A DNA stretch of 64,000 bases from Arcuatula senhousia. Its lineage: Eukaryota > Mollusca > Bivalvia > Mytilida > Mytilidae. The position numbers and the translations under genes are program-made. Shown here in pieces: positions 1 to 64,000 of the stretch. Positions within the stretch are counted from its first letter, which is position 1; each line of letters begins with the position of its first letter. The stretch spans positions 40,908,106-40,972,105 of the forward strand of contig OZ020303.1 of assembly GCA_963971305.1 (NCBI GenBank), given 5' to 3'. The notes beneath the pieces are model-generated. The model was not told the DNA's origin, did no database searches, and was given only the letters and a program-made list of their open reading frames with translations.

Positions 1-620
1 CATACTGAAGCCATATACCAAATTGTAGTTGCTTAAAAAACTGTTACGAAAATTATCAACAATTGGCCAGTCATGTTGAAAATAGACCAAGTCGGTAAAC
101 AGGAAGTAGATGTCGGACAGACCTTATTTCGATATTCGCGATATAGGATCTCATGCTGAAGCCATTTACTAAATTTCAAGTCACTGACATGTAAATGTAG
201 TTGCTGAGAAAAATGTTATGGAAATTTTCAACAACTGACCAGTTGTGTTGAAAATTGACGAAGTCTGTAAACAGGAAGTAAATATCCGACAGACCTAGTT
301 TCAAAACTTGCGATATTAAAGGCCCTCTGTGAATTTCACGACACTGTGATACATTGTTGCTTAGAAAAATGTTACGAAAATTTTCAACAATTGATCAGTA
401 AGGTTTAAAATTGACTGAGTCGGTAAACAAGAAGTAGATATCCAAAAGACCTAATTTCGGTACTAGCGATAAAGAACATCATACCAAATTTCAAGTCACA
501 AGTGATATGTAAATGCTGGGAAAACTGTTACGAAAGTTATGGTGTGTACGGACGGACGGAAAGAGGTAAACCAGTATGTTCCCCTCTTCTTCGAAGGGGG
601 TATAATAAAGGCGTATTAAG
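1..620 (+). repeat. Tandem-core interspersed repeat (AGGAAGTAGA family)
   Basis: Three diverged units begin near 47, 218 and 371, at a spacing of about 155-170 bp. Each has a segment like TTTTCAACAATTGACCAG followed by GGTAAACAGGAAGTAGATAT. The run ends near 550-610 with GGACGGACGG and a GAAGGGGGTATAATAA-type tail. The same vocabulary recurs at 42.6-43.7 kb and 46.4-46.7 kb, so this is an interspersed family. The left edge is outside the window. No protein is encoded; the short ORF at 502-699 is a translation of the repeat tail. Confidence 0.6.
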
Positions 621-819
621 AAGAATTCTACACGTCAAATACCATTTATACTTAAAGTTAAAAGATCCTCGTAAAATTAGCAGAGTGAATGCAGAGTGAA
701 GAACAACAATCTTCCAACTCCACCAACAAATACACCTTTATTATTTTAATGAAGGAAAGCAGCAGCAGGCTCACATCCCATGTTAACGTTAAAATGTAGG
801 AAAAGGTTACCTAATTTCG

Positions 820-1045
820 GTACGGATGTTGATTACCATATCAAAGATGTACCCACTGACCAAATAGTATCCCTCTAACATTTACAGTTGCTGAGATATG
901 CTTTTACCCTAGTCATTCATGCAGAAAATCTAGGTCTAGGTATTTATACCTGTACGGTTGTTATCTTTTGTCTAAGATGCAGCCACTGACCTAATACCAC
1001 ATCTCTACCGCATGTAGCTGTATGCTGAGATATAAGCCTCTCGTT
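820..1045 (+). repeat. Diverged tandem repeat, CAGTTGCTGAGATAT family
   Basis: Two diverged units share AAGATGTACCCACTGACC- and ACAGTTGCTGAGATATG-like segments. The same pattern appears as two or three units at 46,020-46,330. This is a non-coding interspersed repeat of unknown class. The flanking sequence from 1,046 to 2,390 shows no gene or clear repeat structure. Confidence 0.45.
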
Positions 1046-2390
1046 ATTAAGCGGAATGATGACTTGTCAGCTGACAGAATGAAATCTAAGCTCATAGAAA
1101 AACATTTTTGACCAACAAGCGGCCCTTCATCGCACACAGACAAAAACTGACAAAACACGTTATAGTAAGTTTTAAAGCTGTCAAGCAAACATAAATACAC
1201 AGAATTTACAAGTAATTTACATCTTGATCTTCCAACATCTATGAGTGAATACCATTGCATATGAGAATCTCAAAATACGTAAAAATAATAGAACACGCAT
1301 CTGTGTGGGTTGTTGAACACCATGGTTCATGCATCTCAAAATAACTCTGTAGAGAGCAAACGCAGCATTCTAAATTCTTTCCGTCATAACACCTCCATTG
1401 TTTATATCATGAAATCAAAGATCAAGAAAGATTCTGAGGACATCAATTGAATCTGGTTAATGTTAACGACCTGTTATGAAAACGGCTTGGCTTCCCACCA
1501 TACACATAAAAACAGAAAAGTTATCCCACATAGCAATTTCTAATTAATTGAAGTAAATTGAAATATTGGGTGGATAATCTATCAGTATGCCGAAGTGCTA
1601 GTTGACAAATAGGTTTCTTCTTTGGTCGGCTATAAAATGATCAGTCTAGTATCATCGTTGAGCTATCTATCTAAAATAACCAGAGCAGTATTGTGGAAAT
1701 TGGCCATCATGACCAGCCTAGTACCGATTGGCTATCATGACCAGCCTAGTACCGATATTGGAATGGGCTATCTATATTAAAATAACCAAGCTCCGAAACA
1801 GAGGCTCATGACCTTACGCTGTCTAGCCCCATTCGGTGACAGTTAATGATCAGATACCACCTGAAGTACCCTCTCTCTCTTTTGTTTTTTAACTCAACTT
1901 TATAATGGACAGAGGTAAAATGTAAAAGATGTTTTCCATGAGCAAATACCAGTAGCATCTTTTGACGAGGAAACGGTCTCAATATGAAACTTCAAATTGA
2001 CTTAAAAACCATGCTTAATACGGAAAGGACTTGAAATGGATTTATGCTGACTCCGAGACTAACGAAATTGATTAAGCCAGTCTAATCACCGGCAGTGGAG
2101 ACGTTGGATGGAAAAGACAAACCACCAGGCCCTTAAAAAGTTCACCGCTGTCTGGAAGAGAGCCCACCAGCACCTCAACCAGTAAAAGGCTAACAACCGT
2201 AGTACACCATCACAAATTAAAGGTGTTATTACTAACGGCTATCAATCGATCCCAATCACAGCCAAATGCTGTTACGAGAATTCCTAAGAGGAACTTTTCG
2301 GATGTGATTTGGCAAATTAAAATCGTTATTTTCACAAAATGTGTCTAATGACCGTGGCCCCGTGTGTTGCTTTAAAGCAACAAAAAAACT

Positions 2391-3640
2391 AGAGGCTCCC
2401 ATGAGCCTGAATCGCTCACCTGATCTCTTATGCTAAAGCCTCTTACCAAGTGTGCAACATGGTCTACATGTACTTACTTGGTAAGTAACATTAAAGAAAC
2501 TAGCTAGGATAGATACAACTTTTAAGATCAAGAATACAAAGTTACAAGGCTTTCCATTTGAAAAAAAAACAACAACAAACAAGTTAAAATTGATTGAAAA
2601 CAATTAAAGGTGGATAACTCTTAAACAGTTGATCTGACAATTTCAGCCTTGAATTCATTTTTGTAGCTCTCAATAAGCTGAACAATTTTGCAATGCTAAC
2701 TTGTCCTCTAGCACTTACAGTTTTCAAGTTTAAGTCCAAAAACTGTGAAAATGGTCAATTTTGACGATTAAGGGGAAATAACTCCTATAAGGAGTCGTCC
2801 CACAACTTTGATTCAATGGAGAGTTTTCTAGTGCTTTTGATGCTGAAGAAGGATTGTTGCTTCGGATTTTCTCTATCTCTTATACTTTTTGAGCTATAAG
2901 CTAAAAACTATGGTCTGACCCCCGTTCTATTTTTAGTAACGGGGGCCATGTTGGTTATTCGACGTTCACAAATTTCACAAACTTGATAGAGAACTCCTAA
3001 AGATCAAGTGTATAAAGTTTCAAAGCAATCCCATCAATGGTTTCAGAGAAGAAGATTTTTAAAAATCAGTTAAAATTGATAGAAAAATCAGTTAAAGGGG
3101 GATAACTCTTAAACGGTTGATCTGACAATTTTGGCCCTGAAATCATTTTTGTAGCTCTCAATAAGCTGAACAATTTTGCAATGCTAACTTTTCCTCTAGC
3201 AGCTACAGTTTTCAATATTAAGTCCAAAAACTGTAAAAATGGTCAATTTTGACGATTAAGGGGAAATAACTCCTATAAGGAGTCGTCCCACAACTTTGAC
3301 TCAATGAAGAGTTTTGTTGAGCTTTTCGTGCTGAAGAAGGAATGTTGCTTTGGATTTTCTCTATCTATTATACTTTTTGAGCTATAAGCTAAAAACTATG
3401 GTCTGACCCCCCCCCCTGTTCTATTTTTAGTAACGGCGGCCATGTTGTTTGATTGACGTTCACAAATTTCACAAACTTGGTAGAGGACATCCTAAAGATC
3501 AAGAGTACAAAGTTTCAAAGCAGTCCCATCAGTGGTTTCAGAGAAGAAGATGTTTGAAGAAAAGTTAACGGACGGACGGACGGACGGACGGACGACGGAC
3601 GCATAACGATGACAATAGCTCACCTGACCCGAACGGAATA
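2391..3640 (+). mobile_element. Pearl-like element, copy A
   Basis: It starts with AGAGGCTCCCATGAGCCTGAA, the same 5' signature as the copies at 4.57, 11.15 and 31.07 kb, and ends after a GGAC microsatellite (3,568-3,600) with AATAGCTCACCTGACC. The core is a direct duplication with a 488-bp period: GATAACTCTTAAAC occurs at 2,613 and 3,101, and the two units read nearly the same from about 2,583 to 3,560. The 3' hairpin is degenerate compared with copies B-D. No coding capacity is visible, so it would need trans-acting enzymes. The assignment to the bivalve Pearl group, thought to be Helitron-like, rests on architecture only. Confidence 0.6.
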
Positions 3641-4014
3641 AAACAGAATATCATCATACCCTGGTCACTTTATAAAAGCTCTTTCTCATCTTTGAAGTAA
3701 TGAAGGCTCTAAAGTTTTGGCAGTTGGTAGGGGTAAGGGCCAGCGATCATTCAGACGGATTTCTGTCTTTGCGAAAACGATTTTGGTAGGGTCATTGGTA
3801 TTGTTTCTTGATAAAAATGTTAATATAGGGTGGAAAAACATTATCATTTACTCTTGTATCACCAGGTTAAGATAAGACATGGTCACTTAGATTACCATAA
3901 ATACAGTCAATACACGTTAATCCAACCAGTGTATAGAACATTTAACAGCAATGAGACGTACATGTCTGTTTTTGTACATCTGAGCACAAATGTTGGTTTG
4001 ACATAGAGTTTTGT

Positions 4015-4255
4015 AATGTCATCCTTTCCGGATTTGACCAACTCTAAATCGATCTTTGGCAACCTGACGGGTGTGCTATAGCAAGCAGGAACTGCTTACT
4101 CTTCCGGAACACCTGACTTCACTCTCGTTTCGACTTGAGTTCACGTTGCTGAATGCGGTTTTGTTGTAATGTGTGTGTGTTTTATGATGTTATGTGGTTG
4201 TTTTGTTGTGATGATTTTTTGTCTGCCGGTTTTGTCTTTGTCTTGACGGTTTTAT
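4015..4255 (+). repeat. Interspersed repeat family R2, copy 1
   Basis: It contains GGTGTGCTATAGCAAGCAGG followed by AACTGCTTACTCTTCCGGAA, then CACCTGA and a TTGAGTTCA segment. The same block occurs on the + strand at 48,486-48,700, in diverged form at 52,873-53,190, and reverse-complemented at 14,290-14,585. No terminal repeat was resolved and the class is unknown. Confidence 0.6.
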
Positions 4256-4566
4256 GATACTGATTACCCCTTTGGTACACCTTTGCTTCTTTACGTGTGT
4301 GGACTTGGACACCTTGGGATACGATGACTACATCGATACAGGTGAGGACTATAACCATGACTCTGAACCAATTCTACCAACACAGTGTTTGAAAGATTAT
4401 ATAAGGATAGACACAAGGAAAAACCAATGCGAATTTAACAGTAAGCTTACCCGCAGACGAAAGAACTAGTAAACGTCTGCAGGTAGCATCCCACCAAATA
4501 GTCGGGTTATTAACACTAAATCAGCAGAAATAACAATCAAAGTAAAGACAAATTAATATAGGAAAC

Positions 4567-5546
4567 GACAGGCTCTCAGGAGCCTGAATCGCTCACCTGG
4601 TCTTGATGTCAACCCTATGAGGAACTTTGTAGATCTGAATAAGCTGAACATTTTAGCAAGCAACAGCTTTTCTCTTTCAAAAGTTTTCATTCTGTAGGCC
4701 AAAAACGTGCAAAATAATATTATAAAGGCTGTCTGAACACTTTGACTCTATAGAGACTTTTGTTAAGAGCTTAATGTATTGAACATTTAAGCAAGCAACT
4801 ACTTTTCTTTATCTGCTATAGTTTTCATTATATAAGCCAAAAACATGAAAACATGTTTATTTAGGGGCTGTTATCCCTATAAGGGGTCATCTGACAACTT
4901 CAACCCTATGAATGCTTTTGTTGAGCTAAATGAGCTGAACATTAAAGCAAACAACAGCTTTTTCTCTATTTGTAATAGGCCAAAAACACTATTTTTCACC
5001 TTTAATGGGGCTGTCACCCCTATAAGGGGTCATCTGACAACTTCGATGAATGAGCTTAACATTTAAGCAAGCAACAGTTTTTCTCTATCTGCAATAGTTT
5101 TCATTCTATGGGCCAAAAACAATATTTTTGGCCTTTAAGGGGTTTAACCCCTATAAGGGGTCATCTGACAACTTCGTCCCTATGAAGACTTTTGTAGAGC
5201 TAAATGAGCTGAACATTTAAGCAAGCAACAGCTTTTCTCTATCTGAAATAGTTTTCACTCTATAGGCCAAAAACACTATTTTTTGCCATTAAGGGGCTGT
5301 AACCCCTATAAGGGATCGTCTGACAACTTTGACCCTGTGGAGACTTTAGTAGAGCTAAATGAGCTGAACATTTAAGCAAGCAACAGTTTTTCTCTGTCTG
5401 CAATAGTTTTCATTCTATAAGCCAAAAACATGAAAAAATGCTATCAGTTTTCACCTTTAAGGGGCTGTAACCCTTATAAGGGGTCATATGACAACTTTGA
5501 CCCTATGGATGCTATGTAGATCTTCGGTCCAGGTGAGCTAAAAAAG
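4567..5546 (+). mobile_element. Pearl-like element, copy B
   Basis: It opens with GGCTCTCAGGAGCCTGAATC, has about five core units built from AGCTAAATGAGCTGAACATT, CAGCTTTTTCTCTAT and GGGGCTGTAACCCCTATAAG segments, and ends in CTTCGGTCCAGGTGAGCTAAAA at 5,525-5,546. It is shorter and more diverged than copies C and D. It is non-coding and probably old. Confidence 0.7.
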
Positions 5547-5600
5547 AAAGTGATGTGAAAAAGCGAGGGCATGCATGATGAAAAATATAAGACTCCATTT

Positions 5601-5837
5601 CTTTAACGAACGCCTGGGTGGCCGAGTTAAATACCACACTATTGATCACTAGCCTATCACCTCTCAGCTGGTGTTCGAGTCCCGTTTGTATTTAACAAAA
5701 AGGGACTTTGTCAGTCACCTGGCCAACGTCGGTGGTTTCCGGTTTCCTCCACCATTAAAACTGACCGCCCTACATGGCCCAGGTGCGTCAATAAAGGTTG
5801 TTAAACACCAACACACACACACACTTTAACAAACGCC
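5601..5837 (+). mobile_element. tRNA-derived SINE with target-site duplication
   Basis: From about 5,612 the sequence looks like the 5' half of a tRNA(Leu)-type gene, with an A box at GTGGCCGAGTTA and a B box at GTGTTCGAGTCCC near 5,670. A conserved-looking middle (GGTGGTTTCCGGTTTCCTCC) and an AC-rich tail follow. CTTTAACGAACGCC at 5,601-5,614 and CTTTAACAAACGCC at 5,824-5,837 form a 14-bp target duplication with one mismatch. That supports LINE-driven retroposition. Pol III transcription from the internal boxes is the family norm. It is not a functional tRNA gene. Confidence 0.75.
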
Positions 5838-8800
5838 ACAGATGAAGTGATGAGCATGCATATGCAACTTTTTATCAGCAAGAACACTTTGTGTATTGAA
5901 ACATTACCCTTGGATTAGTTCTGAAACCTTTCAATGACATTATTCTCCTTTAAAAGATAGGTTGTTTTTGAGTTTTGTGCAATCTATAGTGACTGGTATC
6001 AAGATCAAGATCAAACATGAAGTATAGATATCATCATAATAAAATAATACGTTAGTATTACATAGATCACATTAAAATAAGGAGGAATACTAGTAGACCT
6101 GTCTTCATAGAACCTTGATAGGATGAAAAAAGGCTTTTATCGTAGACCAATGATCCCACTTCATCGATTTGAAATAAAAACAAAATAAGGAAGCAAAGAC
6201 TGATTAAAAGTCAATTTCCAAGTTAGAATTCAAACAAAAACTTCAAGCATTTAAAAATTTTGTGGCAAAATAATAGAAACATAGAAATAGAAATACATAT
6301 TTATTTATATATGCGAACGTGCGATATACAGAGTTTGTAATGTTTTAACACCTACACTTTTGAAAAGAGGAACGTGCAGGTCTAAACTTTCGAAGATAGT
6401 TCGTTTTTTAAATTATTAATTTCAAAAAAAAAATATTAGCCTCCTACATTTTAATCGGTCAAAATGATAAGAAGTGGAAAAGAGGTTTTATGTATGAAGA
6501 GAAAGCTGATTACTATTTGTTTGCTTCCTTAATGCCAAAAGATTCTCTCTTAACAATCGATTTATGAATTAAAAACAAGACATTAGAAACAGGCAGTATT
6601 CATCAAAAGCCGATTGCAATGGGCGTAGGAGGAACGACGAGTTGAAGGACAAGTTACAGCGGTATTTGTTTACATCTCCTAACAAAATGAATCTGTATAA
6701 TATCGAATTGATGGCGAACAACTTAGCCGTATATTCATAATATGGTTATGGGCTTATTTCGTGTAGGACGGTTGTGCGTCAGCAAATGTTTTTTATTCAG
6801 CTGCCCAAGATTAAATGAACACGATTAAATTAAAGAAGATTCAACTCTTCTTTTTGATTGGTGCTTCCTTGGAAGGGGATGCAGATTGATGACGTAAATT
6901 GTGGTCTAATTGTCGGAGTACGGTGTTTAATGAGAGCTCAGTCTTCCCAGGCCTAGGATGTTGACCCCTTTTCTACCTCTAATCACTGCAGTTTTTGTCA
7001 AAACAATACGTTGAGTTCAGTTTGGTCAGCAAATGAAAAGACCACGATAAAAGTACATGCATGTTATATAGAGCAAGATCATATCACTTCAAAATTAATT
7101 ATTTTCCATAGAAAATCTCAGATAGGTGATTACACGATCAGGTTTAGGATTTTGTAGGTAATGGTACAAATAATCATTATTTTACTTAAATTGTCATCAA
7201 AATGTTTTTCCTCAAGATATTGCATCTTTGCACAATTTGCATGGTAATGCCAATAAACGAGCCTTTTAATACTGATTTTATTATATTCAGCTTTCTGCTC
7301 ATTTGGGGAATCCATTCACGAAGTTTAGTCTTCATTACTATAGATTATAGAAAATAATGGCTTGAACTTGCACTAATTTTCCCTGGTCCATGGCTTTTCA
7401 AGCAGTATTAATACGGTTTTTCAAATAATATTTCAAATTTTAGGTTAGTGCGCACTAAAGTTTACAGTTGATTGGAATCAAGGACCAGCGTGCCCGCCAC
7501 GGACCATCCCGTTGGACAGGAAAATCTTGTAAGGAAGTGTATAAAACAAGAGGTCCCAGAAGATTTTTTTTTTCATTTGCACACCCTCCTGTTTGAAAAT
7601 TTCTGGACCCACCAAAGATCATGTCTATCAATTGATCGATTCGGTCATTGCAAATCGAATCTGATAACATCTGTGTCGTGGTTCAGTCAAAAGTATGTAA
7701 AGGTTAATCAGATAGGTCATCTGGACAAGAGTTTTCTCATATATCCATATAATGCAGAATTGAAAAAGTTTAGGACTGAGATACTTTTAGATTGGACTTA
7801 CTATGCATGCGAACAATACTATTTTTTTTTGGTTGCTCATATATTAGTATATGACTAATAAAAAGATGTAGAAAATTTGCAGTTGAAAGAATAATGACTA
7901 TATGTCATTTGTTGAGCTCATGAAACACTCGTTAATTAAATACATTGCTTTTCATATATTTTGTATTTTGGTAAAATCTATTTTTCTTTTGTTTGCTTTT
8001 TTTTTTTGTTCAATATGCATCACTGCTATAAACTGCACAGATATGATTGTCAATTCCATCTTTGTTGCAGCCGGACAAGACATATACAGTCTTCAAAAGG
8101 TCTTAAACGTTGTGGAATATTTCTTTTGGTTTTTCTAAACATTGTTTTCAATTGGTAAGTTCAAATTGCAAAATCGAGATCTGTGCGTAGTTTTAAAAAG
8201 TGGTAAAAATTAGCTAATTACCATTAACCTCAACTTCTGAATTTGAGAAGAAAAATAAAAATAAAAATAAAACATTTTTTTACGCGAGTAGTATAACTAT
8301 TTGATCAATATTCTTGCAAATCATCATGTTTAACTTGGCTTCTCCCTAATATTTTTTAATCAGTTTAAGTATGAATAGGAAAAGCATTCTTATGATAACG
8401 GGTTATTTCATGCATGCCGTTTGAAAGCTGGGAACATTGCAAATTTCTTAACACACAAAGTGTTTCTTTTGCCAGTGGCGAAATGTAACAATTAATCGAA
8501 TGTCTCATGACGTCATTGCCTTGGCATAATTAAATCTTCAAAACTTTTGCCCCACCAACCGATTTTAAGAACGTTATTGATCCTTTTGTTGTCATTTCCC
8601 AAACGACCTTGTTAGCCAGCAAACGTCACAGAAAATGTTTGGAACCATATCTTATGTCTTGCGAGTGGAAGGAATCTAATATTGACAATTAAGTTGACAG
8701 CCCGTAAGCCATTCTCCTACGTCATCAGTTTTATTGCACTTGTTGGCATTTTCATTCTCCCTAAGCAAGAGAAAATAATTAATTAAAATGTATGGTATCA

Positions 8801-11144
8801 TTATCATTAATCTGTCCATGCAATTAAAACATTTTCCTTCCTCGATGTGATCAACTTCCGATTAATGGAGAAATGGATTCTGCCAATCTGGTGATGGAAG
8901 AGAATGCAGATCGATAAAGTTTGTAGTAAAATATGTGTTTTATGAATGGAGCAGCATACCAGAAATACCAACACAGTGCATATGTTCTGTACATATGTGT
9001 TATTACACAAATGCAAAACGTTACATAATACTTTGAAAGATCGACATAGGCGTAAAGTTTTGCAGTATGTAACAAAACAGATTAAAGCACATTTGATTTC
9101 TTACAATTCAAATAACACAGCATCTGTTTTTTTAAACGTTTAGATCAGAGAAACCATTACATGCCGTTTAACAATTCTGAAATTGAATATTTGTTATCAT
9201 GTAAAATTAGAAGTAGGTCCGTAAGTCAGACATGCATATCGGTCAGTTGTCCAATCATGCAGTCCTCTAACAGTTTCCTGCACTGAAAGTCGTCCACACA
9301 AATATCTCTCTTTATATAGTACATGTATATGGATATTATTCGTGCAGAGTATATACATGATGCTATCTGTTTAAATTTGGTCATTATCCTCTTGGAATTA
9401 TCTTCTAGTGTTCTACTAATTCTTGTATCAATATCTACAAAATATACAGGAAGAACTACTATTGTCTAGACTGTGTAGTGTAACAAAGGGTTAAAGTTAT
9501 GGAATTATAAGGATATGTATACAGTTCAACAAACTGGCACCGATGAGTGAAAATGGTCTAGTTGTCTCTTCTGTCTTAGATTTTTTTTTTCATTTTCCTT
9601 GATACGTCTGCACCCTCCTGCAACTTTGTAAGGGTGAATTAATGTCTTCAATATTTTGGCAGTTTCTAGTAATCTCATGCCCGCAATTCTACATGATAAT
9701 GCTTATGTTTTGCTTAAGGTTCACATATTCTAACTAATTTCTTTAATCAAGTAAAGTAAATTGACCCTCTTGTGAATCTGCTTTTATATTCGTAGATGTG
9801 CATAAAATTTCATTTAATGTTCTAAAGAGCTTTTGGCTAATGCCTTTTCATTTAAAAAAAAAAGATGTACTTTGTGGTTTTTTTTACTGATAAGCAAAAT
9901 TATGGACTATTTGCATGTGCATTCGAGTTCGTTAACCATTCACCATATCTTCGTCGCTTCTATTTTTGGATTTCTTTGTGTAAAGTTTCTGTACCACCTC
10001 CAAAACGTTTCATTAACAAGAGAGGTACACGCGACAGTCTCTGCAATGGTATGCGTTGAGAGAATAGGATTCCTGGAGAGTTCAAAATATTATCAAATAT
10101 ATGATTATGATTGTTTCATGTTTTTATCACAGTTTCAACATTCGCAGAGATTCAGAAAGTAATATAAAAGTAAATTTGGTGAAAATCTCCTGTGCATGGC
10201 TTGAGGATGATGTGCCGAATATAAGACTCTACACCTTTTATATGTCTTGTTTTTTTGCAATATATCCAAAATCATATAAGGCAATTTGGACGTATAAACA
10301 GAAGAGAAAACCTGGTTACATAAGAGTATTTTTTAAAATTTAAAACTCTTAGTAGCAGACTTGTGGATACTTTTTTTTGTAACACAAAGGATGTGATGAG
10401 CTAAAGGACTTTAAAAAAGCAGGATTACGCATTGAAGATTAACTTCGTCTGCGTTTATCAATGTTTAAAATTGCTCGCCTATTCTTTGCTGATAAACTAT
10501 ATTTATCTAATTGAAGCCGTGTCGAATTAATTTCATTGCAGGTTTCCCAGCTCTTTTTTAAACATTTATCATTAAGCATCTCGGCGTGGCTGGTGCAATT
10601 TTGCTTACAAATAATACAAACTTTTGAAAGGCTATAATAAAGGGGACATAACTCAAAATCGGTGCAAAATAACATATTTTGCATTCAATCAATACCGATG
10701 ACGCAAGTAGCTTGAACTTATTTAATTTATAAGAAATTAGGTTTCCTGTCTCAGCCTTGACGTTGAAAAGTCTGGGGGATATTTGTTTATTGTTTGTTAG
10801 GACTTTTTTCTAAGGATGTAATACTTTAAGGTCAATGATTTGTTTTTAAACAAACATGCAACATCCTTTGTCATAACATAAATGTATTGATGTTGATGTT
10901 ATGACATGGAAACATACACTTTTCTAAATTCTAAAGGTCCCGTGCACCCGGCCGTTGCGGGGCTCGGATGGTGATAAGGCCCGCTGCGGAGCCTAGTTTG
11001 TTGTACTTGATGCGACTAGAGCTAGGTCACTAATTCACTCACTACTAAATTCTGAAGTGTTCATCAATCAAACGAAAAGTAGTGAGTGTTAAGAAGAATG
11101 CATTAATTTATTCATTAGAAAGGCACCATACATTATGTTATAAC
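5838..11144. other. Non-coding stretch, no gene recognised
   Basis: This is AT-rich DNA with only short stop-bounded ORFs on either strand. The longest, about 128 codons at 7,472-7,858 and about 109 codons at 9,833-10,162, show no domain, low-complexity phenylalanine or lysine runs from poly-T or poly-A, and no splice context. A small GC-rich island at about 10,935-10,995 stands out but matches nothing I know. I see no RNA gene here. Confidence 0.5.
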
Positions 11145-12724
11145 AAGAGGCTCCCAGGAGCCTGAATCGCTCACCTGGTCTTGATGTTGACCCTATACTT
11201 TTGTAGAGCTAAATGAGCTGAACATTTAAGCAAGCAACAGCTTTTCTCTACCTGCAATAGTTTTCATTCTATAGGCCAAAAACACCATTTTTCACCTATA
11301 AGGGGCCATAACCCCTATAAGGAGTTACTGACAACTTCGACCCTATGGAGACTTTTGTAGAGTTAAATGAGCTGAACATTTAAGCAAGCAACAGCTAATC
11401 TCTATCTGCAATAGTTTTCATTCTGTAGGCCAAAAACATGAAAAATCGCTTTTTTCAAAGGCTGTAACCCCTGTAAGGGGTCACCTGACAACTTCTACCC
11501 TATGGAGAATTTTGTAGAGCTAAATGAGCTGAACATTTAAGCAAGCAACAGCTAATCTCTATCTGCAATAGTTTTCATTCTGTAGGCTAGAAACATGAGA
11601 AATCGCTATTTTTCAGGGGCCGTAACCCCTATAAGGGGTCATCTGACAACTTCAACCCTATGGACAATTTTGTAGAGCTAAATGAGCTGAACATTTAAGC
11701 AAGCAACAGCTAATCTCTATCTGCAATAGTTTTCATTTTATAAGACAAAAACATGAAAAATCGCTATTTTTCAGGGGCCGTAATCCCTATAAGGGGTCAT
11801 CTGACAACTTCGACCCTATGGAGAATTTTGTAAAGCTAAATGCGCTGAACATTTAAGCAAGCAACAGCTAATCTCTATCTGCAATAGTTTTCATTCTGTA
11901 GGCCAAAAACATGAAAAATCGCTATTTTTCAGGGGCCGTAACCCCTATAAGGGATCATCTGACAACTTCGACCCTATGGAAAATTTTGTAGAGCTAAATG
12001 AGCTGAACATCTAAGCAAGCAACAGCTAATCTCTATCTGCAATAATTTTCATTCTGTAGGACAAAAACATGAAAAAACGCTATTTTTCAGGGGCCGTAAC
12101 CCCTATAAGGGGTTATCTGACAACTTCGACCCTATGGAGACTTTTGTAGAGCTAAATGAGCTAAACATTTAAGCAAGCAACAGCTAATCTCTATCTGCAA
12201 TAGTTTTCATTCTGTAGGCCAAAAACATGAAAAATGGCTATTTTTCACCTTTAAGGGGTCGTAACCCCTATAAGGGGTCATCTGACAACTTCAACCCTAT
12301 GGAGAATTTTGTAGAGTTAAATGAGCTGAACATTTAAGCAAGCAACAGCTAATCTCTATCTGCAATAGTTTTCATTCTGTAGGCCAAAAACATGAAAAAA
12401 TGCTATTTTTCACCTTCAAGGGGCCGTAACCCCTATAAGGGGTCATCTGACAACTTTGACCAAATGGAGACTTTTGTAGAGCTTTTGATGCTGAATCAGT
12501 AGCGTGGCCTCAGATTTCCTCTATCTCTTATACTTTTTGATTTATAAGCCAAAAACAGTAGTCTGACCCCCCTTGTCTATTTTTAGTAACGGCGGCCATG
12601 TTTTTTAACGGATCAAAAATCAAAACACAAGTTTGGTGCAGGACACCCTAAGGATCATTCATACCAAGTTTCATTAAATTCTGTTTGGTAGTTTCAGAGG
12701 AGAAGATTTTTGAAAAATTGTTAA

Positions 12725-12778
12725 CAGACGACGACGACGACGACGACAGACGACGACAGACGACGACGACGACGGACG
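12725..12778 (+). repeat. GAC trinucleotide microsatellite inside copy C
   Basis: Runs of GAC interrupted by single A insertions (AGACGACGAC) sit just before the terminal hairpin. Copy D has the same array with a different repeat count, so it is part of the element and length-variable. Confidence 0.85.
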
Positions 12779-12792
12779 CCAAGTGATGGTAA

Positions 12793-12825
12793 TAGCTCAC
12801 CTGGACCTTCGGTCCAGGTGAGCTA
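12793..12825. repeat. Perfect terminal hairpin of copy C
   Basis: A 15-bp perfect stem (TAGCTCACCTGGACC) with a TTC loop is followed by CTAAAAA. A 3'-end hairpin is a hallmark of Helitron-type ends. Copy D has the same hairpin with one mismatch (32,880-32,912), copy B has the right arm only, and a diverged orphan lies near 41.7 kb. Confidence 0.85.
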
Positions 12826-12830
12826 AAAAT

Positions 12831-14289
12831 TGTATTATTATTTTTTAATATATTTGGGATGAATGTGACAATCCTATGTTATAACTCTGATGACCCAAAT
12901 GAACACTTCATGCTTAAGCATGTATGCCTAGCCTTCGATTTAAAAAAAAAATCATTTGAAAAAAAGCTGTAGCTTGATAGACTAATTGATTCCTATAATA
13001 TCAATTAATTAACAACTGATGATCTAAAATGAACACACCCAAAGTAACATATTGGCAAAATATCTTATTACGAATTTTGTAGGTCGGTCAAAAACTAGAG
13101 GCAAAATCAAGCAACTTGCAGAGCCAAAAAAAAAAAAAAAATACTCCGTCAATTAAAACAACAACCACGACAAAATAACACAGATCCAAGAATATTACTG
13201 ACCTCTGGAAATTTAAGCATTCTATAAAACAAATAACAACATTCAAATCAATCTTAAGACTAATACCTGACTTGGTTCCAATAATGTGATTTCATTATTA
13301 TGCATTCAGCATTGATTGAACCATCCATGCTCAAAACCAGTGATGTCTCAAACAGTTTTATTTATAGTGCAGTGACTCAGAGTGTCAATTTCAAATTTTA
13401 ATCAACCACCCTGACACACGGCTGAATCATACCTCTTCGGATAGCTTAACGCTTACCGCATTCATTTTGAGTGGTCGTAAAGGTTACAAATGGTGCAAAA
13501 GTCAGTGATCAGAGGTCAAAGGTCAAATTGTCAGCATGTAAATTTTCGTAAAATTTCAACGTTTATGTCCATATTTTAGTAAAGGCTTGTGATTTTGTTT
13601 AAACTTTTGAATTTTAAGATACTTTGAGCGAATACAAAATGAACAGAGTAAATAATAAGGGGTCATAACTCTGCTACTGCTTGAATTATGCCCCTTTTCC
13701 TTCTAGGTGCGTTTTTTCCAAATTTCTATGTTTATTCCGGAATTTCTGAATAATTGTACGACTTTTTTCATATTTACTAATTGCAAACTATTTTTCAAAG
13801 TGTATACACATTTTTGACAGCTTATAACAAGGATTTTATCAAAATCTATGAAGACCATTACATTTATAAAATACCCATGCCATGGCCCGACAGCGTGTAA
13901 ATTTCTATCATCTTTACCAATCACCGTTTTGAAGCTTTTCTTATACTTAGAATACGTCAAATCTAATAAGAATAATATTAACTCAAACAAGTAGACAAGT
14001 ATAAAAGTCACATAAGTTATTAAACACTCCTCCCCAAATTACTGCACTATCAAACAATGGTCGACTTTACTATATACCAGTGGTGTCCATTACATAATAT
14101 AACAAAATGTAAGTGTTATTGGAGTTTTTTTCAAAATGACAAAATTGTCACCAGCACTGTTAACATGATCAGCATCCAAAGGAAATCGCAAACCAAACCA
14201 GCTCTGAAAAAAGTACAACGCAGAAGAGACCAAGATCCATTTTTTTAAGTGAAGGGTATATGGTTTGATCAACTATCCCATGCAGATGC
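12831..14289. other. Non-coding stretch, no gene recognised
   Basis: This is AT-rich DNA. The 102-codon minus-strand ORF at 13,703-14,011 has no recognisable domain and no supporting splice or start context. Nothing else structured was seen. Confidence 0.45.
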
Positions 14290-14585
14290 ATAATTGAAGA
14301 CCGATCATATCAAAGAAGCAGAGGTACCAATGGGGCATCCGAATGTCAAAAGTCCGAAATGGCAGAGACAAAACCAGTAAACATCAACAAGAACGGGACA
14401 AAAACAGACAACATGTAAAACATGGAAACACAAAATAACTGAATATCAATCAACAACGCGAACTCCAGATGAAATAAGAGTGAACTCAGGTGATCCGGAA
14501 GAGTAAGCCGTTCCTGCTTGCTATAGCACACCCGTCGCGTTGTAACAGTCAATTCAGCGTGTCAAATCCGGTAAAGGAAGACAAA
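14290..14585 (-). repeat. Interspersed repeat family R2, copy 2 (reverse)
   Basis: The reverse complement contains GTGTGCTATAGCAAGCAGGA and CTTACTCTTCCGGATCACC, followed by the same CTGTTTTTGTCCCGTTCTTG and GGACTTTTGACATTCGGATG segments found in the copy at 52.9-53.2 kb. It is a non-coding dispersed repeat. Confidence 0.65.
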
Positions 14586-15207
14586 ACTAAACTCTATGAC
14601 AAATCAACATCTGCACTCATCTGAGAGATCGAAATCCCATATTTGTCTATAAATGCATGTCTTCCGTAAAATTTCATGAGTGAAGATCGCAAGCGAGGAG
14701 CTATAGATTATTCGTAGCTTTTAGATCTTATGCACCGGCAATTCAAACAAAAACTGAGACACAACCCTGTGGAAATGCAGTTTCTTGCAAAAGCAGTGGA
14801 CTTGAGCTAAGTTATTATAGCACATAACCAAACAAAACATGCAAAATTAAACGAAGTCGCCTGGTTTCATAAGTGTGGAACAAAAAACATACGATAATGC
14901 CAAAACCACAAGTTCAGCTGCTCATAGTATAAGTCTAATAAATGCTAAAAGATCGGATCTGGACACGCTAGGATTCGAACCTGGGGGATACCATTTTCGT
15001 TAAAGACTTAGATCCTGAAACAGGACCATCAACTCTTGGTTTAGATCTATCGACACAAGCTCAATCAGTATGACAGCTAGTGAGAAGCACCAATAGAAGA
15101 TTATAAAATGTGAAATAGGTGTTAAGAAATACATAATTTATCAGTCTTACGATCACGTTATGACAGTTAGCAATAGTCTATGTGTACGATTGCTCGTTAA
15201 ACCCTCT

Positions 15208-16958
15208 TTATCTCATAAAGGCCTTATAATTTAAATAAAAACTAGATAATAAGGTATTGGCGTATTTGGCCGCAGCTGTATTATGAAATAAATAATTACA
15301 TGCATATATGTATATAGATATGTATATTTACAAAAACTTTAAATTGTTCAAATATATAAATTGGTTACCGGAACTTATGGCAACCACAACTTAAATGGTT
15401 AAGATATTATTTCACCGTGGGTATCACAGGTGTGAATAATTTATAAATGCTTGACTGTTAGTAACAGAAGTCAAGTATTTCTATGAAAACTAAGAAATTG
15501 AAACTTAAGCAGCGAAAATCGCCAAAGAAAATTTAAACACAAGAAAGAAAAAAAAAATCAAACACAATTTTAAAAAGTTTTCTGTTCATGAATGTCCAAT
15601 TGTATCCTTATGCTCAGAATCAACCACATCTAGATCAGCATCATTTACATCAGCCATATCACCAGTCGTATCAACATTCGTACATTTGGAACTAGGAAGC
15701 TGAAATTAAAATGAGAACAAACAGCAGTAACTGAACTTTATAGAGGGAGGGAGTTGGGATGGGATAAATTTCCAGACATGTCGATGTGTTCGTGACCTGA
15801 AATTCTAATAATAACCGGAACCTTAAATTGTTTCAACTAACAACCACAAATTATGTAATTTAACCTACAAAGCACAACAACGGCCTCGGCGATAAACGAA
15901 TTTAAGTATCAGTACTTAAATTCTATTATCTCATAAAGGCCTTATAATTTAAATAAAAACTAGATAATAAGGTATTGGCGTATTTGGCCGCAGCTGTATT
16001 ATGAAATAAATAATTACATGCATATATGTATATAGATATGTATATTTACAAAAACTTTAAATTGTTCAAATATATAAATTGGTTACCGGAACTTATGGCA
16101 ACCACAACTTAAATGGTTAAGATATTATTTCACCGTGGGTATCACAGGTGTGAATAATTTATAAATGCTTGACTGTTAGTAACAGAAGTCAAGTATTTCT
16201 ATGAAAACTAAGAAATTGAAACTTAAGCAGCGAAAATCGCCAAAGAAAATTTAAACACAAGAAAGAAAAAAAAATCAAACACAATTTTAAAAAGTTTTCT
16301 GTTCATGAATGTCCAATTGTATCCTTATGCTCAGAATCAACCACATCTAGATCAGCATCATTTACATCAGCCATATCACCAGTCGTATCAACATTCGTAC
16401 ATTTGGAACTAGGAAGCTGAAATTAAAATGAGAACAAACAGCAGTAACTGAACTTTATAGAGGGAGGGAGTTGGGATGGGATAAATTTCCAGACATGTCG
16501 ATGTGTTCGTGACCTGAAATTCTAATAATAACCGGAACCTTAAATTGTTTCAACTAACAACCACAAATTATGTAATTTAACCTACAAAGCACAACAACGG
16601 CCTCGGCGATAAACGAATTTAAGTATCAGTACTTAAATTCTATTATCTCATAAAGGCCTTATAATTTAAATAAAAACTAGATAATAAGGTATTGGCGTAT
16701 TTGGCCGCAGCTGTATTATGAAATAAATAATTACATGCATATATGTATATAGATATGTATATTTACAAAAACTTTAAATTGTTCAAATATATAAATTGGT
16801 TACCGGAACTTATGGCAACCACAACTTAAATGGTTAAGATATTATTTCACCGTGGGTATCACAGGTGTGAATAATTTATAAATGCTTGACTGTTAGTAAC
16901 AGAAGTCAAGTATTTCTATGAAAACTAAGAAATTGAAACTTAAGCAGCGAAAATCGCC
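15208..16958. repeat. Near-identical 717-bp tandem array, about 2.4 copies
   Basis: TCTCATAAAGGCCTTATAAT occurs at 15,211, 15,929 and 16,646, giving a 717-718 bp period. The two complete units differ, as far as I can read, only by one A in a poly-A run. The third unit stops at GCGAAAATCGCCA (16,946-16,958), where unrelated sequence begins. There is no ORF of note. Identity this high means a very recent tandem amplification, or an assembly duplication. A 165-bp piece of the unit also sits alone at 21,834-21,998. Confidence 0.9.
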
Positions 16959-17900
16959 ACATTGGCTGGGCAGAGCCCAGACAACCGCCATTAAATGGGG
17001 GTTCGCTGCAGGAGCTGACGGCCAAATATATAAAATCATTTATGCCCCTCTAATTAGACTTTGTACCCCTGTCTTGAATCAGATATCATAAAGAATAACC
17101 TTTACTCCATATGAAAAACGTTTCCAAAAGGTATCACACAAGGATTAACCTGCATGCATGTGTATGTTAAATTAACTGGACAAGGGCTTTCTTACATGTA
17201 TTATGTAAATCCAATTAATTTGTTAATGCTGCGAAAAGTGTCTTATTTGTGAGGAATACATTACTTAGATAAAATAACTTATTCACAGATCCTTCATTTA
17301 AAGAAACACATGCACTAGATAAATGGAAATAACTAACAGACAATAAAAGGATATAATAGTTTCTCAATGTGTCCATCCCTCATGCCTTAAGTCACCAACC
17401 AAAAGTAATATTCTAATCACAATTAAAATTCGCATAATTTCTGTGTATGTTCATTTAGTTTTTACTAAATCTAAGTTTATGAGATACCAATGACTTGTGG
17501 TTTAGCATTTATCAGGAACTGGACATAAACTTAGTGTTAGTGTTTGTTTTTGTGTATGTGTAATTACTTGAAAATCCCAATGTTTTTTGCATAACATACA
17601 TTGTAGAAATGGGATTGTGTGTGACATCTTCAATTGATGCTGGCTGCTTAATTTGAAAAACAATACAAATCGTGTAATTGCTAATCTCCAAATTGCCCTA
17701 TAACAATATGTACCCAGTTAGGGTCTATCATTGTATTTGGATGTCATGATCACAGTGTACAAATGCAACTCAATTTTTTGAGAATGATAGCTCGGCAATT
17801 AGTAATTAGCTGCATAAATTTGCAATTGCAAGGATAAACCAACTATACTGGCGTATGAGTGTATGTAGGTGTGTGTGTGTGTTGTGTGTTATGTGAGGGT
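16959..17900. other. Non-coding stretch
   Basis: A short GC-richer patch (about 16,960-17,025) abuts the truncated end of the tandem array. The remainder is AT-rich with no gene, terminal repeats or RNA structure that I can support. Confidence 0.4.
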
Positions 17901-17985
17901 GTGTGTGTGTGCGTACTAATCCTCTTCTTTTATTATCAAACACGTTTCAGCTGAAATGAATCATAAATTGTACCTAACACTTATG

Positions 17986-18080
<95 letters not shown>

Positions 18081-18153
18081 GCTAACCCTCCCTTTTCTTA
18101 TCAAAATCCTTTTAGCTGAAATGAATCATAATTTTGTACCTTACACTTATGAC
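17901..18153. repeat. Long TG microsatellite between duplicated flanks
   Basis: An almost pure (TG)n tract fills 17,984-18,081. It is bracketed by two copies of an ~80-bp segment (about 17,901-17,985 and 18,066-18,153), each reading roughly GTGTGCGT, a pyrimidine-rich stretch, GCTGAAATGAATCATAA, then CACTTATG. The ORF across it (poly Cys-Val) is an artefact. The flank duplication suggests the microsatellite took part in unequal exchange or slippage. Confidence 0.9.
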
Positions 18154-18199
18154 TTTACATAATTAGCATTGTTAAATAATTTCAAATATGTAAGTATGA

Positions 18200-19216
18200 C
18201 TTATATTAAATAGAATGCATCTGAGTTCTCCAGCATGAAGGGTATCCAAAGTATATATAACATCAAAGTCAAAAATAGTTTAGCTTCCTTTAACACCAGA
18301 TTCAAAATATTTGAAATTGAATATAACTTAATTTGAATCCCTCTTCATCTCATATCTGAAATATCTGAAACAAACATGAAACAGTTTAATTTCTTCTATG
18401 GCAACCACACCTGAAATGAAGTAAATTCTTAGATAGTTGAAAAACAATATTTAATTTTTGAAATAAATGAAACAGTTGTTTGGTTTCATTCTGTAAAGTA
18501 AAACCTGAAATAAATCATTGATAAATGTTAGTATCTAAATAACACATAGTTCTTATTGCACTTCAGATTCAGATTTGAAATATCTAAAATAATATAAACA
18601 ATAATTTGGGTTCCTTCTTCAAAATTAACCTGAAATATCTAATAAGTAAAATATTAGTATAGTTTACTGCATGGTAAATTCTGAAATATGTAAATCAAGT
18701 ATAAATAAGGCTTCCCCTTTACTTCAACTGTGACACAGCTTAATTCCATATAACATAAGTTTGGCTTCTTTCTTTTAACCAAATTTGAAATCTGTAAATT
18801 ATCCAATTAGAGTTAGCTACCCTCTTTATTTGAAATATCAAAATTTAATATAAAGAGTTTAATTTTATTCTTCAATAATTTGGCTACCTCAGATTATGAC
18901 AACCACAACTTAAGATAAGGTATATCAGTAGATAGATAGATAGATAGATAGATAATTTCACCGTGGGCATCACAGGTAAAAATATTATAAAATACTTGTA
19001 ACTTGATTTGAAACATCTAATTAACTATTACATTAATTAGTTTTAGTTTCTCCTTCAGCAACAATTATGATGTATTGAAATTGAGTAAAACATAACTTTA
19101 GTTCTTGCTTCAATATCACAACTGATTTAATGAAAATAATAAGAGTTTAATTCTATTCTTCAATAATTTGGATACCTCAGATTATGGCAACCAAAACTTA
19201 AGATAAGGTATATCAG

Positions 19217-19256
<40 letters not shown>

Positions 19257-19860
19257 TTCACCGTGGGCATCACAGGTAAAAATATTATAAAATACATGTA
19301 ACTTGATTTGAAACATCTAATTAACTATTACATTAATTAGTTTTAGTTTCTCCTTCAGCAACAAATATGATACATTGAAATTGAATAAAACATAAATTTA
19401 GTTCTTGCTTCAATATCACAACTGATTTAATGAAAATAAATTGATCATTATCTAATTTCCCTCTTAAAATTTAGATTAGAAATTTCTAAATTAAATAAAA
19501 GATTAATTTTGTTTCTTATTTGGTTATTTGGTTACCACAACTTATGGCAACCATAACTTCAGACAAGATAAATAATTAAATATTTCAACATGGACATCAG
19601 ATGTGTAAATCATTTATAATTGCTTAATATGAAATATCTAAATACATTTGTGTAGTTTCTTCTTCAGTATAATTTAAGATCTGAAATTTCTAAATTACAT
19701 GTATAAATTAAGTTGAGCTTCTTCTCCAATATCAGTGAAAATTTTATAAAAATAAATTAATAACACTAATTTAGTTTTCTGTTCAATTTCAGATCAAAAT
19801 TAATATAGTTTCCTTCCAATATCAGATCTAAATTTTCTGAATTAAGAAGTCATGTTTAAT
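18200..19860. repeat. Old diverged repeat field with GATA microsatellites
   Basis: Recurring GAAATATCTAAAT-, TTTAGTTTCTTCTTCAAT- and CACAACTTAAG-like blocks fill this region. Two units at about 18,853 and 19,141 (288-bp spacing) are close copies, each with a GATA array (18,929-18,954 and 19,217-19,254) followed by TTTCACCGTGGGCATCACAG. A third, weaker unit lies near 19,530-19,615. The TATGGCAACCACAACTTAA ... ATTTCACCGTGGGTATCACA segment of the 717-bp unit is a relative, so the young array seems to derive from this older family. Non-coding. Confidence 0.6.
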
Positions 19861-21833
19861 GATATAACTGTGCTATTAGAGCAATGTGATTGCCTTTCCT
19901 TTTGAAAAACCTTTATTTACAAATTGAATTGTACTACATATATATATAGAACCCCCCCTTTTTTTTTTTACATGCATGCCTTAGATCATCATAATATGAG
20001 TTGCTATTTGATAATAATCTTTAACTGTATCTTTTTTTTTCTAACCTTATACCATAAAGTTTTTGGTAAGGATCTTTTGTCATTAAGTTTGTTTGATTTG
20101 GTTTCTGTATTTTTCCCTGTTCCATGTTATTGCATTACCTTTTGTCTCTTTAACTTTGCTTCTTGATTTGAGTACAAGGCTTGCCAGTCCAGACTGTCTC
20201 CTATTTTAACTCCAACAATTAGTGTAGCTGAAACTCAGAATGAATAACAAAACCAGAAAACCAAAGCGTGTAATATAACAAATATATCTTATTTTTTACT
20301 GGCTCATACATGTACATGTATGCAAATATACATGTGTGTGTACCCATATCTAGAAATTTAGCATTTACGTAAGTAAGGGACTGTTGCCTTATTTTATTTG
20401 CTTGGCTTGATTACTAAGTTTGATATAATTTGTACAAGTATGTGTATGTATTGATTTAACTTATTTAATTGACTTGCTTGTTCATAAATTAAAGCACGCG
20501 TACCCCTTAACAGAACAGACCGAGCACTCAATCACCAGGGCTTTAACTATCAGAGAAACAATCAGCATGTGAATCCTTGAAGAAAAGAGCATTGAGTAGT
20601 GATCCCTTCATTACTGAGCCAACCACTAATTATGAGTTCACAGACAGTGTACTAATTAACACTACACTTAACAGACATAAAATTAAATAACCATACATAC
20701 CTTTATAAGGACAATTTAAATAGGAATGAAAAATGCAAATTGGATTATTATGAAAATGACAATTCAGATTTATTTATTATAACATTAAATGAAATTTTTA
20801 ATAAAACTGTTACTGATGTGATCCTTCAATAATTATAAACAATCGCACCTGCCTTTGATTTTGACTAATGACATTCCTAATTGATGATAACAAATTATGC
20901 ATTTTGACATGTAAATTTGCTAATACCAGTTGTGCCTTAGGCCTGTTAATGTTTTATATTATGTTGTGCAAGATTGCATACCAACTTTGAATGAGTTGCC
21001 TGTTTTTATGGTTATGACTAATGGACATTAAAGGTTTTGTTGGTTTTTTTTTTTTTGACTTACAAGGCTTTAATGTAATCCAGGAATTCATTCAAAACAT
21101 TACCTGCTAAAATGTCCTTCTTTTGGTAGTTCTTTGTCTGTGTGTGTGAGGTGACAAAATAAAACTTGGGTAGCTAGGCCTCCTGGCTCCTGCCCCTGTC
21201 AACTGTTTGGACATACATGACATAGTAAGCTGTCATCTAGCTTGTAAACATGGACCTTACCTCTGCAACTGACATTAGCTCCTACAAGGCTACAAGACTT
21301 TGATTTACCATAAGTATAAAATACATAAATGCATTTATAGATATTTTTATTTATTTCTTTTATTGCTGCGACCTAATAATAAAAGGAATGTAAAGTACAT
21401 TAAGCACAATTCGTAAAAAATTGTAGACCAAAGCTTCACTGCCTAACATCACAGCGCAACTACATACAATGTATGAACTACTAATGTAGCTCTTGTGTAC
21501 ATGTGCATGTCAGTCACGTAAAGTTCAGCAGGGTCACATTGGGTGTAATTTATATTCAAAATCATTTATGTTTCAACAAACGGAATTCCACCTTCCTAAA
21601 TGATTATAATCTGTTATTGTGTTTAAAACATGTGCATATGTTATTGAATTAGGATATTATCGGCAATTTTGTGATGTTTACCATTTCACAAACACCTGTA
21701 GCTTGAACATTCAAATAAAGGTGAAATCGATCCATCCATTTTTGAAATTATGTTAAAATGAAAGACTGATATCAATTTTAAATAATCAAATACTTTCCTT
21801 CAGCATTTAGATCGATTCTCAATGCAGATTACA
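19861..21833. other. Non-coding stretch
   Basis: AT-rich DNA with poly-T runs. The 80-codon ORF at 19,924-20,166 is Phe/Leu-rich from poly-T and not convincing. No RNA gene or repeat boundary was identified. Confidence 0.4.
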
Positions 21834-21998
21834 ATAAATTTCCAGACATGTCGATGTGTTCGTGACCTGAAATTCTAATAATAACCGGAACCTTAAATTG
21901 TTTCAACTAACAACCACAAATTATGTAATTTAACCTACAAAGCACAACAACGGCCTCGGCGATAAACGAATTTAAGTATCAGTACTTAAATTCTATTA
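21834..21998 (+). repeat. Dispersed 165-bp copy of the 717-bp unit's end
   Basis: From ATAAATTTCCAGACATGTCG to AGTACTTAAATTCTATTA this reads the same as 15,764-15,928 of the tandem unit and stops exactly at the unit-to-unit junction. The flanking bases on both sides are unrelated to the array. It includes the palindrome AATTTAAGTATCAGTACTTA. It may mark the source of the unit's 3' half or a short templated insertion. Confidence 0.85.
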
Positions 21999-22059
21999 CT
22001 GACTGACTAATCTATGATTTTTTAACTGCATGTTGTTGATATAACTATTATTAATATAA

Positions 22060-22445
22060 CCAATTAAAGTAGGAATGGGGCACAAACGCCCCGCGCTTGG
22101 CCCTAAACGAGGAGTAGAAGACTTCAAGTCCAAAAAGTCCGGCCGAAAGTCGCTTGGGACGTAGTTTGTGATACTGAGCTATCCTATCAAGTTTCATTAT
22201 CATTCTCATGTACGGTCTATGGAAAAGCTTCATGGAAATTTTACATAAATTTTCATATCGACCCAGTCCCAACAAGAAAGTAGTCAGGTCTGAAAGTCGC
22301 TTAAGGCATACAGTCTATCATACTTAACGGCGACCCTGCCAAATTTCAAATCATTATCAAATACGGCTTGACAGAAATTCGTACGGACGGACATGAGCAT
22401 ACCTTAATGCCTCTCGCTAGAAATGTCGTGGGGAGGCATCAAACT
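22060..22445 (+). repeat. Interspersed repeat with ACGGACGGACA tail
   Basis: Two diverged halves both contain GAAAGTCGCTT and an AATTTCA/TTATCA core. It ends with ACGGACGGACATGAGCATAC and GGGGAGGCATCAAAC. The tail chemistry resembles the repeats at 0.55 kb and 43.6 kb. The 74-codon minus ORF through it is a repeat translation. Confidence 0.45.
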
Positions 22446-25141
22446 TGTCATTGTAACGAATAGAGTCTCTGTGCTAATATATATCTTCAACTTGGAATCA
22501 AATTTTAAGGGTTTTTCTTGCGAACCTTGATTTAAGGTTCGTATACTACAAAAAAGAGTTTGCCGACTTTTCTTGTTTCATAGTGGTACTCTGTTAAATA
22601 TAATAACAAATATATAATATTTACTGTACACTCGAGGTGTATCAGATTGGAACACACACAGAGACGATATATCTTTGTTTTGCTAAATGACTGTTTCCGA
22701 AATAAAATACTTCTTCCCTTAATTTTATGAACAGGTTAGAAACGTCTGGTGGAAATGAAATATAATTTAAACAATGTTACTAAACTATCATTTGATTAAA
22801 ACTAAAACACAGTTCCAGACGACAGATTTGAAACCGCGACCGTCTGATTATATAACAGACGGTACGGATGCAATGTTCATGCACGTTTCAAAGAGTTACT
22901 TTTCTGTCTTGACATTTTTCGGAAGATGAACAGTTTGTCTTTCAGAATTTAATACATGTTCTTTTACATTTTTTTGTTGGAATCAAAATGCAATAATTTG
23001 GAAAATAATGTTGTTTCCGTAATAATAGGTTGTGTCGCGTACACTTATTCCAAATCTCATTTTCTTCTATTACTAGTATCAAATTCAATTTAAGTGTCAT
23101 CATTCAGTCGAAAACTTGCAAGAAAATGTCTAAAATCGTTTTCAATATATTATAAGACGAGCTAATAAAATTTTGAAGACATTCATAGCGCCACATTTTG
23201 AACTAAAATAAAATCCGGCGGACCGTAGCAGTTTGTTGTTAAATAGTTTGGTCATTAGATATTTTGAAAAACTTATAAAATATTATAATTTACCCTCAAA
23301 AACTATTTTTAAGAGAATCTGCTTTATTACATTTTGCTCAAAATAATGATTTGCTGTCAGCAAAGTGGATTTTCTGTGGGTTTAAGACGATTTAAATGTG
23401 TACAAAATAAACAAATTTATAATTTCTGAATCGTACCGGTCATGATAAGTTATTGAAATCCGGAAACAAGTTTTGACAGATTTGAACCATCGTTAATTTT
23501 CAAACATATTTTTAAAAGTAGAACACACAAATAGATAAAAATGAGCCTCATGTTTTACAATGATCATATTCTAATTGTAAAATACAAAAAATGCAGACAT
23601 TAACCTATTTTAATTGAGATATTACAACTGAAATACACCTAAATTCTGTTAATTGTTTATGCTTTTTTAAATTTGAAAAATATTTAAAACATTACAATCA
23701 AAACGCTCATTAAGGAAGTTTTCGAATTCTGATATATATGTCTACCTAAATCACTAACAAGTTTTAATCCTGTTTAGCCCTCTTAATAGTAATTGTAAAC
23801 CAAAGTCAACACATAAATTTCCCCAAAACCAGAAGGCCCCCCTTTTTCTTCATAAAAAACAAAACTGCACCACGGGAAATCTTTACGACCAGGCAAAAAA
23901 GTTGCCTTAAGGTATACTCTAAACAATAAAACAAAAATTAGCCGTGTGTCCACCCGGTTGATTAAACTCCGAAAATAAGCACATTTTTTGAAATTGTCAC
24001 TGCACTATTAATCCCTGTCAAAACTTACTGATGTTCTGCAGGATCATGCATTTTCTTATTCATAAAAGTCGTTGGAAAGTTTTTTACCATGTCAGTTTGC
24101 CCGGTTTCCTAAACGTCAAATCTTTCTTTACCTTTTTGAGGACATTTTCAAATTTAAGTAACTTTATTTGAAACTTTAACCCATTTGGGTCGATTGTTTA
24201 TGAAACCCGGGCCTGGTCGTTACACCTTACTATGAAATGGCCGAAAGTTCAAATCCGTATCAAACTCCCACAAGCCATGGTTTTATACATCATTAGTTTT
24301 TTTCTTAACGTTCCCTTGTGTAGTCAACAATGAACTTTAATTAAAAGGATAGGTCAATGGTATAAAACATGAACCTAATCAAACCAACACTAGCAAGATT
24401 TTTTGGTCCCTTTTAATTAGTCTTCCATTCTGTTAGGTTAAGTCAATGGTGTATATTCAAGTTAAGATATAAATGACCAAAATGTAAGCCCCTGTACTCA
24501 AACTTCGTCTCTAAAGACTCTGAAATTGATTATGAAATACCAAAAAAAAAACATGTTTGTTTGCATCACAAAACCATAACAAGCTCCCTGTTAATGGTCG
24601 ATTACTACATTAAATTGCTGTTTGCATAGAGTAAATAAATAGTTATTAAGACATTACAACAACCTATTTCCTAATACTTTGTTTGATTATTGCTACAACA
24701 AAATCTATGTCACATGAAGCGAGTACATGACAATCAATAAAGGACGATACTCTCTTCGTTTTAGAAGGAAAACAAAACCACGTGATAAATGCCATTGACG
24801 TAGTTGCGGTTTCACGGTTGATAGTAACGGGCGAGTTCATTTGTTCATGAAGGGTATAGCAATAACATATATACGATTGTAATTTAACATTTAGCAACAT
24901 TTCTTAATTTTGTGTAAAATAATTCGGACATAGAAGAAAATCAGTAATATTTATTCGCTCATTTGTTATCGTCTTTGCAGACATATCTGCAAACGCTAAC
25001 TGTTAACTTTTACTAAAGAAAACTTATTTGCACTTTTGTCTACATTTGTTGGACGATATCTCATTTTACAACAAGGAACATAGACAGCTATTTTTTCTTT
25101 GTGCTCATTATTTTAAGTTTCTTATCTGGACACTTAACAGA
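22446..25141. other. Non-coding region upstream of midnolin
   Basis: AT-rich, with no coding exon or recognisable repeat. The midnolin promoter and any 5' UTR exon should lie at the 3' end of this stretch. I see no TATA box or other element I would defend. Confidence 0.4.
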
Positions 25142-28100
25142 ATGGCAAATAAAGAAAGCATCGCCTGCTGCATCGCGAATACGAATGCTGGATTTTCATG
25201 CGCCAGCCATACGCGCTTACTCGTGTGTCTCACGACCGGTGGTAAGCTGGAGATGTGCGTTCCAGCATCAGAAACTGTACAGGGACTCAAATATTTCATT
25301 TCTAAGAAGTTGAGGCTGCAACAAGACAGGATGAAACTAATCTATAGAAACAGGTAAGTCTTTAAACTTTCTAACATTGTAAAAACATGACAGCGACCAA
25401 TGCAAGTAAGATGGGTATAAGCATTTATGACTAACTTCTGCTCAAAGTTTGTTGCTTGTCGAATGCATCTGATACTATACATAATTGAATTCACTGACCT
25501 ACATAGAAAAAAATAGTTTTTTGATGTTATCTCAGAGTTTATTTTCGTTTTGCAATCAAGGAAGTATTTTTGATAGGCGATTAAGCTACATTTTGACTGT
25601 TCAGAATTATTTTTTGCTTTGTTCAAATCACAAGTGGTTCAACTTATGAAACTACTAAGTCACTTTATGAGGAGTGGACGACTATCTATTATTCATAAAT
25701 GCAAGGTTGATTATGTAAAGGTGATGTGGGACATATATCTATCATTGATGAACTCTATCAGTGAATCAGTTCTTTCGTCATTTGATATGTGACTCAACAA
25801 CTTTTACTAAGTGTTTACTATGAGAAGTCAATAAATAAAATATCAATACTCAAAGCGTGAACAATTTTGAAATGGACCAAAGAGTATTGCGATATTCTTG
25901 ATTTTAGATAGATTAATATCAAGCAATCAATCAATCAGTCAATCGTTGTTTAAATAACCAATCGATCAATTGAACTGAAATGCCTTTGTGATGTATTCAA
26001 AACAATTTTTAATACTGCAGTGAAATGCTTTAAAAATATATGTAGGTTTATATTCCCTAATTACAGTCATTACTTATAACAAGACATAAACCAGTTTAAT
26101 TTGTAAACAATCATAGTTTTATTTTACCACAAGGTAACATAAACAGGTTTTCTGCAGACAATAACCAGGAAACTCGAAACTAATAAATGTAATAAACTCA
26201 ATTCTGCAGAAATTGCATACAACATATCAAAATATTCATATTAAAAGCTGTTCTAAGATGATTAAAACTCCCCTCACATGGAGAGACCTGACACAAGCAA
26301 GACATATATTGTTTACAATGTTTTAACCGTCGATCAGCTGAGATTGTCCGCCCACACATACAATCTGGTTTAAATAGATAGATAAATAGAAGTAACCACA
26401 TTAACTCTCAAGTGTATATCTAATATAAATTCGCGGTTAACCACAATTGGAATTTTTCTAACGGGTGTGCATAATGAGACGCGTTTGTCAATCAACATTC
26501 AACTTGGAAGGAAATTAGAGCAAAAATGATTTCTTTGAAAATGGTTATTAAGGTGAAAATATTAAGGGGGTCAGCCACTCTTCTCCTTTTGCCTTGGTGA
26601 CGAGATAGAATGGGGTATTATCTTTCCATTTTAGGGGGTAAGAATATGCACTTAATACTTAGTAAGAGTGGGGCATACACTAAAGATATAAAGGATAGGG
26701 ACCTCGCACTAAAGGACCAAAATTTTCCTTAGCGACAGTGAGACAGCAAATTACAGAAACATTTGATATATCATATTTTATCAATATAGCAAAATCAAAT
26801 ATAGTTCTTTTTTAGCTTAAGATTAATTAATAACCTTTAACAAAAGATATAAAGGTTGCCAATCTGTCAAGGAAAATCATATAAACACATGACTGATGCT
26901 ATAATCTCAACTGGCAATAAAATATCTGTAATGGCAAATGGTGAACTTTAAGATGACATTTTCAGTTTTATGTTGATTATATTAGTAACTGCATTCAAAT
27001 AATATCTTCAACGATTATAGTCAATAAATTAAATCACAGAAATGGTTTATTCGATCCAAGCGTTGACAATCAATTGTTTGTTTTGCAATTTTGAGACTTT
27101 TTAAACTTAAACTAACGATACGATGATTTGTTATAGTTTGTAATGAAATTTAAAAAAAAAATTTAATTTCATTTGAATTATGATATAACAGACCTCAATA
27201 AATATGTCAAAAGTGTCCATAAACTTAATTTTAAGAAGTAAATTCCTCTAATTGACGTAGTAGTATGGTAGTACTTTTTCCCAAAAGGTTAGTTATAAAA
27301 AGGCCCTTTAATTCCTCTTATTTACAGAAAAGTTAAATACTGGTTATACTAGCTAGTACTAGTCCCCTATGTTAAGTTTAAGAGATCAATTCCTTTAATG
27401 AACCGAGTAGTAAAAAAGCACCTACATGACCCCAAAGTTGAGTTCAAGAGGTCCCTTTCTCTGGAAAACAGGGTAACACATGTCCAAAAAGTTGAATAAA
27501 GGGTTACAGGGTAGCACGTGCTCCAAACTAGATTTAAAGGGTTCAATTCCTCTGGAAAACAGGGTAACACGTTCCCCGCCCCAAACAAAATGTATTCAAG
27601 ATGTCCAATCCACTGGTAAAAGGATAATATATAGCATAAAAGATTAGCTACATGGGTTTATACCTTATTTTGTGAAAAAGGCTTTGTTTGAACATGATGA
27701 ATGAAAAACAGTTTGTTTAAATCCAAAAACTATCCCCCCAAAAAAGAATGCATGCAAGACATTAACTTTTTTTTTCACAAGAAAAAATATCATTTGCAAA
27801 TACATTTTCAATTGAATCAAATCGAAGCCACATACTTTCCTTCTTTCTTTTGTGATACGTTAAATGGGCAATTTATCTATTTTTTTTGCATAACCCCCTT
27901 TCCAAATTCCATTCTATATTATTGTTCAAACGTTTTGCAAAAGGTCACGACATTTATACATTAAGTACTATTTTACCTGATGGAGATATAAAATAAAAGG
28001 TCAGAAAAGGTGTAAATCTGTTTCTTATAAGTTTAACCTTTAGCTTTCCAATAATCTACGAAATCAAGCCTTTTATTTTCATTTGCGACCAATGTACCAG

Positions 28101-31100
28101 GAAATTTTTTGAAAGCTGATAAAGGGTATAGGATACTGATGTAGAAAATTCATTTTCGTGATGCGATTAAGCAAGACTTTTTACTTTGGACTAAATGTCA
28201 TAATTGTCAATGTCCTAGTTGGTTCGGTTACTCCTTTTCCTGTCTCTTAATGCATTCAAAGTTACTAATATTTTGTAATTTCTTTCCAACAAAATGCAAT
28301 ATTTTTTTGGTATTTTTTTCCGGTACTTATGAAGTTGTCGATTTGTTAATATTCGCTTGATTGGGTATTTTAATACATAATGTTACTACTCGACAAAATA
28401 AAGTATAATATAAAAAAAACTTTTTCCCCAAACAATTAAGATTAAGATTAAGATCTTAAGCCTGTTTTGACTCTCTGGTGCTAAGATTTGCCTCCTTTGT
28501 GTCGATTAGTTATAAATGCTGCTTGTCTGACCACTGAGTCAATGAACAGTTAACTATAGCCTGAACAATGGTAAGCTCAAAAGCATTTAGAATCCTGAAT
28601 GATGGTCTCAAATTTGTCCATGATAGGCGTGGTCTTGTTCTAACCCTAGCAGAGAAGATGTAAATAAATTATTTGGTATTCCATATATTCTCATAACGCA
28701 AATACACAGCTTATCTGGAGCTCTGTTTAAAATTCTAGTAAAATGAAATGTTTTGTTTTAGTAATTTTTATAAAGTGTCCAATGCCTGTCACACTTATGA
28801 TCATAGAACTTCTCATAAAGACTACGTGTATCTAAAATTGCACTGTCAGAAGATGTCTGACGTAGGATTTTGTTTAAAAATGCAAAGAATTCACAGCCCA
28901 TTGCGGCAGTGAGCGAGTTTGGTGTTTTACGACTTAGCAACACTTCACGGATTAATTAAGGGCTGTGAACATGAAGAGGGTGACAAAATGAACAGGAAAT
29001 AATATTGAGAAATATGGGGTTTGGATGGGAAACAAAGGAAGACCACTAGAAAAGAGGAGGGGTGGGTAGGGACGGGAATTTTACCCTGTGTGGTGTATAA
29101 AGGGATCTGCAAGTTGTTGCGACAATTAAGTAGTTTATAGTACTAAAGCTAATTCGATTTTTGTACCATTCTTAAAGTGTTCATGGTTTGACAAACAAAC
29201 ATTTTATACTTCTTTGGGTAAAACATATATTTCTTCACCCTTTAAAGTACTACACGAACTACCATTTGCAGTTTAAACATGTAAACAACTATTAATATTG
29301 AATTTTAACGATTAAACTATGGATAATGTTCTTTATAACCTATTAAGAGTCATTCCTTCATTCGCGTTGGTGTTTGTGAAGTCATCGCACTCCCGTGATC
29401 TTGCGTGTAGTAACATAAAAGGACCACATCATCCTAAAAAGCTTTACTTTTTTCCAATTTTATGATTGATTCTTCCCTTTGGAAGGTCACAAAGTGCATT
29501 AAATGGTCGGTTTTAAAATTGTGTCAGTAGTTAGTCTACCACTTTAATGTTCTTTCGTAATGTATTGTTTGTTTTGACTTGATTAAATAACCACAGAGGA
29601 TGTGATCTCTCGCGACAAACGGCCTATTCCTACCTTCTCATATTCGTTATCATAATAAATGAATAATATGAATGGGATATTACAGATTATGCTATTTCAT
29701 GATTGAACAAAACAAAACAAAAAATATTTATTTTACAAAAAGGAAGTTTGATCGTTTCATCGGAAAATGTTTCAGACTGAATTTGCAAATGACAAAATAA
29801 GAAATTCTCATTAGTGAAAATCAAACTGCCCCAAGTTGAAATAACATGTGATAATCAATGCTCTGACGTCAATTCTGGATGGTTAATGTCAAAATTGTAT
29901 AAGATACGGCCTTCACCTTTCCATAGCGAAGCAAAAAGCGCTTCTAGACTTCCTAATGTTTAAGAAGAAAACCTTTTAAATGTCAACAGAAAGGTGTCAA
30001 ATCTTGTAGTAGGCTGAATTGTCTACTAAGATAGGAATTATGAATATGTAATTAATGAAGTCGTTTTATATTCAAATGGCACTTGAATGCATGAATTCAT
30101 TAACCTTTCGTCCGCAGATTGTTAAGGAAATAACTATCTATTTAAAGTTACTGTTGGCAATTAGCCTTAGGAAAAAGGGACGTTCTTGCATTTTATTTTA
30201 AATTTTACCAAAATTAAGATTGTTAATGGAGATGAGCTGACCTTCTTCGGCGGTCGGAGATGACTTAACCCGCCGCCAGTGATCATAATATCGTCATTAA
30301 TTCTTAAAGGTATGCCGTCCCATTTTTCGGTAAATATAATGTGGTGGGATGTTGGGGAATGTCCTACTTTTAGGTGGATATTTACATATGTAGGTGTACG
30401 GTGAACTCATATATAGACAGATGTTTTTCATACAAATAAAAATCATGCACAAGACATTAGTAATTGATAAAGCAAAATCATAGTTAATCGACCAGTAAAT
30501 ATATGGACAGATAGTCTTATTGATAAATCGTAAATAAGGCATAAGTAATTAATAAAATAAAATTAAACACAACAAATTGGTAAAGCCCAAGTCCTTTTCG
30601 GGTTTTTCCGTTTATACCCTTAATTCTATAATCATCAACCATATTAAGCGTAGTTCAAATAGAACACCGTCATGTTTAAATTTAAAGTATAAAGTCGATC
30701 GTATAAAATAGTTATTAAAATTGAATTAAAAAAAAATAAAGTTCACATCAAGGATATTGACATGTTTATTGTAAAGTATTTTGTTGTTGTTATAAAGCAA
30801 CAGCTTACGGATCTACGTCAAGGAATACTATCGGCAATAGGGGCAACTGATTAAAGGTCAATAAAAAGGACGAGGTATAAATTCAATCTTCATGCCTTAA
30901 GTGGGCTTGTACGAAATCTTCACCCTCTTAATATTCTTATTTAGAATGTGGGTGTCAATAACAGTAAGGGAGTCTATTCATGGTATACATTTGCAGATAC
31001 TATTTTAAAAGATTTGGATATAAATGCTGACCAATTTAACTTGACTAAAGAAAAGTTCAAAGATACAGCCAACAAGAGGCTCCCAGGAGCCTGAATCGCT

Positions 31101-34100
31101 CACCTGGTCTTGATGTTGACCCTATACTTTTGTAGAGCTAAATGAGCTGAAAATTTAAGCAAGCAACAGCTTTTCTCTACCTGCAATAGTTTTCATTCTA
31201 TAGGCCAAAAACACGATTTTTCACCTATAAGGGGCCATAACCCCTATAAGGAGTCATCTGACAACTTCGACCCTATGGAGACTTTTGTAGAGCTAATTGA
31301 GCTTAACATTTAAGCAAGCAACAGCTAATCTCTATCTGCAATAGTTTTCATTCTGTAGGCCAAAAACATGAAAAATCGCTTTTTTCAGGGGCCGTAACCC
31401 CTATAAGGGGTCATCTGACAACTTCGACCCTATGGAGAATTTTGTAGAGCTAAACGAGCTGAACATTTAAGCAAGCAACAGCTAATCTCTATCTGCAATA
31501 GTTTTCATTCTGTAGGCCAAAAACATGAAAAATGGCTATTTTTCAGGGGCCGTAACCCCTGTAAGAGGTCATCTGACAACTTCGACCCTATGGAGAATTT
31601 TGTAGAGCTAAATGAGCTAAACATTTAAGCAAGCAACAGCTAATCTCTATCTGCAATAGTTTTCATTCTGTAGGACAAAAACATGAAAAATGGCTATTTT
31701 TCAGGGGCTGTAACCCCTATAAGGGGTCATCTGACAACTTCGACCCTATGGAGAATTTTGTAAAGCTAAATGAGCTGAACATTTAAGCAAGCAACAGCTA
31801 ATCTCTATCTGCAATAGTTTTCATTCTGTAGGCCAAAAACATGTAAAATCGCTATTTTTCAAGGGCCGTAACCCCTATAAGGAGTCATCTGACAACTTCG
31901 ACCCTATGGAGAATTTTGTAGAGCTAAATGATCTGAACATTTAAGCAAGCAACAGCTAATCTCTATCTGCAATAGTTTTCATTCTGTAGGACAAAAACAT
32001 TAAAAAATCGCTATTTTTCAGGGGCCGTAACCCCTATAAGGGGTCATCTGACAACTTCGACCCTATGGAGAATTTTGTAGAGCTCAATGAGCTGAACATT
32101 TCAGCAAGCAACAGCTAATCTCTATGTGCAATAGTTTTCATTCTGTAGGCCAAAAACATGAAAAAATGCCATTTTTCAGGGGTCGTAACCCCTATAAGGG
32201 ATCATCTGACAACTTCGATCCTATGGAGACTTTCGTAGAGCTAAATGAGCTAAACATTTTAGCAAGCAACAGCTAATCACTATCTGCAATAGTTTTCATT
32301 CTGTAGGCCAAAAACATGAAAAATGGCTATTTTTCACCTTTAAGGGGCCGTAACCCCTATAAGGGGTCATCTGACAACTTCGACCCTATGGAGACTTTTG
32401 TAGAGTTAAATGAGCTGAACATTTAAGCAAGCAACAGCTAATCTCTATCTGCAATAGTTTTCATTCTGTAGGCCAAAAACATGAAAAAATGCAATTTTTC
32501 ACCTTTAAGGGGCCGTAACCCCTATAAGGGGTCATCTGACAACTTTGACCAAATGGAGACTTTTGTAGAGCTTTTGATGCTGAATCAGTAACGTGGCCTC
32601 AGATTTCCTCTATCTCTTATACTTTTTGATTTATAAGCCAAAAACAGTAGTCTGACCCCCCTAGTCTATTTTTAGTAACGGCGGCCATGTTTTTCAACGG
32701 ATCAAAAATCAAAACACAAGTTTGGTGCAGGACACCCTAAGGATCATTCATACCAAGTTTCATTAAATTCTGTTTGGTAGTTTCAGAGGAGAAGATTTTT
32801 GAAAAATTGTTAACAGACGACGACGACGACAGACGACGACAGACGACAGACGACGACGACGGACGCCAAGTGATGGTAATAGCTCACATGGACCTTCGGT
32901 CCAGGTGAGCTAAAAAAGCAGTTTTTGAAAAACATGAAAAATTAACATTGGAAAAAATTTCCAAATTTGATACATCTTCAAAACTATATTGGTATGGAAA
33001 AATTAAAAAAGACTGTAATTTAGAAAAGTATCTTGAACATAAAAATTGTAATTTTAGACAGTTAATAACCAAATTTAGATTAAGTGACCATTCTCTTGGC
33101 ATTGAAGTTGGTCGCTACACAAGAATTCCAAGGGAACAAAGATTATGCAGAAAATGCCAAGTCGTAGATGATGAAAAACATTTCTTTTTTGATTGTGAAA
33201 TAAATGCCTCTTTACGAAAGGATTTTTTTAATGAACTAAAATACTACATAACCTCTTTCGAAGGACTGGACACTCAAACTAAATTAATTAAAATATTGTG
33301 CCCCTTTAATACAGAACTTGTTTGTCACACTGGAGTCTTTATTAAACAGTCTTTAGAACTGAGGGCTTCAGACCCTGGTCGGACAGGTTCCTAATTTGTA
33401 TAATTTTTTTTTAAATATATTCGTACATGCTTATATGAATCATTTGTTTTTATTCATGTGACTTTTATTTTAGCTTGTGCGTTATGTGTTATTTGTATGT
33501 TGCTTTGGTCCTAATGGACGTAATTATGCTAATAAAGATATATAAATAACATGGACAACTGACACACTTTTCTCGTTGTAATTGACATGCATCAATGTAT
33601 ATGTTTATTCGTGTAAACCTTATTTATAAATCATTAAAAATCCAAAGAATTATTAAAACCAAAAATATTCAAATAAGGCGTTTCGCCTTAAAAGCGTAGC
33701 ATGTTGTTTTTGACATATAAAAACTGCATGTCATAATCAACTTATACACCAACAAAAAAAAATATGAAGAACCAGTAACTTTTTTGGCAATGATAAGTTA
33801 AGACCAGTCATGCATAAACACGTTTTTTTCCTTAAAAAAATCCAACTGAGATGTAACTTGGGCAAAAGAATAAACAAGAATACTTACTAAAGACATGGAA
33901 AAGTAAATAAGGATACTTGGATTTGAGACAGACGGACAAACACACCCCTTCACTACATGCCCCTTTACATTGCATTAGCTTGTTTCAATTATGAAATCAA
34001 AACAAATATTATTTGTGAAGAACAGGATAACAAAACATACAGAGCGTATCAAATAAACAGGAATTCAAACATCTCCGCTTGATTCTAATTATACTGATTG

Positions 34101-37100
34101 CGGATTGGTCTACCGTATTGGTCTTGGCCATTTCGGCATATGATTGTAACATTGGCATGCCTATTCACACTAAGTTCTCCGAAGAGCAACGGCAGAAAGT
34201 AAGAGACCGTAGTTTGTCGATCACGTACAAGTCATGAACTATAAGAACAGAAATAGAAAAAGCGTGCGAAATGTAAACAAAAACCTATTTAAATAATGCT
34301 AAAATTAAAATGAAACTTGTTATGTATAGAGCAAACTCAATAATTAAAAGACAAAGTAGTAAACAATCAAACATATGTATACGACAGTTTCAGGGATGAG
34401 CATGGAAAAACATTGAAACTAATCCTATAAATGGGCGTTTCTATATGTACACCCTTATTATATACACCTTTATTATATGTTTCAGGATTTTACACAATGG
34501 CACGTTACAAGAAAACAACGTGGTCGACAACAGCCAGATTACCCTTATACCCCATTTAGAGACTGGATTATCTGTAAGTCACGATTCACGGTAACAGCTC
34601 GACATAATGTATAAATTAGTAGTTATTGCGTCAAGACGTTTAAAAACGTTTCTATGACTTAAAAGGGTTATTCTGTCTAACTTATCACACCCAAATACTC
34701 AATAATGCATCTTCCATTGGTCGGCCCTTAACATGTTGTGTTTCATAAGTTTTTTACTTCAAAATCTGCTGCATGAACTATTATTGTAGGGTATGAATTT
34801 TGTCGTGAAAAAATCCATGAACTAGGTTGTACTAAATGAAATTGAAAATATGTGTTATATGCTTATTGAACGACATTTACAACATTTAAAATATACATTT
34901 TATAATAAGTAACCTTGTCCAATATTAGGGTGGGTCAGGGCAACCAGTCAACCTTAATGACAACGTTTTTATAATAGGTTACCTTGTCCAAAATTCATTT
35001 GAAATTGGGGTAGTTCTTTCTTTTCTGTCACAGTGAAATCATCACCATATTACTGTTATTTTTCTTTCATGTTACAGTTGCAGAAAAATGACTCTGGTGT
35101 GTTAAAGGCTCTAGAGAGTTTGTCTGATTCACAGGTATTTATTTATGCAATTTACAGATACATGCTTCTTGGTTTTATTTATAGCACTAGTATTTGCCTT
35201 TAAAGGGCATTCATTATACCGAATGATATGCAATTAAAAGGAAGTAAATCAGGTGTGATTAATTTTCATGATGAATTTACTTTTGTAATGAATGTGTCTT
35301 GTTTTGATGCCACTGGTTAGGATTTTTAATATTTTTGTGTGTGTTAGACAGGTCAATCTGCGTATATATATATTACGTCAGCCAATATTTGGATAAAACA
35401 AAAGTGTTGAACTAACTATGAAAACATTGGAAATTGGATAGCACACGCACAATTAAACTTGACACAAAAAACTTCAGGCAAATGAATGAGCAGACAACAG
35501 ACCCCAACACTTCTTTACTTTCGTGGGCAGTACATAAACAGGCTGTAAACAATGTGAAAAGCAATTATGATTTCATGTTTATCACAGGATTGAGGAAACA
35601 CTGCAAATGTAAACAAATACTGGACAGTTTATATGGATAGTGCACATGTCAGTGACTTCCGTTACAAGACGATGACTTGCGGCACATCTAATGTGTAGGC
35701 AACTCAAAATGACATTTTTTTTTTCAAATCAATGAATTTTGGCGTATTAAGTGACCTTACACATGAATATCAATGAATATGTCAATGACATTACAGGTGA
35801 ACGGCCTTTTATACTATAATGACATCTGTGACCTATGGAACATAAGTTTTAACTGTGTTAAAAACGTACAGATGTTAAAAAAAATAAAAATTCGTGATTG
35901 CCTAAGTAAAAGTTTAGCAAAGCTATGTTGCTAGTCATACTTTACAATTTATTGCAAAAACCACTAATAACATACAGTTGAAATAGATCTAAGCAATACA
36001 TGTAAAATGATTTCAAAAATTGGAATTTGATTATGGTAGTTAGAACATAAAAACATGGTTTAATGATATATGTATATGCATGGCAGTTGAGTAACACACG
36101 ATGCCTCCCAATGGTTTTGTTAACACATTCAAAATTTAGTCCTGTATTTTACATCTTTAAACTCAACATGCTTTTAATGAGATATGACTATCACTTTCAC
36201 ATTGCACATTTTTACTTATCCACTTTTATCTTAACCAAGGTGAATGACTTTTTGACTGGAAAAGCCCCTTTGGTTCTAGGAATGAGAATAGCTGATCATA
36301 TAGTGTTCATTCAACTCCAGCTTTCTACAAGCCAGAGTCGACGACACCATCGTCCATCACCTTTACAAGTCCCACCTGCATCACCAAGTCAAGATCATCA
36401 AGAGATCCCTTCACCTACGTCTTCTACAGATAGTTTTACACATTATTCTCAATATGAGAACTATTATTCTAAGGTAATTGAAGAGGAGAATAAAGAAGAT
36501 CAATTTTCTATTAATGCCAATGACAATTGATCATTAACTATAATGCATTTCACATGAATATATATAAACCCAGTCATAATGGTATTCCAATTTTAGTTTA
36601 ATGGTGTCTGTATAAATCTCATAGTTTTATGATAGGAACAAGGACATGAGAAAATAGCAATAAATGGATTAAACAATTCCATGAAACTAAATATAAATAA
36701 AGTCCAAAGTTAATATTATATATCTGAAAAGCAACATGCAACATATTTAAACATTTTCAAAATTTGTCAATTTTAACTGGTGGTCAAATGAAAATCATTT
36801 TTTTTTAAATTAGTCATTATAGTTAAAAATTTATGTTCATTCAAATATCAGTTTTTGTTCAGTGTAATTTCAAACACTCAAAACCTCTATAAAAAGTAGT
36901 TTCCTTCTTGTTCACTACTAAAATATAACTTTTAAAGAATAAAGAAATAGATTCAAGATGATAAAAGCATATAATCTATAGGTTCTAAAAAAAATTTGAT
37001 TTTCAAGTTATGCTTCTATTGTTTTAAGTTCAACAAATATTTTGTCATCATTACAAAATAGGTTTACATTATGACGTAGCCATTTTTTAAGGGGCTCCCG

Positions 37101-37677
37101 CAGGGTACCCCCCTCAGGTCGCAAGGTCGCTTTTAAAAGGCATATTTTGGCGGAGGTCGCAGGTCGTTTTTTGGCATAGGTCGATTTTATGAAGTGTAGG
37201 TCGGAAGTCGCCCTTAAAAAGCTCTCAGGTCGCAGGTCGTTTAACCCTGCGGGAGCCACTTTTAACCTCACTGACTTCGCATCTGACGTGTATGTAGACC
37301 AATCCTTTAGCCAACTCCAACTATGATCTTTTCATACTAAAATACTACCAGTCCCACTGAATTCTTCTGAAGGGTAATTAACACTTTTGATGCTGTGAAA
37401 ACATCACATACAAAGTTGCAAAATAGAAGTTACTTACCAGTATATCACCTATGTGTTTTGAAAAGGTTAAAACTCATTTTCACTTTTTTGAAAAAATTAG
37501 GTGGATAAAAAAGTTTCTTTATCATTTAGATTAATTTAAAAAATCCACATGTTAAAAAAATTTTCAGCTTTTAAATAATTGTATAATAATTATTCATTAT
37601 CTTCTCTGTAACTTTACATGTTATATTGCCTTATGGTTGAATATAGCTTCATACATTCAATTATCGTTAAACATGGT

Positions 37678-37709
<32 letters not shown>

Positions 37710-39361
37710 GTGAAGTGTAAGGCCTTGTCCAACAATTACAAACTGCAAGCCATAGAAGGATTCACATAAGCATAAATAAATATGTTTTAAACCTAAATAT
37801 GTTACAGTGAATCAGGAAAGTCTCCTGAGGAACCAATTAGCAAGCTTAAATAAAAAGAGAAAAAAATATATGTTTAACATCTCCAAAGGACAAATAAGAA
37901 AAATTCAGTAAAGAAAAAAAAAACAATTAGAAAACAAAAGAAATATCAAAATAATTAAAATTTACAGTTCTTTACCAAATTATTCTCAAATTTCAGGGTA
38001 CAGACTATTCATCAGACTATCCTAAACATAATAATGGAGCAGTGATTCATAGAATGCAACATCTTGGACAAGGTGTATACTCAGGAACATTTTCAGGTAA
38101 TTAAAAGTAGTTAGTATAAATGTATTAGTATCAAATGTTTTTTCTTTTTCATTGATGTTAACTATTTTTTTTTCTTATCATGCAAAAAGGGTCAACAAAA
38201 GTATAGAACATACATTTACTTTTTATTCAATGGTAAACAATATATTTCATACTGTAAACAACTAAATTAATGATGTAGTATTATTTTGCTATTTATGTGG
38301 TGGAGAACCTCGAGAGAAATAATAAACAGTCAAAAACATTTTAAAACACAAAAGGAACTAGTGTGACAATCAACCAATAATTAAAACCTGCAAAATGATT
38401 TGCATATTAAAATCACAACAACACAAAACAGGACAAAAAGTTTTTCAATTAACAAAAAAATATATATATACTATACAAATATCCCTACAAAGGTCTTGTT
38501 GTATTCGAACTTCCTAATTGTGTTCCTTTGTGCAATTCTTGTTCCTGTTCACTGATTTTGTCCATTATTGTGGCCCTTTTGGACTTTTGACATTTGAACA
38601 CTCCATGGGTACCTATTGGCTTCTTTGCTTTACTATATAAATGTGTTATATTTTACAATTTTTCAAATTGTTTGAACCAAATTAATTATACAAGTTATGT
38701 TATTTACATAATAGGCACCCTGGACCATTCTGTACAAGAAAGAAATGGACAACCAAGAAGGAACATTAATACAATAGCACATATACTGAATGACCTATTG
38801 GGAGCAACACCCAATATTGACATAGCTCACACTGGTACATTACGACAACAACTTTACAACTCTTCTACCTCTAAAACTCAGGACAAAGGTATATACTAAC
38901 TTTTCAATGAGAATCATATTTTCAAAACAAACCAAAAACACTTGCTTTAAAGTGGTAGTAACCTGGAATTTACTATAAATAACAATTTCAAAACCATATA
39001 TTAGAGTTAGAATTATCATTTTTATAACCCACCAAATGACTTTTGATTGAATGTTGAATACATGTACTTTGTATAAATTTCCATACTAAAATATTAGGAA
39101 GTCAAGAATATTTTGACATTACAATAAATGTATTTTTCAGCCAAACATGACTCCTATACAGAAGTAAGAGATGACCCTGTTCTGAGAGAGAAAGTAGAAC
39201 AGCTTCAAAGAATGATGATTGAGAGAAAAAGACGGAGACAAAATCGTAGGGATACCATTGCCCCTTACATCATTGAGTCACAACACCAAGATGACAAGAA
39301 AAGATCATGTGACACTGCGGACATTCTTGCAACAAAAGGAACTGAATCACTGGCTGTATGA
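25142..39361 (+). CDS. MIDN: Midnolin orthologue (seven coding exons, 361 aa)
   Basis: Coding exons are 25142-25353, 34486-34573, 35078-35134, 36240-36473, 37997-38096, 38715-38888 and 39141-39361. All have GT/AG borders, the phases agree, and the total is 1086 nt including TGA. The start is the first in-frame ATG (context ACAGAATGG). Residues about 26-97 form a ubiquitin-like fold (TTGGKLEMCVPASETVQGL, then HNGTLQENNVVDNSQITLIP). Exons 3-4 carry ALESLSDSQ and VNDFLTGKAPLVLGMRIADH, matching the segment after the Ubl in vertebrate midnolin. Exons 5-6 carry GQGVYSGTFSGTLDHS and NINTIAHILNDLLGA. The last exon has a basic helix (VEQLQRMMIERKRRRQNRR). Family knowledge: midnolin is a nuclear proteasome adaptor that captures unstructured strands of substrates with its Catch region and promotes ubiquitin-independent degradation; the Ubl and C-terminal helix contact the proteasome. 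It is shorter than human midnolin (468 aa) because the spacer is short. An alternative acceptor 6 nt inside exon 3 would also keep frame. Confidence 0.93.
30948..31072 (+). pseudogene. LINE ORF2 C-terminal fragment, left part
   Basis: In frame this stretch reads as a plausible late-ORF2 segment (SKGVYSWYTFADTILKDLDI...). It is open from just after a TAG at about 30,951 until it runs into the 5' end of Pearl copy D. The same frame and character resume on the other side of the Pearl element at 32,916. It is therefore one 5'-truncated non-LTR retrotransposon split by a later insertion. Confidence 0.6.
31073..32915 (+). mobile_element. Pearl-like element, copy D, inserted in a LINE
   Basis: Same layout as copy C: a GAGGCTCCCAGGAGCCTGAA start and ACAACTTC markers at 31,261, 31,418, 31,576, 31,734, 31,892, 32,051, 32,209, 32,374 and 32,539 (157-159 bp, then two 165-bp units). 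A unique segment, a GAC microsatellite and the terminal hairpin at 32,880-32,912 follow. It has one more 158-bp unit than copy C. No target duplication is evident; AACAAG precedes and AAAAAAGCAG follows. Confidence 0.78.
32916..33555 (+). pseudogene. LINE ORF2 C-terminal fragment, right part, plus 3' UTR
   Basis: An open frame runs to the TAA at 33,392-33,394. It includes the non-LTR retrotransposon tail signature IPREQRLCRKC followed by DDEKHFFFDC, a C-x2-C-x7-H-x4-C zinc-binding pattern that follows the RT domain in L2/CR1/Jockey-type elements. The 3' UTR ends near GCTAATAAAGATATATAAATA, a usual LINE end. The RT and endonuclease domains are absent, so it is a dead 5'-truncated copy in a midnolin intron. 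The exact clade is not resolved. Confidence 0.7.
37093..37258. mobile_element. Small inverted-repeat element (MITE) in midnolin intron 4
   Basis: GGCTCCCGCAGGGT at the left and ACCCTGCGGGAGCC at the right are perfect 14-bp inverted ends of a ~166-bp element. The interior repeats AGGTCGCAGGTCG- and AGGTCGNNTTT-like words several times. It is GC-rich within AT-rich intron. No clear target duplication was identified. The 87-codon minus ORF over it is an artefact. Confidence 0.7.
37679..37709. repeat. (TAA)n microsatellite
   Basis: An uninterrupted AAT/TAA trinucleotide run of about ten units in midnolin intron 4. Confidence 0.95.
38530..38640 (+). repeat. Family R2 fragment in midnolin intron 5
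   Basis: CCCTTTTGGACTTTTGACAT followed by a CACTCCATGGGTACCTAT-like segment matches the 3' end of the R2 copy near 53.1-53.2 kb. It is a 5'-truncated copy lying just before exon 6. Confidence 0.55.
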
Positions 39362-39937
39362 GCAGATATTTAAAATTTGGTCGGTTTCCCCATAAAACTG
39401 ACATATTTTATTGTCAGTAAAAACTGACATAATTTGGTGTCAGTAAACATAAAATAAGACTTTGGCAGTAAGTGAAAATAAATGGTGATATGACAAAAAA
39501 CTGTTATGGTTATTTTAGCATCGCTTTTATGCTGAAATGGATCCAAGAAAGAAGGCCAGCGTTTTAAGAGGAAAGACTGCACAAGTAATGCAAGTTGAAA
39601 AAGGGACATAACTCATGTCAAATTTTATCAGAAAGAAAAGACTATTTTTTGTGTCAATTGCTTTTGTCAGTTAAACTGAAAATGATGAATTATGTGTTTG
39701 AATTTCCCGTTTATGTATTCCATTGAAATCTTTACATTTATAACCTTATATTAAGGGTAAATAGTATGTGTTGTATGAAAATCATATTTCAAAAAGAACT
39801 TCATTGGTGCATAAACTAACATTAAATTTGATACCTTGTAAAATTTTCCTTTCTTGAGTTTGTTATGTTTTGAATAGAAATGCAATCCTTTTATGTGTTC
39901 TATTACTATTAGGTGAAATAATGTTGAGAATTTTCAA

Positions 39938-39943
39938 AATAAA
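39938..39943 (+). promoter_or_regulatory. Candidate midnolin polyadenylation signal
   Basis: AATAAA about 580 nt after the midnolin stop codon, in AT-rich 3' sequence. It is the first clean AATAAA I see downstream. In such AT-rich DNA chance occurrences are expected. Confidence 0.4.
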
Positions 39944-42639
39944 TATTAACATGAATATAAAAATCACTTATAATGCACTTTGCTTTACTTTCTTGATATC
40001 AATATACAACTAATATTAATCTATTTAAATCAAATAAAACTTAAATTAATAATAATCTTAAAAAAGAAAAGAAACACGCCACTTCTTTTCATTTCATTTG
40101 ATAGCAAATATCTCTTATAGTAGTTGTCAGAATGAGATTTGGCACAATATGTTTGGGGAATATAACACCTATCTCTGCAAATTTTGAAAAATTCTGATTA
40201 CTTGTTTTTAAAGTTTTTAAAAAAAGAGTTTTTTTTACTCCAAAAAGAAAAAATCGTCAATAAGAGAACATTTTTATGCTTATCCAAATGTGTGATCAGA
40301 AAGGGGGGGAATTATCCTAACAAATACTGGTTTAATTGTTTTGGAAACACATGTTTTGAATTTAACTATCTTAGACTTTGGCTTTTTTTTTACTTATTTA
40401 TCAAAACTTATTGTACTTTTGAAATAATGATTTGGTAGTTTATTGAATTTTGTTAAATCTATTATTTAGCATAAAAGAATTAATAAAATTTTCAAAATTA
40501 TAAAAGAATCCTTATAGAATAGAGGTGGTGTATTTCTTGTATTTAAAGAAAAAAAAATGTTAGCCTTTAATATGCACACAATATAAAAATAAATCTCAAG
40601 TCCCTTTAATCCATTTGACAAAATTAAGATATGACAATATCTAATCATCAATTCCATTTTTTTTTTCATTTTCCCATTAAAAAAAAAACATGCCACATTT
40701 CATGTTTTATTCACACAACTAATGGCCAGTAAAAAGTCTGCTGGACAGACTTATATCATTGTCATCTTTTACTATGCATTATAATTAACATAAATTGTGA
40801 ATGTTTTAGCTGATGGAAAAAATGAAGATAACCAATGTCTTTTGAAAAGGCTTTAGTGTAGAAAAAAGCTTTGAGTCTTTTGGAAAGTCTTTTTTGTTTG
40901 TTTTTTGCATTGTATACTATTTTAGAGGAAGAATTCTACAATTCTTTGTTTTTTTAATATGTATATATTTAGGAAAAGAAGAAAAAGCATTCTGACTTAA
41001 ACTTTATTATGAATAATTAATCTACCTTATAAGTGGGTTTTTTTAACGGTGATTTAATTTTTGCTTTATTTGCGGCACTCATCGAGACGCAAAAAATTAG
41101 AACAAGGGAAATATTAGTTTATATATCTAAATGAGTCACAGCTTGGATATGAAATCGCAAAAAAAATTAGAGACACGAAAATAAAAGCACCCCTTTTATC
41201 AAGAAAAACTCGAAAAATATCCACTTATATGGTATCTTTTCTTTTACTCCATATTTTATGATAATATTTTAAAGTATGTATTTAACCTGATTTTTATACC
41301 TTATTCTTAAATTAATAAATTTTGGCTTTTATTCTAATTTTATCAATCTTATCAAAATTAGACCTTTAGTTTATTCTTTGGCGATCCTCATTTGATGTCT
41401 AGTTTTAAAAAGGATTTTTTTATCATAGACAAAGACTTTATACAAACATGAGAAATTATAGAGAATTTAATATAGTTGTTCAATCTACATCAGAAAACTT
41501 ATTTTGTCTTTTAGAAAAATTATGTTTTTATATTTCATTTTTTTCTCACAATTTTTTTAAAATAATCATATATTGTAATTGATGTCAATATAAATGTTGT
41601 TACCAAATACAAAATGTAGCTCTTCATGTGAGTAAAATGTACAATGAAATTGTTAAACTGCATGTGTAATGGCAAGTGATGGCAATAGCTGACATGACCT
41701 TTTGGGTCAGGTTAGCTAAAAACTGTGATAAATATTTTGGGTAGTTAGCAATACAACAAACATTGTCAAGCTAATAGGTTTAAAAGTGAAAGAAAAATTT
41801 TAAAAACAATTAGTCAAATCAAACTAAATTGTTGAAATATTTGATGATGAATTTTTTTCTATCAAAAGAAAACAAGCTAAAGTAAGCAAATTGTGCACAA
41901 TTTATATATTGGAGAGCAGCTTAATGTTTATTCTTCAACAGACAAATTAAAAACAAATGTTAAAATATTTGATTACTTTTGTTTAATATCGAGTTAAAAG
42001 TATTTATTTGTGATGTTTGTTAGAATTTTTTTCAATAAATAAGTATTTGACATTGAAAATTTTTCATATAAAATTGTAAAAGTTGAAGGTTCCTACAACT
42101 GAATGTCAATGTTAATGAGAAAAGTGCAATTTTATGACTGAGATTTTAATATGACGATATTTCAAATGACAATGAATCATTGTACATGATTATGCTTATG
42201 TTGACATATTTATTAATTATTGTTATTGATTTTTTTTAGAATTTTCATTGATGTTGTTATGTGGGCTTATTAAACAAGTATTTTTCAATGAATTTTGATG
42301 TCTTTATTCAATAACTTTTGCCATAACATTTTTCATATTATCTAACTGACTATGTTATGAACAAAATTTTCAAAATGCCTTGCAATTAAATGGTAATCAA
42401 TAAAGTGACCAGGCTTTAGCTTTCAATAAAAAGAACTACACATACTTACCGATGAAGAAACTATACATCTTTAAACAAAATCCCAGTTGACAAATTTCAA
42501 AATATGTTTATTGGGCCTTTCATCTACATGTGTATTCAGGACTCATCAGAGCTAAACTCAAAAGCTCTGATACCAAAGTAATTATAAATATAGAATATAA
42601 AGTACAAAGTAAGGTGAAAAAGAACAGATTCTATGTCCC
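39944..42639. other. Non-coding region downstream of midnolin
   Basis: Very AT-rich, without a convincing ORF. The one structured item is an orphan Pearl-type 3' end at about 41,668-41,718. Part of this stretch could be a long midnolin 3' UTR. Confidence 0.4.
41668..41718 (+). repeat. Orphan Pearl-like 3' end
   Basis: AATGGCAAGTGATGGCAATAG is followed by a diverged version of the terminal hairpin (GCTGACATGACC, loop, GGGTCAGGTTAGCT) and AAAAAC. It matches the last ~60 bp of copies C and D without any core. It is either a truncated copy or a solo end. Confidence 0.6.
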
Positions 42640-43665
42640 CTGCCAGTTGAATGGAAAAAATAAATTCTAAGTCAGCTTTTTAAACAGGAAGTAGATGAGC
42701 AACCCCCACTGGGCCATTCCGAAAATAGGAAGTAGATGCCCAACTGACCTGGAAAGAGGAGGCACAATACGGCTCATCATGCTCAAGCTGTATACCAAAG
42801 GACAAGGTACAGTAAGGGCCATATTTGGCCCCCTTATTTAAAGAAAAACAAACCCAAAGTAAATGATTTAAATATCATTAAGGTTTCAAGTTAGATGATT
42901 AAACTTTTTGACAATGGTAAACATTTTCCATCATCTACAGTAATTTTAATTTTATAGAGGCCTAAAGCAGTGCAAAAGTAACAAAATGGTAAAAAAATGT
43001 CATTTTTCATGCTTATTATGTTATTTTTAAATATCGGCAACAACGTAGACCATGGATTTCTCGACTGACTAATAATCATTTTATAGTGCAAATTAAAGTT
43101 CATAAACAATAACTGTGGTCTAAGTAGTCGCTGGCATCTAAAAATTGAAAATATTGCCCAAATATTGTCCATTTTCTGCGAATTTGAAAGAAATCATATA
43201 TATTCACCATGTTTCGACAAGCAATTCCAAATAAATAAGATAAAAAAATCTAACAAATTTTGTTGATTTATCTTCTTCATTCATTTGACTTAATAAATAG
43301 CAAAATGACTTTTCTGTAGATCAGTTTTCTATTTTTTAGTCGTAGAGGGGGCCAAATATAGGCCTTATCGTACCTTATCCTTTAAAATCCATCCCTTTTG
43401 TAGAAGCTGTGAAATCTGTTACGAAAAATTGTCTATTTTTGACCCTTGAAAAAATCTAAGTCCGCTCAGGAAGTCAATGTGCAACTGACCTGGAAAGGGG
43501 AGGCCCAATACAACTCATCATGCTTAAGCTGCATACCAAATTTAAAATCAATCCCTTCAGTAGGAGCTGAGAAATCTGTTACGAAAGTTTGTTACGGACG
43601 GACAGATGGATGGAAAAGGTGATTGCAATATAGCCCCCTCTCTTACGAGTGGTGGTATAAAAAGT
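42640..43665 (+). repeat. AGGAAGTAGA-family repeat, second copy
   Basis: AAACAGGAAGTAGATG and ACTGACCTGGAAAG-GAGGC segments recur at about 42.69, 42.73 and 43.48 kb. GAGCTGAGAAATCTGTTACGA and TTACGGACGGACAGATGGAT precede a CCCCCTCTCTTACGAG...GGTATAA tail. The layout is the same as the repeat at 1-620. Non-coding. Confidence 0.55.
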
Positions 43666-45149
43666 GCAAGAATAATATATAACTTAAACTATGCATGCAA
43701 GTAAGATCTTTATCTACACTAACTGAAGCCACTTACATATCTGTAAAATGATTCTCAACTTTTATAATTATTTTAACTATCAGCAAATAAATGTGCAATA
43801 AAAATCTCATAAATAAAAAAGCAAAAAAGAAAAACAAACAAAAATCCCAACAACTACAATACAAGAGTTAACACTAAAGTAAGTCTTGCCAGATGGCACC
43901 ATCGGAATACCTAGTTATTCAACCATACATTCATTGAATCTTAACTTTTCCTGTGGACCAACTAAAATGATTTATTTATCATAGTCACTAACAGACTAAT
44001 ATCTAGTGGTATTCAATTATCTCCCCTGCGGAAAAAAGCTAATGTGTTTTTAAATTTTTAACCATGACAACAACGATGGCGACGGCATGTAAACAATCTT
44101 CAACTTTCATTTATTGCGCATGGACCTGACTACTATCATATACGTTGGACATGTCATGTTATTAAAGAATCTTTTCTGTTGCGTAAACAGTTGTTTATAA
44201 GGTCAACAAAAGTGCATATTTTAACAAATCGAGTGAAACTTGCTGGACGTTGGAAAAAAATAAAATGTCAACTCAACCTTAAAAAAATCACACAAGGCGT
44301 AATACCTGCAGTACATTCTCGAAATTTGTGGGAATGTTAGGTTATTACCTTTTCTTACGACAGATATTAGTTTGGAAATTATATTTTACTGTTATCACTT
44401 AACGATCCATTTGAATTCAATGTGTAACTATGAAATACTTTCAAGGGACACAACCAAGTTCTATCTTTCATTAATAATAAACATGATAAAAGGGGGGCAT
44501 TCCTATTTTTAAAACGGATGACTGAAGATTGAATCGGACATTTAATCCAATACAATGCAAATTCTCATGTTGTTGATCCCAATTTACGGACACCGGTCAA
44601 AAAGGTAAACATGTTCAACAGGTAAATCGTGTACTTTTAAAGAGAAGGTTGTCAAGACGGACTTGAAAAATAGGTCTTTTTCTTAATTTCATTTTGGCTT
44701 AACCTCTTGCAGTACATGTCTGAAAATTTGCAGATGGGAAGATATACTAGTACATTTAAACAAATAGTGTGATTTTTTTCAATTTTTTATATAAAAGTTA
44801 AAGTTGTGCGATCCATTTCAGTTTGCACCGTATGCATTTCATAAATATCCACATAATAACACGCATAAAAATGAATCTGTTACTTTTAAAAACTCTTTTT
44901 AATTCAAAAAAGTTTATTTTATCAGCATAACCTAAAATTGGAAGAAATTTTGTACTTAAAAGAACTTTTGATTCACTTGACAACCAGGATAAACATTCGA
45001 ATTGACTTTCCTATCTTTTCCGATGAAGAGCTCACATTCTATTGTTTAAATACCACTGGTTTTCGGACTGCTAAGAAACAGACTTAACATATTAAAAAGA
45101 CTGAACACATAAAAACAATATTAACAGTCATTTAGTGTAAAAATGAGGT
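43666..45149. other. Non-coding stretch
   Basis: AT-rich DNA with no gene or clear repeat. Confidence 0.4.
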
Positions 45150-45660
45150 CAAGGTCAGATGATATTGTGACAGACACAAAAACCCTAATTTAATTCATCA
45201 ATATCCTAAATATCAGATGTCTAGCTATTATTCTTTTCAAAAATTCATTTTCTACAAATTAAAGTCATACAAACAAGTGTACAGCTCGAAAAAGACAAAA
45301 GTTCACAGAGTCAATGAAGTGTTAAAATGGCATCAAGGTGAAATGGCATGTTGACAGTTGCGTATACCTTAACATGAACTGTCTGTATACTAAATATCAG
45401 ATGCCTAGCTATTATACTTTTCATGAAATTCATTTTCCTCAAAAGTCTTGCAAAGAAGTTTTCAACCTGAAAAAAGATCTAATTTCACAGAGTCACTGAA
45501 GTGTGAAAATGAGGTCAATGTAAAATGGCATGTTGACAGTTGCGTAGACCATCACATGAACTGAAAAAAAAAAGTTTACGACGCCACCATCGCCACCGGA
45601 AAGTAATACCTATGTCTTGCTTCTGCTACTATAGTATTCGTCGCAGGCGAGACAATATAA
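45150..45660 (+). repeat. Tandem duplication with GGCGAGACA tail
   Basis: Two diverged units of about 190 bp share TAAATATCAGATG-CTAGCTATTAT, CACAGAGTCA-TGAAGTGT and ATGGCATGTTGACAGTTGCG. They are followed by GACGCCACCATCGCCACCGG and TCGTCGCAGGCGAGACA. The tail resembles the one at about 46,615-46,700. This is another core-repeat plus tail interspersed family. Confidence 0.6.
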
Positions 45661-46019
45661 CAAAATTGAACAGACAAAAACACATGCACACCTACCTGAT
45701 TCAGTAAGTAATATTATCTCTTTTCATTGATATGATCATAATTTTATTTCACTTTTCATCAGAAATAAGAAATGCTTTTTCACAAATTCCGCAAAATACA
45801 AATTTGAGTAAAAGTTACATCTTATGTCTGAGGTATAACTTGCACAATGTTTTTTTTTCTTTCATGACAAAATGATATTTGAAACAAAAAGAATATTGAC
45901 AGAGGGGAGGGACCCTGATGGCTTAAGTGATTAGCCACAGCTATGGATACAATCCTTTCGCTACCTGACCAATCAAAAGCTTGCAGATGGTCGTGTTTTG
46001 CCTGGTCACATATCAATTC

Positions 46020-46330
46020 ACATATTAATACACGCCCACTATGGTATTTTTCAAGATGTAACCACTGTCCAACTATCATCTCTCTACCACTTACAGTTGC
46101 TGAGATATGGACCTTAACCAAAACTTTAAACCAAGTTAATGTAGGTCAAGGTGACTGAATTCTGGTACAGATGTAACTTACTATCAAAGATGTACTCACA
46201 GACCAATTATCTTCCTTTACTACTTGCAGTTGCTGAGATATTAACCTTTACCAAAACTTAAACCTATTAAAGTCATATGCATTCATGCAGAAAATGTAGG
46301 TTAAGGTGATCTAATTTTGGTCAGATGTTT
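46020..46330 (+). repeat. CAGTTGCTGAGATAT-family repeat, second copy
   Basis: Units at about 46,050 and 46,190 contain ACTTACAGTTGCTGAGATAT/ACTTGCAGTTGCTGAGATAT and TCAAAGATGTACTCACAGACC. They match 820-1,045. Non-coding. Confidence 0.55.
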
Positions 46331-46439
46331 GCATCTATCAGAGACGCTCCTCCTTTCTAAATAACATTATTCTATGATGTAGAGTTGCTAAGGTACTGAC
46401 ACAAATGAAAATTATAAGTACATGAAAAATATTACTAGA

Positions 46440-46700
46440 ATGGTGGCCTTCCATGGAAGACGTATGTCGCCTGCGTCTTAAAATATTCGGTAAACAGGAA
46501 GTAGATGAAATATGGGCATAAAATCACTTCACACCATATAGTACCATAGGAGGAAGCCACATACCAAATATCAAGAGGTTGTGACTTGTAGTTTCCAGGA
46601 AAACTGAATGGAAATTTTTGTGACGCCGCAGGACGATGCAAGACGACGGATGGTGCAAAAGTAACCCCTATATGTTGCTTCTGCAACACATTGCAGGCGA
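46440..46700 (+). repeat. AGGAAGTAGA-family repeat, third copy
   Basis: CGGTAAACAGGAAGTAGATG is followed by CATACCAAATATCAAG, then GACGCCGCAGGACGATGCAA and TTGCTTCTGCAACACATTGC. The tail links this family to the 45.1-45.7 kb repeat. The 97-codon minus ORF over it is an artefact. Confidence 0.5.
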
Positions 46701-47144
46701 CATAATAACTACTGTACAAACATAGCACCCAAACACATTATGCCAACCCCAACTGTGTTGGGCTCAGGGATAATAAAACTGGATTAAGAAGTATTCCTAT
46801 AAAATTGTGAATCCATCCTGAGTTGTATTTATTATGGTGTGTGAGTTTTGCCTTTGAAGCTTCAACTGTTACATGATGGATTTTTTTAACTTGCATTGGA
46901 TTTTACTTTCCCCATTAACTGAACAAACTATTGCTATACCTTCAATGGACTATATTGTTACGCTCCTCACTATTACTGAATAAGTGTAACAAGACAGAAA
47001 ATTTTGTGTTCCATTTTTTTAAAAAGTTTCTTAGCATGATATCAAAATGGCATAAAGATAACAATGATGAGAGATGTTTAATGACTTAAAATCATATGAA
47101 AACAGCCCTTTTCAGACTTATTTATAAGACAATAAAACATGTAT

Positions 47145-50100
47145 TCATGAATTAAGTGGTCTACCTACTTTAAGTTTCTCAAATTTTTCCCTGTGATCTT
47201 TGGATGTTTTTGAGAAACTGCTCTTGACAATATTCAATGGATGATCCTTCCCTGTCAAATAAATTGAATTTTTCATTTGGTCAATACCTAAACTTGACAG
47301 AGAATATTGACCATTGAATGTACCATACTGTGCAATATATGTAGCTAAAATAAATCCAGTCATGAATGCGTCAAAACCTGCCCTATGGCTGCCTGATCTG
47401 ACAATCTCGCCAGGTTTGTTCAAAACATTAGATGTCAAGGTTAAGTTCTGGACAGAAGAACACTCACTTTTAACATCATTATCTTTAGAAATGTCCTCAA
47501 TTTCTTCTTGATTTTGAATGTCATCATCCTCTTGGTTTTTATCTTCTGTGTTTTGTTTACGTCGCTTTCGTTTTCTTTTTTTCCGTGTCTGGACGAGGTT
47601 GTCTAAGTCTAGAATGAGATCAATGTCATGTGACCTTTTACATTTTTTCCCAGCTCCGCACCATCCATGCCCCTAGAAATAGAATTAGATTATCATATTT
47701 TTGCTTCGAGTTTCAATTTTTTGGAGGCAAACTAAGGTAAATCTACAACTAATAACAGCACCTCAAGTTGGGTCATTATTCTAGTCTCTTTAAGCAAAAT
47801 TAGGCCTCTAATTTTGCATGACATGGGTAGTACTGAAATAGAATTTGAATCTAAAGACATAACTCCCTCTATATAGGTTAAATTAAAGTCCACAGTCCCA
47901 CACCAAAACCCCTACCCACCTGTGCCAAATTCAGGATGTAATTACCAGCCTTTTTGAATTTGACTTTTTTAGAGTTAAATCATAGTTATTTCAATATTAT
48001 AATAATATTATTCGATTTATTTTAAAGATACAAATTCCATCTTTCGTTTGTTTTGGCCTTTTGAGTTTTTTGCAGTTTAATATCTCTGAAGAGATTTTTA
48101 TAATCAAGGATAAAATGCTCTACAGATGAAATTTTGAAATTTTTACAATGTTTTGCTGAAACTTTGTTATTAACATTTCAATTTTTGACTCTTTTTACTA
48201 ACTTTGTGGCCATGCCAAATGGAAACTTACAGAGAAAACTTCACAAACTGAGTCTTTAAGGTCGTCTACTTGGTCAGCTTGTACATCTGTTAGATAGGAG
48301 GTGGGTAGTTTAACGCCACAAAGGATGACTTGGTCTGACATCTTGTTGTACGATGGTATATTTATTGCTGCATAGGATTGTTTTTTCTCAATTCCAAGGT
48401 AGTTGTCTCTTTGTCTGCAAATTACAGGTAGTGATTTTTGCAATGTACTAACTATTTCATATTATTTTTGTTATCCTTTATCAGATTTGACACACTGAAT
48501 TGACAGTTGGCAACCCAACCGGTGTGCTATAGCAAGCAGGAACTGCTTACTCTTTTGGAGCACCTGAGTTCACTTTTGTTATGACAAGAGTTCATGTTGT
48601 TAATTGATTTTCAGTAGTTTTTGTGTTTCGGTGTTCTACATTTTGTCTGTCCCGTTCTCATTGGTGTATACTGGTTTTGTCTCTATAAACCAAAAAATTA
48701 TTACAGTTAATACTTATGAATAAATTTATTGATATATTCGTCCTATAAATTTAGTAAATTAATATTTTTTCCGTGAAAATATTAAAAATTTGGCTAGTTA
48801 AATTGGTGTATTGATATTTACACTTGTCAATCACATTGCATGTGGGGTCCGTGCAACTGCAAAGTAAATAAATTTCATTGTTGTATTCCGGTTTAAACTA
48901 GATTTGATAATACTTTCTTAACGATATTAGGCATAGTTTATATTATCGGTAATCCGATCGAATTCTTTTGACTTTAAAAAGTTTACAAGAAAATAAACCC
49001 AATTTTCTTTCAATGCAAATGTATACTAACAATTTTCTAAAATTTCAATGTACAACGTTAGAAACCCGTGAAAACAAAAACTTGCTTAATAGTCATTAAG
49101 ATTCAATGCACCAAAATAAATATGTTCACAGTTCATGCAGTATATTCTTAAAATGAACATAAAAAATGAAAAGACAATTTTTTCAAAGGTGATGTCACAT
49201 GTGTTTCTGATAAATGTATAATATTATAAACTACATGTACATGTACTCATTAAGTAGGTGATATTTGGTGCTCACAAACCACAAAAATAATCTTCATGGA
49301 AAACTAACAAGGTTTCTAATTTAGGCCATAATGAAATAGTTAATGCTAGATTTTCATCCAATTTCTTGGAAATATTCGGTGGGAGGTCAATATTTTTTTA
49401 ACCAATTTGACAAAATATTCTGCCATTTCAAAGGAAATTGACCAAATATGAACATAATTTTGCAAAAATCAAAATAATTTTTTTTGAGGAGGTTGAAAAA
49501 ATAGGGGGAGGGGGTGAGAATCTAGAATATTTTTTTGTTGGCCTTACAGTTTTTTTTTTTCAGTCTGACTTTGTAAGGTATACAAACCTTCATTACAGTT
49601 AAGAAGAGCGAGAAATAAACCTTAAGGGTATTTGTTGCTTTCTACTATAAACACCTTTTTCTGAACACATATTCTAGGTATGATGCTGGCATTCTGTGCT
49701 GAAAGTCTGTGATGAATTTTGTATCAATAACTCCATTGGGGAACATTTCTGTGAGATCAGCCAAGAAAGTAGCAGAGGACGATGGGAGATTGGTGTACAA
49801 ATTCTGGTATAAAAACATTAAGTCCATCAAGGCATTATGAAAGACTACTGGGATTTCTGCTACTAATAAGCTGATGAATAGCTGTCTGAGGAATGTGGGA
49901 CCTTTAAAGTCTAGCTGAAATAAAGAATAGATACTATTACACATGTTACAAAGGATAGAATTTTTATTTTTAAGTATAAATGCATGGGTTTTTAAATAAA
50001 TGGAACATAAAGATGTAACAAATTACTGTAGAAGCAGAAATATCAGTGGGGGATTTAATTTTGTTTATTTTGTGGGTTAGAGAAATCCATGCAATTTAAT

Positions 50101-53100
50101 CCCACAAATTGAGAATATCTATTTGATGATTGTATATCAAAATTAAATAATATGCACAAAAATTTGTCCCCTCAAATTCAGTTTTGTGCTCTGAACGAAG
50201 AATTTTTATCCCCACGAAATTAAATGATTATACCTTAGTTAGCCATGCTTATACCCATGATCATTTTTCTACTTAGCATTTGATATTTTTAAAAAATCAA
50301 AAAGTCCTGATTCATAAGGATAGTTAACATGACTTGTTAAATAATGGATCCTACAAATCTCTCATAAAAATTCAATGTGTGAAAACTTAATATTTGTTAA
50401 TCCATCCGTGATTTATAATAAGATCAGTCAGATTTTCAATCAGTGAGTGAAACAATTTTTCAACATCAATTTTGAACACATACTAAATGAACTATATCTA
50501 AACTGCTTCATGGTATAAATGTAATATAACAAAGACTGCATATTTCAGTCTATTATGATTGGATGTTGTAAATTCTATGAACAACTTGCTTTAATTTATT
50601 AGCTTTGATTGTAACTAAAATCGAGAGAAAGCTTTATATTGTAGTCTATATTTGGAAAACTAAAAACCGTAGCCTTAATGATATCCAAAAAACAAAATAT
50701 TTTTTCATCCCCCTTTCCTTATGTTGTACATCTTGTACTTCCTCACTGAAAAAGATCAGCTATTTACACAGCAGTGCATCAAGTAATAAAACTCTTTATT
50801 TCAAAATAATCCAGTAAAACTATAGTATTATTTAATATTAGAAAATGTTTTTTAATATTAGAAAATCATAAATAGCTATTTTTGTCCACTTTGGCTTGCC
50901 ATATACTTTGGTTTTTCCTTTAAAATTGCAGAACATTCTATCAAAATGGATAAAAAATCAAAAATAAATTGGTCCCTACCCCATATTTTCAATAAATTTG
51001 GAAGAGAACCTAGGAATTATCTTTTATGGCCTTAGGGGCCAGTGCCCCTTTTGGTCCCCTTTGGAAAGACCAAGACCTCTTTTCTTAACCTACCCTATCA
51101 GGACCTCTATAATAAGCCACACCCTTGGAATACTACTTGTTGAAGTCGAACCCATGTTCCACCAAAAACTGCAGAGAAGATGGTTCAACAACATACTCAT
51201 CTTGGCAAAGGGAAGTAATATTGTATGTCTGTACTCCAAACTGCCACTTTTGAGTGGATTTTTTCTCTTTGTCTCCATCAACTTGCATATGGTCTTCATT
51301 TTCAAGTCGTGAACATTCGGAGACATCTTCCAGCTTAAAACATGACAGTCCAAGAGAGACAACTGATCTTGATTTGGCACTCTCTGACATAGATTTGTAT
51401 CTATCTTCTATTTGTCTTAAATGAAAACAAAAAGTAGTGTATTTTCACAGTTTGTTGTATTTATTCAGTCATAAACAATCTTTTGATCCCTGTAATATTT
51501 ATATTATATATATCATGTTTGTTTTATGAACTACTTGTGTACAAAAACTAGTAATGACCTGATTTCTTATTCTTTAGATAAAATGAATTTCTACCAAAAA
51601 ATTTAAACCTGACAAAAAAAACAGTTTTCCACTTAAGAAATAATCAAAGACATCCAGAGATTTCTAAATTTGAAATATAGCATTGCATTCCCTTTAGAAT
51701 AAACATTGTATTAAATGATTTTTGTAGAAAGCATATTTTTCAAAAAGACTGCATTAAATTGCATGGTTGCTAAATAGCCTGAGGAAGAACATTGATGTTC
51801 TACATGTTCATTCCATGCCGAATAAAGTTGCTGAGACATTTGAAATATTATGTGACCCAAGCCCTACACTATATGCCTCCTTTTCTTTCATAGATCGAGC
51901 ATAAAAAAAAATCCTATTGGAGTTAAATTCTGTTTGGGAAATGAAACTTACTTTGCATTCAATATTCTTCTGTCACCTATTCCACTAAGCTCCTAAAATA
52001 AAGTCTCAATCACATTGCAAAAATTATGACTTGAAAAATAGTCTTATAAAATCCTCATCAGAAGCATAATATTTCGGAATTTGAATACTGTGGATTCATT
52101 AATTTTCATGGGTATCAAGTTATGTAGTTACATAAAAAATGATAAGTTTGTGGATGTAAATTAATGGTTTTAAAATTTGCAGCATACAGATCAATGTTAA
52201 ATTTCCTTTTCATGATGTATCAAATTCCATGGGTCAAGGCCACCCATGAAAACCAAAAAAATTGATACCCCACAAATAATAACGAAACCACAGTAGCTAG
52301 AGTGTTTCCATTTGCGCTAGCCAAGGGTTAATATCCACTTTCTCTTATCTCTATAAGAAGATAAGAGATAGTGGATTGTAACCCTTGGCTAGCTAAGATA
52401 GAGTATTTCTGATGAGCCTCCTGTTTAAAAATTTTTGCCAAGCACTTTGTAACTGTTGTAATATTTTTTAAATTATTTTCTGATTCCATAAAAATTTGTT
52501 CTTGCTTTTTTTTATATGGTTAATTTGAAATTACCGTTTAAATAGATTTTTGACAGGTGTGTTTTGTGGTACATGTACATTTATTCCATTTACAAGGTAT
52601 TTTCTACATTAGTAAACTTTGGCCAAGGGATGAGAGACATAAAGATCCATAATTGGTCCAAAAAATGTAGTTGGTTCAAATATTATGATATTCATTTATA
52701 TCAACTTAAATGTGATTACAAAGAAAACAAACATTTTCTTAAAGTCTTATATTTGATCAGTTTTTCAGCGACTAAAGATATCTGTATGCTCAGGTTTAAT
52801 TTCATGGTTAATTTTGGGCCAAAAATGGGCCTTATTGCCACTCATACTTTCAAATATTAATAAAGTATCTCTAGCCTGACGTATGTGCTTTAGCAGGTGG
52901 TAGCTGCTTACTTTTGCAGAGCACCTGATAAAACTTAATGAGATGTGGAATAAGTGTACAACACAGCCTACAATCAAGTGGCAATTCAGAAAAACCACAA
53001 TGGACAACCGCCAGCAGCCTTCACTCTTTTTACAACTTGAGTTCGAATTGTTGATGGATATTCAGTTGTTTTTGTCTTTCTGTATTATGTATTGTCTGTT

Positions 53101-53408
53101 TTTGTCATGTTCTTGTTGGTGTTTACTGGTTCTGTTTCTGCCCTTTTGGACTTTTGACATTTGGATGCCCCATTAGTACCTATCCGTCTCTTATATATTT
53201 TATACATTAAATTTTCATACAAATATTGAAAGATCAAAATTTTACATCAAACATACATGTACATGACATATGCATGCAAGTTAAAACTTACTGTATCAAT
53301 AGCAACAAAAGTTGCAGATTTAAGAGCAAGCATAAGTGATGGCCATATTGTCTGTATGTTATCCTTGTGGACATCAATAACTGGCACTGTTTCAAAAGTA
53401 GCTGTCAT
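47145..53408 (-). CDS. TOE1: TOE1 orthologue (DEDD deadenylase / snRNA 3'-end trimming), one exon not located
   Basis: Placed coding exons in transcription order: 53408-53292 (ATG, 39 codons), 51992-51952, 51415-51137, [missing], 49914-49655, 48414-48231, 47672-47145 (TGA). Borders are GT/AG with matching phases, except that the step from 51137 to 49914 needs an unseen exon of 3n+1 nt; direct joining would give a stop. Landmarks: [20 protein letters not shown] and the DTE-SG catalytic motif across intron 1, CFKLED and [31 protein letters not shown], and [17 protein letters not shown] zinc finger spans exons 5-6 (C-x8-C-x5-C-x3-H, ending SHDIDL). A basic NLS ([10 protein letters not shown]) and a C-terminal [11 protein letters not shown] follow, the last supplying the final nuclease H/D as in human TOE1. 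Family knowledge: nuclear 3' exonuclease that trims snRNA tails. A polypyrimidine/CAG acceptor 10 nt before the ATG implies a separate 5' UTR exon. Confidence 0.92.
48486..48700 (+). repeat. Family R2, copy 3, in a TOE1 intron
   Basis: GGTGTGCTATAGCAAGCAGG, AACTGCTTACTCTTTTGGAG and CACCTGAGTTCAC are followed by GTCTGTCCCGTTCTCATTGG. It is the best-preserved copy of the 5' block of this family. It lies antisense to TOE1, in the intron upstream of exon 5. Confidence 0.65.
52316..52393. mobile_element. Foldback/MITE hairpin in TOE1 intron 1
   Basis: The arms GCTAGCCAAGGGTTA-ATCCACT-CTCTTATCT pair across a short ATAAGAAG-like loop, giving a stem of about 35 bp with three or four mismatches. The whole element is 78 bp. 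CTAGCCAAGGG also begins the left end of the 62-63 kb insertion, hinting at relatedness. Confidence 0.7.
52873..53190 (+). repeat. Family R2, copy 4, in TOE1 intron 1
   Basis: A diverged 5' block (GCTGCTTACTTTTGCAGAGC) is followed by ACAACTTGAGTTCGAATTGT, a GTTTTTGTC-rich middle and CCCTTTTGGACTTTTGACAT with TGGATGCCCCATTAGTACCT at the 3' end. A ~90-bp insertion separates the blocks. It provides the 3' end definition for the family. Confidence 0.6.
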
Positions 53409-53609
53409 TTTGTTCAATCTGAAAAAAAAAAAAAAACATATTATACATATTATCTGGTTATATTCCACATCTCATTATTTTCTATTATAACATTGTTTTT
53501 GTATTGACTTTATACATGTTATAACAAATTTGATACAGAAAATTATAATTTACAAAGTTTTAATTTCTAAAATAAGTATCAGAAAAAACGTGTAAAATCT
53601 CCTCAAAAG

Positions 53610-53770
53610 TTTAAGAAATTCATGTATTTACTGACCAGTTTTAGTAAATACACGTATTAACTTGGTGCCTTAGTAAATTCACGTATTTCCTAAATTTCAG
53701 TAAATACATGTATTTACTGATTACACATATTTACTGATTACACATATTTACTGTAACACATACATGTATA
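53610..53770. repeat. Palindrome-rich short tandem repeat upstream of TOE1
   Basis: AGTAAATACATGTATTTACT is a perfect 20-bp palindrome (about 53,699-53,718) within a cluster of GTAAATACACGTATT/TATTTACTGATTACACA words. TATTTACTGATTACACA occurs twice in tandem. The cluster lies in the presumed TOE1 5' UTR intron or promoter region. No protein-binding claim can be made. Confidence 0.6.
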
Positions 53771-54537
53771 TTTTTAAAACCTCACATAGAAATTTCTACA
53801 AATTTGTGTAAAAGAACAAAAATGGGATATACTTTTGATTTTTATAATAAATTAAAACATGGGGTCACGGTAACTCCATTTGGAAACATTTAAGGAATAC
53901 TGAATTTTCTAATAAATTTCTTTGTAAAAATTAGTTACACTTTTTCCTGCCAGTTATCTCCCCTGAAATTAGATTTTTTGCTTGATATCTTTTGAAGTGT
54001 TTATCCTGTAAATTTTTTTATCAATAAATAATATGAAAATTATAGGCAGTGCCTAAATGCGAGCACAGCATAATTCTGTTCAATAAAAAAAAATTGATTT
54101 CGAAACGATGCAGTCAAATAAGATCTGAAACCATCATAGTTATTTTTGTTTTGGTTAATTTTCTAGAACGTTCAATTTGGGACGAAATCCTAGGCACGAT
54201 TCAACACTAAATAGAAAAGTAAGAAAAAATCGATTAAAATTTGGTTACTACAAAAAATGTAGCAACTTGTCGTCATCAGAATATTTTCTCTTTTTACATT
54301 AATAAATAGATAATTTTTTGGAATGTGACTAGCAAAATGGGTAATTATTTTCAAATACACTCTGTTCCTGTTAAAATTTGAGAGCCTTTCCGGACCATGA
54401 AAAATCAATATCAGCATTAGGCAAATTTTTCGCAGGAACAAATACCGTAGAGCTCTCCACTTGCGAGCTGTGCTAGCTATATTCTATAATAATAAAGAAA
54501 TAAATTTTATATCATTTATGCTGTAGCAAGTCTTTAA

Positions 54538-54922
54538 CCCTCTTGCTGCCAAAAGGACATATGTGTCCACTACCGGCTCGCTGCCAAAGGGACATATGTG
54601 TCCACTACCGGTTCGCTGCCACACGGACATATGTGTCCATCAGACCAAAATATTACATGCAACTAAATCATTCCTGATAATTAAACACACTCGTTCAAAA
54701 CATAAAAGAGCGGCATTTTATGACAGAAAAATATCTAACAAACAATATGGAATCGAATATAAAAGTTGTTTTCAATTTATTGTTACCGTAGCAACGTCAT
54801 AAATAAAAAAGACGTCATATTTCATCAAACATTGTCAAAGATCCTGGCGTATCGCTATTGTAACGTCACAACATTGTGGCGTTGGCGACGTCATTCAAAA
54901 TTTTAATATGGCAGCAAGAGGG
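54538..54922. mobile_element. TTAA-flanked MITE (piggyBac-like), 385 bp
   Basis: The element is bounded by CCCTCTTGCTGCCA and TGGCAGCAAGAGGG, perfect inverted repeats, with TTAA directly outside on both sides (54,534-54,537 and 54,923-54,926). A TTAA target and CCC-starting ends are the piggyBac hallmark. At its left end are three 35-bp tandem units starting at 54,545, 54,580 and 54,615, each with GGACATATGTGTCC. It has no transposase. The ORF at 54,563-54,802 is an artefact. Confidence 0.85.
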
Positions 54923-54926
54923 TTAA

Positions 54927-55189
54927 AACTGAAATAAAGGCAAAAAATTTGCAAGATGAATGAAAAAGATGCTCTGTTTTATAACCCCCAGCCTCCTTAA
55001 GGCTACAATATTTATTTCTAAGTTTTTCCAGGCCAGACTATTTATCTACAAAAACTGCCACTGGCTGTCGCCCATCTCTCGGAATCTAAATTTTGGTCAT
55101 CCCCTAAGCACAGGGGCTTGCCTACAGTAGAAAAATATATAATCCCTTCTGTGAGATATATTTTTGTGTGTGTTACTTTGTTACGCAAA
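54927..55189. other. Short non-coding gap before the retrotransposon
   Basis: AT-rich host-like sequence up to the point where G-rich gag sequence starts (about 55,190-55,200). No LTR, primer-binding site or gag N-terminus is recognisable here. Confidence 0.5.
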
Positions 55190-55195
55190 CACAAC

Positions 55196-55912
55196 ATGTC
55201 TTATTGGGAACTAGTTGAAAAACTGGAAAGGCGCTTTTGGTTTAGGGAGCTCCCAGAAACAGCTCAGGTGCAGTTTAACAATGCACGGCAGTCTCCGGAG
55301 GAATCCTTAGAGGACTGGGCGGACAGGGTCTTGTCCCTGGCCACCCGGGCCTTCCAGGACCTCCCGGAGGCCCACTTGAACCAGCAAGCAGTGGTAAGGT
55401 TCTGCCAAGGGGCAGTGGATAAAGAGGCGGGTAGTTATGCCTCTAACATTCGCCCACAAACTGTTGATGAGGCAATAGATAAAATGAAATGGCACCAACA
55501 CAATCACCAGGCCATTTATGGGCGCCCAACCCGGAAAGAGGTAAAGCAAATATCTGAGAGAGGGGATCATACCGACGGGGAGAAAAGCGTTTTTGCCCTA
55601 GGGGAGGGGATAAATTCCACAAGTCAAAAACATGAGAAACGGTTGGGGAGTTTAGAATCTGAAGTGGGGAGGCTTGCAAAAACAATGGAGGGAGTTCTCG
55701 AGGAACTCAAGAGGGGCCGGAGTGGGTGGTCCAGGTCCCAGTCAACGAGTCCCTCCCCTAGAAGGGAGCAGGGGTGTTTCCACTGTGGGGATCCGGGACA
55801 TTTCAAGAGGGAATGCCCGAAGCTCATGGGGTCACCGAAGGTAGAGAGGCGGGTCACATTCCAAGAACAACAGGGGGCTTTAAACTTCAGGGGGGCAACT
55901 CAAGAGGCCTGA
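55196..55912 (+). CDS. gag: Gag, N-terminally truncated, with zinc knuckle
   Basis: The first ATG in frame is at 55,196. The protein begins in the middle of a retrotransposon capsid domain ([13 protein letters not shown], then [20 protein letters not shown]), with roughly the first hundred-plus residues expected for this family lacking. A predicted coiled stretch ([20 protein letters not shown]) and an Arg/Ser-rich linker follow. A nucleocapsid zinc knuckle lies at 55,775-55,816 (C-x2-C-x4-H-x4-[15 protein letters not shown]). The frame closes with TGA at 55,910-55,912, after the slippery site. Gag packages element RNA in cytoplasmic particles; this copy could not make a complete capsid by itself. 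Confidence 0.85.
55879..55885 (+). promoter_or_regulatory. UUUAAAC -1 ribosomal frameshift heptamer
   Basis: The heptamer is in the correct register (U UUA AAC in the gag frame) and lies 24 nt upstream of the gag stop. Slipping back one base leads directly into the 4.4-kb pol frame (LQGGNSRG). U UUA AAC is one of the most efficient known -1 slippery heptamers. Confidence 0.85.
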
Positions 55913-58900
55913 GTGAGCCCCTCCAACCACAGAACGGTCTCAGCAAAGACAAAACCCAATCATTGACACAGGAAAAAACTGGGATATGGAAAACCCCGGA
56001 AGTGAGGGAGATTACCATGGAGGCCCCCGACTCGGGCCCCCTAGCCACAGTCAGGGTGATACAGGGGGGCGTGCCTGACCCGTGTGAGGGATGGGGCTCG
56101 CTAGCTGTCGACTCCCATGCCGAAGGGGGGTTCATGCTTCGGAGTGTAGGCCCGGAAGCGGTTACAGACTCTGATGACTCTGAAACTGAGTCTGACGGGG
56201 AGGGGGACGATACTATGGTTGGTATAGAGGTGGTGGGTCATACACTTGAAGGGCCCCACCCATTGAACACCCCGGAAGTCCCTGAGGAGCCCGTCTCCAT
56301 ATTGAAACTGTCCAATGGGGCAATGTTTAGGGTCCCTATTAGAGTCCAGGGGGTCCCTTTACAAGCAGTGGTGGACACTGCAGCTCAAGTCACATTGGTA
56401 TCTGAGGAATTTTACAAATCTCTAGATAACGCCCCACCCATACGTAGGGAAGTGGTCATGAACACCGCAGGCAAGGGAATGCAAATGAACGGGTTCATTG
56501 CAGGCCCCTTTGAGGTAGGATTGGGGTCGAAGAGTTTTTCGGTGGATTTGTATGTAGCACCGATCGGGGATGAAATGTTGTTAGGGCTAGATTTCTTAGA
56601 GCCACATGGGGTATCTTTACATCTCAAGGAGAGACATCTCCATATCAAGGATGAGATTATCCAGATGTCGTGGGGAAAGGGGGGCTCAGTGACTGAGGAT
56701 TGGGAGATAGGGGTGTCTTTGGTCCAAGGGTGTAGAGTACCACCCAATTCTGTAATGAGAATAGGGGCTAAACTGAGCAAACCCATTAAGGAAAACTTTA
56801 TCATCCGCGCTTGCACCACCGAACAGAATGTGCTAATTCCTCGAACCTTGCATAAAGGGGGGGAAGAACCGGTGGTGTGCTTGATCAACCCCACAGACCA
56901 TCACATTGAGGTAGGGAGGGGGTTGGTTCTCTCCTACGCGGAGGAGGTGCGGCCAGGGGAGGAGGAAATTATTGTCCAGCAGGTTTCCCGCGCGGAAGGG
57001 GAACTGCCAGGGGAAGGGGAAAAGGCCCTCCCAGAGCATTTGGCCGGGTTGTTCGAAAAATCAAGGGGGGAGTTAGCTGAACCAGAGCAACAAGCCCTCC
57101 GCGACCTCTTATGTGAATTTGAGGACGTTTTTGCAAAGAACGAGTTTGACCTGGGGCGTTTTGAAGCTATTCATCACACCATAGACACGGGGGATAATAA
57201 ACCCATTAAGCAGCGCATGAGGCGCACGCCCTTGGGGTTCGCAGGGGAGGAGGAGGCCCAGTTGAAGAAGATGTTAGGGGCGGGGGTGATCCAACCGTCG
57301 GTGTCTGAATGGGCCTCTGCGCCAGTTCTGATTCGGAAGCGTTGTGGATCGGTTCGTTGGTGCGTGGATTACCGTGCACTCAACGCTAAAACCACGAAGG
57401 ACGTTTTCCCCCTGCCTCTGGTGGAGGAGTGCTTAGATACCCTGGCGGGTAATATATGGTACTCTAAATTGGACGCCAATTCGGCGTATTGGCAGGTCAA
57501 AATTAAACCGGAGGATAGGCCCAAAACAGCGTTCATAACCAAGTATGGTCTGTTCGAGTTTGCCCGAATGGCTTTTGGCTTGTGCAACTCCCCAGCCACC
57601 TATGCAAGGGTTATTGACCTGGTCCTGAGGGGGCTGAATTGGAAGTTGGTCCTGGCTTTCTTGGACGATATCTTGGTCTTGGGGAGGGATTTTGATGGGC
57701 ACCTGGAGAATCTCCGTGCAGTGCTCATCAGATTCAGGGAATACGGGTTGAAGCTCAAGCCCAAGAAATGTGAACTTTTCCAGAAAAGGGTTGAATTCCT
57801 GGGTAGGGTAGTGGGACCAGAGGGGATGCAAATTGGTCCAGGCTACGTCCATGATATCGAACAGTGGCCACGGCCAACCTCCACTAAAGAGGTGGAGCGG
57901 TTCCTGGGATTCACCAACTACCATAGGGGGTTTATAAAAAACTACAGTCAATTAGCTCTACCCCTTCAGGCCCTGACGGGAAAAAGGTCCTACCAGTGGG
58001 GGGAGGAACAAGAAAAAGCATTCAAGGCCCTCAGACAGGCGATGGTAGAGGCACCAGTGCTCGCGTTGCCCAATGCCCATGATCCCTTCATCCTTGATAC
58101 CGATGCGTCGGACAAGTCAATTGGGGCAGAACTGCTGCAGGTGCAGGGGGGACAAGAACGGGCGGTATCATATGCCAGTCTGACACTGACCCCTGAACAG
58201 CAGAAGTATTGCACCACTCGTAAAGAGTTACTAGCTATTGTGAGGTTCACTCGCCAGTTCCGTCACTATTTAATGGGGAGGCATTTCACGGTCAGGACTG
58301 ATCACCACAGTTTGACCTGGCTCATGAATTTTAAGGAACCCCAGGGGCAACTGGCTAGGTGGCTTGAGGAATTAAGTCAATTCGACATGGAAATTCAGTA
58401 CAGGGAAGGAAAACGCCACACAAACGCTGACGCACTAAGCCGTCTTCCAGGGGGAGGGCCCTGTCCTGGGTTTAAAGTAGGGACAAAGCTTCAGGATCTG
58501 CCATGTGGGGGGTGTGCATACTGTACACGGGCTGAGAACAATTGGGCCATGTTCGACAAAGACGTGGACGATGTAATCCCACTTTCTCAAGGGAAGATAG
58601 CTACTGAGTCAGGGGTAACTCCAAGGGTATCAGAGGTGTGGGTTACCTCGGGGGATGTGGGCGTAAAGGTGCAGTGGGATCCATTGCCCAGCGTGGGAGT
58701 GGTCCGTGAGGAGGTGGGAGTTAGTTTACAGGGCCCGGGTAGTGCTGAACTTAAGGAGGGTCAACGGCAGGACCAAAATTTAACCTGGGTAATAAACTGG
58801 CTAGAAAACAACGTAGAGCCCAGGGAGGGGGAGGTGTTGGCCGGGGAGGCTCAATCGAAATATTATTGGGTGAATAGAGAGCTATTTGAGTTGGTGGACG

Positions 58901-60276
58901 GGATCCTCTGGAAGAAGGGGGATGACAAATATCCCCCAAGGCGGGTGGTACCCAAGGGGCTCCAAGCAAGAGTGTTGAGTCTGTGCCACGACCCTCCCCT
59001 AGCCGGACACCAGGGGATAGAAAGGACTACGGGGCGAGTAAAGGGAAGTTTTTATTGGAGGGGTGTAAGTAAAGATGTGGGCAGGTATGTCAAGGGTTGT
59101 TCGGAGTGCAACCAGAACAAGAAGGCAACGGTGGCTGCCCGACACCCAATGATCTCTTATCATGCGGGGGAGGTAATGGAAAAGGTACACCTTGATTTCA
59201 TAGGGCCCCTTCCCAAAACTGAACAGGGTAACGAACATATACTCATGATGATCGATCAGTTCACCAAGTGGGTAGAGTGCATCCCCCTGCCTTCCCAGGG
59301 GGCGGAAGAAACCGCTAGGGCTGCGGTGAATCAATTCTTCTCCAGGTTTGGGTGCCCTTTCCAGGTCTTCACGGACCAGGGCCGGAACTTCGAGTCTGCC
59401 CTGTTCAGAGCTATGTGTGACCTGTTGCACATCCATAAATCGCGGACCACGCCTTACCGACCGTCGGCCAACGGGCAAATAGAGCGCTGTAACCGGACGT
59501 TGATGGCTGCGGTTCGTTGTTTCGTGGGGAAAAATCAGAAGGTGTGGGATCAGTACCTCCCTCAACTGGGAGGGGCATTGCGAGCATCGGTAAATAGGAG
59601 CACAGGGTTCACACCTAACATGATGATGTTAGGGAGGGAGGTCAACCTACCGGCGGAGTTAATGTATGGGGAGCCGGGAGAGGGGAAGGAAGGGGACCCA
59701 GAACAGTATGTGGAAGGGTTAAAAGGGGCTTTGGAGGGGGCGCACAGTGTGGCGAGGGATAACCTGAAGTTGGCTCAGAGGCGTATGAAAAGGGATTATG
59801 ACGTAAAGGTGCGGGTGAGGGAGTACCTTCCCGGGGACCTGGTGTACCAGTTGGACACCGCAACCGTTAAAGGCAAAAGTAGGAAGTTAAGCCCATCTTG
59901 GAAGGGACCAGGGGTCATATTGAAGCGTATTACCCCCTATCTGTACAGGGTCAAACTGAAAAAAGCTGTATTTACGGCTAACCACGATAGGTTGAAATTG
60001 TGTGAAGACAGGGTGGTCCCCGTGTGGGCGCAAAAACTCAGCACCGAAGTTCGGGAGGGTAGGGTCAGTGAGGACATGCCCGAGGTCATGGTGGGTGGGA
60101 AGGTGTACTGTACTTGTAGGAGACCATGTCAGGGGAAGTTTATGGTCCAGTGTGAGGGCTGCAAGGAGTGGTTTCACGGTGGGTGTGTTGGAGTGACACC
60201 TGAGGAGGCAGAGAGTATGGGGGATTACATCTGTCCGGGGTGTCAGCTGCAGCCACGGTTCAAGTTGGACATGTAA
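55879..60276 (+). CDS. pol: Pol polyprotein: protease, RT, RNase H, integrase, PHD finger
   Basis: It is read in the -1 frame from the slippery site; the open frame extends upstream to a GTG at 55,774 but no ATG start is needed. The protease active-site region at 56,371 reads [11 protein letters not shown] (Ala where Gly is usual), with LLGLDFL at about 56,580. [13 protein letters not shown] at 57,352 and FLDDIL at 57,658. RNase H: LDTDASD at 58,093 through NADALSRL at 58,440. Integrase: an HHCC zinc domain ([10 protein letters not shown] ... CSECNQNK, 58,984-59,130), then catalytic D at 59,194, D at 59,374 and E at 59,482 (D,D35E spacing). A GPY/F-type module follows ([19 protein letters not shown], about 59,896-59,960). 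The tail is a PHD finger (60,103-60,249). All catalytic residues except the protease Gly are present. The stop is TAA at 60,274-60,276. Confidence 0.95.
55889..55922 (+). promoter_or_regulatory. Candidate frameshift-stimulating hairpin
   Basis: AGGGG at 55,889-55,893 can pair with CCCCT at 55,918-55,922, and CTCA (55,899-55,902) with TGAG (55,910-55,913). The spacer from the slippery site is 3-5 nt. This is the usual place for a frameshift stimulator. A pseudoknot with downstream bases is possible but was not worked out. Confidence 0.5.
60103..60249 (+). other. PHD finger at the integrase C-terminus
   Basis: Canonical Cys4-His-Cys3 order: [23 protein letters not shown], then YICPGC. The aromatic residue before the metal-binding His (EWFH) and the FMVQCE strand are like those of H3K4me3-reading PHD fingers of the PHF8/CFP1 type (family knowledge). 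It takes the place of the chromodomain found on chromovirus integrases, so guidance to modified histones is the natural inference. Confidence 0.9.
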
Positions 60277-60326
60277 GGGGTGCAGTCCACAAGGGGAATG
60301 AGGGGGATAATTATAGTTATTGTAAT

Positions 60327-60364
60327 CGGGCGCAGGGCTGTCTATTCAGGACACCCTGTGCCCG
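60327..60364 (+). promoter_or_regulatory. Stem-loop between pol and ORF3
   Basis: CGGGCGCAGGG (60,327-60,337) pairs with CCCTGTGCCCG (60,354-60,364) with one G-U pair. The stem extends as TGTC (60,339-60,342) with GACA (60,350-60,353) after one bulged base, giving a ~15-bp stem and a 7-nt loop. It lies 50 nt after the pol stop and directly before the polypyrimidine tract. The role is unknown; it could affect splicing, export or reinitiation. Confidence 0.75.
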
Positions 60365-60388
60365 GTTTTTTGTTTTTTTCTTTTACAG
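60365..60388 (+). promoter_or_regulatory. Splice-acceptor-like site at the ORF3 start codon
   Basis: A near-continuous T/C tract ends in TTTTACAG, and the next base starts the ORF3 ATG at 60,389. This is a textbook 3' splice site. It implies ORF3 is translated from a spliced subgenomic RNA, as env is in retroviruses. The donor would be in the lost 5' leader. Confidence 0.75.
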
Positions 60389-62028
60389 ATGGCAGATGTC
60401 TTAGAACTGGTGGACAGTGGGAGTGAGACCTTCCTCACTGCTGAGTGTGAGGAAGGGTACTCCTCGGCCGGGGAGGTGGCCGAGATAGTGGAGGAGGTGG
60501 AGGAGATGGCTTGGGTCTCCGAGGCGGAACAGGCTCCGGTACCGCTGGCCTCGCGGCCAGAGGGGGCTCTGGTACCACCGGAGCCTTCAACAGTGGACCA
60601 GCGGAGGCCCAAGAAGAAGAAGAACAGGGGGAGGAAGCGGAGCGGAGCCGCACGGAGGGCCAGGAGGGCAGAGGAAGAAGGACGCCGTGCGGCTGCGGTG
60701 GTAAGTGGGGGACATGGGGGGTCTTGGCCCTCTGTGTCGCCGAGTGGGGGGGGAGCTGGTGGAGAGGGGGCAGTTTGCCTGTCCCCTGATGCCAGTGAGC
60801 CCTCCTGGGTTCAGGGGCAGGGCAGAGGTGGTGGTGGTTTTGGGCTCCCCAGTTGGGTCGAACCCAAAACTGGGGCCGTCGGGGGAGACCGGGTGGTGTT
60901 AGAGGCATCACCCAGTAGCTCCTCCGACATGCTGTGTCAGATGGTGGAGTGTGGGGCGAGGGTCTTAGATCTCCGGGAGCATTGCCTTCACGAGCACATC
61001 CCGGAGATCTTCTCCAATCTGACCCAAGTGGGGGATGACCTGGGAAGGGTCAGGATGTCTGCCCTGCGGACTATCCTGAGGGTGTTAGGGGGGCCCGGGA
61101 GGGGCTCGTTTGCCTACGTGGCAGACTTGTTGGCTACCCTGGGAACCCTGGAGGGCCAATCCGTAGAACTCGAGGAGGTAGAGGCAATGAGGGAGGTATG
61201 TCAGGTGGGGGAATGGGAGATTCCTACGGAGTTCTCTCTGAACCCCCCTAACTCACCTGCAGTTCTTATGAACTGGAGGGCCCTCATTGAGACGCTGGGT
61301 CTCTTGCCTGTCTCCAAGAGGGAAGCGGTTCAGTCTCTCCGGTTTCCCAGGGGGTCAGGTAAGGTAGTAAGTCCTCGGAGTCCTCCGACAAAAAGGCTTA
61401 ACCAGAGTCTGTCGGAGGGATCTGAGGACCCGGCGCGAGTGGTGGTCCTGGCCAATGCACCGGTGCTCAAACGGGTCCTCAGTGGAGGACGGGACGTCCG
61501 ACCGAAGCCACAACCTCTGATGTCGCTTCGACTGGAACGGTCCCGGCCTGTTGTGCCCCCGCAAGCACCGGGAGTTGGTCGGGGTAAACCCAACCCCAGG
61601 GTAGGGGGAGGTGATCAGGAACCTCGGCAACAGACGGCCTGGGCAGGGGTTGAGCCTCCGGAATTGGTCCCACGTGGGATGGACTGCCATTTCCACCTGG
61701 ACCGGTCCCTCCGGAGACTCGGCCTCAGCCCCAGAACAGGCGTGGCCCAGTTCTTATCCCGTCCTCCGGTGCCCCCGCCTGTGCAGCCAGTTAAACTGGT
61801 GGGAGGGGTATTGGTGTACTGTGACCCCAAGACGTGGCCAGAAGACCCGGGAAAGGTGGCTCTCCCTCCAGGGTTCGTGATGGCAGTGGGAGTTCACCCC
61901 TCGCATGCCAGGGAGTTTGACGACGCGCGTCATGCTCAGCTGGAGCGACTGGTGAACTCACCGGCTGTTGCTGCCCTGGGGGAGATTGGGGTAGATTGCG
62001 GTGAGGGGGCGAAAGCCTTCGAGCTGCA
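60389..62028 (+). pseudogene. ORF3, 5' part: novel N-terminal region plus first half of a TatD-family nuclease
   Basis: It starts at an ATG right after the acceptor-like site. Residues about 1-60 are acidic (EIVEEVEEM). Residues about 70-100 are strongly basic (RPKKKKNRGRKRSGAARRAR), a likely nuclear-localisation or nucleic-acid-binding segment. About 100-180 is Gly/Pro/Ser-rich. About 185-320 is compact and probably helical (MLCQMVECGARVLDLREHC...), with no family I recognise. From about residue 430 a TatD-type TIM-barrel hydrolase begins: GMDCHFHLD (metal His codons at 61,688 and 61,694), VGVHPSHA, and LGEIGVDCG (metal Glu codon at 61,982). A transposon interrupts the ORF at 62,029, and translation then ends at 62,057-62,059. 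TatD proteins are Mg-dependent DNases with 3'-5' exonuclease and AP-endonuclease activities (family knowledge). Confidence 0.85.
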
Positions 62029-63093
62029 GGGGTTAAAAAATTTTCTAATACCTTACTAGCCAAGGGCTTATCGGCACTAGAAAACCACTAGCCCGACAGA
62101 AGGATCAACTAGCCCAAGGAAAATCTGACACTAGCCAAAGTATGATGCAAAGCTCAATCTATACATGTAGATTTGGTATTTATGTTATTAATTCTTTTTC
62201 TTTTATTTTATAAAAATGAATCAGATGCATTTATGTCGCTTTCAAAGTTAAAGAAAAGCAGGTAAATTCAAACAGGAACATTAAATCTTGTTTTAAAATG
62301 TTCCTGATTCAAGAAAGTAGGTAGCAGAATAACACAGATTGCAACAAGCTTCAGTTAGCTCGATGTCAGTGTGGCAGGGAATCTAGGGGGGACTCAGGGC
62401 CCCAGAGACTCTGGACATAAAAATTGCAAAAAATCCATCATCCTGGGGTTCTCTTGTACCTTCTTCACACCTTGGCACTTTCTTGTATAATAGAACACTT
62501 TCATAACAGTTTTTATGGCGTTTCAGTCCCCTATCATAATTTCCCCCTTAAAATAAATGTGGCCGTCGATCTTTTTCATTAAACTTTCAGACTGATTTTA
62601 AAATAAATTCAGGAGACTTTGACCTTTTTAAGAGTAAAACTACCTTTATTTAAGTTTGGAAAGGTGATTGTAATTGTCTATCATAATTTTCCTCCCAAGG
62701 AAATAATTAACCCAATGTGAAATCGAAAGTACGGGATATTGCACTTAAATCAATTGTACCACCCCCCAGTACCAGATAATGACGATGAAAATAGACTGCA
62801 CTGCGGGACATAGATTAAATCAATTGTGTTATCCCCCCTACCAGGCAATGACGATAAATTGCGAGACATGAATGATTTGGGTGATTTAATCAATAGTGAT
62901 ATCCCCCAGTACTGGTTAATGGCGATAATAATAGATCTAGGTTTTTCATAGTTTTATTTATAGCGCAAATTAAGTCAACCATAATTTTTAACTAGCCCGT
63001 CGGGCGTAGGTGGTTGTAACCTTTGGTAGCCCGAATATGATTTTCACTAGCCCCGGGCGTCGGGCTAGTGGATTTTTTAACCCCTGAGCTGCA
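62021..63093. mobile_element. 1,057-bp non-autonomous DNA transposon in ORF3, with 8-bp target duplication
   Basis: The element is 62,029-63,085. GAGCTGCA is duplicated at 62,021-62,028 and 63,086-63,093. Its ends are inverted: GGGGTTAAAAAAT at the left and ATTTTTTAACCCCT at the right, with subterminal CTAGCCCG/CGGGCTAG words repeated near both ends. An 8-bp duplication fits the hAT superfamily, but a CAGGG-start reading with a 5-bp duplication is also possible because the flank and the end share bases. It has no transposase and is AT-rich inside a G-rich host element. It was inserted after the retroelement acquired ORF3. Confidence 0.85.
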
Positions 63094-63568
63094 ATTAGGT
63101 ACCCTGCGGTGGGCGTTGGGGCTCTGTCTACCCTACAAGCCCTTGGTATTGCATTGTCGGGCCTCGGGAGGTAGCTCCCAGGCTTCTGCCGTGCTGTACC
63201 GTAGGCTGTTGGGGGTAGTTCAGGATAAAGTCCCGAACCGATTGCAGGGTATCCACCTGCACACCTTCACCGGCGACACTGCGACAGTCAAACTCTGGCT
63301 TGAGTCGTACCCAGAGACCTACTTTGGGTTTAGCCTCCTGGCTAAGGGGTGCGACGAGGGCCAGAGGCAGGGGATTCGGGCAGTACCGGAGGACAGGCTT
63401 CTCCTAGAGACAGACTCGCCGCACCTCGCTGACGCAGCTGCCTCCATCAACCATCCTGCACACTTGTTCAGGGTGGCGGAGGTGGTTGCCGAAGCCCGGT
63501 CCGCCCAGGCTCGGGACATACTGGCAGCGGGGGTGGCCAACGGGAGGGCCCTGTACCTCCGGCCCTAG
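63086..63568 (+). pseudogene. ORF3, 3' part: second half of the TatD-family nuclease
   Basis: It continues the TatD fold in the frame expected if one copy of the target duplication is discounted. It contains KPLVLHCRASG (metal His codon at 63,152), GIHLHTFTGD (His codon at 63,260) and RLLLETDSPHL (Asp codon at 63,413). These are the fourth to sixth metal ligands of TatD enzymes, and a closing helical region follows (HLFRVAEVVAEARSA). It ends with TAG at 63,566-63,568. Together the two parts hold all six family ligands, so the uninterrupted element should encode an active-looking enzyme. It has no start codon of its own. Confidence 0.85.
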
Positions 63569-63609
63569 GGGGTGTGTATGTCGGGGGAAGTGTACAAACT
63601 GGGGAGGGG

Positions 63610-64000
63610 AAATTTCAGATACAAACGATGGCCCCAGGGAGAAGGGGGCAGAAATAGGAAAAGTATAAGTAAATAGGCTGGTCCTGAAGAGATAGGACTA
63701 GCCGGGCAGTAGAGGGGAAGTTCAGATACAAAAGGTTGGCCCCAGGGAGAAGAAGTAATAGGCTGGTCCTGAAGAAATAGGACTGGCCGGGCGGTAGAGG
63801 GGAAGTTCAGATACGAACAGTTGGCCCCAGGGAGAAGGGGGCAGAAATAGGAAAAGTATAAGTAAATAGGCTGGTCCTGAAGGGATAGGACTAGCCAGGC
63901 AGTAGAGGGGAAATTCAGGTATAAACGGTTGGCCCCAGGGAGAAGGGGGGCAGAAATAGGAAAAGTATAAGTAAATAGGCTGGTCCTGAAGAAATAGGAC
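63610..64000 (+). repeat. Hairpin-bearing tandem repeats downstream of ORF3
   Basis: TTCAGATAC-type unit starts fall at 63,614, 63,721, 63,806 and 63,914, with spacings of 107, 85 and 108 bp; the short unit lacks a GGCAGAAATAGGAAAAGTAT block. Each unit contains GGCTGGTCCT, about 8 nt, then AGGACTAGCC, an RNA-stable inverted repeat (G-U pair), and GGCCCCAGGGAGAAG. The array runs to the window edge. It is probably the retroelement's 3' untranslated region before the polypurine tract and LTR. Confidence 0.85.

What the first reader, a model, noticed from the sequence alone, without database searches (positions are those of the whole stretch)
60389..63568. LTR retrotransposon carrying a TatD-family nuclease as a third ORF
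ORF3 lies downstream of pol, in the env position, and its C-terminal ~250 residues have the TatD hydrolase signature: HxH, LGEIGVDC, LVLHC, HLHTF and LLETDSPH, with all six metal ligands kept. TatD enzymes are housekeeping or DNA-repair nucleases, and I do not know of a described Ty3/gypsy element that encodes one. A retroelement nuclease could trim cDNA ends, remove abasic sites, process R-loops or act against host DNA sensors; these roles are inference. The N-terminal ~430 residues (acidic, then a basic NLS-like segment, then an unrecognised helical domain) look like a new fusion partner.
Basis: partly seen in the sequence, partly recalled or inferred. Interest (0 to 1): 0.92.

Follow-up and report, generated by a model that had tools for sequence, protein, structure and literature searches.

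The report
Jumping gene carrying its own nuclease
A virus-like jumping gene in an animal genome carries, after its usual genes, an extra gene for a DNA/RNA-cutting enzyme of the TatD family, and relatives in a mussel and a starfish seem to carry it in the same place, so the enzyme is probably a working part of the element and not a chance neighbour.

Summary
ORF3 is not one reading frame: a 1,057-bp insert with an 8-bp duplication splits the TatD domain. The copy is also 5'-truncated and no LTR lies in the window. It is dead.

That ORF3 is merely a host neighbour is disfavoured. A profile search finds 192 relatives. Among 120 listed pol relatives two run on into ORF3: P0217 (Acanthaster planci, integrase+PHD+zinc finger+helical+TatD) and P0195 (Mytilus, pol+PHD+ORF3 start). 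A strong splice-acceptor-like site abuts the ORF3 ATG.

My reading: an element-encoded accessory nuclease, made from a spliced mRNA, acting on element cDNA or RNA-DNA hybrids (role inferred). I saw no paper reporting TatD in a retroelement. New variant of a known kind: LTR elements with captured enzyme ORF3s. The own genome could not be searched; copy number, LTRs and dN/dS remain untested.

The parts
55118..55912 (+). gag, C-terminal half only: capsid C-terminal part and CCHC knuckle; similarity to gag-bearing relatives begins at 55,070-55,172
   Evidence: zf-CCHC E 2.2e-6; Retrotrans_gag E 0.0086, below its cutoff; tblastn
55774..60276 (+). pol, open for 1500 aa, in the -1 frame relative to gag: aspartyl protease, RT, RNase H, H2C2, integrase core, PHD finger (an SH3-like match at E 0.00016 is below its cutoff)
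60109..60243 (+). PHD finger at the C-terminus of pol (residues 1446-1490); nearest solved relatives PHF2 and BPTF PHD
60366..60388 (+). splice-acceptor-like tract TTTTTTGTTTTTTTCTTTTACAG directly before the ORF3 ATG; 18 of 20 pyrimidines
   Evidence: of YAG sites without AG in the preceding 20 nt, 2 of 501 on the plus strand and 8 of 543 on the minus strand have 17 or more pyrimidines; 1 of 47 in 55180-62032 has 16 or more, this one. Eight of 120 relatives show ...LF[ND][LF]FQ|M there
60389..62028 (+). ORF3, first half: acidic part, basic part, zinc finger, helical domain, linker, first half of TatD
60935..60997 (+). C2H2-like zinc finger of ORF3, C-x4-C-x9-H-x4-H
   Evidence: short strands then helix in a weak model
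61001..61342 (+). helical domain of ORF3 (zinc finger plus helical: 88 of 139 residues identical to P0001); no Pfam match
61673..62028 (+). TatD domain, N-terminal half, ligands H, H and E
62029..63085 (.). nested insert of 1,057 bp with inverted-repeat ends (CAGGGGTTAAAAAAT counted from 62027, partly overlapping the duplication) and 8-bp duplication GAGCTGCA; hAT-like by recalled hallmarks; splits ORF3
63086..63568 (+). TatD domain, C-terminal half, ligands H, H and D, and the stop codon; same frame as the first half
63604..64000 (.). tandem repeats of 85 and 108 bp downstream of ORF3, running to the end of the window; possibly the element's 3' untranslated region (inference)

Best explanation
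This is a dead copy of a PHD-integrase Ty3/gypsy element whose family carries a third gene in the env position. That gene encodes a nucleic-acid-directed TatD nuclease: acidic tail, basic segment, zinc finger, helical domain and TatD metallonuclease. ORF3 is made from a spliced mRNA whose acceptor abuts its ATG. The protein is most likely directed to nucleic acid by its basic segment and zinc finger, and acts as a metal-dependent 3'-exonuclease and AP/hybrid nuclease on the element's cDNA or RNA-DNA hybrids before or during integration, while the PHD finger tethers integrase to H3K4me3-marked chromatin. Shown: gene order, domain content, ligands, linkage in two gene models of relatives. Inferred: splicing, localisation, substrate, histone mark, benefit to the element. 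My odds: about 0.9 that ORF3 is a real gene of the element family, 0.85 that it is catalytically active in intact relatives, 0.35 for the cDNA/hybrid-processing role over other nuclease roles.
Against: No LTR was seen for this copy or for any relative. Only 2 of 120 listed pol hits (by Pfam column and by tails after the PHD finger) and 1 of 120 listed ORF3 hits were seen to span the junction; most PHD-pol proteins listed end 45-60 residues after the start of the PHD finger and tell nothing about what follows. P0217 and P0195 are automatic gene models; P0217 has a truncated PHD and no RT, P0195 stops before TatD, and BLASTP of the window's first half against P0195 gives only E 0.011. The P0065 frame test is only moderately strong (22.2 bits; 95th percentile of 200 shuffles 16.0, maximum 23.1; one of ten protein-frame tests). 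No dN/dS, transcript or biochemical test was possible. Six relatives have lost one or more ligands (P0003, P0015, P0025, P0028, P0032, P0034), as expected of dead copies but also of relaxed constraint. This copy is broken by the insert and by the 5' loss.
Confidence: 0.75

Rival explanations
1. ORF3 is a host gene of TatD type that lies by chance next to this pol copy.
For: Host genes have TatD domains (TATDN1-3). No LTR encloses ORF3 in the window. Exons of a host CAF1-type gene lie upstream on the other strand.
Against: The same order, pol-PHD then zinc finger (and helical domain and TatD in one), occurs in Acanthaster and Mytilus gene models. ORF3 has many diverged variants.
Confidence: 0.06
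2. ORF3 is element-encoded, but its main role is counter-defence: a 3'-exonuclease that trims or destroys host small RNAs or other silencing RNAs.
For: Human TATDN2 is reported as an RNA 3'-exonuclease and endonuclease (passages of PMC12709183). For bdelloid DEDDy ORF3s a role in silencing has been raised (passages of PMC5408684).
Against: No direct evidence. The zinc finger and basic part do not tell the substrate.
Confidence: 0.2
3. ORF3 is a captured passenger that gives the element no benefit and decays after each capture.
For: This copy and six relatives are broken or lack ligands. Evolution of bdelloid ORF3s within a genome showed no significant departure from neutrality (passage of PMC5408684).
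Against: Ligands and domains are kept at 35-42% TatD identity to P0217, P0094 and P0087, with the second linker much less conserved than the domains between the window and P0001. The association is seen in a mollusc and an echinoderm.
Confidence: 0.1
4. Compatible with the best explanation but about origin: the ORF3 family was captured more than once by different gypsy lineages, or exchanged among retroelements, rather than inherited from one ancestor.
For: In an integrase tree of 122 sequences the window groups with P0195, P0128 and P0122 (support 0.976), whereas P0217 is far away (distance 1.27). P0094 and P0087 carry a different N-terminal domain and have no pol in view. Bdelloid ORF3s are shared between retroelement classes.
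Against: The whole zinc finger-helical-TatD unit is shared, not TatD alone, which also fits one capture with losses. Deep nodes of the tree are weakly supported.
Confidence: 0.4

Closest known systems
Bdelloid rotifer LTR retrotransposons (Vesta, Juno) with DEDDy-exonuclease or GDSL-esterase ORF3 (PMC5408684; abstract and passages seen)
   Same: Retrovirus-like element with an enzyme gene as ORF3 after pol; ORF3s said to be typically expressed from spliced messages; nuclease type in some; shared among unlike elements
   Different: Here the nuclease is TatD (metal-dependent TIM barrel), joined to a zinc finger and a helical domain, with relatives in a mollusc and an echinoderm; the integrase has a PHD finger; the word TatD does not occur in that paper's main text
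TATDN2 of animals (PMC12709183; passages seen)
   Same: N-terminal extension followed by a C-terminal TatD nuclease; nucleic-acid substrate
   Different: Host gene described with a disordered N-terminal region; no TATDN2 sequence was at hand, so relationship was not tested
Chromoviruses (Ty3/gypsy with a C-terminal chromodomain on integrase; recalled)
   Same: Histone-reader type domain fused to the integrase C-terminus
   Different: The domain is a PHD finger close to PHF2 and BPTF, not a chromodomain
Ginger1 DNA transposons (PMC2836005; passages seen)
   Same: Gypsy-like integrase with extra C-terminal domains, in one family Ulp1 and PHD
   Different: DNA transposon with terminal inverted repeats, no RT described in the passages; no TatD in the passages seen

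Membership tests
Ty3/gypsy LTR retrotransposon | protease, RT, RNase H, integrase in this order | tested here: met
Ty3/gypsy LTR retrotransposon | gag with CCHC knuckle upstream of pol | tested here: met
   N-terminal half missing in this copy
Ty3/gypsy LTR retrotransposon | paired LTRs, primer binding site, target duplication | tested here: inconclusive
   No direct repeat pair flanks the element in 54000-64000; 5' end not found, 3' end beyond 64,000; own genome unreachable; primer binding site not searched
TatD nuclease (PF01026) | significant profile match | tested here: met
   both halves above the curated cutoff (30.6 and 64.4 bits against 27)
TatD nuclease (PF01026) | six metal ligands H, H, E, H, H, D | tested here: met
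   H,H,E in the first half and H,H,D in the second; positions by alignment to P0005, their role as ligands recalled
TatD nuclease (PF01026) | TatD TIM-barrel fold | tested here: met
   on relative P0094 only; the window's own half-domain model is weak and its best matches, TatD entries, have E 0.07 and above
TatD nuclease (PF01026) | nuclease activity | not testable with these tools
   needs a biochemical assay
Bdelloid-type enzyme ORF3 | DEDDy exonuclease or GDSL esterase domain | tested here: not met
   Pfam at E up to 1 lists only TatD in the two ORF3 pieces
Bdelloid-type enzyme ORF3 | enzyme gene after pol, expressed by splicing | tested here: inconclusive
   position met; acceptor-like site present; no transcript data
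Chromovirus | chromodomain at the integrase C-terminus | tested here: not met
   PHD finger there; no chromodomain among Pfam matches at E up to 1
Host TATDN2 gene | orthology to TATDN2 | not tested
   no TATDN2 sequence was available; nearest PDB sequences to the relative P0094 are bacterial TatD-type

The most novel reading that the evidence does not exclude
An ancient animal lineage of Ty3/gypsy elements, already present before molluscs and echinoderms parted, uses a histone-reading PHD integrase together with its own TatD nuclease. The nuclease clears RNA or damaged ends from cDNA at the integration site, so the element brings its own repair enzyme instead of relying on the host.
Probability: 0.25. 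Interest if true: 0.85.

Novelty: new variant of a known kind. Interest (0 to 1): 0.66.

Why it matters
If true, TatD joins the short list of enzymes that LTR retroelements have taken in as ORF3. It would give a natural test of what a TatD nuclease does for DNA made by reverse transcription, and so bear on the unsettled function of TatD and TATDN enzymes. It may explain some 'TATDN2-like' or 'BPTF'-named gene models in invertebrate genomes as retroelement genes (P0195 is one named BPTF). The PHD-integrase fusion is a candidate for histone-guided integration in animals.

Tried and rejected
Own-genome search: the genome search with where=own was sent ten times in the same form and never answered, so copy number, LTRs and dN/dS could not be tested.

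Public DNA: five scans of viral contigs that ran gave no relative. The one scan of genome contigs gave one locus, L001, a clam-symbiont record holding a different gypsy element (38% identity), without PHD by my pattern. I saw no TatD-like ORF in its listing but ran no family search on it. It was not used as evidence.

Matching contig lengths between the ORF3 and pol hit lists: compared by eye, no coincidence seen; uninformative because only the longest contig per cluster is shown.

Integrase tree: the PHD label in the script failed and marked every row as lacking PHD; only the topology was used. A repaired pattern marks 92 of 120 hits; it misses P0217, whose PHD is truncated, and others.

First motif script used too strict patterns and ended with an error; replaced.

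Frame test on four other ORF3 relatives (P0001, P0048, P0071, P0109): no signal; their upstream pieces are 15-39 residues and too short to reach a PHD finger placed as in the window.

Member counts per cluster (for example 119 for P0001) may be the same locus in many assemblies, so they were not taken as copy number.

Fold of the helical domain: the window model is weak there and the structure searches were filled by TatD-type folds, so nothing is said about its fold. The viral structure library gave one match at E <= 0.001, a Yasminevirus protein, not followed.

Donor lineage of the TatD domain: no tree was made, because TATDN1-3 and a broad bacterial set were not at hand as sequences.

Papers that led nowhere (passages only): giant squid genome, names a TATDN2 gene model in the Hox region; mosquito LTR paper, its PHD mention is a neighbouring host gene; Troyka elements, no PHD or TatD in the text; mollusc LTR survey, no PHD or TatD in the text.
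Full report
WHAT IS THERE. The stretch 56,001-62,000 has G+C 0.53, 0.53 and 0.61 per 2-kb block and 62,001-64,000 has 0.46, against 0.25-0.42 in the blocks before 56,000. It holds the C-terminal half of a gag with a CCHC knuckle (55118-55912), a pol open for 1500 codons (55774-60276, -1 frame relative to gag), and ORF3 (60389-63568). Pol has aspartyl protease, RT, RNase H, H2C2, integrase core and, at its C-terminus, a PHD finger (PF00628, E 2.1e-9). The finger's nearest solved relatives are PHF2 (E 1.6e-15) and BPTF (E 1.5e-14); that these read H3K4me3 is recalled.

ORF3 IN DETAIL. ORF3 has an acidic start, a basic segment, a C-x4-C-x9-H-x4-H zinc finger, a helical domain without Pfam match, a poorly conserved linker, and a TatD domain. 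The TatD domain is split by an insert at 62029-63085 (1,057 bp as set by the 8-bp duplication GAGCTGCA; inverted-repeat ends, 15 nt exact when counted from 62027 and 63086 and so overlapping the duplication by 2 nt and 1 nt). An 8-bp duplication with such ends fits a hAT-type element (recalled hallmark). The halves on either side lie in one frame, and both score above the Pfam cutoff. The six ligands are all present.

THE COPY IS DEAD. Besides the insert, the 5' end is not found. Gag-bearing relatives align to the window only from 55,070-55,172 onward (P0155, P0163, P0208), and no direct repeat in 54,000-64,000 brackets the element. The window stops at 64,000 in an 85/108-bp tandem array. That this is an LTR element therefore rests on its gag and pol, not on observed LTRs.

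IS ORF3 PART OF THE ELEMENT? A first protein search with the first half found 4 relatives; a profile of these and the window pieces found 192, of which 120 were listed. They are 90% clusters, and 45 of the 120 show the helical motif by pattern, so the family is rich in variants. Only one of the 120 carries an organism name in the list, P0094 from Argopecten irradians. A search with the pol C-terminus (residues 1240-1500) gave 145 hits, 120 listed; 92 of the 120 carry a PHD finger by pattern. Two of the 120 were seen to run into ORF3. P0217, Acanthaster planci, has H2C2, integrase core, PHD (truncated), then basic part, zinc finger, helical domain and TatD (E 9.1e-35) in one gene model. Its middle part matches the window's zinc finger and helical domain with a score of 87; the highest of 500 shuffles gave 52 (BLASTP E 6e-7). 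P0195, Mytilus galloprovincialis, named BPTF by its source, is pol with PHD followed by ...KVNLFQMDNN..., a basic segment and the zinc finger, and ends before TatD (58 against a shuffle maximum of 46; BLASTP of the whole first half gives only E 0.011). As controls, the unrelated N-terminal domains of P0094 and P0087 score 32 and 27, within their shuffles. From the other side, P0065 has 78 residues before the ORF3 start that are compatible, in the +1 frame, with the end of the PHD finger: 22.2 bits, where 200 shuffles gave a 95th percentile of 16.0 and a maximum of 23.1. This is moderate, one of ten protein-frame tests; the other four proteins, with 15-39 residues upstream, gave nothing and are too short to reach the finger.

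EXPRESSION. Directly before the ORF3 ATG stands TTTTTTGTTTTTTTCTTTTACAG. Among YAG sites without AG in the preceding 20 nt, 2 of 501 on the plus strand and 8 of 543 on the minus strand of the window have 17 or more pyrimidines of 20; this is one of the two, and the only one of 47 with 16 or more in the element stretch 55180-62032. Eight of the 120 listed relatives read through this point with ...LF[ND][LF]FQ|M. The pattern used demands F-Q-M, so the F-Q itself is by construction; the agreement of the residues before it is not. P0195 has NLFQM too. This fits a conserved pyrimidine tract and CAG before the ATG. Splicing is therefore likely, as stated for ORF3s of LTR elements in bdelloid rotifers (passage of PMC5408684), but not shown.

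CONSTRAINT. Ligand positions are kept in H1 37/39, H2 39/40, E 34/36, H3 27/29, H4 21/21 and D 14/15 of the sequences that align there with score 60 or more, among 120 hits, P0217 and the two window pieces. The departures are P0003 (three ligands), P0015, P0025, P0028, P0032 and P0034. Identity of the window to P0001 is 88/139 in zinc finger and helical domain and 71/116 in the first half of TatD, against 28/94 in the second linker, 27/63 in the acidic part, 10/26 in the basic part and 15/33 of the aligned first linker; the second half of TatD is 98/158 identical to P0005. That pattern fits protein-level constraint; it is not a dN/dS test, for which no relative DNA could be had.

PLACE AMONG GYPSY ELEMENTS. 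In an integrase tree of 122 sequences (120 hits, window, L001) the window joins P0195, P0122 and P0128 (support 0.976), while P0217 lies far off (distance 1.27); deep nodes are weakly supported. So the ORF3 family seems tied to more than one PHD lineage, by old inheritance with losses or by exchange. P0094 and P0087 carry a different, mutually related N-terminal domain (119 against a shuffle maximum of 46) and no pol in view.

HOW IT MAY WORK. E. [quoted passage not shown] coli TatD, TATDN1 and TATDN3 as having AP endonuclease activity, and TATDN2 as an RNase that resolves R-loops (passages of PMC12709183). An element that copies RNA into DNA, makes hybrids and may gather cDNA damage could use each of these. 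I favour action on element cDNA and hybrids, at odds of about 0.35 against other nuclease roles such as destroying silencing RNAs (about 0.2).

LITERATURE. Nine searches of the held library bear on novelty (TatD or TATDN2 with mobile elements or molluscs; PHD with gypsy or integrase; third ORF); a tenth was on TATDN2 function. No title or start of abstract shown reports TatD in a retroelement or a PHD finger on a gypsy integrase; some lists were cut at 15. The nearest are the bdelloid ORF3 paper (abstract and passages) and the Ginger paper (passages). Subscription papers and Repbase reports are not held, so the claim of novelty is limited to this library.

VERDICT. It is a new variant of a known kind.

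Noticed in passing
P0128 (pol relative), residues 1065-1234: A Tpt1/KptA RNA 2'-phosphotransferase domain (PF01885, E 4.2e-43) sits between the integrase and the PHD finger of a pol in the same small clade as the window's (support 0.976): another unexpected enzyme in this lineage, seen in one sequence.
   Followed up: partly
window 60109-60243: PHD finger at the integrase C-terminus, shared by 92 of 120 listed pol relatives by pattern, among them proteins named from bivalves, sea urchins and a gastropod; a possible histone-guided integration device.
   Followed up: partly
window 47148-53420, minus strand: Exons of a CAF1-family ribonuclease gene (TOE1-like by recall; PF04857, E 4.4e-21, 2.5e-5 and 4e-4 for three exons, the last below its cutoff); the exon nearest the element ends about 1.75 kb before the element's remaining 5' edge.
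   Followed up: partly
window 54533-54927: Short stretch with 19-nt perfect inverted repeats TTTAACCCTCTTGCTGCCA and TTAA at both ends, piggyBac-like by recalled hallmark, holding a 35-bp tandem repeat.
   Followed up: no
window 62029-63085: hAT-like insert inside ORF3 with inner repeats of ACTAGCCC and three copies of a 23-nt motif spaced by 70 nt.
   Followed up: partly
P0094 residues 24-118 and P0087 residues 31-130: A confidently predicted N-terminal helical domain in P0094, shared with P0087 (score 119 against a shuffle maximum of 46) and without match to the window's zinc finger-helical domain; function unknown.
   Followed up: no
P0123, P0133, P0222: Retroelement proteins deposited as bacterial MAG proteins (Sedimenticola, Ca. 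Thiodiazotropha), probably host contamination.
   Followed up: no
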